The notes beneath the pieces were generated by a model. It had not been told where the DNA came from. It saw nothing but the letters and a program-made list of their open reading frames with translations, and did no database searches. A stretch of 64,000 bases of DNA from Nostoc calcicola FACHB-3891 (GTDB taxonomy: Bacteria > Cyanobacteriota > Cyanobacteriia > Cyanobacteriales > Nostocaceae). The position numbers were made by a program, and so were the translations under genes. This document shows, one piece after another, positions 1 to 64,000 of this stretch. The stretch covers positions 62,001-126,000 of the forward strand of contig NZ_JACJRQ010000013.1 in NCBI RefSeq assembly GCF_014697355.1. Direction: 5' to 3'. The number at the start of each line of letters is the position of its first letter. Within the stretch, counting starts at the first letter, position 1.

Positions 1-1454
1 CGTTGCTTGCCATATTCCCGCAGTTGTTTCAAGAGGTTTTCTTGGGATGAATTAGGGATAGGCTGACTAGGAATTAATTCAGGGTTCGTGGTGCTAGTCT
101 CAAAAGCAGGAGGTTGATTAATTGCATGAACGTTAGGATTTATCTGGAATTTAGTCTCTGGTAAAGGTAACTTCAAAAGCGGTTTTTTATCAGATACTTC
201 CTCTTGAATTACTACTGGGGTACGAATTATATTATTTGGTTTACTCACAGCAGTTTTTACCGAATCCAAAGTAGTAGCAACCTGCACTTGTTGCTGCATC
301 TGTTGTGTAGAAGATACTAAACTACTTAGACCATTTACGAGTTGCCGCAGATTTTGTCGGAAAGTAGGATCGCCTGTCAATTCATCCAAATCAGATGTAA
401 TTTTTTGCGTATTTTCAAATGTTACCCGTGCTGAATCTAAAGTTTGTTGCAATACCACGATATTCTTTGGATCGTTTAAGGTTTTAGAAGCATCACGTAA
501 ATTAGCTGAAGCTTGTGCTGCATTATTGGAGAGGGCTTCTAAATTGTTTAGTAATTCTCCTTGAGTCAAGCGATTGACTGCTGGCGATAGGCTACTAACT
601 GTAACACGTAATTGATTGCTAGTTTCAGTAATATTGTTCAGCGCACCAACCAGCGAAGAACGATTTGTTACCACCAAACTATCTAGGTTGCTCAGCAATC
701 GATTCGCTTGAATTGCAGTTGCACCAAATTGATTAACTGTTTCAGTTGCGGATACATTAAGTTGGTTAGTCGCCCGCTGCACTGAATTAGCAGTGGCTGA
801 AAATGTATTTAATTGTTGTCGCAAACTTTTAGTCAAACCTCTTAGATCCTGACTTAAATCTGTGAAACTGCTTGCTGCGACTGTAGTGGCTTCCAAAACT
901 CCATTGACATTTTTATAAAATTGTGGGTTATTGTATACACCAGTTAACTCAGTTGAACTGCGAATTAGTTCATCAACACTGATGCCAACCTGACCTTTTA
1001 ATCGAGAGCCATTACAAATTATCAGGCTAGAATTACAATTTTTCTCTAGAGGTTTGGCGATCGCAACTCCAGTGGGAAGTGTTGTTTTTGGTGTGATGTC
1101 AATAATACTTTCGCTAATTAGTCCGGTTTGATTAGCTTCTATGACTACATTTCGGGGAATAATTAGGTCAGTTTGGACAATTTCAACCTCTACATCAATG
1201 GAATTTGCTCCTGGTTTAACCTTGGAAATATTTCCTACCTTAACACCACGATAGCGGACTGGCGTTCCTTTTTGCATTCCCCCAGCGTTAGCAAATTCAA
1301 TAATAGCTTTGTATGAACCGCGAGTAGCGTTAAATCTATTTAACCACAGGAAGAGTATTGCAAATACCCCTAATCCTAGCAGGACTAACAATCCCACAGA
1401 ACCTTCTCGAAATGTTCGTCCAGAAGCGAAGCGGCTTGTCATTAAACCTCGCAT
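1..1454 (-). CDS. MCE/MlaD-family lipid transporter substrate-binding protein (partial, C-terminus off the left edge)
   Basis: The reading frame is open from an ATG at 1454 to the window edge (over 480 codons). Residues 20-40 form one membrane anchor. The MCE domain follows (about 45-125), recognisable by its VRYRGVKVGKI-type core and the 'G.I.ESIIDI' strand. The rest is a long helical Ser/Thr/Asn/Gln-rich region with heptad-like spacing, as in other cyanobacterial MCE proteins. The family (MlaD in bacteria, TGD2 in chloroplasts) carries lipids between membranes together with an MlaF-type ATPase and an MlaE permease. The ATPase lies immediately upstream on the same strand, so the two are probably co-transcribed. 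No MlaE is in the window. The 199 bp between them is filled with heptamer repeats. Family call firm; substrate inferred. Confidence 0.88.
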   Translation of the reverse strand, partial: MRGLMTSRFASGRTFREGSVGLLVLLGLGVFAILFLWLNRFNATRGSYKAIIEFANAGGMQKGTPVRYRGVKVGNISKVKPGANSIDVEVEIVQTDLIIPRNVVIEANQTGLISESIIDITPKTTLPTGVAIAKPLEKNCNSSLIICNGSRLKGQVGISVDELIRSSTELTGVYNNPQFYKNVNGVLEATTVAASSFTDLSQDLRGLTKSLRQQLNTFSATANSVQRATNQLNVSATETVNQFGATAIQANRLLSNLDSLVVTNRSSLVGALNNITETSNQLRVTVSSLSPAVNRLTQGELLNNLEALSNNAAQASANLRDASKTLNDPKNIVVLQQTLDSARVTFENTQKITSDLDELTGDPTFRQNLRQLVNGLSSLVSSTQQMQQQVQVATTLDSVKTAVSKPNNIIRTPVVIQEEVSDKKPLLKLPLPETKFQINPNVHAINQPPAFETSTTNPELIPSQPIPNSSQENLLKQLREYGKQ

Positions 1455-1475
1455 TTTTTACCTCCACCCAATAAT

Positions 1476-1650
1476 TAGTTAAAAGTTATAAGTTATAAGT
1501 TAGGAGTTAGGAATTACGAGTTAAGAATTAGGAGTTAAGAGTTAGGAATTATGAATTAGGGGTTAAGAATTAGGAGTTGAATTTTACTCTTAACTTTTAA
1601 CTCTTAACTTTTAACTCCTAACTCTTCACTCCTAACTCTTCACTCTTAAT
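1476..1650. repeat. Heptamer repeat with inverted halves (GTTAGGA/GTTAAGA type)
   Basis: About 175 bp of degenerate 7-bp units. The first half reads GAGTTAG/GAATTAG-like and the second half is the complement (CTTAACT/CCTAACT), so the block can fold into a long imperfect hairpin. It fills the gap between the MCE gene and its ATPase and reaches to within a few bases of the ATPase stop codon. Confidence 0.85.
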
Positions 1651-1653
1651 TTT

Positions 1654-2436
1654 TTACCCAGCTACCTGAATTGGCCCTTGGACACTTCCACTAATGAATT
1701 GCTTGATCAAAGGATTTTCTGTGCTGTATATTTCACTAACTGTACCCTGCCACTGTACTCTACCTTCATACAAAAATATAAGTCTATCAGTTGTACGGCG
1801 TATAGTACTATCTTGGTGAGTAACAACAGCATAGGTGCTACAGACTCCATGTGTACATTGCAAACAGCGGATTAAATCTTCTATTACTGTTGAAGCAATC
1901 GGATCGAGTCCGGCTGTTGGTTCATCGTACAGTAAAACTTCTGCACCTTCTTTAGGATTATCGGGGTTAGACATAATCGCACGGGCAAAACTGACTCGCT
2001 TTCGCATTCCCCCGGAAAGTTCTGCTGGGTAAAGATCGCTTATTCCTGGCAAGCCTACCATTTCCAATTTTTCTTTTACCAAATCTCGAATGCGCGATCG
2101 CGGCAGCTTGGAATTTTGATAAAGTAAAAATCCCACATTCTCCTCCACCGTCAGCGAATCAAATAATGCCGCCTGTTGAAACACCATACCAATACCAACG
2201 GACTGGCCGCCATCCTCAATCAAACCGTCTCGTCGCACTCCTTGAACATAAATTTCTCCTTCATCAGGAGCCAGTAACCCCGCTATTACCCGTAAAATTG
2301 TCGATTTACCAGTCCCCGATGGCCCAATAATTCCTAGCGCTTCTCCCCGGTAAATTGTTAAATCTACATTATCTAGAACTTTATGGCTACCAAAGGACTT
2401 AGAAATACTTTTGAGTTCAATTAATGGTTCAGTCAT
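1654..2436 (-). CDS. ABC transporter ATPase, MlaF-like (lipid transport)
   Basis: 260-residue ABC ATPase. Walker A is GPSGTGKST (about residues 38-46), the Q-loop is VFQQAALFD, the signature is LSGGMRKRV and Walker B is LLYDEPTAGLDP, followed by a switch His (VVTHQD). The LSGGMRKRV form with a downstream MCE protein is typical of MlaF/TGD3-type ATPases that power lipid import or retrograde lipid transport. It sits 199 bp upstream of the MCE gene on the minus strand. The permease subunit is not here, as often happens in cyanobacteria. The ATG at 2436 gives a normal family length. Confidence 0.92.
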   Translation of the reverse strand: MTEPLIELKSISKSFGSHKVLDNVDLTIYRGEALGIIGPSGTGKSTILRVIAGLLAPDEGEIYVQGVRRDGLIEDGGQSVGIGMVFQQAALFDSLTVEENVGFLLYQNSKLPRSRIRDLVKEKLEMVGLPGISDLYPAELSGGMRKRVSFARAIMSNPDNPKEGAEVLLYDEPTAGLDPIASTVIEDLIRCLQCTHGVCSTYAVVTHQDSTIRRTTDRLIFLYEGRVQWQGTVSEIYSTENPLIKQFISGSVQGPIQVAG

Positions 2437-2480
2437 TAGTTATTAATTACTAGTCATTAGTCATTGGTCATTAGCATTCG
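2432..2480. repeat. TCATTAG/TCATTGG heptamer repeat
   Basis: Short tract of degenerate heptamers (tcattag, tcattgg) just upstream of the MlaF-like start codon. The same unit recurs at 38890, 41430, 46070, 49895 and 63236. Confidence 0.75.
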
Positions 2481-2966
2481 GACTAATTACAAAGGACGAA
2501 GGACAAATATACCCAGTAGTGATGTCATAGTTCTTGGTAGGGCATTGTGTAGTACATTATAAGTATATGATTAGCACTTTAATTGCCAAACTTTATTTTT
2601 TTAGCACAATATTGAGTTAAAACGTTTAACATCGCAAAATACCTCAACGTCAGGTTGACAAAGGCACCGTAGTAATTAAATGTCTCAAAGTAATACAATG
2701 TCTCAGTGATGAGCAACTCATACTGAAATTTTCTGTAGACATCAGGAAAGCAATATACCTCTTGCAAAAGTCTTTCTTTGCGTTCTCTTCTCTGCGCCTC
2801 TGCGCCTCTGCGTGAAACAAAAAAATATTTATGCAAGAGATCTAATGATTCAGCCGAACCATCAAGCACTCAGTAAGTTTGTATAAACAAAAATATTGAG
2901 TTTGCAGGTGGCAAAATTATTCACTAACATTGGAAAAAATACTGATAAAAATCAACTTAGACGATC
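2437..2966. other. 530-bp intergenic region
   Basis: Holds the heptamer tract and a short inverted-repeat element (about 2759-2839). No convincing gene. A 96-codon minus-strand ORF (2579-2869) runs through the element and is judged spurious. The region must carry divergent promoters for the ATPase and the threonine aldolase; no clear -10/-35 could be fixed. Confidence 0.6.
2759..2839. mobile_element. Small inverted-repeat element, TIR CTCTTGCA
   Basis: Left end ctcttgcaaaag and right end tttatgcaagag form imperfect terminal inverted repeats about 80 bp apart. The interior is the 'tctgcgcctctgcgcctctgcg' type of stretch that also occurs near 20915, 33803 and 51240. No coding capacity, so it is MITE-like. 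Confidence 0.5.
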
Positions 2967-4004
2967 ATGACTAGCTACTCAGAGCAGTTTGCAAGTGACA
3001 ATTCCTCTGGTATTTGTCCAGAAGCCCTGGAATATATGATTAGGGCAAATCAAGGAAGTGTTCCCGCCTATGGAAATGATGAATGGACTCAAAAAGCCGC
3101 AGATTATTTTCGGGAACTCTTTGAAATTGACTGTGAAGTATTTTTTGCCTTTAACGGTACAGCAGCAAACTCTTTATCTTTAGCTGCACTTTGTCAGTCA
3201 TATCACAGCGTCATTTGTCATGAAACATCTCATATTGAAACAGATGAATGTGGCGCACCAGAATTTGCTTCTAATGGCTCTAAACTGCTACTTGCTCAAG
3301 GTAAAAATGGCAAGTTAACATCACAAGCCATCGAGGCAGTTGTTACTAAGCGTAATGATATTCATTATCCCAAACCTAAAGTTATTAGCATTACACAATC
3401 AACTGAATTAGGAACTTTATATTCTATTGAAGAGCTTCTGCAAATTAAAGAAGTTGCGAAAAAGTATAACTTAAAGATTCACATGGATGGCGCTCGCTTT
3501 GCTAATGCCGTTGCGGCGATGAATAAAAGCCCTGCTGAAATTAGTTGGAAATCTGGTGTGGATGTGTTGTGTTTTTGTGGTACTAAGAATGGAATGGCAT
3601 TAGGTGAAGCGATTATTTTCTTTAACAAAGCCCTAGCAGATGACTTTGATTATCGATGTAAACAAGCAGGTCAATTAGCTTCAAAAATGCGGTTTATCTC
3701 TGCTCCTTGGTTGGGTTTATTGGAAACTGGTGCTTGGCTAAAAAATGCTAGACATGCCAATCAATGTGCTGAATATTTAGAAAATCAACTGTTAAATATA
3801 GAAGGCGTTGACTTGATGTTTCCCAGAGAAGCCAACGCTGTGTTTGTCAAATTACCTGAACAAGTAATTCACAGCTTAAAAGCAAAGAACTGGCAATTTT
3901 ATACATTTATTGGTGTGGGAGGAGTACGTTTTGTGTGTTCTTGGAATACAACTCAATCAAGAATTGATGAATTGATTGATGATATTAAAAACGCAATCGT
4001 TTAG
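2967..4004 (+). CDS. ltaE: Low-specificity L-threonine aldolase (PLP enzyme)
   Basis: 345 residues, normal for the family. Fold-type I PLP enzyme that cleaves threonine/allo-threonine to glycine and acetaldehyde in the cytoplasm. Visible features: the FNGTAANSL phosphate loop (about 62-70), the cofactor-binding HMDGARFANA segment (Asp174, Arg177), and the Schiff-base lysine in CGTKNGM (Lys207). It starts at an ATG and is monocistronic, with the VapBC pair convergent downstream. The symbol is by homology. Other beta-eliminating lyases of the same clan cannot be fully excluded. Confidence 0.9.
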   Translation: MTSYSEQFASDNSSGICPEALEYMIRANQGSVPAYGNDEWTQKAADYFRELFEIDCEVFFAFNGTAANSLSLAALCQSYHSVICHETSHIETDECGAPEFASNGSKLLLAQGKNGKLTSQAIEAVVTKRNDIHYPKPKVISITQSTELGTLYSIEELLQIKEVAKKYNLKIHMDGARFANAVAAMNKSPAEISWKSGVDVLCFCGTKNGMALGEAIIFFNKALADDFDYRCKQAGQLASKMRFISAPWLGLLETGAWLKNARHANQCAEYLENQLLNIEGVDLMFPREANAVFVKLPEQVIHSLKAKNWQFYTFIGVGGVRFVCSWNTTQSRIDELIDDIKNAIV

Positions 4005-4091
4005 AAAAATTAAATATGAAAAATCTCCGATAATGAAATAAGCAATTAATTAATTGATGTCAGTCCTCGATCTAACCTTCGATATATGCCC

Positions 4092-4496
4092 TCAAAGAAG
4101 CCAGTTTTCTAGCCTTAAGGCAGGTAAGCGCCCAAATTCACGGACATTTGCCGTAACAAGCGTCAGATTAAGGGACAAGGCATGGGCAGCAATCAGTAAG
4201 TCATTAGGGCTGATGGGTGTTCCCGCTTGTTCTAAGTATTTACGAATTGCTGCATAGTGGCGATCCACAGGAGGTTGTAGGGACAGAATCGACAACACTT
4301 CAAGGATGCTTTCTAGTTGCTGAACAAGACGAGGGGAGCCGCTCTTAGCTGCACCAAATCGTAGTTCACACGCCACAATAATGCTAGTACAAATTGAGTT
4401 TTCCCCTACGGTTGCGATCCGCTGGAATACCAAACCTTGAGGGTGTCTAACTAAATCTGAAATGATGTTGGTATCGAGCAGGTATTGATAAGTCAT
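4092..4496 (-). CDS. vapC: VapC-type PIN-domain toxin ribonuclease
   Basis: 134 residues. PIN-domain acidic residues are in place: Asp8 in LLDTN, Glu44 in ACELRFG, Asp99 in SPNDLLIAA, plus the late TAN..EF motif around 115-120. VapC toxins cleave RNA, usually initiator tRNA or rRNA loops, and are silenced by VapB. It lies 9 bp downstream of the antitoxin gene and appears intact, in contrast to the broken VapC at 22.2 kb. Confidence 0.92.
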   Translation of the reverse strand: MTYQYLLDTNIISDLVRHPQGLVFQRIATVGENSICTSIIVACELRFGAAKSGSPRLVQQLESILEVLSILSLQPPVDRHYAAIRKYLEQAGTPISPNDLLIAAHALSLNLTLVTANVREFGRLPALRLENWLL

Positions 4497-4505
4497 TGGG
4501 CAGAG

Positions 4506-4745
4506 CTAAAGCGTAATGTCATCAAGTGGTAGTAGCTCCTCATCTACGTCAGGAAAATTTTCTGTAATTTCTTCCAATGTGGCAAGTAATGAAAGGAGAG
4601 AACTGGGACAAATTGGCTCGATGATTAATCGATTTCCTTCTTTGCGTAACAAAACTTCTGTACCAGGTAGGGCAAATTCATCAGGAATAGTTAAAACTTG
4701 ATTTTGCCCATTGCGTGAGAGATAAACATGGCATGAGTTTGACAT
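4506..4745 (-). CDS. vapB: VapB-type antitoxin, AbrB/SpoVT fold
   Basis: 79 residues. The N-terminal half resembles a swapped-hairpin AbrB DNA-binding domain (strand pattern VYLSRNGQNQVLTIPDEF...GTEVLLRKEGNRLIIEP). The acidic C-terminal tail is suited to neutralising the toxin. First gene of the pair, so it probably autoregulates the operon together with VapC, as is usual for type II systems. Confidence 0.85.
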   Translation of the reverse strand: MSNSCHVYLSRNGQNQVLTIPDEFALPGTEVLLRKEGNRLIIEPICPSSLLSLLATLEEITENFPDVDEELLPLDDITL

Positions 4746-4851
4746 AAAGCAATCTCCGTATTAAGAAGGCATATAGCGTGAACAGCAAATCTATCCAACA
4801 ACAAATTGATTGTGGCATACAATAGATGCAAAAATATGACATTCATCTCAA

Positions 4852-6147
4852 TCAAAAGTTCTGAATATTAACTACAGGTAATTGAACACTCACGGTAGTT
4901 CCTGTTAAAAGGTCAGAAGAGATTAATAGTTCTCCATTATGAGCATTAACGATGCGTTTGGTAATAGCAAGCCCTAGCCCAGTACCACAAGGTTTTGTCG
5001 AGAAGAATGGCGTAGCAAGCTTGTCGATAACTTCCGATGGAATTGGTTCGCCGCCATTTTGAAGATTAATACAGACTTTATCTGGATGAAAAAAATCTAG
5101 TGTCCACTTAATAACATCTCCTGGTGCCACTGCTTCACAAGCATTGCGAACGATGTTGATAAATACTTGTTTAAGTTTATCTTTATCCCCCGAAATTTTT
5201 ACTGTAGCCGACGCCGGAATAAATTCAATTTGCCGTTCCGCAGCTTCTGGCATTTCACGCATGGATACCAGTAATTCACAAATGAATTCATTCACATCCA
5301 ATTCACAAAGTTGCAAAACTTGGGGTTTAGCATAAAGTAAAATTTCACTCAATAAACGTTCTAAACGACTAGCTTCACTGAGTGCTAACGCTAATCGTTC
5401 TTGAGCAGATTCGGTGAGAATAGTTTTTCGGAAATACTTCAATCCCATGAGCATTGTAGTTAAGGGATTACGAATTTCATGGACAATAATAGCAGCAAAT
5501 TCACCAATAGCTGCTAGTCGTTCTTGTTCTACTAGTTTGGCTTGGGCTGCTCGTAATTCTGTCGTGCGTTTTTCTACTTCAGCTTCCAGAATATGATTAA
5601 ATTGACACTGTTGCTGATATAGATGATAGTGGTCGATCGCAGTAGCTGCTCTTTCTGCAAATAACTCCACAATTTGGATTTCATCACCAGAAAACTCCCG
5701 TGGCTGACGATGAAAAGAGCAAATAGTACCAAATACTTGACCCTCAGAAGTTTGCAATGGTATCCCCAGATATGCTCGATAACCAGACGCAGGTTTGCCA
5801 TACTCTGGATTAGCCACAGCATCTTTAACTGCTAATGTGCGCCCAATTTGCAAAACTGTAGCAATTAACCGACCATGCAAAGCATAAACACGGGGCGCAT
5901 CTTCCGCCATTTCCAAACTACTTGCGAGAATAGTTTCAAACCCCTCTTGGCAAAAAGTAACAACTGTCCAATCTACTCTAATTAATTCGCTGACTCCGCA
6001 GGCAATGTTGTGCAAATAGCTTCCTAGCTCACCAGTTCGATAGTTCAAAGAAGACAAACGTGCTATGATTTGTCGCTCACGCTGCCAAGTTTGGTTGTGC
6101 AAAAACGCTTCGTCATCACTGGTTTTGCTCATGGATGCATATTGCAT
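4852..6147 (-). CDS. GAF-domain sensor histidine kinase
   Basis: 431 residues, soluble, no membrane segment. A GAF domain spans about 35-175. A coiled linker leads to a HisKA domain with the phospho-acceptor His223 (IIVHEIRNPLT). The HATPase domain follows, with N-box INIVRNACEAV and G-boxes STKPCGTGLGLAITKRIV. The partner regulator and signal are unknown; no receiver gene is adjacent. A second Met at codon 6 is an equally good start. The gene stands alone, with about 500 bp of repeat-rich DNA upstream. Confidence 0.9.
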   Translation of the reverse strand: MQYASMSKTSDDEAFLHNQTWQRERQIIARLSSLNYRTGELGSYLHNIACGVSELIRVDWTVVTFCQEGFETILASSLEMAEDAPRVYALHGRLIATVLQIGRTLAVKDAVANPEYGKPASGYRAYLGIPLQTSEGQVFGTICSFHRQPREFSGDEIQIVELFAERAATAIDHYHLYQQQCQFNHILEAEVEKRTTELRAAQAKLVEQERLAAIGEFAAIIVHEIRNPLTTMLMGLKYFRKTILTESAQERLALALSEASRLERLLSEILLYAKPQVLQLCELDVNEFICELLVSMREMPEAAERQIEFIPASATVKISGDKDKLKQVFINIVRNACEAVAPGDVIKWTLDFFHPDKVCINLQNGGEPIPSEVIDKLATPFFSTKPCGTGLGLAITKRIVNAHNGELLISSDLLTGTTVSVQLPVVNIQNF

Positions 6148-6183
6148 AGTTTAGAAAATTTTAAAAATAAAATACTAAGTTTT

Positions 6184-6278
6184 TACAGTGGTTTTCATTT
6201 ACTCCAATCACATATGTTTTGAGGGCACAGCATTGCTGTGCCCCTACAGCAGGGCGTATTTACCTGAAAATAGCTGTA
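6184..6278. mobile_element. MITE-like element, TA-flanked TIR (CAGC..TTTTCA), palindromic core
   Basis: Ends read TACAGTGGTTTTCATTTAC and, inverted, TACAGCTATTTTCAGGTAA. The outer TA dinucleotides fit a TA target duplication like that of IS630/Tc1 elements. The core at 6222-6246 is the GGGCACAGC/GCTGTGCCC palindrome ending in CCCCTAC. No ORF. Related copies lie at 9958, 37129 and 51198. Confidence 0.65.
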
Positions 6279-6413
6279 AGTAACAATTTCGGTTAGTTTG
6301 ATAGAAAGATTTTACTAAATATATATCCTATTTGTATACAACAGAATTATGAAATTTTACTTAAATTAAATGTAAATTTATACAACAATTAAATAAAGAA
6401 ATGCTCTTGTTAT

Positions 6414-6547
6414 ACCAATTCTGTATAAAGATGCGCCAAACTATATGAGAAACGAACGGCAAAGGGCGCAAAGTACACAAAGAAAGAAAGAAGAAGAAGA
6501 AGAAGAAGCTAAGAAAATTTGGCGCAGCTTCACAAAGAAATGGTATT
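6414..6547. mobile_element. MITE-like element, TIR TACCAWTTCT..GCGCCAA
   Basis: Left end taccaattctgtataaag and its inverted counterpart at the right share about 20 of 28 bases, including GCGCCAA at the inner edge. The flanks are TTA on both sides, a possible 3-bp duplication. The interior contains the 'ggcaaagggcgcaaag' stretch also found inside the element at 54538, plus a GAA run. Confidence 0.55.
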
Positions 6548-6666
6548 AGCAGTCAAGTATAACAATTTCAAGTCGAGAATTGAAAACCACAGAACCCCGA
6601 CTTTTCAAAAAAGTTAGGGTTCTTGTTGATAAATAATTGAATTTTTGCAGGCGATCGCTACTTAAC

Positions 6667-7029
6667 TTATTTCACTTCATTCGGTTCAAACTTCGCCACT
6701 TTACCTTTCTTAATGGCGACAATTACATCATAAGTTGAACAGTAAGAAAATGTAACATCATTAGCTTTGTTGTAAAGATTAACTACATGACCTGCTCCAC
6801 CTGGTTGGATACCAATTGGCTCCAAATCACCAAAAAAGAAACGACGCAGTTGATCGCCACTACCAAATTGACCTTTACTTTTAGTGAGCAAGTCTAGTTT
6901 TTGTGAGAGAGACATTTCTTCGGCTGCTGATGCTTGAACCAATAACGGGTTAATCGCCTTGAGTGGTGCATCCCAAACTGTGAAAAAACCAACCAAAGCT
7001 ACACTTGTAAGTAGTGGTGCGAGTTTCAT
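6667..7029 (-). CDS. Small secreted protein of unknown function
   Basis: 120 residues. The N-terminal hydrophobic segment (about 5-22) followed by polar sequence and an Ala-Ser-Ala-Ala-Glu stretch near 33-37 suggests a Sec signal peptide. The mature part (about 80 residues) has one Cys and alternating strands. I do not recognise the family. It starts at the ATG at 7029 and is monocistronic. Probably real because it is clearly secretory and has a good start region; function not assignable. Confidence 0.6.
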   Translation of the reverse strand: MKLAPLLTSVALVGFFTVWDAPLKAINPLLVQASAAEEMSLSQKLDLLTKSKGQFGSGDQLRRFFFGDLEPIGIQPGGAGHVVNLYNKANDVTFSYCSTYDVIVAIKKGKVAKFEPNEVK

Positions 7030-7285
7030 TTTTTACTCCTGAAGTTTGATTTATCCCGAACAACCAAAGCATCGCAGTTGGGACTGAACCTGAACTGAAA
7101 CTAAAGCACTATTTTCATGAATTTATTCCTGAAGAAAATTTAGTCAATTCTCAGCATTTTTTCAGGGAAGAATGGTAGCTGAAAGTCACAGCACAAATTA
7201 AGTATTTTTTCAGCAAAACCTCATTTTTAACTGGAATAGAGCAAATTAATATAATTAACAATGCTTCGATCGCGGTGATGTTATT

Positions 7286-8350
7286 GTGACTAGACCCAAA
7301 AGACCACCTCGCCTCATCCCTAAAACAATTTCCGGACAAACATATCTCTGGTTAGCAATGCTCCTTTTTGCAGCGTCTAATGCAGTCACCCGCAAGCTTA
7401 CAGAAATTGGTGCCCAACATTTTATGGACAGTCGCAATCCGATTTCTTTGTGTAATGTTTTGTTTGTAGGCAACCTGTGTGCCTTAATACTTCTAATTTT
7501 AATCTATGGGCGACAGTGGAACAAAACGACTTTGAAGCAGCTTTCCAAAAAGGATTGGGTCAGTCTAACAGCAGTAGCAATCTTATCAGGAGCGATCGCC
7601 CCTGGCTTATTTTTCCAAGCACTGGCACTCACAGGGGTGAATAATATTATCTTGATTGGACGCTTAGAACCACCGTTAACTCTGGCTTTATCGATTTTGT
7701 TATTGAGCGAACGGGTACATCTTTGGGAAATTGCAGGAGCGATCGCCGCCTTTGTTGGCGTTATCCTGACTATTATCCTCCAACCCCCACAGGAAGCGAT
7801 GATGAACATGGGAGGTTTGAGTTTAGGTATAGGAGAACTTTTAGCAGTAGCAGGATCGGTAGCCATATCTGCTTCTACGATTATTGCCAAGAAATACCTT
7901 TCGCAAATCCCAGTAGGAATCTATAGTATTTTTCGCACTGCACTAGGAACTGTAATCTTTTTCTTTATTGCTTTAGTCCTCTATGGCAAGGATCATTTTG
8001 CTGATGTCCTCTCACCATTTCTCTGGCAGTGGATGTTTTTATATGGTGGGTTGATTGTAGTAGTCGGTCAGTCATTCTGGATTAAAGGCTTAAAAACTTC
8101 CACTGTATCTATAGCTTCCTTAATTGGCTCATTTAGCCCAATTGCAGGCATCTTAGCAGCCTATGTAATTTTAGGTGAAGTTCCTACTTTTGCTCAATAT
8201 ATTGGCGGTAGCTTGATTTTAGTAGGCATATCCCTGAGCCACCTTGGCATTAGGCGTAAGACTCACAAAAACAGACTTGCATCTGCCAAAGTGAATTCTA
8301 TGCAAGCACAACAACAGGTAGAAAGCAATATGGGATTTAAGGGGATTTGA
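7286..8350 (+). CDS. EamA/DMT-superfamily transporter
   Basis: 354 residues with about ten hydrophobic segments arranged as two EamA repeats (roughly 22-165 and 180-330). The family exports metabolites or drugs across the inner membrane; the substrate cannot be read from sequence. The start is GTG at 7286; upstream in-frame codons run into a stop, and the next Met (codon 25) would remove only the polar N-terminus. The hydrophilic C-terminal tail (about 330-354) is rich in Gln and basic residues. Confidence 0.88.
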   Translation: MTRPKRPPRLIPKTISGQTYLWLAMLLFAASNAVTRKLTEIGAQHFMDSRNPISLCNVLFVGNLCALILLILIYGRQWNKTTLKQLSKKDWVSLTAVAILSGAIAPGLFFQALALTGVNNIILIGRLEPPLTLALSILLLSERVHLWEIAGAIAAFVGVILTIILQPPQEAMMNMGGLSLGIGELLAVAGSVAISASTIIAKKYLSQIPVGIYSIFRTALGTVIFFFIALVLYGKDHFADVLSPFLWQWMFLYGGLIVVVGQSFWIKGLKTSTVSIASLIGSFSPIAGILAAYVILGEVPTFAQYIGGSLILVGISLSHLGIRRKTHKNRLASAKVNSMQAQQQVESNMGFKGI

Positions 8351-8535
8351 AGAAGGTAGAAGAATTTTAGATTTTAGATTTGGGATTTTGGATTGAACAT
8401 CAGCTTTTGCCTTATTTCTAACTGTAGAGTTATCGCTCTTCCATCAGTGTTGGAAAAATGAACGAATTTTCGACGTTTTTATACGCTTATTTCCAAATTA
8501 TGAGAATATTATGAGAATACTGAAATAAAAAAAGA

Positions 8536-9861
8536 ATGGCTAACCGAGAAAACCGACCCAGCCTGCCGGAAGTACACCGCAGCATAAAAGTCCCCAATGG
8601 CAGCGGCTTTTGGCACAAACTGCTTGCCTATGCTGGGCCAGGGTATCTGGTTTCAGTTGGTTATATAGATCCTGGCAACTGGGCAACGGACATCGTTGGA
8701 GGGTCTAAATTTGGTTACACTCTGTTGACAGTGATCTTGCTGTCGAACCTGATGGCTATCTTGCTGCAATCGTTATGTGTACGCTTGGGTGTTGGTACAG
8801 GGCGAGATTTGGCGCAGGCTTGTCGGGACTATTTCAGTCCAAGAGTCAACTTTTGTTTATGGGTACTGTGTGAGATTGCCATTGCTGCTTGCGATCTAGC
8901 GGAACTTTTAGGCAGTGCGATCGCCCTGCAACTTTTATTCGGTATTCCCTTGGTATGGGGTGTGTGCATTACAGCACTGGATGTCCTGGTATTGCTATTG
9001 CTGCAAACTAAAGGCTTTCGCTATACAGAAGCCCTCGTAATAATGCTAGTGGTAACTGTAGGCATCTGTTTTACAGCAGAAATTCTGTTCTCTCGACCTG
9101 ATATGGGGGGGATTTTATTGGGATATCTGCCCAAGAGTGAAATTTTACAGAACCCAGAAATACTTTACATTGCCATAGGCATTTTAGGGGCAACAGTGAT
9201 GCCTCACAACTTATATTTACACTCTTCTATTGTGCAAACCCGTGATTGGCAACCGACTACTGAAAAAAGATGGGAAGCAATTAAGTTTGGCACAATTGAT
9301 TCAACTTTTGCTTTGTCATTAGCACTGTTTATCAACTCAGCGATTTTAATTGTCTCTGCCGCAACATTTCATTTTTCTGGTAATCAGAATGTGGCAGAAA
9401 TACAAGATGCTTACAAACTACTTTCACCATTGTTAGGCGTTAGTGCTGCTAGTGCCATCTTTGGGATTGCCTTACTTGCTTCTGGTCAAAGTTCAACATT
9501 GACTGCAACCTTAGCTGGGCAAATTGTTATGGAAGGTTTCTTAGAATTTCGCCTTCCGTCTTGGTTACGCCGTTTAATAACACGTCTGCTTGCCATTATT
9601 CCAGCGTTGATTACAATTACGATCTTTGGGGAACATAGTACAAGCCGCCTCATAGTTCTAAGTCAAGTTATTCTCAGTTTGCAGTTACCGTTTGCAGTGA
9701 TTCCTTTGGTGATGTTTACAAGTAACCCTCGCTTCATGGGAGAGTTTGTGAATCCTCTATGGCTAAAATTTATAGCTTGGCTAGTCGCTATTGTTATCGT
9801 CGGACTAAATGCTTGGTTACTATTACAAAGTACTTTAGGTTGGCTAGGTTTCAATCTCTAA
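8536..9861 (+). CDS. mntH: Nramp-family divalent metal transporter
   Basis: 441 residues, eleven or so membrane segments. Signature motifs: DPGNWATD in TM1 (about 46-53), which coordinates the metal, and MPHNLYLHSS in TM6, which supplies the other ligand region. Proton-coupled Mn2+/Fe2+ uptake is the family role. In a cyanobacterium manganese supply to photosystem II is the obvious use, but that is inference. Monocistronic, with an inverted repeat just downstream. Confidence 0.93.
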   Translation: MANRENRPSLPEVHRSIKVPNGSGFWHKLLAYAGPGYLVSVGYIDPGNWATDIVGGSKFGYTLLTVILLSNLMAILLQSLCVRLGVGTGRDLAQACRDYFSPRVNFCLWVLCEIAIAACDLAELLGSAIALQLLFGIPLVWGVCITALDVLVLLLLQTKGFRYTEALVIMLVVTVGICFTAEILFSRPDMGGILLGYLPKSEILQNPEILYIAIGILGATVMPHNLYLHSSIVQTRDWQPTTEKRWEAIKFGTIDSTFALSLALFINSAILIVSAATFHFSGNQNVAEIQDAYKLLSPLLGVSAASAIFGIALLASGQSSTLTATLAGQIVMEGFLEFRLPSWLRRLITRLLAIIPALITITIFGEHSTSRLIVLSQVILSLQLPFAVIPLVMFTSNPRFMGEFVNPLWLKFIAWLVAIVIVGLNAWLLLQSTLGWLGFNL

Positions 9862-9886
9862 TCTGTTTAAACAGCAAAACTCAAAG

Positions 9887-9948
9887 TTGTAAACTACCCC
9901 GACTATAGCGACAAAGCGAAGCGAGTCTTTTAGTGGGGTAGTTTACAA
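9887..9948. repeat. Perfect 14-bp inverted repeat after mntH
   Basis: TTGTAAACTACCCC (9887-9900) is mirrored exactly at 9935-9948. The loop itself contains a small GACT/AGTC stem. It starts 25 bp after the mntH stop. There is no U-tract, so it may be a repeat element rather than a classical terminator, though it could act as one. Confidence 0.7.
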
Positions 9949-9957
9949 ATGTCTAAC

Positions 9958-10063
9958 TACAGCAGTTTTGAATTGAATGGAATACACCCTTTGAAATTAA
10001 ACTATTGTAGGGGCGCACAGCTGTGCTACCCTACTGTGGTCTATTGAATTGCAAATTGCTATA
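9958..10063. mobile_element. MITE-like element, TACAGC TIR variant with palindromic core
   Basis: Left end TACAGCAGTTTTGAATTGAA, right end inverted TATAGCAATTTGCAATTCAA. The core at about 10008-10034 is the GTAGGGGCGCACAGCTGTGC type palindrome. It lies between mntH and the DUF2996 gene, starting about 200 bp upstream of the latter's start. Confidence 0.6.
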
Positions 10064-10164
10064 TATATAACTATGCGATTTGGAACTATGTCAAAATGAA
10101 AATACCCGATATCTCCAGGTGAGCGATCGCTCAATCAAGCAAGATTAAAGGATTGACCTGAGTA

Positions 10165-10779
10165 ATGGCAGAAGAACCGAATCACAATGAAGCGTCAGAA
10201 GTAGCTCCTAGCACTGTTGACAAGCAGGCTCCCAGTGTCGCCGAAGAGAACGCTCCGAGTACAAACTCACCCGAAGCGACAGACATCCCTACTGCCAACA
10301 CGCCAGATCCTAAACCAGCTGCGGCCTCAACTAAGCGAGAAAAACCCGCCGCCGCAGGAGAAGAAAAACCCGCCGCCGCCAAAGCCGCCAAAAAGGAAAA
10401 AGCCCCATCTGTTGAAGATAAACCATTTGTACAGTTTATTGAGCAAGACTACTTGCCAGCTTTACAAAAAGCGATCGCTCAACAAGGTGTCCAAGATTTA
10501 CAAGTCGCTTTTGCCAAGCAAAAAGTGCCAATCAAGGGTTTTGAATCCGCTGAAGAATCCTGGCAAGTTGTCGGCAGTTGGCAAAACGGGGCGTACAATT
10601 TTAATCTGTATTTCCCTGAAGAAGATATTCAAGGGAAAAAAGGTTTTTCTTGTAATGAAGGCAAAAAACCCAGCACCCTTGAGTCATTCTTAATCGATGA
10701 ACGCAAAACTACACTAGACCTATTAGTATTTGGTCTAGTGCAGCGTTTAGACGGTCAAAAGTGGCTAGGTAGAAATTAG
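10165..10779 (+). CDS. DUF2996-type conserved cyanobacterial protein
   Basis: 204 residues. The first ~85 are low-complexity Pro/Ala/Glu/Lys-rich sequence with an EKPAAA..EEKPAAAKAAKKEKAP repeat and are probably disordered. The C-terminal ~120 residues look like the cyanobacterial DUF2996 domain (FVQFIEQDYLPALQKAI... to the DLLVFGLVQRL end). No enzymatic motif. Cytoplasmic; function unknown. Starts at an ATG; monocistronic. Family name is from memory of the domain pattern. Confidence 0.7.
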   Translation: MAEEPNHNEASEVAPSTVDKQAPSVAEENAPSTNSPEATDIPTANTPDPKPAAASTKREKPAAAGEEKPAAAKAAKKEKAPSVEDKPFVQFIEQDYLPALQKAIAQQGVQDLQVAFAKQKVPIKGFESAEESWQVVGSWQNGAYNFNLYFPEEDIQGKKGFSCNEGKKPSTLESFLIDERKTTLDLLVFGLVQRLDGQKWLGRN

Positions 10780-10789
10780 TCAATCAATT

Positions 10790-10857
10790 TTGGATTTTAG
10801 ATTTTAGATTTTAGATTTTTGTTTCAATCCAAAATCCAAAATCCAAAATCTAAAATG
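10790..10857. repeat. GATTTTA/GGATTTT heptamer hairpin
   Basis: Tandem GATTTTA units are followed by their complement (CCAAAAT/TCTAAAA), giving a long A/T hairpin between two convergent genes. It may work as a bidirectional transcription stop. A similar block is at 24507-24602 and a half-copy at 8368-8396. Confidence 0.8.
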
Positions 10858-10862
10858 AACAA

Positions 10863-11360
10863 TTAAAGTTCATGGAAATGATAGATAACGGCTCCAGTAA
10901 TGGGGTCGTTATCAATTTTTACATATCCCGATTTATACATCTCTTTAAGAGTATTTTCTACTTCGGCAAAGCTAGCTCCCGTACCTTTCACCCCTTGAGT
11001 GACAGTGAGAGTCCCACCCTTGCTTTCCGCCACTTCAATGAGTTTAATCATGAGTTGATTACCAGTTGGGCGGTGAACTTGAGAGGCGATCGCCGCAGGT
11101 TGATTTAAAGGTACACCAAACGGAGATACACCTGCTTTTAGTTTCAGCTTGGCCTCGTATTCGTCAACCATACCAGGGATGAGAAGCAAATCCACAGCCT
11201 GTCCGATATAAAACAAACCAAAAGTACACAGCCATAACAATCCCGTCCCGATCTTGCCATTGTATAAGCGGTGTAGCCCCCCCAAGCCAAAAAATCCGAC
11301 TCCACACAAGATGTAAGAGACAAGAAGTCGGTCTTTATGCTGATTGTTTTCAGGATTCAT
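10863..11360 (-). CDS. TM2-domain membrane protein
   Basis: 165 residues. The TM2 domain covers about 10-65: two membrane helices joined by the GGLHRLYNGKIGTGLLW turn, then FYIGQAVDLLLIP. The C-terminal ~75 residues look like a small winged-helix-type fold (LMIKLIEVAESKGGTLTVTQGV...VENTLKEMYKSGYVKID), soluble and probably cytoplasmic. Function unknown. Convergent with the DUF2996 gene. Confidence 0.85.
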   Translation of the reverse strand: MNPENNQHKDRLLVSYILCGVGFFGLGGLHRLYNGKIGTGLLWLCTFGLFYIGQAVDLLLIPGMVDEYEAKLKLKAGVSPFGVPLNQPAAIASQVHRPTGNQLMIKLIEVAESKGGTLTVTQGVKGTGASFAEVENTLKEMYKSGYVKIDNDPITGAVIYHFHEL

Positions 11361-12112
11361 CTTGTTGTTAACCCTTTGGATTTGCTCTTGTTGTCTAAAA
11401 TGGTTCTCCCATACTGTCTTATTTGAGATCGGTATGGATAGCTAGGCTCATATCTTGCACCAGTTATTTAATGACAATTTTTGTAGTTTGGCACTGCTGA
11501 ATATCTGCTTAACCCCTGATTTTTCTGTTGTCGAGAGTGCCTTGTCTACGGTTATTAATGGTGGTGCAAGTTCTGGAGTAAAGTCATTAGAAGTATTTAC
11601 TAATCGTGGCAATCATGGATTATTAATTTTAAGATGAGCAACTTATTGATAAGACCTTCTTATTTATTGTAGTCAGAAATACGGAAAATTACTCTGATAG
11701 TACTAAGCACCTCCAAGTCCCATGCCAGTTATTTGAAGTCAGGGAACCAAACGCCAAAGCACTGGCTGGACTATACAGACAAAACCCACCTCCATAGGTT
11801 TCAAATTGCTGGACTTTGCAGAGCTAAAAAGAGTTTGTGTGCAACATGAACCGTCATTTCTAATCGCCTGGACTAGGCGCAATATCTCAGTTTGCCCATG
11901 TTAATTTGACTACCGATCGCCCATTATCAATTCCGCAAAACTGGAATTATTGTTGCAACTCTTAATGTTTTGCTTACTTTTTTCTCACCCGTACCTTGGT
12001 AGACTGAACTTTATACAAATGAATTATTTGTCGGCTGTCGAGCGTTGCCAGAGCATTATCCTTGGCTTTCTGGTGTACTCAAGATAATAAAGACACTCAT
12101 TGCAATCAAGAC
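11361..12112. other. 752-bp region upstream of acsF
   Basis: No convincing gene. Positions 11449-11464 carry TCATATCTTGCACCA, the terminal repeat seen at the element ending near 35885; a weaker inverted match lies near 11568-11578, so a degraded element may be present. The remainder presumably holds the acsF promoter and leader, but no sites could be assigned. Confidence 0.5.
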
Positions 12113-13189
12113 ATGGTAGATTCCCTCAAAAAACCAGGCTTTGAAGAAATACGGCCAGGAATTAAAGTCCCGGCAAAAGAAACCCTGTTAACACCTCGGT
12201 TTTATACTACCGATTTTGATGAAATGGCGCGGATGGATATCTCCGTCAACGAAGACGAGTTAAGAGCCATTCTCGACGAGTTTCGCGCTGACTACAACCG
12301 CCATCACTTCGTTCGGGATGCCGAGTTTGAACAATCCTGGGATCATATTGACGGAGAAACTCGCCGGTTGTTCGTTGAATTTCTAGAACGTTCCTGTACA
12401 GCAGAGTTCTCTGGATTTTTGCTGTACAAAGAACTCGGTCGTCGCTTGAAAGACAAAAGCCCCGTCTTGGCAGAATGCTTTAACCTGATGTCACGTGATG
12501 AAGCACGTCACGCTGGCTTTTTGAATAAAGCTATGTCTGACTTTAATCTGTCCCTAGATTTAGGGTTTTTGACTAAGAGCCGCAATTATACCTTCTTTAA
12601 ACCGAAATTTATCTTCTACGCTACTTATCTTTCTGAAAAGATTGGTTATTGGCGCTATATCACCATTTATCGCCATTTAGAAGCACATCCCGAAGACCGG
12701 ATTTATCCGATTTTCCGGTTCTTTGAAAACTGGTGTCAAGATGAAAACCGTCACGGTGATTTCTTCGATGCGGTGATGAAATCCCAACCGCAAATGCTGA
12801 ATGATTGGAAGGCACGGCTATGGAGTCGCTTCTTCTTGTTATCGGTGTTTGTGACAATGTATCTCAATGACATCCAACGTAAGGACTTTTATGCAACCCT
12901 TGGGCTGGATGCGCGAGAATACGACATCCATGTAATTAAGAAGACCAACGAAACCGCAGGTAGAGTCTTCCCGCTGATGCTGGATGTGGAAAATCCAGAG
13001 TTTTATGGACGGTTGGACACTTGTATCAGCAATAATGAGAAGCTGAATGCGATCGCTAACTCTAACACTCCCAAATTCCTGCAATTCTTCCAAAAACTGC
13101 CGCTTTACATCTCCAATGGCTGGCAGTTATTAAAACTGTACTTGATGAAACCCATTGATGCTGCATCTGCTCAAGGCGCAGTTCGTTAA
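12113..13189 (+). CDS. acsF: Mg-protoporphyrin IX monomethyl ester oxidative cyclase (aerobic)
   Basis: 358 residues from the ATG at 12113, the usual family length. A TTG 17 codons upstream is in frame but unneeded. Diiron enzyme that forms the isocyclic ring of chlorophyll at the thylakoid membrane. Diiron ligands are visible in EARHAGFL and [10 protein letters not shown], separated as in ferritin-like diiron proteins; the N-terminal [17 protein letters not shown] block is also characteristic. Monocistronic, closed by a strong terminator. Confidence 0.96.
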
Positions 13190-13214
13190 GTCATAACAGT
13201 TTTGTGAAAGCTTT

Positions 13215-13248
13215 AGTGGTTCTGTTAATTGCAGAACCACTTTTTTTT
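13215..13248 (+). terminator. Rho-independent terminator of acsF
   Basis: Stem AGTGGTTCTG/CAGAACCACT with a 7-nt loop, followed by a run of eight T. It begins 25 bp after the acsF stop. Confidence 0.93.
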
Positions 13249-13334
13249 GCTCAAAAATAGTACCCTCAGGGGTACTATTCGTCAATAGGTTTCAGCAGTT
13301 ACGTTAGATGTGTAGTTTTGCTGTAAGCAAATAT

Positions 13335-14222
13335 ATGACAGACATATCCAACGGAATTGAAATCATCAGAAGAGTCAAACCAACTCTAGTCTCAACCTTT
13401 GAGTTGCTAGTAAAGGCAATTACACCCGTTACCGCTCCTGGAACTGAAGCAGTTGCTCGTACTGTTGTCCAAGGTTACTTTTTGACCATTGCCAATACTA
13501 GCAACTCAAATATCGCAGTCACGTTGCAATTTACTGCAACGACTCCAGAGTTAAACTTAGACGACACAGTGGTGATTCAAGATGTCACCGTAGACAATGA
13601 ATTTCAAGAGCTAGTAGCCACACCCGATCCCAGAAAATTCACTTACTCTCTGAAAATTCCTGCCAATGATACCGCTTTGGTTACCTTATTACCTGATGTT
13701 ACCAAAACAGAAATCATCAAAGCAGCAAAATTAGAGATTCGTGGATATGTGGAAATTTCTCTGATCTCTGCTTCTGACTCAACTCCAGTTAACCTGCTGT
13801 TGACACCTGAACATAGAGGTACATTCCTACCCCAAAACTTATTAACATCTCGTTCTCCTCTTGACTTCGATCAATTGGCGTATTCTCTGCCCACATCTAC
13901 TGGTGGAAGCTTGTTTACCCTTACAGCACCAGTTTTTAAAATTGCCAAAGAACTGAAGATTGAAGTTAAAGAATTCGAGAAAGTTCAGAAAGATAAAGAC
14001 TTCGAGAAACTTCAGGTTGAAAAAGTCGCTGAGATAAATCAAGTTGAAAGTCTGGCTTCAGGAGATGGTGCAAATGACCTACGGCAGCTAATTGGTTTGA
14101 TGGCTCAACGTCTCGATCAAATAGAACAACGCACGGCAAATGGGCAAAATGGACAATCTTTCATCCAAGCCAAAGAACGCCCAAATGTTGGTCAACAAGT
14201 AGTTAATCAACCAAGGAATTAA
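13335..14222 (+). CDS. Unknown protein: beta-rich N-domain plus C-terminal coiled coil (first gene of ATP-grasp unit)
   Basis: 295 residues from the ATG at 13335; an in-frame ATG at 13308 would add nine. Residues 1-200 show alternating hydrophobic strands with many Thr/Val/Asn (YFLTIANTSNSNIAVTLQF...), like a beta-sandwich. Residues 210-270 are charged and heptad-like (KEFEKVQKDKDFEKLQVEKV, then LRQLIGLMAQRLDQIEQR), predicting a coiled coil. No signal peptide. It precedes the next gene by only 6 bp, so the three genes form one transcription unit. I do not recognise the family; it could be a structural partner or a substrate of the ATP-grasp enzyme downstream, which is inference. Confidence 0.75.
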   Translation: MTDISNGIEIIRRVKPTLVSTFELLVKAITPVTAPGTEAVARTVVQGYFLTIANTSNSNIAVTLQFTATTPELNLDDTVVIQDVTVDNEFQELVATPDPRKFTYSLKIPANDTALVTLLPDVTKTEIIKAAKLEIRGYVEISLISASDSTPVNLLLTPEHRGTFLPQNLLTSRSPLDFDQLAYSLPTSTGGSLFTLTAPVFKIAKELKIEVKEFEKVQKDKDFEKLQVEKVAEINQVESLASGDGANDLRQLIGLMAQRLDQIEQRTANGQNGQSFIQAKERPNVGQQVVNQPRN

Positions 14223-14228
14223 GCAAGG

Positions 14229-15005
14229 GTGTTAGTTGTTGTCGCCAGTCGCCATGACAAAGCCGCCGAGGCGCTGGTTGCTAATTGGTCGGCTTATGGT
14301 GCCAGCCTCCTGACACCTGAAGATTTGTCAGTGGCTGGATGGCGACACTATGTGAGGGGTGGGGGAGATGGGGGAGATGGGGGAGATGAGGGAGAAACAT
14401 CTTCCTCATCCCCCTCATCCCCCTCATCCCCCTCATCCTCCTCAGCAGTGGTAGGTGGAGTTACAATTGGTCTCGATCAAATCACCGGCGTTTTAACTCG
14501 CCTACCTTCCATTTTTGAACAGGAACTTCTGCACATCATTCCTGAAGACCGGGGATATGTGGCTGCGGAAATGAATGCATTTTTAATTTCTTGGTTGTCC
14601 AGTTTAAAATGTCCAGTCTTGAATAGACCAACCCCAACATATTTATTAGGGCCTGCTTGGCGACCCGAACAGTGGGTTTATGCAGCTGCTCAATTGGGTA
14701 TTCCAGTACGTCCGGTGCGACGGCAAAGTTCATTGTTGGCTAGTGTGCGTCCCCAGGTGATGGAAAAACCTGCGGTAAAAGTGACAGTAGTGGGCGATCG
14801 CTGTTTGGGTGAAGTCGAAAAACTTCTAGCATCTCACGCCAGACGCCTCGCTGATGCTGCTCAAGTTGATTTGTTAACTGTTAACTTTAGCAGCAGCGAA
14901 TCCTCAGCAGAGCTTTTGGGCGCTGACTTGTGGGCTGATATATCTGCACCAAATGTAGCCGATGCCATACTTGAGTTTTTGAGTGGAGGTCATGCCAAAT
15001 GCTAA
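14229..15005 (+). CDS. ATP-grasp-like protein without a recognisable catalytic centre (second gene of unit)
   Basis: 258 residues, GTG start at 14229. The layout mirrors the next gene. A short Rossmann-like N-terminus comes first. The stretch 'GVLTRLPSIFEQ...LKCPVLNRPTPTYLLGPAWRPEQWVYAAAQLGIPV' parallels its 'YLRPYDSRRLPQ...FVINRPSAM...KPYQLEQIRSLGFKVP', and the end '(V)DLLTVNF...LLGADLWADISAPNVADAILEFLSGG' parallels its 'CGIDL...FEVNPSPGF...RAIALLLAG'. The central ATP-binding part is missing and the Glu/Asn metal ligands of the EVNPSPGF motif are replaced. Residues about 43-70 are a Gly/Asp then Ser/Pro low-complexity insert encoded by a DNA inverted repeat. The stop overlaps the next start by 7 bp. 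Confidence 0.7.
   Translation: MLVVVASRHDKAAEALVANWSAYGASLLTPEDLSVAGWRHYVRGGGDGGDGGDEGETSSSSPSSPSSPSSSSAVVGGVTIGLDQITGVLTRLPSIFEQELLHIIPEDRGYVAAEMNAFLISWLSSLKCPVLNRPTPTYLLGPAWRPEQWVYAAAQLGIPVRPVRRQSSLLASVRPQVMEKPAVKVTVVGDRCLGEVEKLLASHARRLADAAQVDLLTVNFSSSESSAELLGADLWADISAPNVADAILEFLSGGHAKC
14355..14445. repeat. In-frame purine/pyrimidine inverted repeat inside a gene
   Basis: Tandem GGGGGAGAT units followed by tandem TCCCCCTCA units, able to form a hairpin. Such tracts are normally intergenic in this window. Here it lies in frame and encodes the GGDGGDGGD / SSPSSPSSP segment. Confidence 0.9.
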
Positions 15006-15940
15006 TTTTATTGTGGGGTATTTCCGAAGAATCTCCCTTAGCAGCAGTCCACTCAGAACTAACTCGGCTGGGTATACCTACAGTATTTCTTGACCAACGA
15101 GATATTTTAGATACTAAAATCGAACTTTCTGTAGGCGATACCTCACAATTTCCAGTTCAAGGCGAAATTCGTACTTGGTATCAAAAAATAAATTTAAGTG
15201 AAATTACCGCAGCCTATCTCCGTCCTTATGACTCGCGCCGCCTTCCCCAAATTGCCCAAGCTGGCGTAAATAGTCCAGCTTGGCAACATGCGATCGCAGT
15301 TGATGATGCTTTGATGTGTTGGTCAGAAATTACACCCGCATTTGTCATCAACCGTCCGTCAGCGATGGCTGCTAACGGTTGCAAACCTTACCAACTAGAA
15401 CAAATTCGATCGCTAGGCTTTAAAGTTCCCAAAACCCTTGTGACCACAGATCCCGAAGCTGTGCGAGCTTTTTGGCAACATCACGGCAATGTCATTTATA
15501 AATCAATTAGTGGTATCCGTAGCAAAGTATCGCGTTTGGGAGCTGAACATTTAGAGCGACTGGAAAATGTATCTTGGTGTCCGACTCAGTTCCAGGAGTA
15601 CATAGCTGGTAGAGATTATCGCGTCCATGTCGTAGGTACAGAGATTTTCGCCAGCGAGGTAATTTCCCAAGCTGATGATTATCGCTACGCTGCACAGGAG
15701 GACGAATCTACAGAAATTCGTGCTTGTCATCTACCTGAAGAAGTAGAACAGCAGTGTAGAGTATTGGCAAAAGCGATAAATTTACCTCTTTGCGGCATTG
15801 ATTTGCGCCGCACACCTGGAGGTGAATGGTATTGCTTTGAAGTTAATCCATCGCCTGGGTTTACTTATTACCAACAGTTTACAGGTCAGGGGATTAGTAG
15901 AGCGATCGCTCTTTTGCTAGCAGGAGAAAATCGAATTTGA
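14999..15940 (+). CDS. RimK-like ATP-grasp ligase (third gene of unit)
   Basis: 313 residues. A pre-ATP-grasp domain (1-110) is followed by an ATP-grasp fold. Visible: the nucleotide-lid lysine in VIYKSISGIRSKV (about 164-176), the FQEYIAGRDYRVHVVG strand (about 197-212), and the C-terminal metal/ATP motif CGIDLRRTPGGEWYCFEVNPSPGF with Asp, Glu and Asn ligands. The family forms carboxylate-amine or carboxylate-thiol bonds (RimK, glutathione synthetase, microviridin ligases). No RiPP precursor or transporter is next to it. ATG at 14999 overlaps the previous stop, so translation is probably coupled. Enzyme class firm; substrate unknown. Confidence 0.88.
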   Translation: MLILLWGISEESPLAAVHSELTRLGIPTVFLDQRDILDTKIELSVGDTSQFPVQGEIRTWYQKINLSEITAAYLRPYDSRRLPQIAQAGVNSPAWQHAIAVDDALMCWSEITPAFVINRPSAMAANGCKPYQLEQIRSLGFKVPKTLVTTDPEAVRAFWQHHGNVIYKSISGIRSKVSRLGAEHLERLENVSWCPTQFQEYIAGRDYRVHVVGTEIFASEVISQADDYRYAAQEDESTEIRACHLPEEVEQQCRVLAKAINLPLCGIDLRRTPGGEWYCFEVNPSPGFTYYQQFTGQGISRAIALLLAGENRI

Positions 15941-16057
15941 TTTTAATTGTTGCTTCCCACACATGACACCCATGTACCTAACCGTGGTGGAAAAGCTGTC
16001 CGCATTCTCCTAGATTCGAGATAATATTTCTATGATTCGTGCGATTCTCTATCATCT

Positions 16058-16684
16058 ATGACTCAAGCCATACCCAAGCTAGTAACCTTTGAGGAATTCG
16101 TCGATTGGCTACCCGAAAATACTGAAGTACGCTACGAACTGCATAACGGAGACATTGTTGAGATGGCGCAACCAGTGGGGGAACATGAAGAAGTTAAAGG
16201 GTTTTTAGGTATTGAAATTCCTTTTGAAATCAAACGTCTCGGACTCCCCTACATTGTCCCTAATCAAGCCATAGTTAGACCTCTGGAAAAAGATTCTGGT
16301 TATTTTCCCGATGTGTTGGTGCTAAATCGTGCAAATCTTGCAAATGAACCATTATGGAAAAAAGAATCTATTGTCAGTTTAGCTGCATCAATACCTTTGG
16401 TAATTGAAGTTGTATCAACTAACTGGCGGGACGATTACCACTTGAAATATGCTGATTATGAAGAGATGGGTATCCCCGAATACTGGATTGTCGATTATGC
16501 GGCATTAGGTGGACGCAATTTTATCGGTAATCCCAAACAACCGACAATCTTAGTTTGTAACTTAGTGGATGGAGAATATCAGATCGGTAAGTTTCGAGAT
16601 AGCGATCGCATTATCTCCCAAACTTTTCCCGAATTGAATCTCACCCCAACCCAGATTTTTGAAGCTGGTTTGGTTAGTTCGTAA
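16058..16684 (+). CDS. Uma2-family (DUF820) putative endonuclease
   Basis: 208 residues. Typical order: TFEEFVDWLPENT, YELHNGDIVEM (Glu/Asp), FPDVLVL (Asp), LVIEVVSTNWRDDYHLKYADYEEMGIPEYWIVDY. The PD-(D/E)xK-like catalytic set is Asp in PDVLV and Glu in IEVVS, with K/Y in the next helix. The family is hugely expanded in cyanobacteria and of unproven biological role. Monocistronic. Confidence 0.9.
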   Translation: MTQAIPKLVTFEEFVDWLPENTEVRYELHNGDIVEMAQPVGEHEEVKGFLGIEIPFEIKRLGLPYIVPNQAIVRPLEKDSGYFPDVLVLNRANLANEPLWKKESIVSLAASIPLVIEVVSTNWRDDYHLKYADYEEMGIPEYWIVDYAALGGRNFIGNPKQPTILVCNLVDGEYQIGKFRDSDRIISQTFPELNLTPTQIFEAGLVSS

Positions 16685-16708
16685 TTCGTAATTCGTAATT
16701 CATAATTT
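16681..16708. repeat. TAATTCG heptamer repeat
   Basis: Four units of taattcg/taattca immediately after the Uma2 stop codon. The same unit flanks the geosmin synthase gene downstream (54376-54412 and 54500-54537). Confidence 0.75.
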
Positions 16709-16807
16709 TTATACGGCAAGTGTTTGATTTATTTGAAATGGGTGATTCATCCATACAGGCTAGACCACCAAATCGAAATTTTAGTGGCGGACTTAAACCC
16801 GTCTATT

Positions 16808-16892
16808 CAGATCTTGCACCTCTACGTACAATCCCAGGTAGGGTAGCACAGCTGTGCTACCCTACAACGTGGTCTATTTACCTGAAAAATGT
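16808..16892. repeat. Degraded inverted-repeat element with palindromic core
   Basis: CAGATCTTGCACC (16808-16820), the end motif of the element at 35664, is followed by the palindrome GGTAGGGTAGCACAGC/TGTGCTACCCTAC (about 16836-16865) and the tail ttacctgaaaaatgttgta, which is the right end of the TACAGC family. It looks like a mosaic of two element types. Confidence 0.5.
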
Positions 16893-16909
16893 TGTAAAAG
16901 CAATTCAAA

Positions 16910-18979
16910 TCATTTCCTGGTAATCAACCCCCTAGATTGCTCCACCAGGCGAATAAACTCACCCCGATACCCTTCTGGATCTTCCCCCTTGCCTTCGGTT
17001 GCCAATTTCATCACCAAATCATAATCAGCATTGCCCTTATACTCAGAGTCACGCAGCACCATCCCAAAGGTAGCTACCGCAGCAGCAAATCTCAGGTTTG
17101 TGGAGGGTATCCGGTCAGATCTCAAATCATCATCTTGGATGGTTTGGGTAATTAGTTGACTGGTGCTATCCTGGGGCAATTTATAGCGCAGTTTTAAGAG
17201 CATCAATTCATTGCCGGCAGCATCCGGAGCAGTTTCACCAGAACGTTGATACCGCAAAGGGTCTACGTCCGGCAGTTTCACATCGCTTTTTATGCCAGTG
17301 GGAATTATTTCATAAAGCGCTGTGACAGAATGACCAGCCCCAATATCGCCCGCATCTTTCTTATCGTCATTGAAATCCTGGTTTTGCAGCAAGCGGTTTT
17401 CGTAACCAATTAGACGATATGCCTGAACTTTCGCCGGATTAAATTCCACCTGAATTTTCACATCCTTGGCAATGGTAAACAGAGTTCCCCTGAGATCGTT
17501 AACTAAAACCTTTTTGGCTTCCAATAGGGTATCGATGTAAGCATAGTTACCGTTACCCTTATCAGCCAGTTGCTCCATTTTTCCATCCTTATAATTACCG
17601 GTGCCAAATCCCAACACCGTTAGGAAAATTCCCTGGTCTCGCTTCTGTTCAATTAATCGCGTCAGGTCGGCATCACTGGAAACGCCTACATTAAAGTCTC
17701 CATCGGTAGCTAAAATTACTCTATTATTACCAGACTTGAGAAAGTTTTGTTTGGCTATTTTGTAGGCCAGTTCAATACCTTGACCGCCAGCAGTAGAGCC
17801 TCCAGCCTCCAACCGATCAATCGCCGCCAAAATTGTTGATTTTTGACTACCAGGAGTAGCAGGTAACACCAATCCAGCATTGCCAGCGTAAACTACCAAA
17901 CTTACCCGGTCTTCAGGACGCAGTTTATTTACCAGCAATTTCAACGACTGTTGCACCAAGGGTAATTTGTTGGGGTCATCCATAGAACCGGAGACATCAA
18001 TTAGAAATACTAGGTTGCTGGGTGGTAAGGTTTGACTCTCTAAACGTTTACCTTGCAAACCCACATGTACAAGCTTGTGTTGAGGATTCCAGGGAGCAAC
18101 ACCAACTTCAGTGGTGACGGAAAAGGGGCGATCGCCTTTTGGTTGGGGATAATTGTAGGTAAAATAGTTGATCAGTTCCTCAATTCGCACTGCATCCTTG
18201 GGCGGTAGTTCCCCTTGAGTAATAAACCGTCGCAGGTTGCTGTAGGATGCTGTATCTACATCAATGGAAAAGGTAGAAAGTGGATCGTTACTGACGCGAT
18301 GAAAGGGATTATCGTCAATCCGGTTGTAGTTCTCTGTATTGAATCTGCTACCTATTTCTGGTTCCGGAGCAACCCTTCCAATAGTGCCACGAACTTGGTA
18401 TTGAGGACTATTCGCACGGTTAACAAGCCGATCCTGGGCAGATGAGCCAGACGTAATAGTAGGGGGTGGGGCCATAGGTAAGGGTTGAGTCTTGCGGGTA
18501 GACTCGGCTTGAGTAAGTTGTCTGGGAGCCTCAGTAGGATCGTTCGGACTACGAGCTTCCAATTGATTTATCTCACCCCTTAGGGTTGCCAACTCCGGTG
18601 CGAATTCTGACTGCAACCTTAGCAGGGTTTTCATATCTGCTTGAGTAACTATATTGGGGTCAGTTGCTATTAGCTCATTGCTCCGATTCACACAGGCATT
18701 TAAGACTGCGGCAAACTCAGTCCGGGTTATTGCAACAGTACCAAAGTTTTGCACTGAGACAACACAACTATATTGTTTTACCAATGCCTGGAGTGCTTGA
18801 TAGTCAGGGTGACTGGGTACAATCAAGGCTGTTGACGTAGAACTCTTAGGATTTTGATTAGCTGGAACCGCAACCGTAGCAGACTGACGTAAAATCGCAA
18901 TTCCTACAGACGGTATCAATAACAACAGTGTTACAAGAATAACTCGCTGCCACATTTTGGACGGAATTGGGTAAGACAT
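16910..18979 (-). CDS. VWA-domain/DUF3520 (YfbK-like) protein with porin-type SLH and coiled-coil N-terminus
   Basis: 689 residues. A signal anchor spans about 10-30. Residues 55-100 look like an SLH repeat (YQALQALVKQYSC...ITRTEFAAVLNACVNR), then a coiled coil (about 108-143: ADMKTLLRLQSEFAPELATLRGEINQLEAR), an arrangement typical of cyanobacterial outer-membrane porins (SomA/OprB type). A Pro/Gln-rich linker leads to the YfbK-like domain (PLSTFSIDVDTASYSNLRRF, about 233) and a VWA domain with a complete MIDAS DVSGSM (Asp328, Ser330, Ser332) and ATDGDFNVG. Probably anchored in the envelope, binding peptidoglycan or its polymer, with a metal-dependent protein-binding head. Function unknown. 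Confidence 0.9.
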   Translation of the reverse strand: MSYPIPSKMWQRVILVTLLLLIPSVGIAILRQSATVAVPANQNPKSSTSTALIVPSHPDYQALQALVKQYSCVVSVQNFGTVAITRTEFAAVLNACVNRSNELIATDPNIVTQADMKTLLRLQSEFAPELATLRGEINQLEARSPNDPTEAPRQLTQAESTRKTQPLPMAPPPTITSGSSAQDRLVNRANSPQYQVRGTIGRVAPEPEIGSRFNTENYNRIDDNPFHRVSNDPLSTFSIDVDTASYSNLRRFITQGELPPKDAVRIEELINYFTYNYPQPKGDRPFSVTTEVGVAPWNPQHKLVHVGLQGKRLESQTLPPSNLVFLIDVSGSMDDPNKLPLVQQSLKLLVNKLRPEDRVSLVVYAGNAGLVLPATPGSQKSTILAAIDRLEAGGSTAGGQGIELAYKIAKQNFLKSGNNRVILATDGDFNVGVSSDADLTRLIEQKRDQGIFLTVLGFGTGNYKDGKMEQLADKGNGNYAYIDTLLEAKKVLVNDLRGTLFTIAKDVKIQVEFNPAKVQAYRLIGYENRLLQNQDFNDDKKDAGDIGAGHSVTALYEIIPTGIKSDVKLPDVDPLRYQRSGETAPDAAGNELMLLKLRYKLPQDSTSQLITQTIQDDDLRSDRIPSTNLRFAAAVATFGMVLRDSEYKGNADYDLVMKLATEGKGEDPEGYRGEFIRLVEQSRGLITRK

Positions 18980-19495
18980 GGCTAAATCCTCACACTAAAT
19001 TTGTGTATTAGCTGAAAACCTGGTTGGATATGTGGAAGTTTTGTCTCTTGAGATGAGCTAGGATTGCTAACATTTGAAGTTTCCACTTACCTTAATCAGT
19101 GCTGAATGCTGAGTCCTAAGTGAGCCAATTTACTCAGTATTGATGTACGCAGGTACGATCGAATCCCGTTGCAGGTGGTTTTTTAACCTTACTCTGCATC
19201 GGCTAAACGCCCCGCTACTGCCAACAGCACTTGGAACTCAGCACTCTCGATCTAGAATAATCTTGAGCAGCCTGGGATTTGATGACCGTTGCAGTTTTGG
19301 TAACTGTATTGGATACAACACTAAACATTCCCGTCTACCATTAGGAGATATAACAGTGTTTTAACCCAATAGTGTAGTCTCCATTTACCATCAAAGAATA
19401 ATTAATCAAAACCTAAAACAACCTATTTTAGTGAATCTATACCATGATTAAAAACAAGATACACTTGATTAAAATGAGGTTTTAGGTGTAACCAG
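18980..19495. other. 516-bp intergenic region between divergent genes
   Basis: Serves the VWA gene (minus) and the collagen-like gene (plus). Contains an imperfect inverted pair around 19100-19125 and 19229-19251 (gctgagtcctaagt / acttggaactcagc), a common intergenic repeat type here. No gene recognised; a 74-codon plus ORF (19140-19364) has no family resemblance. Confidence 0.5.
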
Positions 19496-20905
19496 ATGGA
19501 CAAAGGTTTTAGAAATAAGCTGCCACTTCTTTTAACATTCTGCTTATTTACTAACTTTTTACCTGCCTCTGATTCAGTTTTATGTCCAGCCGTTGCCTCT
19601 GACAAATATTATAAAATAGCCAGAAATTATGGCACAGATGGACGCACAGGAAGCAATGGGCGTTCCGGTAGAGATGGTTCTAGTGGTGAAAACCAAAATA
19701 TTTTTGTCAATGGTTCACCTGTGAATCTTGAATTGTCGGGGAAAGATGGCGAAGATGGGGAAGATGGAGAACGGGGTTATCGACCTAACTGTGGAAACCA
19801 ACCTGATAATGTCAACCACGATATCAATGCACCAGATGGAGGTAGTGGTGGTAGTGGTGGCAAAGGAGGAGATGGGGGTAATGGTGGTTCGATAACAGTT
19901 TACTACACGAATTTAGCAGACTTGCGAAATATTTTTGTCCGCGCAACTGGGGGCGAAGGCGGACGCGGCGGTAGAGGTGGAAATGGTACGGCGGGTTGTA
20001 TGTGTCGCAGACGGAAATGGGAAGTGCAAACTTGTAAAGGAACTCCTGGTACTCCCAGTTATAAGTGTACTAACAAGGTATATCGATGTAGTGATGGTAG
20101 TAATGGGCTAAGTGGTAGCGATGGTAGAGATGGTAAGAAAGGAAGCTTAGGAACTTTGAGTATTGTTAATAGCAAGGAAGCTTTGGCTGATGATAACCCG
20201 ACTGTGAAGTTAGCAATTTCGGAACTGGGAAATAAACCATTAAATCTGTCGAAAAACAAGTGGAATGTTCGCCAGGGGGCGATTTCTCTACTTGCGCCTG
20301 GTTCTGCGATCGCCGATAATTATCGAGAGTTTGAACAGCGCTTAGAAGAAGCTTTTCAAATCGCTTGGCAAGAAAGACAACCCATCACTAGTTTTGCTAA
20401 TGAAGTGGTAACAGTAAATTTAACTGACAGCAAACAAGTAGAAGTTACTTTTCCTGAGGATTTATGGGTTGCTGGTAGCAGCAAAAGTGAAGCTAACTTG
20501 ACAACATTTACTGTTAACCATGCCATTGCCAAAAAAGATGTTACTCGCTTAGCTGTGGCTGAGTTTGCCGATGCAGGACAAAACCTGAATTTAAAAATAG
20601 TCGATTTGGCAGCAAAATCTGATGCCATTAATACTCAGTTTCGCGTCAAATTCCGCGCCCAAGATAGCTTGCACGATTTTTCTGGCTATAAGACTGAATA
20701 TGAAGGGGATATTCCCGATGAATTTGTGACTCGTGACTACAACCGTTTCACTCTCGCTTTGGGTAAGTTGAAAATTGATAATGACGCTTTACGTCCTGGT
20801 GTGAATGTTGAGATTGAAGTGGTAGCGACTCGTTCTTTGGGAGGACGTTCTGCTAAGCAAACTATTCGGTGGGAAGGTGTAGTTCGTAAGCCTAGAAGAG
20901 ATTAA
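19496..20905 (+). CDS. Secreted collagen-like/Gly-rich protein with beta-sandwich-like C-terminus
   Basis: 469 residues. The signal peptide is about 1-35 (hydrophobic LLLTFCLFTNFLPA core). Residues about 45-235 are rich in Gly-X-Y triplets (DGRTGSNGRSGRDGSSG; GKDGEDGEDGERG; GGKGGDGGNGG; GGRGGRGGNG), interrupted by non-collagen stretches and by a Cys cluster (CMCRR...C...C...C, about 167-198) that could form disulfides. The remaining ~230 residues are non-repetitive and beta-rich. Such Gly-rich proteins are expected outside the cell or in the sheath. Family not recognised; GXY periodicity is directly visible but true triple-helix formation is unproven. Confidence 0.8.
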   Translation: MDKGFRNKLPLLLTFCLFTNFLPASDSVLCPAVASDKYYKIARNYGTDGRTGSNGRSGRDGSSGENQNIFVNGSPVNLELSGKDGEDGEDGERGYRPNCGNQPDNVNHDINAPDGGSGGSGGKGGDGGNGGSITVYYTNLADLRNIFVRATGGEGGRGGRGGNGTAGCMCRRRKWEVQTCKGTPGTPSYKCTNKVYRCSDGSNGLSGSDGRDGKKGSLGTLSIVNSKEALADDNPTVKLAISELGNKPLNLSKNKWNVRQGAISLLAPGSAIADNYREFEQRLEEAFQIAWQERQPITSFANEVVTVNLTDSKQVEVTFPEDLWVAGSSKSEANLTTFTVNHAIAKKDVTRLAVAEFADAGQNLNLKIVDLAAKSDAINTQFRVKFRAQDSLHDFSGYKTEYEGDIPDEFVTRDYNRFTLALGKLKIDNDALRPGVNVEIEVVATRSLGGRSAKQTIRWEGVVRKPRRD

Positions 20906-20955
20906 TTATCACGCAGAGGCGCAGAGGCGCGGAGAGTTTTTAAGAGGATGTCTGG

Positions 20956-22092
20956 TTAGGGATTATTATTGCCAAGATATTTAGCTTTGAGTTCTTCTAA
21001 TTCGTCATCTATTTGACTTTTAGTAGAAGGTTTAGGTGTTGAATTTGGTGGTTGGATTTTATTTTGTTGGGGTTTACTACCAACGATGAATTGGGTTTTT
21101 ATTTCCTCTAATTCTAGATCTATTTGACTAGGAGATTGGCTGACCACAGGAGGTGTAGAATTAGGTGCGGGTTGAGTAAGAGGCTTTGCCTTGTTAGCTG
21201 GTCTAGCTGGTTGTGAGTGTTGATTTAAGTCTTTTAAAACGGCATCTACTGTTTGATAACGCCGCATTGGAATACTTTCTAACATCTTATTCAGAATGCG
21301 ATTCAATACATTACTAACAGGAGTTTTTAGATATTTCTGCCAAATCCAAGTATCGTTATTTGTATCATAAGAATCGAATGGCGATCGCCTGGTTAATAAA
21401 TTAATACAAGTAGCACCCAAACTATAAATATCGCTGGCAAAAACAGCCCGACCTCGCATTTGTTCAGGGGCGACATATTCGGGACTACCAATACTAGTGC
21501 CTGTTCGATTTAAGGCAGTGCCAGTAGCAAATTTAGAAGCACCAAAATCTACTAAAACTAATTTGCCATCACCGCTACGTAAAATAATATTTTCTGGCTT
21601 AATATCGCGATGAATCACTTGTTTTGCATGACAAAATTGCAATACTGGTAATAAATCATTGAGTAATTGCCAGATTTGTGCTTCACTAAAAGCACCTTTA
21701 TGTGCTAACTCCTGAGCTAAATTTTGCCCATCAATAAATTCTTGGACAAGATATTGGCGATCTTCTTGGGTAAAATATGCCAATAGTTCTGGAATTTGCG
21801 GATGCTTACCCAATTCATCTAACTGTACCGCTTCTTGGTTAAATAACTCCACGGCTTTTTGCACAGTATTAGTGCCTTGGGCTTGGGGATAAAATTGTTT
21901 AATTACACAGCGCGGTTTTGATGGTTTATCTTCATCCACAGCTAAAAAAGTTCTGCCAAAACCACCTTGACCTATTGGTTTAATAGCACGGTATCGCTCT
22001 TTGAGAAGTAACTTAGAACCGCAAGTCAAGCAAAAATTGACATTACCAGAATTTTCAGGCTTCGGACAACGGGGATTAAGGCAATAACTCAT
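20956..22092 (-). CDS. Ser/Thr protein kinase with N-terminal zinc ribbon
   Basis: 378 residues. A four-Cys zinc ribbon comes first (CLNPRC..., CLTCG; about 4-26), then a complete Hanks-type kinase: glycine loop IGQGGFGRTF, catalytic HRDIKPEN, metal-binding DFGAS, and activation segment to SPEYVAPEQMRG. The C-terminal ~100 residues are Pro/Gln/Ser-rich and contain two copies of an acidic motif of pattern QIDxELEEhK (about 324 and 362), perhaps docking sites. No membrane segment. This zinc-ribbon architecture is common in Nostocales. The last 20 bases before the stop sit next to a gcagaggcgc repeat. Confidence 0.93.
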   Translation of the reverse strand: MSYCLNPRCPKPENSGNVNFCLTCGSKLLLKERYRAIKPIGQGGFGRTFLAVDEDKPSKPRCVIKQFYPQAQGTNTVQKAVELFNQEAVQLDELGKHPQIPELLAYFTQEDRQYLVQEFIDGQNLAQELAHKGAFSEAQIWQLLNDLLPVLQFCHAKQVIHRDIKPENIILRSGDGKLVLVDFGASKFATGTALNRTGTSIGSPEYVAPEQMRGRAVFASDIYSLGATCINLLTRRSPFDSYDTNNDTWIWQKYLKTPVSNVLNRILNKMLESIPMRRYQTVDAVLKDLNQHSQPARPANKAKPLTQPAPNSTPPVVSQSPSQIDLELEEIKTQFIVGSKPQQNKIQPPNSTPKPSTKSQIDDELEELKAKYLGNNNP

Positions 22093-22157
22093 GGAGGATG
22101 GCGCCCAGAATCGCTCTTACTTATCTTTATTGTCCACTGTCCTCAGGAAAAGGGCAT

Positions 22158-22576
22158 TTATATTCGCCAATTATCCAGCTTCAAGTTGTAACCTAATGCT
22201 TGAATCCGCTGATAATGGGATAAATTACCGCTGACTAAAGTTAAGTTTTGTTGGATTGCAATGGCCGCAATAATAGCATCAGCAAGCCCTATCGGTTGTC
22301 CTGTGCGTTCCAAATCTGCATAAATACGCCCTGCCAACTCCGCATCACTGAGTTGCAGTGTCAATACCTCAGCAACGGCAATTTGGGCAAAAAACTGCTG
22401 AATTTTATCTTCTCATCCAAGCTTATGCCAGCCTTTGACAATCTCTAAGACTGTAATAAGTAGGTAGTATACTGACCAAAAACGGCTAGATAAGCAATAG
22501 CCCTAGATACAACACGCTGGTCTCTACGCTTGAGACTCTCGGAAAGAATGTCTGTGTCAAGTAGTACTTTGTCCAA
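22158..22576 (-). pseudogene. VapC-type PIN toxin, disrupted by a frameshift and a stop
   Basis: Reading from a TTG at 22576 overlapping the antitoxin gene gives DKVLLDTDILSE (PIN start). The frame is lost near 22456-22462. The next frame continues VLEIVKGWHKLG, then hits TGA at 22413-22415, then EDKIQQFFAQIAVAEVLTLQLSD...GLADAIIAAIA...TLVSGNLSHYQRI to the natural end. All PIN blocks are present but in two frames with one nonsense codon, so the toxin is dead. A 68-codon ORF covers only the C-terminal part. Confidence 0.85.
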
Positions 22577-22811
22577 AACGTTGATTTAGTCGGTGTGCTG
22601 CCCGATCTTTCATTACTTCTTCTAGCATCTCATCTACTGAGTCAGGATCGTCAGCGAATAGTCCCAATAATGGGTACTTTGCCGGTTCTTTCATCGGTAG
22701 CTGTTCAATTGCGTATGGAATCAATTCCGACAAGTCACAATGACGGGACTTTGCCAAAGCGCGTGCTTTCTCAAGGGTTTTTTCGTCAATTTGCAGTTCT
22801 ATATTTTCCAC
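22557..22811 (-). CDS. Antitoxin partner of the broken PIN toxin
   Basis: 84 residues. Ribbon-helix-helix-like N-terminus (IELQIDEKTLEKARALAKSRHCDLSELI) and an acidic C-terminus (FADDPDSVDEMLEEVMKDR). Starts at the ATG at 22811 and overlaps the toxin pseudogene by about 20 bp, as in active VapBC operons. It has outlived its toxin, so it may now be evolving freely or cross-neutralising another VapC. Family by context and composition. Confidence 0.75.
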   Translation of the reverse strand: MENIELQIDEKTLEKARALAKSRHCDLSELIPYAIEQLPMKEPAKYPLLGLFADDPDSVDEMLEEVMKDRAAHRLNQRFGQSTT

Positions 22812-22847
22812 GTCGCCTCCTGTGAAAGCATCTGTGCTACGGCGATT

Positions 22848-23027
22848 CTAGCATTTTGGATGTGTGGTTAATGACGGGGGCGATCGCATTACATAACTAA
22901 TATTCAGAGATTTCTTTAGGGCTTCTTGTACCAAAGTCAACATATCTGATGGCAAGATTCCTAATTGCCTTTCAAACACTGACTCATTAACAGTGGCAAT
23001 TTTATCAGTTCTGATTAAAGAAGTCTT
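22848..23027 (-). pseudogene. MazF/PemK-type toxin remnant, N-terminal part deleted
   Basis: Directly after the antitoxin stop codon an open stretch of 59 codons reads KTSLIRTDKIATVNESVFERQLG...DMLTLVQEALKKSLNI, matching the end of MazF/PemK toxins (the 'S.IRTDKI.T....F...LG.L' block). The first half of the toxin, including its start and substrate loops, is missing. The tail extends beyond the usual end through a GCGATCGC site. Confidence 0.75.
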
Positions 23028-23029
23028 TT

Positions 23030-23221
23030 TTAACCCTGTTTGTGAAAATTATAGATATCTTCCTCTGGGTCGTTCCACTCCTGAAATCCTGTTTCAGCTA
23101 GTTGCATCATTCTTATTGTTTCGAGTTTTTCTTCAATTTCTGTTAACAGTAGAATAAGTTCCTCAACTGGTAGCTTAAAAATCACGCTTTTGATTTCTTC
23201 AATACTTGGAGTCTTAGTCAT
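23030..23221 (-). CDS. Small antitoxin-like protein next to the MazF remnant
   Basis: 63 residues from the ATG at 23221 (MTKTPSIEEIKSVIFKLPVEEL...). Longer upstream codons run into a mobile element and are not used. Helical and acidic, with a C-terminal EWNDPEEDIYN segment like antitoxins that plug MazF-type toxins. The adjoining toxin is only a remnant. Likely real because sequence and position agree; function by context. Confidence 0.65.
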   Translation of the reverse strand: MTKTPSIEEIKSVIFKLPVEELILLLTEIEEKLETIRMMQLAETGFQEWNDPEEDIYNFHKQG

Positions 23222-23295
23222 AATGAATACTTTTGAGTAATAGGGCTTGAGGAAAAAGCTAGAGCAACGCGGAATTTGGTCTGCCGATCGAGATA

Positions 23296-23395
23296 GGGAC
23301 TTCCAAGGAAAAAAATATTCCATAGTAGGGGCGCACAGCTGTGCGCCCCTACAAATGTACAAATAATTTAGGATAATTTATTTTCTGGAAGTCCC
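23296..23395. mobile_element. 100-bp MITE, TIR GGGACTTCCA, copy 1
   Basis: Perfect 10-bp terminal inverted repeats GGGACTTCCA/TGGAAGTCCC. The core palindrome GTAGGGGCGCACAGC/TGTGCGCCCCTAC is at 23325-23353. Both flanks carry ATA, a possible 3-bp target duplication. It differs from the copy at 57847-57946 at only four positions. Lies 75 bp upstream of the small antitoxin gene. Confidence 0.85.
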
Positions 23396-23469
23396 ATATC
23401 GTTTTCTAAGCACAGGTACATTGTTACTCTGTGCCTCTGCGGTTTAAAATCTCATCCCAATCCATCAAC

Positions 23470-23778
23470 TTAACTTTTCATCAACTTTTGCACGCTCACT
23501 AACGCCCGATTCAATTCATAATTCCGCCTTTGGGAATTCTGCAAGTACGCTTGCTGTTCCTCTTCATTACCAATGACTTGCCCACTACTAAGTTTAACTT
23601 CGCGGTGGGGGCAACGATCTTCTAAGGCGTGGACTTGCCCTTGATTGTTGGGGTAAAGTGCGATCGCTTGTTTCTAAAATATCACACTCACAGGCTTATT
23701 CATCACTTCACTACTACGTGCAACTACATAGTAGTGATTTGGGTTAATATCTAACTGACGGACATCGCTATTTTGCAT
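23470..23778 (-). pseudogene. Rieske-type ring-hydroxylating oxygenase remnant
   Basis: From an ATG at 23778: NPNHYYVVARSSEV, an in-frame TAG at 23674-23676 (where Trp is normal), then KQAIALYPNNQGQVHALEDRCPHREVKLSSGQVIGN, which is the first half of a Rieske [2Fe-2S] motif (C-P-H). The second C..H pair and the whole catalytic domain are missing; the sequence jumps to a short C-terminal tail and TAA at 23470. The parent was probably a Pao/Lls1-like or related oxygenase. Nonsense mutation plus a large internal deletion. Confidence 0.8.
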
Positions 23779-24026
23779 GGTTTGAAAAACAAACTTTGCA
23801 CATACTTTTCGGCGTTAGACTTTAAATGTGGTACACCATTCCTTAAATTTAAGTGTAATCACAGGCACTAAATTGAAGTAATATTTTTGACTATATTTAT
23901 TTATAAGCACCTGATTTGGTATGACTGATGACAAGACTATCACCCCAGGAAGCTCAAACTAACCGTGACAACAAGCTATAAAGTATGTGTAGATAAAACA
24001 GCGAGTATATTGAGAAAAAAATCTGT

Positions 24027-24506
24027 ATGACAAGCTACCAAGAAACTCTAACTAGTGACGAAGCCATCAATGAGTTAATCGCCGAGACAACAGGCATTAA
24101 CCATGTGGAGGTAATTGAAAATGTCATCGACAGCCTAGAACAAGATGACAGTGCAATGGTTAGCCACACGCCAGAGGGTAGTTATCTCTGGAAATTTAAG
24201 TACGGGAGTGTGGAAGTATTTGTCCAACTCAGTGGAAAAAGCGATGAAGACACCATAACGGTTTGGTCTGGGGTGCTAGATTTACCTGCGAAAAATGAAC
24301 CTAAGTTAATGCGGTATCTTTTGGAGTTAAACTGCTCTAGCACTTTTGAAGCGCGTTTCGGTATTATTGAAAATCGGGTGGTTGTGATATCCACACGCAC
24401 CTTAGCAGAGTTGTCTCCCGGCGAAGTCTCTAGGCTAATCACCATTGTGGCAACGATCGCTGATAACAACGATGATGCTTTACAATCTGAATTTGGCGCA
24501 GCCTAA
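24027..24506 (+). CDS. YbjN-domain protein
   Basis: 159 residues, acidic, no signal peptide. The pattern (SYLWKFKYGSVEVFVQLSG..DTITVWSGVLDLP...LMRYLLELNCSSTFEARFGIIENRVVVISTRTLAELSPGEVSRLITIVATIAD) matches YbjN/type III chaperone-like domains frequent in cyanobacteria. Proposed to be a folding helper or regulator, unproven. ATG at 24027; monocistronic; convergent with a response regulator across a heptamer hairpin. Confidence 0.8.
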   Translation: MTSYQETLTSDEAINELIAETTGINHVEVIENVIDSLEQDDSAMVSHTPEGSYLWKFKYGSVEVFVQLSGKSDEDTITVWSGVLDLPAKNEPKLMRYLLELNCSSTFEARFGIIENRVVVISTRTLAELSPGEVSRLITIVATIADNNDDALQSEFGAA

Positions 24507-24602
24507 GGAATTTTAGATTTTAGATTTTGGATTTTGGATTTCAATGGATTTTAGATTTTAAATTTGGGATTTTTTATTGAATAATTCAAAATCCAAAATT
24601 TC
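24507..24602. repeat. GATTTTA/GGATTTT heptamer hairpin
   Basis: Tandem A/T heptamers and their complement between convergent genes, like the block at 10790. May stop transcription from both sides. Confidence 0.75.
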
Positions 24603-24635
24603 ATATCAAGCTTCTTCCTGCGTCCCCACATCACT

Positions 24636-25019
24636 CTAAACAATAGTCTCTACTGATTGAATTACACTCAGTAGTTGTTCAGGCGTATAAGGCTTAATTA
24701 TATAAGCATCAGCACCTTGCTTCTTTGCCCACAAGCGGTGAATTGTCTGATTCTTACTACTACAAATTACAATAGGTATTTTTGGATTAGTCGGATTTGT
24801 TTTGAGGAAGCGACATAATTCAAATCCACTCATCCCCGGCATTACAACGTCAGTAACAATTGCATCCGGCTTTTCTTCTAAAACTAGTTCTAGAGCTTCT
24901 TTAGCACTAGTTGCTTTAATTACATTGTAACCTTTATCTCTCAGATAATAACTAATTAATTCCAATTCCTGCCGACAATCTTCTACAACTAGAATAGTAG
25001 CCACCCAGTTAATACTCAA
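24636..25019 (-). CDS. CheY/PilH-like single-domain response regulator
   Basis: 127 residues, receiver domain only. Acidic pocket Glu13/Asp14 (VVEDC), phospho-acceptor Asp in AIVTDVVMPGMSGFELC, and the later Ser and Lys (ICSSK, IIKPYTPEQ) are present. It follows the PatA-like gene by 59 bp on the same strand, so co-transcription is likely. PatA paralogues often head chemotaxis-like clusters with such a regulator; here no CheA, CheW or MCP gene follows. Confidence 0.9.
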   Translation of the reverse strand: MSINWVATILVVEDCRQELELISYYLRDKGYNVIKATSAKEALELVLEEKPDAIVTDVVMPGMSGFELCRFLKTNPTNPKIPIVICSSKNQTIHRLWAKKQGADAYIIKPYTPEQLLSVIQSVETIV

Positions 25020-25078
25020 GCTTCAATCTCCCAAAAAATATGTTAATTAAATTTATTTATTTTACTTATAAAAAAAAA

Positions 25079-26182
25079 CTAAACAATATGCTTAAATATT
25101 ACTTTTAATAAATCTCCTTGCGTAAAAGGCTTGGGTAAATAGCCTGATGCTCCGACTAATTTGGCTTTAGCTCTATCTATCAATCCTGATTTCGCCGACA
25201 CCATAATCACGGGTGTATTTTTAAAATGAGAGTGTTTCCGCAGCAAAGAGCAAAGTTCATATCCATCTAAATGAGGCATGGAAATATCTAACAAAATTAT
25301 GTCGGGTTTTGTCCGGATAATCTGCATTAAAGCTTTGAACGAATCGCTGACTCCGATAACCGAAAAAGTTTGCTCATCTAAATAACTTTGAATAGTACTC
25401 AATACCGCAGGACTATCATCAATACAAAAAATTGTGTAGACTTTTTTCTGAGTAGGCGGTTGTACAACTTGCGGACTCGTATTATCGGTAGTATTGAAAA
25501 TGTATGTTCCTGGTTTATTGCCGTTGTATGGTCTGGGCGACTTTTGTGTAGTTTTAGTTTGAGGCTGATTTTTTCGCAAAAATTGCGAGGGTTGTACGGA
25601 AGAAACTGTTGATGTCTGGGTATTAGCTCCTACCCTTACAGAAAAATGTTCTGCGTTGCTTCTGGGCGATTGACATCGTTCAACTAGTAAACGAAGATTC
25701 AGATGACAAAACTTTGGCATATCATCCAAAAAGCTTTCAGGAATAAATTCATAACTTCCCTGTTCTAAGCTCAGAAATGACTCCAAAACTTCTAGTGCTA
25801 ATTGCTCTATCAAAATCGCTGCTTGAGAGGGACTGATATATTTTTGATTGACTAACCAGCAAATAGCCAGATAATCTGGATTTGGTATTGCTTGATTTTC
25901 AATGCCAGTTTCAAATATCGCCCGCAGTTGTTCGTGAATTCCGCGAGGGAGAGTAGAAATTTGCTGACTCAAGCGTTGCAAATTTCTGTAAAGCGGCTCA
26001 AACATTTTCTCTGAGTAGCAAGCATAAATCAGTTTACCCTCATCTACATATATTGACCAAGAACCTGAAGTGCTAAATACTTGCAAACAACCAGTAACAG
26101 ACTTACTCGTGATTTTTTTCAACAGAGATAGGGGTTGGAGTTTTTGGAAAAATCTATATCTACTAATCGGAAGTGTCTTCAT
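25079..26182 (-). CDS. patA: PatA-type response regulator (PATAN domain plus receiver)
   Basis: 367 residues. The N-terminal ~200 form a PATAN/DUF4388-type domain (LKKITSKSVTGCLQVFSTSGSWSIYVDEGKLIYACYSEKMFEPLYRNL). A Gln/Ser/Pro-rich linker follows, then a C-terminal receiver (about 248-367) with DD pair (CIDDSPA), Asp in ILLDISMPHLDGYELC, and Lys in GYLPKPFTQGD. PatA in Anabaena promotes formation of intercalary heterocysts. Orthology with PatA rather than a phototaxis paralogue is likely but not certain. ATG at 26182 with 1.5 kb of non-coding DNA upstream. Confidence 0.8.
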   Translation of the reverse strand: MKTLPISRYRFFQKLQPLSLLKKITSKSVTGCLQVFSTSGSWSIYVDEGKLIYACYSEKMFEPLYRNLQRLSQQISTLPRGIHEQLRAIFETGIENQAIPNPDYLAICWLVNQKYISPSQAAILIEQLALEVLESFLSLEQGSYEFIPESFLDDMPKFCHLNLRLLVERCQSPRSNAEHFSVRVGANTQTSTVSSVQPSQFLRKNQPQTKTTQKSPRPYNGNKPGTYIFNTTDNTSPQVVQPPTQKKVYTIFCIDDSPAVLSTIQSYLDEQTFSVIGVSDSFKALMQIIRTKPDIILLDISMPHLDGYELCSLLRKHSHFKNTPVIMVSAKSGLIDRAKAKLVGASGYLPKPFTQGDLLKVIFKHIV

Positions 26183-27697
26183 TGGGATGGCTCTGGAATA
26201 AAATTAATATTTGCAGGCGAAATTGGTGAATTTCGTTTTCGGAATTCACAGCGACATTAATTAGAAGCACTGTTCAGATAAATATAGCGGTCACATTTAA
26301 GTTAGTACAGAGATTCCACACCCCCCAACTGCTAATTCACCAATCTCTGCTAAGCTATATGCACGAATACAAATAAATCAATCCATATGCTATTGCCCAA
26401 TAGCAAATTGACCCGACTGTTGTCAGGAAATAGTATTTCAAAAATCAGATTGATTTTCTGTATCTTTCGCTAATCTAGCCAATCTAACAGTAACTCAAGT
26501 GCGACGCCCAGACCATTGGCTCTCGCCCATCAGTCACAAAAATATCACTGTTATCCGTATTTTACAGCCGAAAATTACAAGCAATAACTGATGAAAGAAG
26601 AAGCTGAAAAACTGACGTGTAGACACTTTTTTGAGAAGTTTATTCTTGATGGTAACTTCATTAATAAAGTATCCTTTAAAACTCAGTATTCAATCAATTC
26701 AATGTCTTAACTAAGTCGGCACGATAAAATCCATGTATGTTTAGTTCTGTAAAAACTGTGGAATGACCAATTTTTAAGGCATTCACTGATTTTACATTTC
26801 GTAACATAGCTTGATTTTTTAACGCCGTTTACTTAAATTTGCGATCGCAGAACTTCTCTGTATAGGCGACAACAAGGGTTAGCTGATAATTGATGCCTTG
26901 ATGATGTGTAGTGAGACGCACAGGCGACTGAATCAGCACAAGGAAATCTCTTCATAAGTACTGGAAACGGGTTCTAGTGTAGTGTGGGGATAAATAGTCA
27001 CTGTGGACGATTTTGAGTGAGAAATTCAAGAACTGACAGCGAAGTTGTAGAGTTGTGGTACATACCTGAAAGATAGCGATTTTCAGCTAGATGGTAGATA
27101 ACAAGTAATGTACTCACTAAAATTCAGGTTACTATAATTTTCCAAGAAAAATAGCAGAAATATATAAACTTGATGAGAAATAAGTAAAGGAAATATGAAA
27201 ATTAATTAATAGCATTCTCCAGACAATTGTTATAAATGTTTATTTCTTGGGATGTCCGGAAATGCTGAAAATCTATAGTAAAAGTTAACTTGTACGTAAG
27301 AATTTAGAATTGATAATTTCTATTAAACAGAATTCAGGAGTCAGAATGGGCTACGCCCCGCTACGCTAACAGAATTCAGTTGGGTATTCTGACCCAAAAA
27401 GCGGATAGTCTAGCGTAAAGCCTTCTCTTTCAGAGACGCTAACGCGAACGGTATGGCAACTCTTAGAGAGGCTGCTCCAACGCTTAGAGCGAGTCTTCTC
27501 CCAAGGGGAGAAGCCAAGGGCGAAGAAGTGTCGCGTCTTGATTCTGGCTCCTGTTAGCGTAGCAGGGCGTAGCCCATTCTGACTGCTGAATTCTTCTATC
27601 TTGTCAGAGTTGTTTCAAAAATCAAATAGGAGTCCTATATAAGTCACTTGATATATCTGGGAATACTAAATCCAGCAATTTTGAGGATGAGCGCAGT
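26183..27697. other. 1.5-kb intergenic region between divergent regulators
   Basis: Lies between patA (minus) and the giant kinase (plus). Holds a 266-bp foldback element (27329-27594) and a possible 39-codon ORF (26591-26710, charged N-terminus, no homology noted). The rest is AT-rich and unexplained. Long leaders with several promoters are known upstream of patA in Anabaena, but none could be placed here. Confidence 0.5.
27329..27594. mobile_element. 266-bp foldback element with ~43-bp terminal inverted repeats
   Basis: Left end AGAATTCAGGAGTCAGAATG.. and its inverted right end match at nearly every position for about 43 bp, through the GGGCTACGCCC.GCTACGCTAACAG block. The interior carries shorter palindromes (cttctcc/ggagaag) and no ORF. 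A shortened relative is at 40371-40457. Confidence 0.8.
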
Positions 27698-30600
27698 ATG
27701 ATCGGCACTCTTGTCAGTATTCCCGGATATCGCATCACTGAAGAACTCTACAATGGTTCGAGAACACTGGTTTATCGAGCAGTTCGAGAAACTGACTTAT
27801 TCCCGGTAGTCATTAAACTGCTGAAAAATCCTTATCCTAGTTTCAGCGAACTCTTGTCGTTTCGCAATCAATACACCATTGCTAAAAATATTAATTCTTC
27901 TTTAATTGTTCAAACTTATAGCTTGGAAGCTTACCAAAATGGCTATGCATTGGTGATGGAAGATTTTGGGGGAACTTCCCTGAAGAATTATTTCACCAAA
28001 AATAATATTACGTCTATACAAGAATTTTTAGAAATAGCGATCGCACTCTGCAACATTTTAGATGTCCTCTACCGCAAGGGCATTATTCATAAAGACATCA
28101 AACCGAGCAATATATTAATTAATCCCGAAACCAAACAAGTTAAATTAATTGACTTTAGTATCGCATGTTTATTACCGCGAGAAACCCAAACATTGATTAA
28201 TCCCAATGTTTTAGAAGGGACACTAGCTTACATTTCCCCAGAACAAACAGGTAGAATGAATCGGGGGATTAATTATCGCACAGACTTCTATTCACTCGGT
28301 GTAACTTTCTACGAATTACTTACAGGAGAGTTACCTTTTGCTTCAAATGATCCAATGGAATTAGTGCATTGTCACATTGCTAAACCAACACCCGATTTCA
28401 GGGAAAAGCGAAGAGAGATTCCCCAAGTAATCAGTGATATTGTCATGAAATTGATGGCGAAGAATGCTGAAGATAGATATCAGAGTGCATTGGGACTGAA
28501 ATTTGATTTAGAAAAATGTTTGCATCAGCTACAAGTTGATGGTGTAATTGAAGATTTTGAAATTGCGAGTAGGGATGTGTGCGATCGCTTCATCATCCCC
28601 GATAAGCTTTATGGCAGAGAAACCGAAGTCTCAACCCTCCTGCAAGCCTTTGATAGAGTTAGCCTTGGCGCAACAGAAATAATGCTGGTTGCTGGGTTTT
28701 CGGGGATTGGCAAAACAGCGGTTGTCAACGAAGTACATAAGCCGATTGTACGGCAACGCGGCTACTTCATCAAAGGTAAATACGACCAATTTAACCGCAA
28801 CATCCCCTTCAGCGCCTTTGTGCAAGCCTTCCGAGATTTAATGGAGCAACTGCTGAGTGAAAATGATACTCAGATGGGGGAGTGGAAAGACAAAATCCTC
28901 TGTGCTTTAGGTGAAAATGGGCAAGTCCTAATAGAAGTCATTCCCGAACTAGAGCAGATTATCGGCAAACAACCAGCAGTCCCAGAACTCTCAGGTAGTG
29001 CCACCCAAAACCGCTTCAACTTGCTATTTGTGAAATTCATTGCGGTGTTCGCTACACTAGAACATCCATTAGTGGTGTTCCTCGATGACTTGCAGTGGGC
29101 AGATTCAGCTTCATTGAAGCTCATGCAAGTCTTGATAAGTCAAAGCGAGGTGGGTCACCTGCTGATGATTGGGGCATACCGAGATAACGAAGTCTTTCCC
29201 ACTCATCCCCTAATGCTGACACTGGAGGAGATGAAGAAAGCCTCAGCAACTATCAGTACCCTTATCCTCGCTCCGTTAAGTCAATCTCAGATTGATTGTT
29301 TGGTTGCCGACACCCTCAGTTGTTCTACAGTTGTAGCGCAACCCCTGGCAGAGTTAGTCTATCAAAAAACCAAAGGCAACCCCTTCTTTGCTACCCAATT
29401 TCTCAGAGCTTTGCATCAGGAGGGCTACATTGCTTATAACCTGCAAGTAGGACACTGGCAGTGCGATATGGTATCAGTGAAATTGCTCTCGCTTACTGAT
29501 GATGTAGTCCAGTTCATGGCGCGGCAATTACAAAAGTTGCCAGAAGTTACTCAAGAGATACTGAAGTTGGCTGCTTGTGTGGGGGCACAGTTCGATCTGG
29601 AAACATTGGCGATCGTTTCAGAACAATCAGCAACCGATGTCGCAACAGTATTGTGGAAAGCCTTGGAGGAAGGCTTGATTTTACCCACGAGTCAGATTTA
29701 CAAGTTTTTTCAGGGTGTCCAAAAGTCTGAGACAGAACAGACAGTTAATCCGACCTATCGTTTCCTGCACGATCGCGTCCAGCAAGCAGCTTACTCTCTG
29801 ATTCCTGACGACCAAAAGCAAGCTACTCATCTCAAAATTGGGCAATTGTTATTGCAAAATACGCCACCTGAAGCCCTAGAACTCAATGTTTTTGATATTG
29901 TTAATCAGTTGAACAATGGAATTGCTCTGATAGATCGAATCGGCGATCGCTATGAGTTAGCTCAGTTGAATCTGATTGCTGGCAAAAAAGCAAAAGTTTC
30001 CACAGCTTATAAGGCAGCCATTAAATATTGCGCGATCGCTATGGAAATGCTTCCCGAAGATAGTTGGGAAACTGCCTACGACCTCACATTTAAGCTTTAT
30101 CGGGAATGTGCAGAGTGTGAATACATCACAGGGCGCTTTGACGAGGCAGAACAACTATTACATCGAGCATTACAGTACGTTGAGAATAAATTCGATCTAG
30201 CAGAGATTTATGGTCTGCAACTAGCCCTGAGATCCAATCAGGGAGAGCATCTACTCGCCAGTTATGAGGCTGCACTGAGTGGCTTGGGTGTGATGGGCAT
30301 GAGCATTCCGGCAAGGGATGAAGGTCAGCAAGCGCTAATTGCAACCACACTCCAGGAAATCCAGTTCAAACTGGAAACTGTGCAACCCGCAGATTTATCT
30401 GACTTACCTGCGATGACCGATCCGGCGAAGAAAGTATGTATGTCAATCCTCCCCAATCTCTGGGGAGCTGCTTATGTTGGTGGTAATCAAGCGTTGACAA
30501 TTCTGAGCATCCTTTTGATGGTTCATACTTCATTAACCTATGGCAATACCGAAAGTTCGGGGTGTGCTTACTGTTTGTATGGAATGATGCTCACGATTCA

Positions 30601-33535
30601 GGGAAACTATCGAAGTGCTTATGAGTTCGCTACGTTGGGGCGAAAGCTCGATCGCCAATTCAATAGCATCAAGTTCATTCCCAAAACCAATAACGTTTTT
30701 GGTCATACAATTAACCCCTACAATAGACCACTGGTTGAAAACGTCGCAGTTTACCAACAATCTTTCCAGACCAGTTATGAAACAGGTGACATTGGGTTTG
30801 GCATCTGGGCAGTAATATGCCTCATTTGGACGATGCTGTTGAAGGGCGATTGCCTATCAGAAGTGTATGGCGAAACAGAAAAATACTTGAGCTATGTGCA
30901 ACAAGTAAATAACGTGAATATGACGCATACATTTAACCTACAGCAGCAATTTCTTTTACACCTGCAAGGTTTGTTGGCAGAACCCGATCTACTGGTTAAT
31001 CATACCGAGAACAGGATTCTCTGCCTTGATGTTTGGCAGAAGAATAATTTTGAAGCTGGGATCAATTGGTATTGCTTCTTGAAAATCCAGCTATTGTACT
31101 TGTATGGTCGCTATGCCGATGCCCTAGAAGTCGCTGCCATTGCTGAAAAAACGCTGGCTTCTAATCTTGGTCTGTTTCCCATCGTTCTGTTCCACTTCTA
31201 TTACCCGCTGAGTTTAGCCGCGCTTTATCCAGAAGCAACACCAGAGAATCAACAGCACTACTGGGATGTGATGCAGCAGCACCGACAGCTTCTAGAAACC
31301 TGGACGCAGACTTGTCCAGAGAACTTTTTGCATCAATCGCTGTTGCTTGGGGCTGAAATGGCAAGAGTTTCTGGTGACTACGTAGATGCGATCGCCTATT
31401 ACGATCGCGCCATTACCGCAGCCAAAGAAAATCACTTTACTCAAATTGAAGCACTCGCCAACGAACTAGCAGCAAAGTTTTACCTGGAGTGGGGTAAGGA
31501 TCGGATTGCTCAGGAGTATATTACTCAAGCCTACTATGCCTATGCTCGCTGGGGTGCAAAAGCCAAAGTCGCCGACTTGGAAAAACGCTATCCCCAATTA
31601 CTTGCTCTCATATTACAGCAAACCCGTTCTCCCCTTTCCACTAACGAAACTATCTTCGGTTTGGGAAGTGTTACATCAAGCAGTTCGGCTACTTGTAGCA
31701 GCAGTGTCTCAGATACCCTAGATTTAAAAGCTATTTTCAAAGCTTCCCAAACCATCTCAGGTGAAATCGAACTCGAAAAATTGCTCTCCTCGTTGCTTTC
31801 CATCGTCATCGAAGATGCAGGGGCTGATAAATGTGTGTTAATGCTGTTGCGAGACAAGCGCTTGTTGGTCAAAGGGTTGATTGTTCAGGGGGCACAACCA
31901 ATCGTATTGCAGCGGCTTCCGGTTGAAGACAGCCAGGACATTCCCCTGAAGCTGATTTACAAAGTCAAGCACAACAGGCAGACTGTTGTCCTGGTGAATG
32001 CCACAGCAGATCCGACTTTAGCCAACGATCCCTATATTGTTCGTCAGCAGCCTAAGAGTATCTTGTGTTGCCCGATTTTGCATCAAGGGAAATTGATGGG
32101 CATTTTATATCTAGAAAATAGTTTAGCAACGGGAGCGTTCACCAGCGATCGCGTCGAACTGCTGAATTTACTCTGCGCCCAAGCCGCAATTTCTCTAGAA
32201 AATGCCCGACTTTATGAACTTTCTCAGAAATATGCCCAACAGCTAGAGCAGTCATTTGCCGAATTGAGTGCGAGTAACTCTCGCTTTGAGAAACTTGTAG
32301 ATAATGTTCCTGGGGTTGTTTATCAGTACCAGATATTTGCTGATGGTGCAATGTCTCTAACCTACATCAGCAGAGAATGTGATGAACTATACGAAATCAC
32401 AGCCGAACAAGCGATCGCTAATGTGCAGTTGCTTTTAGAGAGAATACATCCAGATGATGACGCAAGTTACCAGCAGTCTGTTACTAACTCAATGCAAACC
32501 CTAACTCCTTTTGAGTGGTCGGGGCGAATTATTACACCATCTGGGATTATTAAATGGATTCACGCCGAAGCTCGAATAGAACAAAAAGCCAATGGAACTG
32601 TAGTTTGGGATGGATTGTTGTTGGATATTAGCCAAGGCAAACTTGCCGAAGCCGAACTTCAACAAAAAGCACAAGAGCTAGAAACTGCTTTACAAAACCT
32701 GCAACAAGCCCAATTACAAATGATCCAAAGTGAAAAAATGTCTGCTTTGGGTAACTTAGTGGCTGGTGTCGCTCACGAAATGAATAATCCTTTAGGTTTT
32801 ATTGCTGCCAGTATTAAACAAGCTAAACCTACTTTTGCCGATCTTGTGGAACACTTGAAACTCTATCAAAAAACTTTATCCCATAAGAGTGAAGAAATCA
32901 TCGACCACGAGTCAGAAATTGATTTGGAATATAGCTTAGAAGACTTGCCCAAAATGCTTGATTCCATGACAATCGCGTGCGATAGACTCAAAAATATCAG
33001 CACTAGTTTACGTACTTTTTCTCGTGCCGATCGCGATTACAAAGTGCCGTTTGATATTCACGAAGGTATTGATAGCACCATTCTCATTCTCAAACATCGC
33101 CTGAAAGCAAACGAACAACGTCCGGCGATCGCAGTTGTCACCAACTACGGTAATTTACCTCAAATTCAATGTTTTCCTGGGCAATTAAACCAGGTATTCA
33201 TGAATATTATAGCGAATGGTATTGATGCATTAGATGAATCTAATAATGGACGAAGTTTTGAGGAAATTAAAGCCAATCCTAACTGCATTACAATTACAAC
33301 TTCACTGGAAAATAATCTAGTTAAAATTGCCATTGCCGATAATGGTAAGGGGATGAGTGAATTAGTTAAACAAAAAATATTCGACCATTTATTTACTACC
33401 AAAACTGTAGGAAAAGGGACGGGTTTAGGACTGGCCATCGCTCGACAAATTGTCGAAGAAACCCACAACGGTAAGTTGAGTTGCAACTCTGTTCTGGGTG
33501 AAGGTACAGAATTTATTATTGAAATTCCAGTGTAA
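27698..33535 (+). CDS. Giant hybrid Ser/Thr kinase - AAA ATPase - TPR-like - GAF - PAS - histidine kinase
   Basis: 1945 residues, no membrane segment. Order: Hanks kinase (1-280; Lys40, HKDIKPSN with Asp133, LIDFS in place of DFG); AAA/STAND-type ATPase (about 300-500; Walker A in GFSGIGKT about 334-341, Walker B VVFLDDLQWAD); long helical TPR-like region (about 600-1330); GAF (about 1342-1505); coiled coil and PAS (about 1530-1650); HisKA with His1693 (VAGVAHEMNNPL); HATPase with N-box NIIANGIDALDE and G-box GKGTGLGLAI. The family is expanded in heterocystous cyanobacteria (HstK-like). Two phosphotransfer chemistries in one chain; targets unknown. ATG at 27698. Confidence 0.94.
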   Translation: MIGTLVSIPGYRITEELYNGSRTLVYRAVRETDLFPVVIKLLKNPYPSFSELLSFRNQYTIAKNINSSLIVQTYSLEAYQNGYALVMEDFGGTSLKNYFTKNNITSIQEFLEIAIALCNILDVLYRKGIIHKDIKPSNILINPETKQVKLIDFSIACLLPRETQTLINPNVLEGTLAYISPEQTGRMNRGINYRTDFYSLGVTFYELLTGELPFASNDPMELVHCHIAKPTPDFREKRREIPQVISDIVMKLMAKNAEDRYQSALGLKFDLEKCLHQLQVDGVIEDFEIASRDVCDRFIIPDKLYGRETEVSTLLQAFDRVSLGATEIMLVAGFSGIGKTAVVNEVHKPIVRQRGYFIKGKYDQFNRNIPFSAFVQAFRDLMEQLLSENDTQMGEWKDKILCALGENGQVLIEVIPELEQIIGKQPAVPELSGSATQNRFNLLFVKFIAVFATLEHPLVVFLDDLQWADSASLKLMQVLISQSEVGHLLMIGAYRDNEVFPTHPLMLTLEEMKKASATISTLILAPLSQSQIDCLVADTLSCSTVVAQPLAELVYQKTKGNPFFATQFLRALHQEGYIAYNLQVGHWQCDMVSVKLLSLTDDVVQFMARQLQKLPEVTQEILKLAACVGAQFDLETLAIVSEQSATDVATVLWKALEEGLILPTSQIYKFFQGVQKSETEQTVNPTYRFLHDRVQQAAYSLIPDDQKQATHLKIGQLLLQNTPPEALELNVFDIVNQLNNGIALIDRIGDRYELAQLNLIAGKKAKVSTAYKAAIKYCAIAMEMLPEDSWETAYDLTFKLYRECAECEYITGRFDEAEQLLHRALQYVENKFDLAEIYGLQLALRSNQGEHLLASYEAALSGLGVMGMSIPARDEGQQALIATTLQEIQFKLETVQPADLSDLPAMTDPAKKVCMSILPNLWGAAYVGGNQALTILSILLMVHTSLTYGNTESSGCAYCLYGMMLTIQGNYRSAYEFATLGRKLDRQFNSIKFIPKTNNVFGHTINPYNRPLVENVAVYQQSFQTSYETGDIGFGIWAVICLIWTMLLKGDCLSEVYGETEKYLSYVQQVNNVNMTHTFNLQQQFLLHLQGLLAEPDLLVNHTENRILCLDVWQKNNFEAGINWYCFLKIQLLYLYGRYADALEVAAIAEKTLASNLGLFPIVLFHFYYPLSLAALYPEATPENQQHYWDVMQQHRQLLETWTQTCPENFLHQSLLLGAEMARVSGDYVDAIAYYDRAITAAKENHFTQIEALANELAAKFYLEWGKDRIAQEYITQAYYAYARWGAKAKVADLEKRYPQLLALILQQTRSPLSTNETIFGLGSVTSSSSATCSSSVSDTLDLKAIFKASQTISGEIELEKLLSSLLSIVIEDAGADKCVLMLLRDKRLLVKGLIVQGAQPIVLQRLPVEDSQDIPLKLIYKVKHNRQTVVLVNATADPTLANDPYIVRQQPKSILCCPILHQGKLMGILYLENSLATGAFTSDRVELLNLLCAQAAISLENARLYELSQKYAQQLEQSFAELSASNSRFEKLVDNVPGVVYQYQIFADGAMSLTYISRECDELYEITAEQAIANVQLLLERIHPDDDASYQQSVTNSMQTLTPFEWSGRIITPSGIIKWIHAEARIEQKANGTVVWDGLLLDISQGKLAEAELQQKAQELETALQNLQQAQLQMIQSEKMSALGNLVAGVAHEMNNPLGFIAASIKQAKPTFADLVEHLKLYQKTLSHKSEEIIDHESEIDLEYSLEDLPKMLDSMTIACDRLKNISTSLRTFSRADRDYKVPFDIHEGIDSTILILKHRLKANEQRPAIAVVTNYGNLPQIQCFPGQLNQVFMNIIANGIDALDESNNGRSFEEIKANPNCITITTSLENNLVKIAIADNGKGMSELVKQKIFDHLFTTKTVGKGTGLGLAIARQIVEETHNGKLSCNSVLGEGTEFIIEIPV

Positions 33536-33841
33536 TTTTTGACTTTGGTTTTTACTCAGCACTTTGCCACACCTATAAGTTCGATGAAGAAGGGGAAGGG
33601 GGAAGGGGAAGGGGGAAGGGGAAAAGGGAAAGGGGGAAGGGGGAAAGGTTAAATTTATGCCTTTACCCCTGTTTTAATTCTTACCCTTTACCCTTTTCCC
33701 CTGTTTTTAATTCTTACTCTTTAACCTTTTCCCCTTACCCCTTTCCCTTTCCCCCTTCCCCCTTTCCCCTTCCCCCTTCTCGGTAAGTGTTAGATATTTA
33801 GCTCACGCAGAGGCGCCCAGGCGCAAAGAAAGAGTTTAGTT
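33536..33841. repeat. Polypurine/polypyrimidine mirror block (about 33584-33782)
   Basis: About 70 bp of (GGGGAA)n-like purine sequence is followed by more than 100 bp of CCCCTT-rich complement, so the 306-bp gap can form a very long hairpin and perhaps triplex DNA. A gcagaggcgc repeat stretch follows (33803-33832), ending 10 bp before the next start codon. No gene. Confidence 0.85.
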
Positions 33842-35443
33842 ATGCGGTATCTCAAAGTGGCTCAAAATAAGTTGCGGTTTTTTATTGTCGTTTTGTTAAT
33901 GGTGGGCATTTTTTTTCGTTTTTTTAACCTTGATGGGAAGGTTTATTGGCATGATGAGACTTTTACTTCGTTGCGGATTTCTGGATATACGGTAAATGAA
34001 GTAAAACAACAAATATTTAATGGCCGTGTAATTACTAAAGAAAGTTTTGTCAAATTCCAAGGTTTGAATGTAGAAAAAGGCTTAGTTAACACAATTAAGT
34101 CTTTAGAAGTTGAAGATCCACAGCATCCTCCGCTGTATTATGTAATCGCTCGGTTTTGGGTGGGAATTTTTGGCAATTCGGTGACGGCCATTAGAAGTTT
34201 ATCTGCGTTGATTAGCTTGTTAATTTTTCCCAGTATTTATTGGTTATGTCGAGAATTATTTAGAACACAGTTATGGATATCGGAGATTGCGATCGCACTT
34301 ATGGCAATCTCTCCTATTCATCTAGTATACGCCCAAGAAGCACGAGAATATATTCTCTGGATAGTCACTATATTATTATGCAATGCCTCATTGTTACGAG
34401 CATTAAGATTGCAATCAACACATCAACCAGCACGTATATTAAATTGGGGAATTTATGCACTAACTTTGACAATTAGTCTTTATACGTTTTTATTGAGTGG
34501 ATTTTTAGCAATTGCTCATGGAATTTATGTAATTATCACTGCCAGATTTAGGTTAACTGCGACGGTGAAAGCTTATTTCCTAGCATCGATAGCAGGATTT
34601 TTAGCCTTCGCGCATTGGATGTTAGTTGTAATAACCAACTTTTTACAATTTAATAGTTCAACAGCCTGGACAAATATACAGTTTCCCCTAGAGGCTTTAA
34701 TTAAATCTTGGCTTTTACAGTTGAGCCGGATTTTTATCGATTTAAACTTTGGCTTTGAAAATCCACTTAGCTATGTAATAACACCAGTTTTTTTAATCTT
34801 AATTGCATATTCAATTTATTTTCTTTGTCGAACAACTAATTACAAAATATGCTGGTTTATTCTAATATTAATTCTGATTCCTGCTCTACCACTAATACTA
34901 CCAGACTTAATTTTTGGCGGTATACGCTCACTTTCCGAACGCTATTTATTACCTTCTTATTTAGGTATCCAATTAGCTATTACGTATCTATTAGCTACCC
35001 AGATAAAAAATGAGAGTGTTATACGCCGAAGAATCTGGCAAACTATCGTGGGATTATTAATTATTTGTGGACTAGTTTCTTATGGAGTGAATTCTCAAGC
35101 AGAAACATGGTGGAGTAAAGTTATTAGCTATGGTAATCCACAAGTTGCCAAAATTATTAATCAGTCCGATCTTCCTTTGTTGATTAGTGATGCTTCGGGA
35201 ATAAATTATGGTAATGTCTTTTCTCTCAGCTATCTTTTACAGCCAAAAGTACACTTTTAGTTAGTAAAAGACCAAACTATCCCAAATATTTCTGACGTTT
35301 TCACTGATATTTTTCTACTCAATCCTTCAGATATCTGGCGTCAGAAAATAGAAGCAGCTTATAATTGTGCAACAAAAATTGTATACAGCGACAATCATTA
35401 CTTGGTTTGGAAAGTAGTCCTAAATCAGAGTTCATATAGCTAA
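33842..35443 (+). pseudogene. GT39/ArnT-like membrane glycosyltransferase with an in-frame amber codon
   Basis: From the ATG at 33842 the frame runs 472 codons to TAG at 35258-35260, then continues open in the same frame for 60 codons (LVKDQTIPNISDVFTDIFLLNPSDIWRQ...) to TAA at 35441. The joined product would have 532 residues, normal for this class. It has about ten membrane segments and the class motifs WHDETFTSLR (luminal Asp) and EDPQHPPLYYVI. Such enzymes transfer sugars from polyprenyl-phosphate donors. The stop replaces what is probably a Gln (CAG to TAG). The truncated form lacks only the soluble tail, so partial function is possible. Confidence 0.8.
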
Positions 35444-35466
35444 TAACTAAATTAGTTTTAGCTTTC

Positions 35467-35570
35467 ATACTATTTCACTTTAATAATGATACAAACATGT
35501 TGGTCAGGGCACGGCAGTGCCGTGCCCCTACGAGAAATTATGTGTATCAAGGTTTTAGTGAAATGGTATC
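35467..35570. mobile_element. MITE-like element, TIR ATACYATTTCACT, palindromic core
   Basis: Left end atactatttcactttaat and inverted right end ataccatttcactaaaac, both continuing to a TGATACA block. The core is the GGGCACGGC/GCCGTGCCC palindrome ending in CCCCTAC. A right-end half copy with its own core is at 40174-40240. Confidence 0.6.
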
Positions 35571-35663
35571 ACAGCAGGAACTGAAGACCTTGAATGAAAT
35601 TATACTAGTATAATTAGCTAGTTTTTTGTAAAAATTATACAAATTTACTTATTTAATTTGTCT

Positions 35664-35885
35664 GTTGACTCAGATCTTGCACCTTTAGGCATAAACCATG
35701 AATATACAAAAATAACGTCATTTCTATTACAGTAAATCAATTTAATTTTCAGTCCTCTTATAGAGGACTTGAGCTATTAGACAGGGACTTTGAGTCCCTG
35801 GCTTGAGCTATTCGGACTGCGAAAAGCTTAATTACTGAGTAATTTTTGTTTTCGATGATGAGGCTGGTGCAAGATATGAGTTGAC
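35664..35885. mobile_element. 222-bp element, TIR GTYRACTCAKATCTTGCACC
   Basis: The 20-bp ends match at 17 positions when inverted. The interior has two hairpins, AGTCCTCT/AGAGGACT and CAGGGACT/AGTCCCTG, with the direct repeat TTGAGCTATT on both sides of the second. No ORF. Single ends occur at 11449 and 16808. Confidence 0.65.
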
Positions 35886-35978
35886 GAGCTTGTAGCTAAA
35901 AATACTAGTTTTGCTTTTGTTATCTGAACATGATATTACTGATAATTGCTTTTAGCGGTTTGAGTCTGATGATGGAAA

Positions 35979-36524
35979 TCAACTACATCCTTCCACATAT
36001 TCAACCTCGGGTAGTTTACCTGACCGAAACTGAGTGACACGCTTGCCATCAGTCTCAAATACTACACGATAATTTTGATCGGATTGGTCTTTTGGTACAA
36101 ATATCAGATAATGTCCACCTGAGACATAGTTGTGAGGAGTGACTTGAATTTGTCCTGGATAGAGGGATTTAATCCGCGCTTCCGTGTCGCCGATTTTTGC
36201 ACCTTTTAAGGTAGTAATTTTGCTATCTCTCCACACATCCACCCTAGAAATCTGACCTTCTGTCACCATGAACCCAACATTTTTCGGTTCCCATTCCGGC
36301 TTTACGTAGTAGCAATACTTATTCGGCGCGTCGCCAACTAGTTGAGTACCAGCAGCTTTGCTCGCTTGAGAAACAGTCATTCCAACTCGCACCTGTCCAA
36401 TACCATTGGTAAACAATTTAGATTGATTGGTCAGTTTTGTCTGTGCTATTACTGTTCCCACAGTCACAGATGAAAGAGCAAAAGTTAAGGTGGCAAGAGT
36501 CAATAATTTAGTTTTAGTATTCAT
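35979..36524 (-). CDS. Secreted conserved protein of unknown function
   Basis: 181 residues. Clear signal peptide (hydrophobic LLTLATLTFALSSVTVGTV, cleavage near AQT, about 28). The mature part begins with a GIGQVRVGMTVSQASKAAG motif seen in small periplasmic proteins of cyanobacteria and has two Cys (about 71 and 180) that could pair. Function not assignable. ATG at 36524, monocistronic. Confidence 0.75.
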   Translation of the reverse strand: MNTKTKLLTLATLTFALSSVTVGTVIAQTKLTNQSKLFTNGIGQVRVGMTVSQASKAAGTQLVGDAPNKYCYYVKPEWEPKNVGFMVTEGQISRVDVWRDSKITTLKGAKIGDTEARIKSLYPGQIQVTPHNYVSGGHYLIFVPKDQSDQNYRVVFETDGKRVTQFRSGKLPEVEYVEGCS

Positions 36525-36683
36525 TTGCTGGAAATCAAAATGGGTAGATATTTATATACAATACCCATGTTGCCAATTTCGGATTTGTACTTGGTTAATT
36601 GGTAAAACTTGGTTATAAATTACTACTTCATCCAATTGGATGAGGCTAACATAATTGTTAATTGATATAGTCTAATTCTTTAC

Positions 36684-37129
36684 TCAACGATCGCGCTTTT
36701 TGAGTTTGTGAGCAAGCTTAGGTAAAAAGTAACCCTGACCCCCAGCCAAATTCAAATCTGAGCCGTCCAAATTCAACCAATAAAAATCAAAAGTTACAGA
36801 TTTTTTGTTAGTACTTGAATGCATTTCCCAATGTCGCCAAGTAGATGGTGTAGGCTCAGTCAATTCAAGATGATAAACGTAACGTTCTTGAATTTCGTCA
36901 CGATAAGGAGCCATGTTGTATTGATAAATCCCTAATAACTCAATAATACGAACTCCTTTAACACCTGATTCTTCATAAATTTCTCGCAATACGGCCTCAG
37001 ATGCTTGCTCATTTTCTTCAATTGTACCTGCTGGTACTTGAACGCCAGCTTCCGGAAAATCAGTACCATTAATTCATCTTTCTTGGTTACGTAAGCAATC
37101 ACTTTTTTGATTGTGCTTTGAGTGGACAT
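36684..37129 (-). pseudogene. Nudix hydrolase, frameshifted
   Basis: The N-terminus (MSTQSTIKKVIAYVTKKDELMV) is in one frame; near 37055-37065 the frame changes and continues DFPEAGVQVPAGTIEENEQASEAVLREIYEESGVKG, a full Nudix box (G..E...REIYEESG), and on to a normal C-terminus at 36684. Loss of several bases at the junction is likely, as about three residues are also missing. The ATG at 37129 directly touches a mobile element. Substrate of the parent enzyme unknown. Confidence 0.8.
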
Positions 37130-37226
37130 ACAGCAGATTTCAACAGGCGTGAGGTACAGATTATTTTAAGGGCACAGCAGTGCTGTGCCCCTACCTGTGT
37201 ACTTAATTTACCTGAAAAACGCTGTA
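37129..37226. mobile_element. MITE-like element, TA-flanked CAGC TIR, palindromic core
   Basis: Ends TACAGCAGATTTCA and inverted TACAGCGTTTTTCA. The core GGGCACAGCAGTGCTGTGCC is at about 37169-37193. The outer T at 37129 is also the base opposite the first base of the Nudix ATG, so the element sits immediately upstream of that start codon. Confidence 0.7.
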
Positions 37227-37295
37227 TTTTTGCTGCTGTGTTTGTGAATTTCTCAACTATACGAACGTAAGGGGGAACAGTCTCCAATCCACACT

Positions 37296-38771
37296 CTAGG
37301 CGTTGAGTTTTTTCTCAACCAATTCGTTTGTCAATTTCGGATCGGCACGTTTACCTGTTTTTTTCAAAACCTGTCCGACAAAGAAGCCTTTGAGGTTGGT
37401 GTTACCGTTGCGATACTTTTCTAGTTCTTTGGGATTGCCAGCAATGACTTCATCAACTATGGGTTCGAGTACACTAGGATCGGTGATTAGTTCTTGACCA
37501 GCAAAGGCTTTTTCCGGAGAAATACCACTAAGCAAATCTGGCAGTTTTTCTTTGGCTTGGGCGTTACTAATTTTGCCGTTTTCAATTCGGGTGATAATAT
37601 CAGCTAAATTGGTGGGAGTCAGGGCGATCGCACTGATACTGAGTTTTTGCTTATTGAGGTATCCTGCAATATCTTGAGTAATCCAGTTTGCAGCAGCTTT
37701 GGGATTTGCACCAGCTGCGATCGCTGCTTCAAAATATTCGGATACAGGACGATCTTCTGTCAAAACTCGCGCATCGTAAACGGAAAGCCCCAATTCATTT
37801 TCGTAATGATGGCGTTTTTGGGCTGGTAGTTCTGGTAGTTCGCTGCGCCATTTTTCTAACTCTTTGTCTGTCACCTCAATTGGCGCTAAATCTGGTTCGG
37901 GGAAATAGCGGTAATCGCTGGAACCTTCCTTCACCCGCATACTAATTGTACGTTGAGCGCCTTCTTCCCACAGACGAGTTTCTTGGATAATGCGATCGCC
38001 TGCTTCGATGGCTGCTATTTGCCGTTCAATTTCGTAGTCAATCGCCCGTTGGATGGCGCTAAAGGAGTTCATGTTTTTAATTTCTACTTTGGTGCCAAAC
38101 TTCTCTTGTCCCAATGGACGCACGGAAATATTGACATCGCAACGTAGAGATCCTTCTTGCATGTTCCCGTCGCTGACACCGAGATAGCGGACAATCCGGC
38201 GCAACTCTTGGGCATATTCAGCAGCTTCGAGTCCAGAACGCAAGTCTGGTTCCGAGACAATTTCTACTAACGGTACACCTGCGCGGTTGTAGTCTACCAG
38301 AGAATAGGTAGAACCAGAAAGGCGATCGCTACCTGCGTGTACCAATTTTCCAGCATCTTCTTCCATATGCAGACGGGTGATGCCAATGCGTTTGCGGGTG
38401 GGTTTTCCCTCAGCATCTACCAACTCAATTTCTAACCAACCATGTTCAGCGATCGGTAAGTCATATTGAGAAATTTGGTAATTTTTCGGTAAATCTGGAT
38501 AAAAATACTGTTTGCGATCGAATTTGCTATATCTAGCGATTTGACAATTCAGTGCCAAACCAGCTTTGACGGCGTATTCTAATACTTTTTGATTTAGTAC
38601 AGGTAAGACCCCAGGTAAACCCATACAAACTGGGTCGATGTTAGTATTAGGGTCACCACCGAATGCTGTAGAGCTACTGGAGAAAATCTTGGTATTAGTA
38701 CTGAGTTGACAATGGGTTTCTAGACCAATAATCGCTTCGTACTCAGTTTTTACAGTTGTAGCAGAGGTCAT
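37296..38771 (-). CDS. gatB: Asp/Glu-tRNA(Asn/Gln) amidotransferase subunit B
   Basis: 491 residues, full length. Family blocks: GLETHCQLST near the N-terminus, DRKQYFYPDLPKNYQISQYDLP, VDYNRAGVPLVEIVSEPD, and the C-terminal GatB/YqeY domain (YLNKQKLS..., ending in VGQVLKKTGKRADPKLTNELV). GatCAB converts mischarged Glu-tRNA(Gln) or Asp-tRNA(Asn) to the correct amide form; cyanobacteria lack GlnRS and depend on it. Subunits A and C are not nearby, as is normal in cyanobacteria. Confidence 0.97.
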   Translation of the reverse strand: MTSATTVKTEYEAIIGLETHCQLSTNTKIFSSSSTAFGGDPNTNIDPVCMGLPGVLPVLNQKVLEYAVKAGLALNCQIARYSKFDRKQYFYPDLPKNYQISQYDLPIAEHGWLEIELVDAEGKPTRKRIGITRLHMEEDAGKLVHAGSDRLSGSTYSLVDYNRAGVPLVEIVSEPDLRSGLEAAEYAQELRRIVRYLGVSDGNMQEGSLRCDVNISVRPLGQEKFGTKVEIKNMNSFSAIQRAIDYEIERQIAAIEAGDRIIQETRLWEEGAQRTISMRVKEGSSDYRYFPEPDLAPIEVTDKELEKWRSELPELPAQKRHHYENELGLSVYDARVLTEDRPVSEYFEAAIAAGANPKAAANWITQDIAGYLNKQKLSISAIALTPTNLADIITRIENGKISNAQAKEKLPDLLSGISPEKAFAGQELITDPSVLEPIVDEVIAGNPKELEKYRNGNTNLKGFFVGQVLKKTGKRADPKLTNELVEKKLNA

Positions 38772-39320
38772 AATATCACTAATTTGGGCATAATCCTTCC
38801 TTAGAGTACTATTGTAGCTGCGTCTGGAGTTGCCCTGAAGACGGTTAATTGGTGAATTATCCTGACTTGAAAAAACTAAGTGCGGTGTCTGTTATTAGTT
38901 ATTGGTCATTAGTTATTAGTCATTGGTCATTTGTTATTTGTAAATGAGAAAGCGTAATAGTTCAATATCATATATTTCTACTATATAAATATTCCTCAAG
39001 GATTGATTTGGCATTTCTTTGCAATACTTAACTACTTTCTAATTAAAAAAAGTTAACATAGATTAAAAATAATAACTAACATTATAATTTATTAAGTTGA
39101 TCGAGTTAAATTGAGAGTATGCTTAATGATTGAAGTCTAGTGGAAAAATTAAGTAAGTTAGGTGCAAATAAAATTAAGTATTTGTTTGAATATTAAAACC
39201 AAAAACAAAATTTATTTGTGCAAACTTGCTAACTAGATTGTCAAACAAGGCGGTTAAAATCCGATCTGAAGCAAATAATCACAGCGAAAACAAAAGTAAA
39301 CTTAACAACAATCACGTAAG
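38772..39320. other. 549-bp intergenic region between gatB and usp
   Basis: TTATTAG/TCATTGG heptamers at about 38892-38945, then AT-rich sequence. Divergent promoters must lie here. No gene or clear regulatory motif recognised. Confidence 0.5.
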
Positions 39321-40172
39321 ATGATAAAAAAAATTTTGCTGGCTATATCGGGATTGGGACATGCGGAAGAAATGCTCAAAACCCTCAAAGAAATCCCCTC
39401 AATTCAATCTGCAAAAGTTACAGTTTTGCATGTTGTTCAAGCCCAAAGTACTGCTGCTACCATGACCACTAAATGGGAAGATGGCGGTAAACTTTTGGCT
39501 AATGCCATTCAAACTTTAAACCTCGATCCTAGCCAGGTTTCTTCAATTTTGCGCCAAGGTGACCCCAAGGATGTGGTTTGTCAAGTAGCTGATGAAATCG
39601 ACGCTGATTTAATTATTATGGGTTCACGCGGACTCAAGCGGCTACAATCCATTTTATCTAACTCGGTGAGTCAGTACGTTTTTCAGCTATCTTCTCGCCC
39701 CATGTTGCTGGTAAAAGATGACATTTATGTCAAAAGAATTAAGCGCATTATGGTGGCAATAGACAATTCAGATGCAGCAAAAAACTGCTTGAAATTGGCA
39801 CTATTTTTGCTGCGAGACATTCAGGGTGGTGAGTTGATTTTGGCAAATATTACCACAGATTTAGGCGGTAAAAAATCAGAAATAACTCAGGTTACTTCCG
39901 ACAAAAATCCAGTTTTGGCAGCCGCCGTTGCCGAAGCTGAAAAATTCGGCATCAAATCTCGTTCTTATATCAGCAGTGGCAAACCTGGTGAAGAAATTTG
40001 TCGGTTGGCAGAGGAGTTGAATGTAGACTTATTATTGCTCGGTTCTCCAGATCGTCGTCCATCGATCGCTAAGAGTTTTGTTGATATCGACCGACTCATC
40101 GGTTCCTCTTTGTCTGATTATGTGCGAGTCAATGCCACTTGTCCAGTGTTATTAGCGCGAACTATCGATTAA
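39321..40172 (+). CDS. Tandem universal stress protein (two UspA domains)
   Basis: 283 residues made of two Usp domains (about 1-138 and 139-283). Each ends with a nucleotide-loop-like motif: GSRGLKRLQSILSNSVSQYV (about 111-130) and GSPDRRPSIAKSF...GSSLSDYV (about 243-270). The first fits the G-2x-G-9x-G(S/T) ATP pattern better (third Gly changed to Asn/Ser), the second is more divergent. Soluble stress-response or signalling role; ligand unproven. Monocistronic. Confidence 0.9.
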   Translation: MIKKILLAISGLGHAEEMLKTLKEIPSIQSAKVTVLHVVQAQSTAATMTTKWEDGGKLLANAIQTLNLDPSQVSSILRQGDPKDVVCQVADEIDADLIIMGSRGLKRLQSILSNSVSQYVFQLSSRPMLLVKDDIYVKRIKRIMVAIDNSDAAKNCLKLALFLLRDIQGGELILANITTDLGGKKSEITQVTSDKNPVLAAAVAEAEKFGIKSRSYISSGKPGEEICRLAEELNVDLLLLGSPDRRPSIAKSFVDIDRLIGSSLSDYVRVNATCPVLLARTID

Positions 40173-40370
40173 GTAAGGGCGAACGGCCGTTCGCCCCTAC
40201 AAGTTATTGTATGTGTATCAAGATTTTGGGGAATTGGTATGAGTATCACAATTATCGTACTCAGATAGGAAACAAGTCAGATTTTGCTTTTACTACTGGG
40301 TGCGTTGATACACAAGATTTCAACTTACTGAAGTACAGCCTCTAGCTCTGCTAGCGAGGCATAGAGCCTA

Positions 40371-40457
40371 TTCTAATTCTGTTAGCGCAGCGGGGCGTAG
40401 CCCATTCTGACCGGAGGCGGAGCGTCTCCGGCTCCGCTCCTGAATTCTGAATTCTGC
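40371..40457. repeat. Short relative of the 27.3-kb foldback element
   Basis: attctgttagcgcagcgggg..cgtagcccattctga and ctcctgaattctgaattct match one arm of the 27329-27594 element. A second palindrome (ggaggcggagcg / cgctccgcctcc type) is inserted within. Confidence 0.6.
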
Positions 40458-40465
40458 TGTAAATA

Positions 40466-40502
40466 AAAACCCCTGCACTAATAATGTAGGGGTTTTTATT
40501 TT
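40466..40502 (-). terminator. Terminator of psbM
   Basis: Stem AAAAACCCCT/AGGGGTTTTT around a 15-nt loop, with T-rich sequence on the minus-strand exit side, 13 bp after the psbM stop. Confidence 0.85.
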
Positions 40503-40514
40503 ATACACAAACCC

Positions 40515-40631
40515 TTAAGTATCTTTTCCACCTTCGCGGCTAGCAGTTTGGATGTACAGAATTAGTAAAAACACAGAGGGCACAAGTACGAACAAAATGC
40601 TCGCTACGAACCCCAGGTCGTTAACTTGCAT
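40515..40631 (-). CDS. psbM: Photosystem II protein M
   Basis: 38 residues, easily missed because of size. The sequence begins [20 protein letters not shown], then [11 protein letters not shown] and a short basic/acidic tail: one membrane helix with the short N-terminal segment typical of PsbM, which lies at the PSII dimer interface. Start ATG at 40631; terminator immediately downstream. The [2Fe-2S] ferredoxin gene lies 117 bp upstream on the same strand. Confidence 0.95.
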
Positions 40632-40748
40632 GGCAAGAAAGCCTCTCTTAAATTTCCAATCAACACCATTAGGATATCATCATCGATGACAGAGTTGGCT
40701 CAAATTTTTTACTTGCCTAAATGCTAGCGAGGCATGATTCCAAAAAAC

Positions 40749-41045
40749 TTAAGGCTTTGTGACCACACTGACAGGGCCATTCACTAAAGTTTGACAAGCA
40801 AGACGGTAATTTTCGGGTTTTTTCTTTAATTTCCGGTTCTCTACGTCAGTACGGGGGGAAAGATTCTGTTGTCCTTCCACTATCTCGACAATGCAAGTGC
40901 CACACTGACCGTAGCCACCGCAATTCGTCATTTTGCCAATCAACGTATATATATCAATGTTATTTTGCATCGCTTTGAGTCGGAGATTTGCACCATCCGC
41001 CGCCACTACTTCTTTATTTTCTTTAACGAATTTGATATTACCCAT
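40749..41045 (-). CDS. [2Fe-2S] ferredoxin-like protein
   Basis: 98 residues from the ATG at 41045, chosen because AAGGAGG lies 8 bp upstream. Cluster ligands are C-x5-C-x2-C ([11 protein letters not shown]) and a later Cys in RLACQ, the plant-type/adrenodoxin-like spacing. Basic C-terminus. Soluble electron carrier; partner unknown. It is the conserved small ferredoxin found near psbM/psbK in many cyanobacteria, which hints at a link to photosystem assembly or thylakoid redox, by context only. Confidence 0.9.
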
Positions 41046-41181
41046 AGCTGATTCCTCCTTGACTGTAAGCTTTGCTTTCAAGGCTTCATATTGACATGGC
41101 TTGATTCATATCTTACTTATTATCATAATTCATTACAAAATATTAATAAATGTTAATTTAACGAACATAACCCCACAAAAA

Positions 41182-41206
41182 TAGGACAGGCATAGTACCT
41201 GTCCTA
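41182..41206 (-). terminator. Terminator of psbK
   Basis: Stem TAGGACAGG/CCTGTCCTA with a 7-nt loop, followed on the minus strand by TTTTTG. It ends 26 bp after the psbK stop. Confidence 0.85.
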
Positions 41207-41231
41207 ATAAACAATTGAAAGATAAATTAAC

Positions 41232-41369
41232 TTACCTAAACCCCACAGCTGCTTGCCAAACGAAAGCAAGCAACAAGAAGAATACGGGGATAACTGGGAG
41301 AACATCCACTAAGGGATCAAAGATTTGGTAAGCTTCAGGCAGTTTTGCTAATAAAAGTGCTGCTTCCAT
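41232..41369 (-). CDS. psbK: Photosystem II reaction-centre protein K
   Basis: 45 residues: a cleavable leader ([10 protein letters not shown]) then [20 protein letters not shown] and the membrane helix [16 protein letters not shown]. This is the standard cyanobacterial PsbK, which helps hold the CP43 side of PSII. It sits 85 bp downstream of tgt on the same strand, a linkage seen in other cyanobacteria. Confidence 0.96.
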
Positions 41370-41430
41370 GTTTGTTTAAATCCACCTATCCAACACAGCG
41401 TTAATAATTGAGAAATATCTTAACATGGTT

Positions 41431-42727
<1,297 letters not shown>

Positions 42728-42740
42728 TAACAATTTCTAT

Positions 42741-43193
42741 TTAGAAACAATCAGAACAATCATCGTCAATTTCTGCATCCCACCTAGCTGAGAGTACTTG
42801 CTCCATCATCGCTTCTATGGCGCTGACATTGAAGCTTCGCTCCCGTCGTTCTTGCAGAGGAGTTGACCGAGGAATCAACCTTAGGCACACTCCTTCTTGC
42901 ATCAAATCAAAGTAGGTTTCTTCTGGCGACGGCTGTTTGAGTTCTAAGTAATCAAAACTACAGACGTTTAAATATAGCGCATGGTTAGCCACTAAGGTAG
43001 ACCTTTGTGGATTGGCAAAAACTTCCATCACATCCCCTTCACCCTCGCTCAGTACCTTATCTTCTTGGGTGTAGATGTAGTGGACTCGACCTAAATCTGT
43101 CAGCAATCGCCGCATGTCGAGCTTGTTCACAATGATGCCCGCGTTCACAATGCACGGAGCTGGTATACTGGTGTCGGGTAGATGGTGACTCAT
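42741..43193 (-). CDS. Conserved cyanobacterial protein of unknown function
   Basis: 150 residues, soluble, acidic. Internal strands (IVNAGIIVNKLDMRRLLTDLGRVHYIYTQEDKVLSEGEGDVMEVF...STLVANHALYLNVCSFDYLELKQP) and the C-terminal DDDCSDCF with two Cys. I do not recognise a named domain. Starts at the ATG at 43193. Position upstream of tgt but separated from it by a mobile element, so probably independent. Confidence 0.7.
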   Translation of the reverse strand: MSHHLPDTSIPAPCIVNAGIIVNKLDMRRLLTDLGRVHYIYTQEDKVLSEGEGDVMEVFANPQRSTLVANHALYLNVCSFDYLELKQPSPEETYFDLMQEGVCLRLIPRSTPLQERRERSFNVSAIEAMMEQVLSARWDAEIDDDCSDCF

Positions 43194-43761
43194 AGGGAAA
43201 TAGCGATTGAGCTACGGAGAGTGAAAACATAGCTAATACAGTCAGATTGAATAGCTTGTTTACTCCCTATATTTAAAAAAATATCAATTTTTTGGGGCGA
43301 TCGTCTATTGACACTTTCCCAAATTGAATTCGAGAGATTTGCCAAAGCAACAGGTCTAATTAGATTAGGTTTCTTGCGTCACCTAAGCTAGAGGTGGTTC
43401 TCTCCCTTTTCCACTATTGGCATCTTAGCATGTTGACGCTTTCTTAAATTCTGCGTTAGTGCTGCATCTCCAATCCCAAAATGTGGATTTTTCTACCTAG
43501 CGCCCCAGTCGATAATCTGGAGTCAGTTTTGAGTTAACAAATACAAAACATGAATTTTGCTCCTTGATGGAATTGTAATTTAACGAAACTGATTTTGTAT
43601 AAATTGGCACTATTGATTGTGGATTACCACTTAGATCAGCATAACAAAATTTTCCGGGATAATCTCTAATGGAAGTAAATCTTATCTAAAGCTTTAAAGT
43701 TGAAAGATGTCATTTGTACTGAAACTTAGATTATTTTCCAGCAATCAACAATCTAACTCAA
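43194..43761. other. 568-bp region upstream of cobS
   Basis: AT-rich, divergent promoter region. I looked for a cobalamin riboswitch before cobS and saw no B12 box. No gene seen. Confidence 0.5.
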
Positions 43762-44541
43762 ATGATGAAACAGCAACAATGGTGGAAAAACCTGCTGTTA
43801 AACCTAGCGGCGAGTATTATATTTTACACGGTTATTCCACTGCCGTATTTGAATGGATTAGATTTTCGGGGTGTGGCAGGTCTAGTCTCGACTGTAGGGT
43901 TGATAATTGGGGGAATTTTAGGGTTACTGGATACGGGGATGAATTATATTGGTATACCAGTGCTAACTCGTAGTGCTTTGGTAGTAAGTCTTTGGATTGC
44001 GATAACTGGAGGGCTGCATTTAGATGGGGCAATGGATACTGCCGATGGCTTAGCAGTGGGCGATCCAGATCGGCGATTGGAAGTGATGGCAGATAGTGCT
44101 ACAGGTGCCTTTGGGGCAATGGCAGCGATCGCCTTAGTATTATTAAAAATAACAGCCTTAACAGATATGCCAGAAAATCGTTGCTTGGTGTTAATGGCTG
44201 CTTGTGGTTGGGGACGCTGGGGACAGCAAGTAGCGATCGCTCGATATCCTTACCTAAAACCAACCGGCAAAGGTGCCTTTCACAAACAAGCCATTCGTTC
44301 TGACAAGGATTTGTTACCGGGATTGTTGTTGTTATTGGGTTTGAGTGGTTTAGTGTGGCTGATAGATAAACAGCAGTTATTTTTGGCAATCGGAATGGTA
44401 GTTGCTGGAAGTGCGATCGCCATTTTCACAGCCGCCTGGTTCAACCACAAATTAGGCGGACACACAGGAGATACCTATGGCGCAGTCGTTGAGTGGACTG
44501 AAGCCTTATTTTTGTGTGTACTGACTGCTGTAGGAGGTTAA
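43762..44541 (+). CDS. cobS: Adenosylcobinamide-GDP ribazoletransferase (cobalamin synthase)
   Basis: 259 residues, about six membrane segments. Joins adenosylcobinamide-GDP and alpha-ribazole in the last stage of B12 (pseudo-B12 in cyanobacteria) synthesis. Signature: [15 protein letters not shown] with its Asp residues (about 86-100), [18 protein letters not shown] after it, and the C-terminal [17 protein letters not shown]. No other cob gene adjacent. Starts at ATG ATG; either is possible. Confidence 0.95.
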
Positions 44542-44542
44542 G

Positions 44543-44728
44543 AGTTAGGAATGAGGAGTGAGGAGTTAGGAGTAAGCAGTTGCAAATTCATAACTCCTAA
44601 CTCCGAACTCCGAACTCCAAACTCCTAACTCCAAACTCCTAACTCCAAACTCCAAACTCCTAACTCCAAACTCCAAACTCCTAACTCCTAACTCCTAACT
44701 CCTAACTCCTAACTCCTAACTTTTAACT
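44543..44728. repeat. CTAACTC/CAAACTC heptamer array
   Basis: About 185 bp of 7-bp units (aactcct, aactccg, aactcca) with a short complementary start (gagttag), filling the whole gap between convergent cobS and the PPC-domain gene. Confidence 0.9.
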
Positions 44729-44733
44729 TCACT

Positions 44734-45189
44734 TCATTTAATCGGTTGCAATTTTGTCACCTTGAGTTTAAAAGCCCCAACTCCAGTTTCTCCAAAAGAG
44801 CGGACGCGGATAACATAAGTCCCTGTCTCTACGATGCGAGTAAATAGAAGAGAATTACTACTACCATCAGGGCCGTCATCATTTTCTGCTAAAGTTGAAC
44901 CATCGGGTGCCAGCAGTGTGATGATGCTGTCAAAGCTTTCAGACGAGAGGTCAACTGCTAAATTATCGCCCTTGTCTAGCTTGACTGTGTAATCACGGGC
45001 AAACCCACCCTGACCGGTGGGAATATCTTTATCTGAAAGACTATCAGAAAATTCAGTACTGTTAGATAAAGGAATTGGACTATACAACTTATTTTGAGCC
45101 AAAGCTGCACTTGTACTTGTAACTATTGCCAGCAACGTGGCAGGAACGACGATCGATTGTTTTAAACCCGCCGCAAAAGCTTTATTCAT
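44734..45189 (-). CDS. Secreted PPC-domain protein
   Basis: 151 residues from the ATG at 45189; an upstream TTG is less likely. Signal peptide about 1-32 (LKQSIVVPATLLAIVTSTSAALA). The rest is one bacterial pre-peptidase C-terminal (PPC) beta-sandwich: ARDYTVKLDKGDNLAVDLSSESFDSIITLLAPDGSTLAENDDG...RIVETGTYVIRVRSF. PPC domains normally accompany proteases; here it stands alone, so it is perhaps a periplasmic binding module. Confidence 0.85.
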   Translation of the reverse strand: MNKAFAAGLKQSIVVPATLLAIVTSTSAALAQNKLYSPIPLSNSTEFSDSLSDKDIPTGQGGFARDYTVKLDKGDNLAVDLSSESFDSIITLLAPDGSTLAENDDGPDGSSNSLLFTRIVETGTYVIRVRSFGETGVGAFKLKVTKLQPIK

Positions 45190-45258
45190 ACATTTCAAGC
45201 AATTTTTCCGCAAAAATAGGTAAATTGGTCAACTTATACACTAGACTTCTTGCAGAAG

Positions 45259-45342
45259 TGGGGAAAAGGGTAAGAGGTAAAGGGAAAAGGGGTAAGAAAA
45301 AACCCTTTCCCTTTAACCTTTTCCCTTTCCCCCTTCTGTCTA
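45259..45342. repeat. GGGGAAAAGGG / CCCTTTTCCC hairpin
   Basis: Purine-rich arm followed by its pyrimidine complement, located between the PPC-domain gene start and the comF stop. Same class as at 33584 and 50850. Confidence 0.8.
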
Positions 45343-45376
45343 CTTTTGTGTCCAAGGTTGCACATTAATTCTGGAT

Positions 45377-46054
45377 TTATCCGTCTTTGACGGTAGTGGC
45401 TACTGCTACTAGTCCTAAGACTACAATTCCATACTCACGAAGTGTTTGCACAGCAGATCTGGCAGTAGCACCAGTAGTATAAATGTCGTCCACTAACAGC
45501 ACTGGGACATTTGGAGGGCTATGGCGAAAATCTTGCCCAACAGCAAAAGCTTTGGACAAGTTTTGTTCTCGGCCAGATACAGATAAACCAAATTGTGCTT
45601 CAGTTTGTCGCACTCTTGTTAATCCATTTAGTTTCAATTTTAATCCAGTTATTTCGCAGAAGCTTTGTCCTATTAGTGCAGCTTGATTGTATTTTCGTTG
45701 CCTTTGCTTGCTAGCGTGGAGTGGGATGGGAACTACCACAGTCTGGCTATCTCGCCTGGGTGAATTTAACAACCAAGATTCTCCTAACCATTGACCCAAA
45801 GGACGAGCTATTTGGGGTTGATTTTCGTATTTCAGCGCGGCCATCGCCCTTTTGACCGGACCCCCATACTGGCCCCAGACAAACACTGGTAGTTGTTCTT
45901 GCCACAAAGAAATTCGGTCTTGACGTTGACATTTTTGCAGTTGTTTAGTGCAGTTGTGACAGATTTCTTGGGAAGTCGAGCGTTGGCACAGTGGGCAATG
46001 GGATTGGAGAAAAAGATTAAGTAAGGTTGTGAAATTTTTAGTCCAAGTGTGCAT
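45377..46054 (-). CDS. comF: ComF-family phosphoribosyltransferase-like protein
   Basis: 225 residues. N-terminal zinc-type Cys pairs (CPLCQ...CHNC), then a type I phosphoribosyltransferase core with the PRPP loop VLLVDDIYTTGATA near 190. ComF proteins take part in DNA uptake in naturally competent bacteria, and comF is needed for transformation in some cyanobacteria. Biochemical role unproven. Confidence 0.92.
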   Translation of the reverse strand: MHTWTKNFTTLLNLFLQSHCPLCQRSTSQEICHNCTKQLQKCQRQDRISLWQEQLPVFVWGQYGGPVKRAMAALKYENQPQIARPLGQWLGESWLLNSPRRDSQTVVVPIPLHASKQRQRKYNQAALIGQSFCEITGLKLKLNGLTRVRQTEAQFGLSVSGREQNLSKAFAVGQDFRHSPPNVPVLLVDDIYTTGATARSAVQTLREYGIVVLGLVAVATTVKDG

Positions 46055-46066
46055 TTAGAATTGTCC

Positions 46067-46156
46067 TTTGTCCCTTGTCATTTGTCTTTTGTTAGTTAAC
46101 AATGCCCCATGCCCATGCCCCATGCTCAATGACTAATGACCATTGACCAATGACTT
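46067..46156. repeat. TCATTTG/CCATGCC heptamers overlapping the GNAT gene end
   Basis: Heptamer block between comF and the GNAT gene; the complementary arm (aatgacc, aatgact) runs into the last codons of the GNAT gene. Confidence 0.7.
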
Positions 46157-46624
46157 AACATACACACGATCGCACCTTGTTGTTTCAACTCCCGTTGCTG
46201 CTTTGTAGCCGTTGCTTTCATACAGCTTGACTGCTTCTACCAAAACACTGGCAGTTTCAATCCAAATTTGCTCAAAACCACGTTCGGCGATCGCTGCTTC
46301 TAGCTGTTGTAACAAATATTTCCCCAATCCTAAACCCCTAATGCTGGGCAAAAGATACATTTTGCGGATTTCTACAGCTTTTTGCCCACGTTTGATGGGG
46401 TAGTATGCCCCAGTACCTACTAACTGGCTTTGGTGTTCAATTACCCAAAACTCTCCTCCAGTAGCTAAATAAAATTCCTCTACCTTTACCACATCTCGAT
46501 CTGCACCGTTTGGTTCCCAACCCAAACCGTATTCTGATAATACATAATTGATGACTTGGGCAGCTCTGGTGCGATCGCTTTGCACCCAATCACGAATTAA
46601 AAAGTCTTGATAATATTTTTTCAT
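46133..46624 (-). CDS. GNAT-family N-acetyltransferase
   Basis: 163 residues. The GNAT core is visible: the long strand GEFWVIEHQSQLVGTGAYYPI, the acetyl-CoA loop MYLLPSIRGLGLGKYLLQQLEAA (R-x-x-G-x-G/A type) and the late strand ETASVLVEAVKLYESNGYKA. Substrate unknown. Last residues VNGH are encoded in repeat DNA. Confidence 0.9.
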   Translation of the reverse strand: MKKYYQDFLIRDWVQSDRTRAAQVINYVLSEYGLGWEPNGADRDVVKVEEFYLATGGEFWVIEHQSQLVGTGAYYPIKRGQKAVEIRKMYLLPSIRGLGLGKYLLQQLEAAIAERGFEQIWIETASVLVEAVKLYESNGYKAATGVETTRCDRVYVKSLVNGH

Positions 46625-46781
46625 ACCATTTGCTGGTCAAGTTTACACAGAAATTTTTCTGGCTCTATATCCCAATTTACTCAGCAAATAGCAATTCTTG
46701 CAGATTTTAGTTTTAGCACTTCTAACTATCTCACTTCTGTGCATTTGGAGCGCTTGTGCTTGATAACTTTCATCGATAATG

Positions 46782-47933
46782 CTAAAGATTTCTTAAAAAC
46801 CTCGCCACCCCTTGCCAAATTGCAGCTGACTTTTTATTACTCCCACCACCCCGACTCAAATCTGATAAAGTAGGAAACGATGCAGATTTAGCATAAGCCC
46901 CATTTCGCAAAACTTTCGCTAGGGCATGATTATTTTCTCGTAACCCTTCATAAAAAAAGAATACCTCACCTTGAATGCCAACTTGACGATTGTATTCAAT
47001 TGCCCGCACCAAATATTCTAGACTAATACAATAACTGCCAAGCTTCATCAGAATTCCTGGCGCTAACTTAGACAAGGTTGTATCAGTAAACTGTTGAGTT
47101 ACCAGTTGATCGGCGATCGCACGGTAACTGCTAAAGTCACGGCGATAAATCTGGGGGTGAATCATATCCACTATTCCCCGCTTCAGCCATGTGGGTGAAT
47201 CTTGCAGATATTCCTGAAAAGCCCAATCATGAATATTAGGTGCGATCGCTACTAATAAATTAGGATTCACTGCTTTGACTTGCTGATAAAGATGCGCCCA
47301 GAAATCGGTAAGAATATCTGCACGCCACTGTAGCCATTGCCTATCCTTGGAATTTTGTGGCGGGTTGCGATTAAATTCCTGCTGATAGCGTGTTAGAGTT
47401 AGTCGATCGTAGCCACCTTCACAGGGGAATGCTGGCAAGCGATCGTCCCCTTGGATACCATCAACATCATAATTTTTTACAACTTCTAGCACTAAGTTCA
47501 ATAAGAATTCCTGCACTTGGGTGTCGAGGGCATTTAACCACTCAAAGCCGTTTTTATTGAGTAAATTACCATTGCGATCGCGCCCAGCCCATTCAGGTTT
47601 TTTCTGTAAAAGAATACCGCCATTTAAATTGTAAGAACTGGCAAAACCATATTCAAACCAAGGGATGACTTTCAAGCCAACTCGCCGCGCCTCTACCACG
47701 ACTTCTTCTAAAGGATCGCGTCCTACAGACATGGGGTCAATTTCAACCCCAAAATTCTCTAGCATTGTTTGACTCGGATACAAAGTTACTGCCTGATTCC
47801 AAACAACGGGAAACACGACATTAAATCCCGTCTCAGCAAGGAAATCCATCGCTTCGGCAATGCGTTCCTTTGACCTGAGAACTTTACTATCAGTAGTGGT
47901 CAGCCAGATACCACGCGTTTCTATCATTGCCAT
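46782..47933 (-). CDS. GHL10-type (family 10-like) glycosyl hydrolase
   Basis: 383 residues, TIM-barrel type. Characteristic blocks: ETRGIWLTTTDSKVL at the N-terminus, FNVVFPVVWNQAVTLYPS, GLKVIPWFEYGF, NYDVDGIQGDDRLPAFPCEGGYD (acidic catalytic region), VAIAPNIHDWAFQEYLQD and FFFYEGLRENNHAL. No signal peptide visible. Probably acts on cell-wall or exopolysaccharide glycans; substrate not predictable. Confidence 0.9.
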   Translation of the reverse strand: MAMIETRGIWLTTTDSKVLRSKERIAEAMDFLAETGFNVVFPVVWNQAVTLYPSQTMLENFGVEIDPMSVGRDPLEEVVVEARRVGLKVIPWFEYGFASSYNLNGGILLQKKPEWAGRDRNGNLLNKNGFEWLNALDTQVQEFLLNLVLEVVKNYDVDGIQGDDRLPAFPCEGGYDRLTLTRYQQEFNRNPPQNSKDRQWLQWRADILTDFWAHLYQQVKAVNPNLLVAIAPNIHDWAFQEYLQDSPTWLKRGIVDMIHPQIYRRDFSSYRAIADQLVTQQFTDTTLSKLAPGILMKLGSYCISLEYLVRAIEYNRQVGIQGEVFFFYEGLRENNHALAKVLRNGAYAKSASFPTLSDLSRGGGSNKKSAAIWQGVARFLRNL

Positions 47934-47966
47934 TTTCAGAAACTAAAATTTTCTGCCTTGCACCTT

Positions 47967-48782
47967 CTAAACATTGACTAGCCGACGATACCGCGCCTGT
48001 ATTATTGTATAAATCCCGTAGGCAACCAAACCTAGCGCCACAATACCCAAAAGCCATGCTCCGTTAGGCTGTTGCGCTAGCGTCTGCAATGCTTCATCCA
48101 AACCTCCTGCGGCTGAGGCGTTGGACTGCCTTGCAGCTTCGATAAGAAACCAGCCGATAATACAAAATACTATACCCCGTGCCGCTAAACCAAATCTAGA
48201 AATCCTGATAACCCATTTGGCCTCTGTGTTGCTTAACTCAGTTAAATTGAGTTCTTTACGAAATTTGCCACTAAAAGCTTGATAAAACTGATAGAAGCCT
48301 AGAGCAATTATCAAGACTCCCACAGTTCCAACTAACCATTGACCAAAGGGTTGAGAAAGCAAACGTGCCGTCCAATCTTCGGTAGAATTACTATTTTTGC
48401 CGCTGTCTTTACCCATAACGATTTGTACAGCACTTAAGGCTAAACCTGCATAAATTACGCCATTAATTGCGTAACCAATTCGTATTGCTAAACCTTTGGC
48501 GTCGTTACCTTTATTTTCTGGGTCTTTAATTGCTTGTACAAAACGCCAAATTACATACCCAATCAAGCCAATTGCAATCAAAATTAGTAAAAACTTACCA
48601 AATGACTGATTGACAATTGTTTCGAGAGCGCCTTGGGTATCAGTTGTTTTACCACCCGTGCCAAAAGCCGCCTGTGTTGCCAGCAGTCCAACGATACCGT
48701 AAACTACTCCCTTAGAAACGTAGCCAAATCGTGCCAGTCGCTCAACCCAGGATGAGCGATGGTGTATTAACTGTTGTGTCAT
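47967..48782 (-). CDS. DUF1206 membrane protein
   Basis: 271 residues with six membrane segments in three two-helix DUF1206 repeats (about 13-90, 100-180, 190-265). Each begins with a (L/I)(A/S)R(F/I)GY/LxxxG(I/V)V(Y/F) motif: LARFGYVSKGVVYG, AIRIGYAINGVIYA, ISRFGLAARGIVFC. Inner-membrane protein of unknown role. It lies 33 bp upstream of the glycosyl hydrolase on the same strand, so the two are probably co-transcribed. Confidence 0.92.
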   Translation of the reverse strand: MTQQLIHHRSSWVERLARFGYVSKGVVYGIVGLLATQAAFGTGGKTTDTQGALETIVNQSFGKFLLILIAIGLIGYVIWRFVQAIKDPENKGNDAKGLAIRIGYAINGVIYAGLALSAVQIVMGKDSGKNSNSTEDWTARLLSQPFGQWLVGTVGVLIIALGFYQFYQAFSGKFRKELNLTELSNTEAKWVIRISRFGLAARGIVFCIIGWFLIEAARQSNASAAGGLDEALQTLAQQPNGAWLLGIVALGLVAYGIYTIIQARYRRLVNV

Positions 48783-48977
48783 ATTAGTTCAAAATAATTA
48801 TGTCTATGTCTTAGCAATATATAGCCACAATTGACATCTACCTCAAGATAAATTCTCTAAGATGTTTCCTAAGAATTGCTATTATCTACTGTCTTTCAAT
48901 AGATGTTAAGTTACTCAAAATAATAGTAAAGATAGTATTATTATTTAGTATTTTATAAGATTGAGATTATATTAGTT

Positions 48978-49841
48978 ATGTCTGTAATAGAATCTTCTTG
49001 GAAACACGAATATATAACTACCAACGGAGTGAAGCTACACTACGTCACCCAAGGGGAAGGTCCTTTGATGTTGATGTTGCATGGGTTTCCTGAATTTTGG
49101 TACTCTTGGCGGCACCAAATACCAAAATTTGCCCAAGATTTTAAAGTAGTCGCTATTGACTTGCGTGGTTACAACGATAGTGATAAGCCGACAGAACAAT
49201 CAGCTTATGTCATGGATGAATTTATCAAAGACGTTGAGGGAGTAATTAAAGGATTAGGATACGAAAAATGTGTTTTAGTTGGACATGATTGGGGAGGAGC
49301 GATCGCTTGGAGTTTTGCTTATGCTCATCCTGAAGCGATCGAGCGATTAATTATCCTTAACTTGCCTCATCCTGCTAAATTTGCTCAAGGCTTACGCACT
49401 CCCCAACAATTGCTACGTAGTTATTACATATTTATTTTTCAACTCCCGTGGATACCAGAATTACTTTTGCAATCTTTAGATTACCAAGCAATTGAAACAG
49501 CTTTTCAAGGCACAGCAGTTAATAAAAATGCTTTCACACAAGCAGATATTAATGCGTATAAAGATGCTGCTGCAAAACGCGGTGCCCTCACAGGAATGTT
49601 GAACTATTACCGCAACATTTTTGGGCAGAGAATCCTAAATCCAAATTGGGGAATTCTGGAAGTGCCAACGCTGATGATTTGGGGGGAAAATGACACTGCA
49701 CTCGGCAAGGAACTAACCTACGACACCGCAGCCTATGTCAAAGACTTTCAAATCAAGTACATTCCCAATTGTGGCCATTGGGTGCAACAAGAACAGCCAG
49801 AGTTAGTTAATCAGTATATGGCAGAATTTCTCAGGAGTTAG
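48978..49841 (+). CDS. Alpha/beta hydrolase, epoxide-hydrolase-like
   Basis: 287 residues. Oxyanion motif HGFPEFWYSWR (His35-Pro38), nucleophile Asp104 in VGHDWGG, late acid in GENDTAL (about 243) and catalytic His in NCGHWVQQEQPE. The Asp nucleophile and HGxP motif point to soluble epoxide hydrolase or a fluoroacetate/haloalkane dehalogenase relative. Cytoplasmic. Monocistronic, divergent from the DUF1206 gene. Confidence 0.88.
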   Translation: MSVIESSWKHEYITTNGVKLHYVTQGEGPLMLMLHGFPEFWYSWRHQIPKFAQDFKVVAIDLRGYNDSDKPTEQSAYVMDEFIKDVEGVIKGLGYEKCVLVGHDWGGAIAWSFAYAHPEAIERLIILNLPHPAKFAQGLRTPQQLLRSYYIFIFQLPWIPELLLQSLDYQAIETAFQGTAVNKNAFTQADINAYKDAAAKRGALTGMLNYYRNIFGQRILNPNWGILEVPTLMIWGENDTALGKELTYDTAAYVKDFQIKYIPNCGHWVQQEQPELVNQYMAEFLRS

Positions 49842-50299
49842 GCTAACAGTATTTGTTCAGCTAAGCTGCCTAGATGTTACATTTTGTCTTCAAAAGCGTC
49901 ATTAGTCATTGGTTATTGGTCGTTTGCAAATGACCTATGACCAACGACTAATGACAAAGGGTAACCTCACGAGTTAAGCTGCAACTTAAATGGGTAATAC
50001 CTAACTAAACTAAAGGGTTAATTTTTCAAGTATAAATACTTATTAATCCAGCAAAACTCAGACGCTTGGCATAAGCTTTTCAAAAGATTTAACACTAATT
50101 TAACAGCAGTGGATTTTCAGAGTTTATTCGCGTAAAATAGCCAAAAATTAGAATAAATTGAATTTGTTGTGTTTCTATCATCCTTGCTTCGATATCACAA
50201 CAAACTTGTTAGGTCAATCTGTAACCTGAAGAAGTTTGGTGAGATAATAGAACTGTGAGGTAAAGAACGGACGCAACTTGATAATCAAGGGGGAAAATT
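49842..50299. other. 458-bp intergenic region
   Basis: Heptamer tract with complementary halves at 49895-49962 (tcattag/tcattgg then atgacct/aatgaca). The rest is the leader of the pentapeptide gene. No gene. Confidence 0.6.
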
Positions 50300-50755
50300 A
50301 TGAAACTCCAGCTATTAGCGGCCACAGCCTTAGCAACTCCCCTCTTTTTCATTAGCTCGGTTAGAGCTGAGAATCCGCAGGACTTACAAAAGCTGCTTTC
50401 TACTGGGGAATGTATCCAGTGCGATCTATCGGGAGCCAACCTTAGTGGCGCTCATTTAATTGGTGCTGACTTAAGAGGAGCTAAACTCCAAGGAGCCAAC
50501 CTTGTAGAGGCAAACCTCGAAGGTGCAGATTTAACTGGTGCGAACTTGGCGGGTGCTAACTTAACATCAGCATATGTCACCAATGTGAATATGAAGCAAG
50601 CCAATCTCGATCGCGTAAATTTTACTCGCGCGACGATTCACGATTCTAATGTGTATAAAGCATCAATGAACGATCTCAATCTCACTGATGCCGAAATATT
50701 TAACACTGGAATCGGTATTGGTGGAGAAGATGCTGAGATTCCCGATTGGAAATAG
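50300..50755 (+). CDS. Secreted pentapeptide-repeat protein
   Basis: 151 residues. Signal peptide about 1-23 (LLAATALATPLFFISSVRA). A Cys pair (CIQC, about 46-49) precedes about 15 A(N/D)LxG pentapeptides (from about 50 to 135), which build a right-handed beta-helix. Probably periplasmic. Such short single-domain forms are common in cyanobacteria and without known function. A GGGGG ribosome-binding-like stretch lies about 6 bp before the ATG. Confidence 0.92.
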   Translation: MKLQLLAATALATPLFFISSVRAENPQDLQKLLSTGECIQCDLSGANLSGAHLIGADLRGAKLQGANLVEANLEGADLTGANLAGANLTSAYVTNVNMKQANLDRVNFTRATIHDSNVYKASMNDLNLTDAEIFNTGIGIGGEDAEIPDWK

Positions 50756-51197
50756 GCTTGACTAAACTAGGCAGGTTGACATAAACACAACATAAGTTTT
50801 GGCGGATTTTAATCAAAGAAACTAGTAGTTCGCCAAGTGAACTTGGCGGGGTAAAGGGCAAAGGGGAAAAGGGAAAGGTTTTAAATCCCTTCCCCTTTCC
50901 CCAGCCCTTACCCAGCATTTTTGGGTTGCCAGACTACTAGTTGTTTGCAAGCATTTTATTTAGACCTGCTATTACAAAAATATTAAGATAAATAAAACCT
51001 CTGACTTGTAGTTACTTCAACATGATAAAGGCAGAGGGATTTTTTTATTCGGGTTGAACCGAGAAGCATACAAAAAAATATGATATGGGGCTACTGTGTT
51101 ACTCTCGCTAGACAAAAATAATTTTAGGTTGTGGAGCTATTTGCGTGGGTGGGTTTGGCAACTTATTCACCCTGTCCTCAAGGGTAGTAATTGGCGT

Positions 51198-51304
51198 TAC
51201 AGCAGTTTTCATATATTTAGACGACACTCAAGTATTTCTCTCTGCGCCTCTGCGCCTCTGCGTGAGATAAAAAGATGTGGTCCACTTACCTGAAAATCGC
51301 TGTA
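51198..51304. mobile_element. MITE-like element, TA-flanked CAGC TIR, gcctctgcg core
   Basis: Ends TACAGCAGTTTTCA and inverted TACAGCGATTTTCA. Unlike its relatives at 6184 and 37129, the core is the tctgcgcctctgcgcctctg stretch and not the GTAGGGGC palindrome. Confidence 0.7.
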
Positions 51305-51376
51305 AAGTGGCGTTTGAGCGATTGCTTGGAAAAACTTAACAATGAGTAATATTTATTTAATAACTATCTTAAATGT

Positions 51377-51494
51377 TTTAACTATCTGCTTAAGTGTCTT
51401 AACTGTCTTAACTGTCTCCAATTTTTGATTTAACTATCTGCTTAAGTGTCTTAAGTGTCTTTTAATTTTGGAATTTTTGATTTAACTGTCTGCT
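51377..51494. repeat. 52-bp tandem repeat, about 2.3 copies
   Basis: Units start at 51377, 51429 and 51481 with TTTAACTATCTGCTTAAGTG-like sequence. Each unit itself contains ttaactgtc/ttaagtgtc sub-repeats. Confidence 0.85.
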
Positions 51495-51856
51495 TAAATG
51501 CTTTCCTCTACGTATTGCTTTTTTTTTATAACTATGAAAGAGTTTGATCGACGGCATCTTGTATTAAGTAACTGGACAAAAATATTTACAGTCATTGCGA
51601 TCGCCATGAAATGAAGCTTACTCCTTCTCTGGGGGACGCTGCGCGGAGTGTAACTTCCCTTTAGTTTGATTCGCAATAACTTTTGATGTAATTAATTCTG
51701 CCATATTATTTATTACCTTGACACAATCCACCACGAGCAAAACAAATGTGGGGACATAGCCCAGTTGGCGAAGATACTCATGAACCATAACAGTTCTTAG
51801 ATTCAGCTACGAAATAAAGACAGCAAAAAGATTCGAGAGGAGATTAAGCGCAGATT

Positions 51857-54379
51857 ATGCAAGACTTTGAACTCCCAGATTTTTACATGCCATGGCCAGC
51901 GCGCTTGAACCCTAACCTAGAGGGTGCGCGTCTACACAGCAAGGCGTGGGCATATACAGTGGGTATCCTCGGCTCGAGCGACGATGCAGTATGGGATGAG
52001 AAAACTTTTGATAAGATGGATTTCGCGGCTTTTGCTGCGGCCACTCACCCAGATGCACCTGCTCCTGAGTTGGACTTGATTACTGATTGGTATATTTGGG
52101 GATGGTTTGTAGATGACTACTTCGCTCAAGCATTTGAGGTGGGAAACGCGGATATAGGAGAGGCTAAGGCGTATCTCTCTCGACTGCTATCTTTTATGCC
52201 CAAGGATTTGAGTACACCTACGCCGGATGCTGAGAATCCAGCAGAGTATGCTTTGGCTGATTTGTGGCCTCGTACCGCGCCTACTATGTCTGAGCAGTGG
52301 CGACAGCGATTTGTAGAACACATCCAAATCATGTCTGAAGCCAGCTTGCGAGAGCTGTTTAACAAAGACAAGAACCAGGAGCGAATTCTCGATCCAATCG
52401 AGTACATTAAAGTACGCCGTATAATCAGCGGGATGATTTGGTCTGCGGATTTGGTCGAACACTCCCTAGCAGCGGAGATTCCACCAGATATCTACGACAA
52501 GCGGCCTATCCGGGTGCTAAACGACATCTTCTGTGACACCGTAGGTATACGTAACGACATTATTTCCTACCAGAAGGACATCGATGAAGGCAGGGTCAAT
52601 AACTGTGTAATGGTGGCTGAACACTTCCTAAACACCAGCATACAGGAAGCCGTCAACTTAGTCAATGACCTCGTGACCTCACGACTGTACCAGTTCGAGC
52701 ATACTATGACGATGGAACTCCAACCACTGTTGGATGAACATGGGCTAGATGGTGAGGCGCGTCAGCGAGTGTTGCTTTATGTGAAGGCACTCCGGGACTG
52801 GATGGCTGGGGATCTGGAGTGGGAAACCCGACCTGGCGGTCGATACCTACCTGCCGAATCGGAGCAAGATGAGGCACAACTTGTGACCAAGCATTTAAAT
52901 ACTGCGCTGGCACGTGTTGGACTATCCCCAACCGCGATGGGATTAAGGGTCAGAACCTATAATCACATTTCTTTCCAGACCGTGGGAGAAATTACCCTAC
53001 CAGAGTTTTATATGCCGTTTTCTACAGGGTTAAACCCTCACCTGGAGGAAGGGCGACGGAGTTCTAAGGAATGGGCTTACGAAATAGGAATGCTTGGTCT
53101 TCCTGGCATTAGTATCTGGGATGAACAGAAGTTTGATGCGATCGATGCAGCGTGGATGTGTGCGTTAATTTATCCAAATGCTCCCAAAGCTTTGTATGTG
53201 CTGACGACAAAATGCAATGTTTGGGGCTTCTATCTCGATGATTACTTTACAAAACGCTACTTAATGACCCGCGACCTAGTAGGGGGAAAAGTATTCCTGG
53301 CTCGACTGTTGGTATTGAACTCTAGCGACTGTGCCCCTCTCCTGATGCCAACTGACCCATTGGAACGTGGCTTGATCGATCTAGGGCAACGCATGGCTGC
53401 TTCTCTGTCTGCTGAAACAGCGCAGCAGATGCGCTGCATCCTAGTAGAAATATTGGAAAGTTGGGTGTGGGAACTCAACAACCAGATACAGAATCGCATC
53501 CCAGACCCAATCGATTACATAGAAACACGCATCAACACGTATGGTTGTGGTTTCATGGTGTTGTTGAACGACAACAACAAAACACCCCCTGAAGTTTATG
53601 ACACTCCAATTATGCACAGTCTATACAACACGGCTGGCGGTGTTATTGCTTTTACCAACGACATCATTTCTTATCAGAAAGAAATGGAGTACGAAGGCAT
53701 CGTCTCTAATGGCGTGCTGGTTACTCAGCATTTTCTTGACTGCGATTTAGTGCAAGCTGTTGAGATATTCAACAACCTGATCGCTGCGCGGGTGCATGAG
53801 TTTGAATACATCATCGCTACTGAGCTACCCGGACTCTGTGACGAATTCAACCTAGATACAAGCGATCGCCAGAAGCTATTCGGATATGTCGAACAACTAC
53901 AGTTCCTGATGTCTGGTCTGCTCAAATGGTACTTGGGAACCAGCTGCCATAAAGAATCGGAATTTCGACGCGATCCCAGCCCGAGAAACCTGTTCAATAT
54001 TCCCATAGCGTTAGACTCCTCAGCCCCCGCAGAAGCACAAAAACAGTTGGTTGGCATCCTCAATGGGCTAGGTACTTCGGCGGCAAAAATTTGCACTCCA
54101 TCATCTAAGACTGGTGAAGGCAGCATTCAGTCCATACCGACCGAGAAGGCTATTTTGTCAAAACAGTTGGTTGGCATCCTTAATGGGCTAGGTACTTCGG
54201 CGGCAAAAATTTGCACTCCATCATCTAAGACTGATGAAAGTAGCATTCAGTCCATACCGACCGAGAATGCTGAGTCAATTATTTCGTCAAAACAGTTCCT
54301 TGGTGGTCCGACAGGGCTGGGCACTTCGACTGCACGTATCAGCTCGTCGATCGGTGCAGAGGATCTAGGGTCAGAATAA
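51857..54379 (+). CDS. geoA: Geosmin synthase (germacradienol/geosmin synthase) with extended repetitive C-terminal tail
   Basis: 840 residues; bifunctional class I terpene cyclase, two homologous halves. The N-terminal half converts farnesyl-PP to germacradienol: DDYF at 86-89 and NDIISYQKD (Asn233, Ser237, Asp241). The C-terminal half converts germacradienol to geosmin: DDYF at 461-464 and NDIISYQKE (Asn601, Ser605, Glu609). After about 715 comes a low-complexity tail with two near-identical 40-residue repeats (729-768, 769-808) and a third partial unit (812-830), each with GLGTSxA(K/R)I. The tail makes the protein longer than the roughly 725-755 residues I expect for the family. ATG at 51857 with a GAGGAG site before it. 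Two CNB-domain genes follow on the same strand. Confidence 0.95.
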   Translation: MQDFELPDFYMPWPARLNPNLEGARLHSKAWAYTVGILGSSDDAVWDEKTFDKMDFAAFAAATHPDAPAPELDLITDWYIWGWFVDDYFAQAFEVGNADIGEAKAYLSRLLSFMPKDLSTPTPDAENPAEYALADLWPRTAPTMSEQWRQRFVEHIQIMSEASLRELFNKDKNQERILDPIEYIKVRRIISGMIWSADLVEHSLAAEIPPDIYDKRPIRVLNDIFCDTVGIRNDIISYQKDIDEGRVNNCVMVAEHFLNTSIQEAVNLVNDLVTSRLYQFEHTMTMELQPLLDEHGLDGEARQRVLLYVKALRDWMAGDLEWETRPGGRYLPAESEQDEAQLVTKHLNTALARVGLSPTAMGLRVRTYNHISFQTVGEITLPEFYMPFSTGLNPHLEEGRRSSKEWAYEIGMLGLPGISIWDEQKFDAIDAAWMCALIYPNAPKALYVLTTKCNVWGFYLDDYFTKRYLMTRDLVGGKVFLARLLVLNSSDCAPLLMPTDPLERGLIDLGQRMAASLSAETAQQMRCILVEILESWVWELNNQIQNRIPDPIDYIETRINTYGCGFMVLLNDNNKTPPEVYDTPIMHSLYNTAGGVIAFTNDIISYQKEMEYEGIVSNGVLVTQHFLDCDLVQAVEIFNNLIAARVHEFEYIIATELPGLCDEFNLDTSDRQKLFGYVEQLQFLMSGLLKWYLGTSCHKESEFRRDPSPRNLFNIPIALDSSAPAEAQKQLVGILNGLGTSAAKICTPSSKTGEGSIQSIPTEKAILSKQLVGILNGLGTSAAKICTPSSKTDESSIQSIPTENAESIISSKQFLGGPTGLGTSTARISSSIGAEDLGSE
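54041..54340. repeat. 120-bp tandem duplication inside geoA
   Basis: Units start at 54041 and 54161 (exactly 120 bp apart, only a handful of differences). A third divergent unit starts at 54290. Encodes the repeated C-terminal tail of geosmin synthase. Confidence 0.95.
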
Positions 54380-54537
54380 TTCGTAATTGATAATTCGTAA
54401 TTCGTAATTACCCCGAACCTATCTCTGGCAAGTGCTGTTGATACAGAGCAAGGAATAAATTTTGATGATATCTATCAAGAAATTGAGTTCCTCTGCTCTT
54501 TAATTACGAATTACGAATTACCAATTAGTAATTCATT
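54376..54537. repeat. TAATTCG heptamers in two inverted arms
   Basis: taattcgtaattgataattcg-type units directly after the geosmin synthase stop (54376-54412), with their complement at 54500-54537. Confidence 0.75.
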
Positions 54538-54628
54538 AGGACTTACGCAAAAACTCTCTGAAACTCTTATTTCTTTGTGTCCTTTGCGTCCTTTGCGGTT
54601 CGTTTTTTCATGATTTTGCGTAAGTCCT
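54538..54628. mobile_element. 91-bp MITE, perfect 15-bp TIR AGGACTTACGCAAAA
   Basis: AGGACTTACGCAAAA at 54538-54552 and its exact complement at 54614-54628. The core is the tgtcctttgcgtcctttgcg stretch. It separates geosmin synthase from the first CNB gene and ends 50 bp before the latter's start. Confidence 0.88.
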
Positions 54629-54678
54629 GTTCATATGAGATCGGTTTTTTTACTAACTAGAGCTTGGAGGATGAAATT

Positions 54679-56088
54679 GTGACTTATTCTAACGATCCCA
54701 ATTTGAATGTTGAAGGTCAGCAGCCACAGCAAAGTTTGAGTACAGCAGCGGCGCGTAATTTGGCGACAACAGCCAAATCTGCACCGCAGACCCAGGAAAT
54801 TACATCACGATGGTTGTTGAAGCTGTTGCCTTTTGTACAAACTAAAGGTGGCACTTTTCGAGTCAACCGTCGGTTGAGTTATACCGTAGGTGATGGGCGG
54901 GTGAGTTTCACCAATACCGGAGCAGCAGTCCAGGTAATTCCGCAAGAACTAACTGAATTGCCCTTACTGCGCGGATTTGGCGAAGTTGATGTCTTGACCG
55001 GCTTAGCAAACCAGTTTCAGCAGCAAGAATACGCCCCAGACGATGTAATTGTAGAGATTGGTCAGCCCGCCGATCGCATAATTCTAATTGCTCGTGGTAA
55101 GGTGAACAAGATTGGTCTTGGCAAGTATGGCGAGCAAATCGTCTACGATGTCCTCGCCGATGGCGACCATTTCGGCGATGAAACTGTAACCCAGTCCGAG
55201 GACACCTGGCAGTACACCCTCAAAGCAATTACCAGAACCATAGTTTTGTCGTTGCCCCAACAAGCATTTGAGAGGCTCGTCGGTCAGTCCGAGGCGCTGC
55301 GAACTCATGTCGAACAGTTCCGCACCCGCTTAAGCCAGCCACAGACTCCCGAAGGTGAAGCCGCCATTGAACTAGCAGCCAATCATCCCCAAGAAACTCC
55401 CTTGGCAGGAACCTTCGCCGATTACGAACTTGCACCCCGCGAATACGAGTTGAGCATTGCTCAAACGGTGTTACGAATCAGTACTCGCGTTGCGGATTTG
55501 TACAACGAACCGTACAACCAGACGGAAGAACAACTGCGATTAACTATCGAGTCATTACGGGAACGTCAGGAATACGAGTTACTCAACAACCGCGAATTCG
55601 GATTGCTGCACAACGCTGACTTGAAACAACGCATCTATAGCCGCACTGGCGCACCCACACCGGATGACTTGGACGAACTATTGACCACGGTATGGAAGGA
55701 GCCATCATTCTTCCTAGCTCACCCCCGCACCATTGCAGCCATAGGCCGCGAAGCCAACCGCCAAGGCGTTTATCCTCAAAGCGTAGATTTCAACGGCAAT
55801 CAAGTTACAGCTTGGCGCGGCGTACCTATCTTCCCCTCTAATAAGATTCCCATCACCAACAACCGCACCAGTTCTGTACTTTTACTCCGCACTGGTTTGG
55901 AAAAACAAGGTGTCATAGGCTTACATCAAACTGGTATCCCCGATGAGTACCAACCAAGTTTGTCTGTCCGTTTCATGGGTATCGACGAAAAGGCGATTAT
56001 TTCTTACTTAGTTACCGCCTACTACTCCGCAGCCGTTCTGATTCCTGACGCGCTCGGCATCCTTGAAGATGTGGAAATCGGGCGCTAA
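54679..56088 (+). CDS. Family 2B encapsulin-like shell protein with inserted cyclic-nucleotide-binding domain (first copy)
   Basis: 469 residues from GTG at 54679, preceded by GGAGGA at 7-nt spacing. An N-terminal arm (1-45) and a segment [35 protein letters not shown] (about 43-77) come first. A CNB domain spans about 95-205 ([19 protein letters not shown], then DGDHFGDE). The HK97-like remainder (about 235-469) includes [78 protein letters not shown] and the C-terminal [33 protein letters not shown]. Long labelled Crp-like regulators, but no helix-turn-helix is present. The phosphate-cassette Arg of true cAMP sites is absent. Confidence 0.85.
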
Positions 56089-56111
56089 ATATTCTTCAGG
56101 AGTGCTGACAA

Positions 56112-56131
56112 AGACGCGATGAATCGCGTCT
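56112..56131. repeat. Perfect palindrome between the shell genes
   Basis: AGACGCGAT/ATCGCGTCT with a 2-nt loop. A second inverted pair, aagagtgctgagtgagg (about 56136) and its complement near 56223-56240, surrounds it; the 183-bp gap holds nothing else. Confidence 0.75.
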
Positions 56132-56271
56132 GTACAAGAGTGCTGAGTGAGGAGAGATGCGATTAGCCCTTGTCTATAGAAGAGTTATTATTTCTCTCCT
56201 CTACCCCTCTGCTCCCCATCTCCCTTACTCAGCACTCTTGATGCGCTTTATTGGTAACTAGGGATGAGGTA

Positions 56272-57678
56272 ATGACGGATTTTATTGAATCGAACAGTTC
56301 AGTTGAGGGCGGACAACCTCAACTGAGTTTGAGTAAAGATGCAGCGCGCAATTTGTCCAAAACAACTAAATCTACACCCCAGACGCAGGAAATTACGCCG
56401 CGATGGTTGTTGAAGATGTTGCCGTGGGTACAAACCAAAGCTGGCACTTATCGGTTGAATCGGCGGTTGACTTATACTGTGGGCGATGGGCGGATTAGTT
56501 TCACTAATACCGGAGCTGAGGTGCAGGTAATTCCCGAAAAACTGACTGAGTTACCATTGCTGCGAGAGTTTAACGATGTTGGTGTATTGACTGCACTGGC
56601 AGGTCGATTTGTTCAGCGCGAGTTCGCACCTGGTGAGATTATAGTGCAGGCAGGTCAACTAGCTAATGAGTTTGTGGCGATCGCGCATGGCAAGGTTAAC
56701 AAGGTTGGTATTGGCAAGTATGACGAGCAGCCTTTTTTGGATGTGCTGGCTGACGGTGATTATTTTGGCGAACAGGTATTGGTGGAGCAACAAAGCAATT
56801 GGAAGTTTACAGTCACAGCTGTCACCCAATGCACGTTATTGGCGCTACCACAACAGCGATTTCGGGAACTACTCAATCAGTCCAGGGCTTTGCAGGCTCA
56901 AGTTGAGCAGTTTCGGACTCGCGCCCAACAACCACAAAATAAATACGGAGAAGCTTTAATTGCTTTATCCTGCGCTCATCCTACAGAGACGACGTTACCA
57001 ACAACATTTGTTGACTACGAACTCTCACCCCGCGAATATCAATTGAGCATTGCTCAGACTGTGTTAAGGGTGAGTACTCGCGTTGCGGATCTATACAACG
57101 AACCGTATAACCAAACAGAAGAACAACTGCGACTGACTATCGAGGCTTTGCGGGAACGTCAAGAATACGAGTTGATTAACAACCGCGAATTTGGGTTGCT
57201 GCACAATGCCGATTTCAAACAGCGCATTTATAGCCGCACCGGCCCCCCTACTCCTGATGACCTTGATGAATTGGTTACCCGTCGGCGGAAGTCGAAGTTC
57301 TTCTTGGCTCACCCCCGTACTATTGCAGCCTTCGGTCGGGAGTGCAACCGTCGGGGCATTTATCCACCAACCATTGATGTTGATGGGACTAAGATAATTA
57401 CTTGGCGCAATGTACCGATTTTTCCCTCTAACAAAATCCCAATTACTAAGAACCAGACTAGTTCTATCTTGATACTCCGCACTGGTGAAGATGACCAAGG
57501 TGTGATTGGTTTGCATCAAACTGGTATCCCTGATGAATACCAACCTGGTCTGTCTGTCCGATTCATGGGCATCAACGAAAAGGCGATCCTCTCCTACCTC
57601 GTCACTGCTTACTACTCAGTAGCTGTTCTCGTCCCCGATGCAATCGGCATTCTCGAAGATGTCGAAATCGGGCGCTGA
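56272..57678 (+). CDS. Family 2B encapsulin-like shell protein with inserted cyclic-nucleotide-binding domain (second copy)
   Basis: 468 residues from the ATG at 56272 (GAGG just upstream); an in-frame TTG seven codons earlier is not needed. Collinear with the first copy along its whole length and ends in the same ILEDVEIGR. The most different part is the CNB domain ([24 protein letters not shown]), so the two may differ in ligand or in assembly position. The phosphate-binding Arg is again missing. Adjacent paralogues suggest a mixed shell. Stop followed by an inverted repeat. Confidence 0.85.
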
Positions 57679-57710
57679 AGAAACAAGGATGCCTCACCCT
57701 ATCGATAAAT

Positions 57711-57741
57711 GAGGGTATTGCCAATTTCTGACAATACCCTC
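57711..57741 (+). terminator. Putative terminator of the geosmin/encapsulin cluster
   Basis: Perfect 10-bp stem GAGGGTATTG/CAATACCCTC with an 11-nt loop, 33 bp after the second shell gene. The T-tract is weak and displaced. Confidence 0.6.
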
Positions 57742-57846
57742 AGACAAACAAGGTAATTTTTGGTAAGGCTCGTTACTTAAATTGCATCTTTGCCTGCTCG
57801 CGTCTTTATAGCGATTTGAACTATGCAATTTAGCGTACAAGTTTAA

Positions 57847-57946
57847 GGGACTTCCAAGGAAAAAAATATTCCATTGTAGGGGCGCACAGCTGTGCGCCCC
57901 TACAAATGTACAAAGAATTTGGGATAATTTATTCTCTGGAAGTCCC
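57847..57946. mobile_element. 100-bp MITE, TIR GGGACTTCCA, copy 2
   Basis: Same 100-bp element as at 23296-23395 (four differences). Flanked by TAA on both sides. Its last base is the third base (G) of the metK stop codon TAG. Confidence 0.88.
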
Positions 57947-59220
57947 TAAGTTAATGCCTGAGCTGCTGCTGCTGAAAGAAACTCATTTGCTGCTTGCTTC
58001 AACAATTCGGCTTTATCGGTCTGTTCCCAAGGCAAATCTAAATCACTCCGCCCAAAGTGACCGTAAGCCGCGACGTCCTGATAAAAACGTCCGCCTCGTT
58101 CACTTGGTAAGTTGCGTAGGTTGAAGCTATGGATAATCCCCGCTGGACGCAGCTCAAAGTGCTGCTTAATTAATTCCAGTAAGGTTTCTTCATCTACTTT
58201 GCCAGTGCCAAAGGTATCCACTAGGATGCTGGTTGGCCGCGCTACGCCAATAGCATAAGAAAGTTGGATTTCAACTTTTTCTGCCAATCCAGCAGCGACA
58301 ATATTTTTCGCCACATACCTAGCAGCATAAGCCGCAGAACGGTCTACTTTGGTGGGGTCTTTGCCAGAAAAAGCACCGCCACCATGTCGTGAATAACCAC
58401 CGTAGGTATCAACGATTATTTTCCGTCCTGTCAGACCAGAGTCTCCTTGAGGACCACCAACAACAAATTTGCCAGTGGGATTGACTAAAAAGCGTGTTTC
58501 CTCATTTGGCTTAATGTCGATGTCGCCAAAAACAGGTTCAACTACAGCTGACCACAGGTCTTGTTTAATTTTGGCTTGTACTGCCGCGTCATCTGTGATT
58601 TCCCCAATAGTGGCTGTATGCTGGGTGGAAATCAAGATAGTATCAATCCCGACAGCACGTCCATCTTCGTAAACTACAGTTACTTGGGTTTTGCCATCAG
58701 GACGTAGGTATGGCAATTCACCTGTTTTGCGAACTGCTGCCAATCGGCGGGCAATGCGGTGAGCCAGACTGATGGGCAAGGGCATCAATTCTGGTGTTTC
58801 GTTGCTGGCAAAGCCAAACATTATACCTTGATCGCCAGCGCCAATTTTGTCGAATTGTTCATCGCTATCTTGCTGGCGAGTTTCTTGGGCGGTGTTGACG
58901 CCTTGGGCAATATCAGGTGATTGTTCGTCTAAAGCTAGCAAAACGCTGGTGCTGTTGGCAGAAAAGCCGTTATCAGCATTGGTATAGCCGATTTCGGCAA
59001 TTTTCTTGCGGGCGAGATTGACGAAATTTACATTAGCTTTGGTGGTAATTTCACCTGTGATTAGCACCAAGCCAGTATTAACTACTACTTCAGCAGCAAC
59101 ACGGCTGCTGGGGTCTTGTGTCAGTAGGGCATCAAGGATGGTATCAGAAATCTGATCGCAGATTTTATCTGGATGACCTTCAGTGACTGATTCGGAGGTA
59201 AATAAATATCGACGAGACAA
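57946..59220 (-). CDS. metK: S-adenosylmethionine synthetase
   Basis: 424 residues. Makes AdoMet from ATP and methionine. Signatures: [24 protein letters not shown] (methionine/ATP site) and [19 protein letters not shown] (P-loop-like). The start is TTG at 59220, supported by AAGGAGGA 8-9 bp upstream and the conserved [14 protein letters not shown] start. Convergent with the shell genes. AdoMet is not a geosmin substrate (no methylation step), so adjacency is probably accidental. The stop codon is completed by a mobile element. Confidence 0.97.
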
Positions 59221-59427
59221 AGGTAGTTCCTCCTTCTTTGAGTATTTTCGCTGACTAAATGTGGGTATTTAGTTGAGCTACCTAATTTATGAAATCATAA
59301 CAATATTTATACTTGAGTCGTTAGTCTCTTCTGAAGATCGATCGAAACTACTAACTACAGTTAAGAATTTGTAAGGAAGATAGAATTTGCACGAATTATT
59401 TTCTGCTCAAAATGTTTTTAAGAATAC

Positions 59428-59460
59428 AAAAAAAGCGGGGCACTCCGAAAAGCGCCCCTG
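59428..59460 (-). terminator. Terminator of prk
   Basis: Stem GGGGC...GCCCC with extra pairs, then seven T on the minus strand. Starts 27 bp after the prk stop. Confidence 0.85.
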
Positions 59461-59486
59461 CAAGCTTTGACACAAACACTGCTGCT

Positions 59487-60491
59487 TTAAACCTGAACCG
59501 CTAACTTTGCTTCCGTAGCTGTCAGCCGCTCATAGGCAGCACGCATTTTCAAACCTGTAAGCACTTGGAAGAAACCAGTACCATTATTGGAACCAGGATA
59601 CTCGCGGTGCTGGAGTAATAAGTGAGTCAATTCACCCTGATATTTAGTGGATGTATTGCTGAGATGGGTTTCGATGTAAATTACTTCTTCCAAGTTGTCA
59701 AATTGACCATCTACCTCTAGTACTGAGACATAGCGACCGTAGTAAACATCTGAACCGTAGTACAATTGCATACCAGGGTAGGAACAGGTCAGTTTGCGTC
59801 CACAGGGAGTCCAATTAATTGTTGACCCTTCATCAAATAGGTAGGTTGGATCGAAGCCTTCCTTACCTTCCCGCTGGAGCATACGTACCCGTAAGACTCG
59901 ACGCTCAGTGTCGTTTTTGATCAAGTTTGTGGGTAATACCTGAAGAACTACATCAGCAAATTCTCTTTGTGGTTCAATAAACTTTTCAAAGTCAGGTTTG
60001 CGGGAATTGATTTGTGCTAAGACATCTTCGTAGCGATGACCGCGTTCTGCCATATCTCGCTGGATTTTCCAGGCAATTTTAACTTCATCGCTAATGTCGA
60101 AATAAACGCTGAAGTCAATTAGCGATCGCACCCGTTCATCATATAAAGGATGCAGCCCTTCTACCACTATAATATGATTCGGCTCTACCCGCTCTGGCGG
60201 ATCGATCAAGCCGGTTTCGTGGTTATAAATCGGCTTATCAATCGCTTGACCATTTTTGAGCGCTTTAATTTGCTCATACATTAGGTCAAAATTGTTCGCT
60301 CTGGGGTCTAGTGCTGTTATCCCCGTTTCTTTGCGCTGTTTGCGATCGAGGGAGTGATAGTCATCCAAGCAGATGACTGTCATTAAATCTTCACCAAACA
60401 AATCTATCAAACGACGCAAAAACGTAGATTTACCGCAACCAGAGTCTCCGGCTACTCCAATCAGTACCACGCGTTCCGGCTTACTTGTCAT
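59487..60491 (-). CDS. prk: Phosphoribulokinase
   Basis: 334 residues; makes ribulose-1,5-bisphosphate in the Calvin cycle. P-loop GVAGDSGCGKST with Cys19, and the partner Cys41 (VICLDDYHS) complete the N-terminal redox pair; the C-terminal pair is in PCGRKLTCSYPG. These Cys pairs underlie thioredoxin control and inhibition in the GAPDH-CP12-PRK complex in the dark. ATG at 60491. Monocistronic with a strong terminator. Confidence 0.97.
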   Translation of the reverse strand: MTSKPERVVLIGVAGDSGCGKSTFLRRLIDLFGEDLMTVICLDDYHSLDRKQRKETGITALDPRANNFDLMYEQIKALKNGQAIDKPIYNHETGLIDPPERVEPNHIIVVEGLHPLYDERVRSLIDFSVYFDISDEVKIAWKIQRDMAERGHRYEDVLAQINSRKPDFEKFIEPQREFADVVLQVLPTNLIKNDTERRVLRVRMLQREGKEGFDPTYLFDEGSTINWTPCGRKLTCSYPGMQLYYGSDVYYGRYVSVLEVDGQFDNLEEVIYIETHLSNTSTKYQGELTHLLLQHREYPGSNNGTGFFQVLTGLKMRAAYERLTATEAKLAVQV

Positions 60492-63236
<2,745 letters not shown>

Positions 63237-63315
63237 TTTTGTCATTAGTCATTGGTCATTAGTCATTAATAGATGACAAAGAACGAAAGGCAAATGACAA
63301 CGGACAAATGACAAA
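63237..63315. repeat. TCATTAG/TCATTGG heptamers with complementary arm
   Basis: tcattag, tcattgg, tcattag, then aatgaca/aacgaag units. Starts right after the petH stop and could act as its transcript end. Confidence 0.8.
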
Positions 63316-63389
63316 CGAAGAAGGATAATCAGTAGGTAGGGCAAACGCTCTACCTACAATTGTTATTGGTGGAATTGGGTGCAAAAATT

Positions 63390-64000
63390 GTGGGTGTGAA
63401 ACTAGGAATACTGGGATTAGGAACCGTGGGAACGGGTACAGTGCAGTTGTTGCAAGATAAAACTGGGCGTCACCCGTTGTTGCAAGAGATAGAAATATAT
63501 CGGGTGGGAGTAAGATCGCTAGATAAACCCCGTGCAGTAGAATTGCCTGCGGATGTTTTGACCACAGATTTAGAAGCCATTGTCAACGATCCGGCGGTGG
63601 ATATAATAGTCGAGGTTATGGGTGGACTGGAACCAGCGCGATCGCTCATCCTCAAAGCTTTAAGTAATGGTAAGCATGTAGTCACCGCTAATAAAGCAGC
63701 GATCGCCCGCTTTGGGGCAGAAATTTTCACAACTGCCAATCAAGCCGGCGTATACGTCATGTTAGAAGCCGCTGTGGGTGGTGGAATTCCGGTAATTCAA
63801 CCCCTCAAGCAGTCCTTAAGCGTTAACCGGATTAATGCTGTAACTGGTATCGTTAACGGTACAACTAACTACATCCTCACCCGGATGCAAACAGAAGGCA
63901 GCAACTTCAGTGATGTTTTGGCTGATGCTCAGCGGTTGGGTTATGCTGAAGCTGACCCCACAGCCGATGTTGATGGCTTAGATGCGGCTGATAAAATTGC
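63390..64000 (+). CDS. hom: Homoserine dehydrogenase (partial, C-terminus off the right edge)
   Basis: About 203 codons are in the window. N-terminal NAD(P)-binding motif LGILGLGTVGTGTVQLL, then VEVMGGLEPARSLILKAL, HVVTANKAAIA and catalytic region EAAVGGGIPVIQPLK, TGIVNGTTNYILTRM, AEADPTADVDGLDAADKI. Reduces aspartate semialdehyde to homoserine on the way to Thr and Met. The start is ambiguous: GTG at 63390, 63396 or 63369; GTG at 63390 places the conserved GVKLGILGLG start best. Confidence 0.94.
   Translation, partial: MGVKLGILGLGTVGTGTVQLLQDKTGRHPLLQEIEIYRVGVRSLDKPRAVELPADVLTTDLEAIVNDPAVDIIVEVMGGLEPARSLILKALSNGKHVVTANKAAIARFGAEIFTTANQAGVYVMLEAAVGGGIPVIQPLKQSLSVNRINAVTGIVNGTTNYILTRMQTEGSNFSDVLADAQRLGYAEADPTADVDGLDAADKI

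Follow-up and report, generated by a model that had tools for sequence, protein, structure and literature searches.

We propose that the window, a 64,000-nt stretch of the Nostoc calcicola FACHB-3891 genome, encodes a two-component Family 2B encapsulin shell whose cargo is an exchanged terpene cyclase, predicted to make a product other than geosmin and to be loaded by tags in its tail; judged from sequence, we give this reading as a whole a probability of about two in three. The open reading frame list of the window places three collinear genes on the + strand, at 51857-54379 (cargo), 54664-56088 (Enc1) and 56251-57678 (Enc2). A preliminary description of this DNA had named them geoA and two collinear proteins of about 469 residues. 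The arrangement was borne out, with Enc1 and Enc2 at 474 and 475 aa when counted from the longest start, or about 469 and 468 aa from in-frame alternative starts (GTG 54679 and ATG 56272, respectively), while the identification of the first gene as geosmin synthase, the enzyme behind the earthy odour of soil, was not.

The cargo gene (51857..54379, +) encodes an 840-aa cyclase in which the terpene cyclase family PF19086 is found twice by Pfam, so that a two-domain terpene cyclase does adjoin the two shell genes, as had been claimed. Among NCBIfam models it scores best on NF041168, which describes Family 2 cargo, at 1069 bits against a curated cut-off of 1200. Matches over that cut-off (1218-1269 bits) occur in 40 of 198 genomes, and none was found in the genome of the window strain. 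Among 217 genomes of the host's family, its own included, no other full-length match to the window cyclase exceeds 53% identity. The enzyme was also compared with 39 relatives, i.e., the 40 over-cut-off genomes minus G036, whose match is interrupted by a stop (L073-L077, L079-L082 and L112-L114, which are altered or other loci, were omitted); it is at most 51.7% identical to any of them, whereas they share 71.6-99.5% identity among themselves, and it retains 239 of the 381 positions that are invariant in the 39. In the tree it forms a clade (support 100/100) with two proteins from cyanobacterial metagenome-assembled genomes (MAGs), L130 and L131 (78% and 70% identity to the window cyclase). 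By its sequence the cargo belongs not with ordinary geosmin synthases but to a geosmin-synthase-like clade distinct from the canonical ones, which is the new element here. In its deep origin this clade may be a separate paralogue or a fast offshoot of the cyanobacterial synthases, and a single clade joining the variant proteins with the other cyanobacterial synthases was not rejected (AU p 0.143). Viral contigs yielded one weak locus among 38 pattern matches (36% identity over 73 residues), and 46 plasmid records matched the cargo, all below 60% identity, the best of the 20 listed reaching 38.7%.

Metal-site and sensor motifs of the cargo are altered (this comparison lists, for each motif, its eight most frequent states). 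In the N-terminal domain (aa 1-335, 51857..52861, +), the metal-site motif is DDYFAQ instead of the DDHFLE of most other sequences, and the NSE motif is NDIISYQKD instead of NDxFSYxRE; it ends in D, whereas E is found in 77 of the 78 comparison sequences that cover this position. The C-terminal domain (aa 377-708, 52985..53980, +) retains DD and NSE, has an altered sensor region and lacks VDRYKE, which is present in 58 of 79 other sequences; L130 and L131 have also lost the second Asp of the C-domain motif. The cargo product is probably a compound other than geosmin, and a sesquiterpene would be expected. An ordinary geosmin synthase that has drifted in sequence but not in product, with geosmin still formed in two steps, inside the same kind of two-component shell, would account for the unchanged two-domain layout, the best hit to the cargo model, the retained C-domain DD and NSE, and the AU result. 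We consider it unlikely, since the model score falls under the cut-off, DDHFLE and the end of the N-domain NSE are altered, VDRYKE is gone from the C-domain, L130 and L131 lack the second Asp of the C-domain motif as well, and the pattern of change is mosaic rather than gradual (see below). Because the cargo is a divergent and apparently exchanged cyclase, the earlier suggestion that geosmin or germacradienol is kept inside this shell is doubtful for the window.

Within the variant clade the amino acid sequence changes faster in the C-terminal domain (dN/dS 0.29-0.40; 0.32 for the window against L130) than in the strongly constrained N-terminal domain (0.11-0.13; 0.11 against L130). The same direction is seen in all 1000 resamplings of the canonical pair L143-L132 (C-domain 0.197); for five other canonical pairs it is seen in 352-968 out of 1000. 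Since the C-domain ratio lies well below 1 and canonical pairs show the same inequality, the C-terminal domain of the window cyclase may still be functional. A decaying gene, with an inactive cyclase and shells that are empty or hold other content, might be read from the higher C-domain ratio, from the loss of C-domain motifs across the clade, and from broken synthases among relatives (G013 is truncated and G026 is split); the frame is nevertheless open through 840 aa, the N-terminal domain is under strong constraint and the tag repeats are intact, and we regard decay as improbable. The N-domain and C-domain trees disagree. The Streptomyces proteins L188 and L224 join the variant clade in the unrooted N-domain tree, which by itself does not prove a clade because only three groups meet there; motifs shared with them nonetheless hint at kinship of the N-terminal domain.

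The cargo tail (54040..54379, +) carries three GLGTS tag motifs, located by motif scan at aa 737, 777 and 820, and includes a tandem repeat of a 120-bp unit in 1.9 copies (54040-54271, +). No match to a GPTGLGTSAAR-type motif was found between the two domains (positions 300-460). Scanning of cargo proteins at positions 300-460 and beyond 660 (L076 was scanned whole) found the tag motif in 75 of 83 rows, and the eight rows with no pattern match (L162, L177-L181, L183 and L189) all adjoin shell genes. Genomes in which the DNA examined around a motif-bearing cyclase contains no shell gene were probed for Family 2B shells at other sites, and 9 of 9 have them. When the two lists were compared by eye, a shell over the cut-off was found in all 40 genomes with an over-cut-off synthase and in 8 of the 158 others; none was found in the MAG of L131, the completeness of which is not stated.

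The cargo gene is, from its sequence, a mosaic. Resident Nostoc genes are resembled by the 5' end and the last tag, and an Oscillatoriales protein by the remainder. Upstream of codons 1-40 (51857..51976, +) the DNA is nearer the canonical Nostoc loci, downstream it is nearer L130, and between them the two are about equal, which places a putative 5' recombination border within these codons. The match to L130 breaks off at 54305, and the last tag motif is closer to canonical gene ends, so that 54305..54379 (+) would be the resident 3' end of the gene; because MAFFT set the canonical tags opposite an earlier repeat and left the canonical rows with no bases at 54305-54379, this 3' border rests on a separate comparison. 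Between the window and L130, dS is 0.62 for the cargo and 1.28 and 1.62 for the shells. The genome of L130 has two shells that are 94.5-97% identical to shells of canonical loci, and between L130 and L149 dS is 0.09 and 0.20 for the shells and 2.2 for the cargo; the cargo type of the window thus also occurs in another shell lineage. A comparison of 63 two-shell loci gave 151 pairs with near-identical shells, and cargo identity is at least 83% in 137 of them. The other pairs were 8 that involve the window (cargo identity 47-51%), 4 that involve L076 (38-40%) and 2 with L209 (76-77%); these three loci were set aside after their values had been seen. L076 contains a GC-rich cyclase insert (63-69% GC) between similar retained ends, within flanks of 33-52% GC. 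Fast evolution in place, i.e., divergence with no cargo exchange between lineages, agrees with the unchanged gene order and is left room by the unsettled deep position of the clade, but it predicts like dS for cargo and shell and no borders. This prediction fails here: between the window and L130 the dS of the cargo does not reach half that of the shells, identity shifts occur in codons 1-40 and at 54305, and the insert in L076 is clearly of foreign GC content, leaving this explanation quite improbable. Given the mosaic window gene and the L076 insert, we infer that such loci exchange cargo while the shell and tag are kept.

Enc1 (54664..56088, +) and Enc2 (56251..57678, +) are 70% identical to each other and 84-93% identical to shells of the nearest loci. 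The preliminary description had seen in each a CNB domain with no helix-turn-helix and had proposed a Family 2B encapsulin shell identity, and both points hold. Each protein has one PF00027 (CNB) domain, at 121-208 and 123-210, ahead of PF19307 from 222/223, so that the CNB domain is inserted before the main shell segment. The scores to NF041163 (encap_f2b), 745 and 760 bits, are so far over the curated cut-off of 400 that a chance match is excluded, and solved Family 2B shells align over nearly full length, the best match being 9bje for Enc1 and 9bhu, followed by 9bix, for Enc2. For diagnostic motif 1 the translations read TVWK in Enc1 and RRRK in Enc2, an order of motif types present in 62 of the 63 two-shell loci, the window included. 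For diagnostic motif 2, compared by eye, a 10-residue stretch of Enc1 aligns with AVDFHGHSLP of 9bje, and that of Enc2 departs from GAELHGTDVR. On these matches both CNB proteins are identified as shell proteins of Family 2B encapsulins, with an HK97-fold shell domain predicted by PF19307 and encap_f2b. The older annotation as Crp/Fnr regulators, here of the cyclase gene, draws on the single CNB domain of each protein and is still attached to two of three solved Family 2B sequences, but it is rejected as very unlikely because no helix-turn-helix family was found in either protein (Pfam, E up to 0.001) and solved HK97-fold shells match near full length.

In the proposed two-component compartment, Enc1 and Enc2 would co-assemble as one shell, and the three GLGTS motifs would bring the cyclase into it. 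Farnesyl diphosphate would be ionised and cyclised by the N-terminal domain, the C-terminal domain would have stopped making geosmin, and the product would be a sesquiterpene. With the conserved gene start and the tag as borders, recombination could swap cyclase cores while the shell and the loading address remain. More broadly, we lean towards the view that terpene-cyclase encapsulin loci are natural sites of cargo exchange, where cores, even foreign GC-rich ones, gain a resident shell at once, and that the window cyclase adds a third class to the encapsulated two-domain cyclases of cyanobacteria, beside the two published cyanobacterial geosmin-synthase groups, and makes some sesquiterpene. 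Loci with a changed enzyme and a kept shell and tag offer direct tests of shell role and cyclase loading: the retained parts indicate the loading address, and where different cyclases sit in shells that are up to 98% alike, one can learn whether a shell is product-specific. Geosmin does not necessarily follow from the presence of a geoA-like gene next to two cnb genes, a point that could be relevant when water is monitored for taste and odour by PCR.

This kind of locus is already in print: clusters of geoA and two cnb genes in cyanobacteria (PMC7251104), operons of Family 2B that contain geosmin-synthase-like cyclases bearing the GPTGLGTSAAR motif (PMC8346489), and co-assembling two-component Family 2B shells in Streptomyces lydicus (PMC12407261). 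The S. lydicus system, to which 9bje and 9bix were assigned as Enc1 and Enc2 by the motifs they contain, shares with the window the near full-length alignment and the TVWK/RRRK pair published there as diagnostic motif 1; unlike the window, it is of the xylulose-kinase type, comes from an actinomycete and was studied without cargo. The solved N-terminal domain of germacradienol/geosmin synthase (5dw7, 5dz2; the matched chains span this domain only) belongs to the same family (295 bits to 5dw7), but in the window DDHFLE and NSE are altered and the tag tail is longer. The Streptomyces paralogues L188 and L224 share the N-domain signature DDYFPQ, RRSVGGILWSA and NDIISYxID with the window; L188 is 54% identical to it in the N-terminal domain and only 36% in the C-terminal domain, and both genomes, unlike the window, hold a second, canonical-looking two-domain synthase. 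With the cyanobacterial geoA-cnb-cnb clusters and the Family 2B cyclase operons the window has in common the gene order, two CNB shell proteins, a two-domain cyclase and GLGTS motifs, and it differs from them in having no tag match between the domains, a tripled tail tag, changed metal and sensor motifs, and a mosaic cargo gene whose product falls outside the canonical clade.

Three collinear genes on the + strand occupy positions 51857-57678 of the window, which belongs to a genome assembled into 98 contigs (9.03 Mb), and encode a two-domain terpene cyclase of 840 aa (the cargo, 51857-54379) and two proteins that are 70% identical to each other, Enc1 (54664-56088) and Enc2 (56251-57678). In Pfam searches each of the latter contains the shell domain PF19307 and the CNB domain PF00027, and a helix-turn-helix family was found in neither, as the preliminary description had read these two same-strand CNB proteins. 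Its assignment of both to the encapsulins is borne out as well: on the curated model for Family 2B encapsulins they score 745 bits (Enc1) and 760 bits (Enc2), above its cut-off of 400, and each aligns almost end to end with three solved Family 2B chains, 9bhu, 9bix and 9bje. We regard their identity as Family 2B shells as near certain, and they are the only PF19307 matches in the genome. Cargo and Enc1 are separated by a 284-bp gap that contains A/T-rich short repeats (54376-54409, period 7/14) and, judged by eye, an inverted repeat (~54535-54635). Loci of this kind are already on record: PMC7251104 describes cyanobacterial clusters in which geoA precedes a pair of cnb genes (471 and 469 aa), and two synthase groups in cyanobacteria, Cyano I and Cyano II; PMC8346489 counts 904 operons of Family 2B that include terpene cyclases, 64 of these being cyanobacterial, includes geosmin-synthase-like cyclases among the operon cargo, and names a possible targeting role for the motif GPTGLGTSAAR, which occurs C-terminally as well as between the two domains; and PMC8049743 also places Family 2b shells next to terpenoid genes. 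The main idea of the preliminary description, a shell around a geosmin synthase, is therefore not new, and NCBIfam already includes a model for the cargo class, NF041168.

The cargo, taken at first for a geosmin synthase, is not an ordinary one. It scores 1069 bits on NF041168, under the cut-off of 1200, is at most 51.7% identical to canonical geosmin synthases (39 of the 40 that exceed this cut-off), which are 71.6-99.5% identical among themselves (median 79.9%), and retains 239 of the 381 positions invariant in them. No closer full-length relative emerged from protein searches of the phylum (386 genomes, at most 52%) or of the family (217 genomes, at most 53%). Among 198 genomes, the window's own counted, NF041168 was matched over its cut-off in 40 (1218-1269 bits) and a Family 2B shell in 48, that is, in 40/40 synthase-positive genomes versus 8/158 others (lists matched by eye). 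Those eight are the window's genome, three with altered synthase loci (G013, G026 and G118), two that by eye resemble a 2-methylisoborneol cluster (G153 and G175), one that by eye resembles a cysteine desulfurase locus (G125), and one with a short shell (G186). The geosmin synthase is broken into two frames in G026 (locus L073) and truncated to 267 aa in G013 (L074), where one shell only was found. In G153 and G175 (L077 and L112) two Family 2B shells flank a methyltransferase-like gene together with a cyclase of 394 aa that has FGPTGLGTSAAR at its N-terminal end; by eye this is the arrangement of a 2-methylisoborneol cluster, and both genomes additionally carry a short shell of ~318 aa.

When the genome_contigs collection was scanned (84,980 species, each represented by a single genome; 80 loci kept of 104), two close relatives of the window cargo came up, one in an Oscillatoriales MAG (L130, 78%) and one in a Coleofasciculus MAG (L131, 70%). 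The three form a clade with support of 100/100 and a long stem, a wider tree taking in 83 rows; as to its deep placement, one clade with the other cyanobacterial synthases was not rejected (AU p 0.143). A protein with a window-like N-domain (54% identity, common motif signature) is encoded in 2 of 70 Streptomyces genomes (G520 and G657), the genus of L188, and each has an additional two-domain synthase of canonical appearance. Two-domain cyclases with GLGTA/GLGTS motifs and the window-type N-domain signature are present at L188 and L224 (Streptomyces sp. NRRL WC-3742 and G657). Domain trees give a hint that the N-domain (aa 1-335) and the C-domain (aa 377-708) of the window cargo may differ in ancestry.

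At the N-domain DDHFLE and NSE sites, the magnesium-binding motifs according to PMC7251104, the window cargo reads DDYFAQ (DDYFPR in L131) where 75 of 79 other rows have DDHFLE, and its NSE motif ends in D, not E; E is found in 77/79 other rows, the remaining two having a gap and NDIISYDID (L188). The C-domain NSE motif is retained, DD is kept in the window and replaced by DG in L130 and L131, and VDRYKE, present in 58/79 others, is absent from all three. The RY pair of VDRYKE is a diphosphate-binding pair. Between the window and L130, dN/dS was 0.113 for the N-domain (95% 0.073-0.164) and 0.316 for the C-domain (95% 0.229-0.439), C exceeding N in 1000/1000 resamplings; six canonical pairs gave 0.043-0.094 and 0.068-0.197, respectively, with C exceeding N in all 1000 resamplings for L143-L132 and, among the five remaining pairs, in 352-968 out of 1000. 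This comparison indicates that the window N-domain is kept and that the C-domain is laxer than canonical ones but not free. In known enzymes the N-domain forms germacradienol, which the C-domain converts to geosmin (PMC7192455 and PMC8949605). Judging from its sequence, the window cargo has probably lost geosmin synthesis, and we infer that it would be a working sesquiterpene cyclase with another product.

An exchange of cargo among loci is well supported by comparison of shell and cargo sequences. Sixty-three loci gave 1953 pairs, of which 151 had near-identical shells (identity of 88% or more for Enc1 and of 84% or more for Enc2); the window locus, L076 and L209 were separated from this set after their values were known. 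Cargo identity was at least 83.2% (median 92.8%) in the 137 other pairs, 46.8-51.1% in the eight window pairs, 38.3-39.5% in the four L076 pairs, and 76.0 and 77.3% for L209 with two other loci. L209 (Amazonocrinis) and L160 combine cargo of the second cyanobacterial clade, taken to be Cyano II, with shells of the other group. The two Family 2B shells of the L130 genome lie on a separate contig from the cargo and are 94.5-97% identical to the shells at L149 and L153, both canonical loci. In the comparison of the window with L130, the cargo had a dS of 0.62, against 1.28 and 1.62 for the shells; for L130 compared with L149, the cargo reached 2.2 and the shells 0.09 and 0.20. These contrasts indicate that the transfer of the cargo type from one shell lineage to another postdates the split of those lineages. 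Inspection by eye suggests a serine recombinase/TnpB-like pair upstream of the L130 cargo (L130:1-1696) and an IscB-like frame behind that of L131 (L131:3940-4812). A search by title and abstract start, with subscription papers mostly outside it, found nothing on cargo exchange or on this cargo clade among the papers listed.

Probable borders of the exchanged segment can be followed in the window. Positions 51700-51856 are 71-83% identical to four canonical Nostoc/Komarekiella loci versus 49-65% to L130, the two are about equally near at 51857-51976, and 51977-52156 is 86-90% identical to L130 versus 52-60% to the canonical loci. L130 remains the nearer relative as far as 54304, and its match stops at 54305 (82% before, 54% after); 54305-54374 agrees in 57/70 bases with the canonical gene end of L138, the best of 25 compared, and L130 could be aligned over 17 bases only. 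A similar structure is found in L076 (G118:C93:18000-30000), whose shells share 98%/92% identity with those of L149 and whose cargo (~595 aa) joins the first ~107 geosmin synthase codons to one GC-rich cyclase domain and a tail that bears the GLGTS motif three times. Upstream and across the gene's first ~320 bases its identity to L149 is 94.5%, and from the last ~69 bases through Enc1 it is 91.6%; the intervening ~1.4 kb is unmatched, has 63-69% GC (flanks 33-52%), and has isoafricanol synthase as its top NCBIfam match, below cut-off. In L130 the retained gene start is ~131 bases long. By these alignments the gene start reads as resident-like in the window, L076 and L130, and the last tag in two of them.

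A pattern scan found no inter-domain tag motif in the window cargo, whose C-terminal tail (54040-54379) carries three GLGTS motifs (aa 737, 777 and 820), two of them within a 120-bp tandem repeat (95% matches). L130 likewise has three; L131 retains the inter-domain motif and has no C-terminal match to the pattern. The pattern was matched at least once in 75/83 cargo rows, and the eight unmatched rows (L162, L177-L181, L183 and L189) all adjoin shells, which disfavours a strict need for the tag unless tags have drifted beyond the pattern. L177-L181 and L183 are Myxococcaceae, mostly Corallococcus, with geosmin synthases beside two shells and a tag lost or drifted. Nine motif-bearing synthases had no shell in their flanks, covered to at most 7 kb on each side (L154, L185, L186, L188, L192, L193, L197, L198 and L200), and all nine genomes encode Family 2B shells over the cut-off elsewhere (11/11 with the probed genomes of L177 and L209 added, versus 0/14 control genomes); none was found in the L131 genome. 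By homology, the window cargo is likely to be loaded via its tail.

The two shell types can be compared with those of Streptomyces lydicus, in which, according to a 2025 paper (PMC12407261), TVWK marks Enc1 and RRRK marks Enc2; the same paper cites earlier work for a lack of cyclic-nucleotide binding by the CNB-like domain of Family 2B shells. The motifs it quotes for Sl-Enc1 occur in chain 9bje and those for Sl-Enc2 in 9bix. In the window TVWK is found in the first shell protein and RRRK in the second, and the best solved match is 9bje for Enc1 and 9bhu, followed by 9bix, for Enc2. This order, V-type then R-type, holds in 62/63 two-shell loci, the window counted (exception L187); within the available DNA of five single-shell loci, the shell is R-type in four and V-type in one, whose contig ends there. 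By homology, Enc1 and Enc2 are likely to co-assemble; the demonstrated mixed shells are those of S. lydicus.
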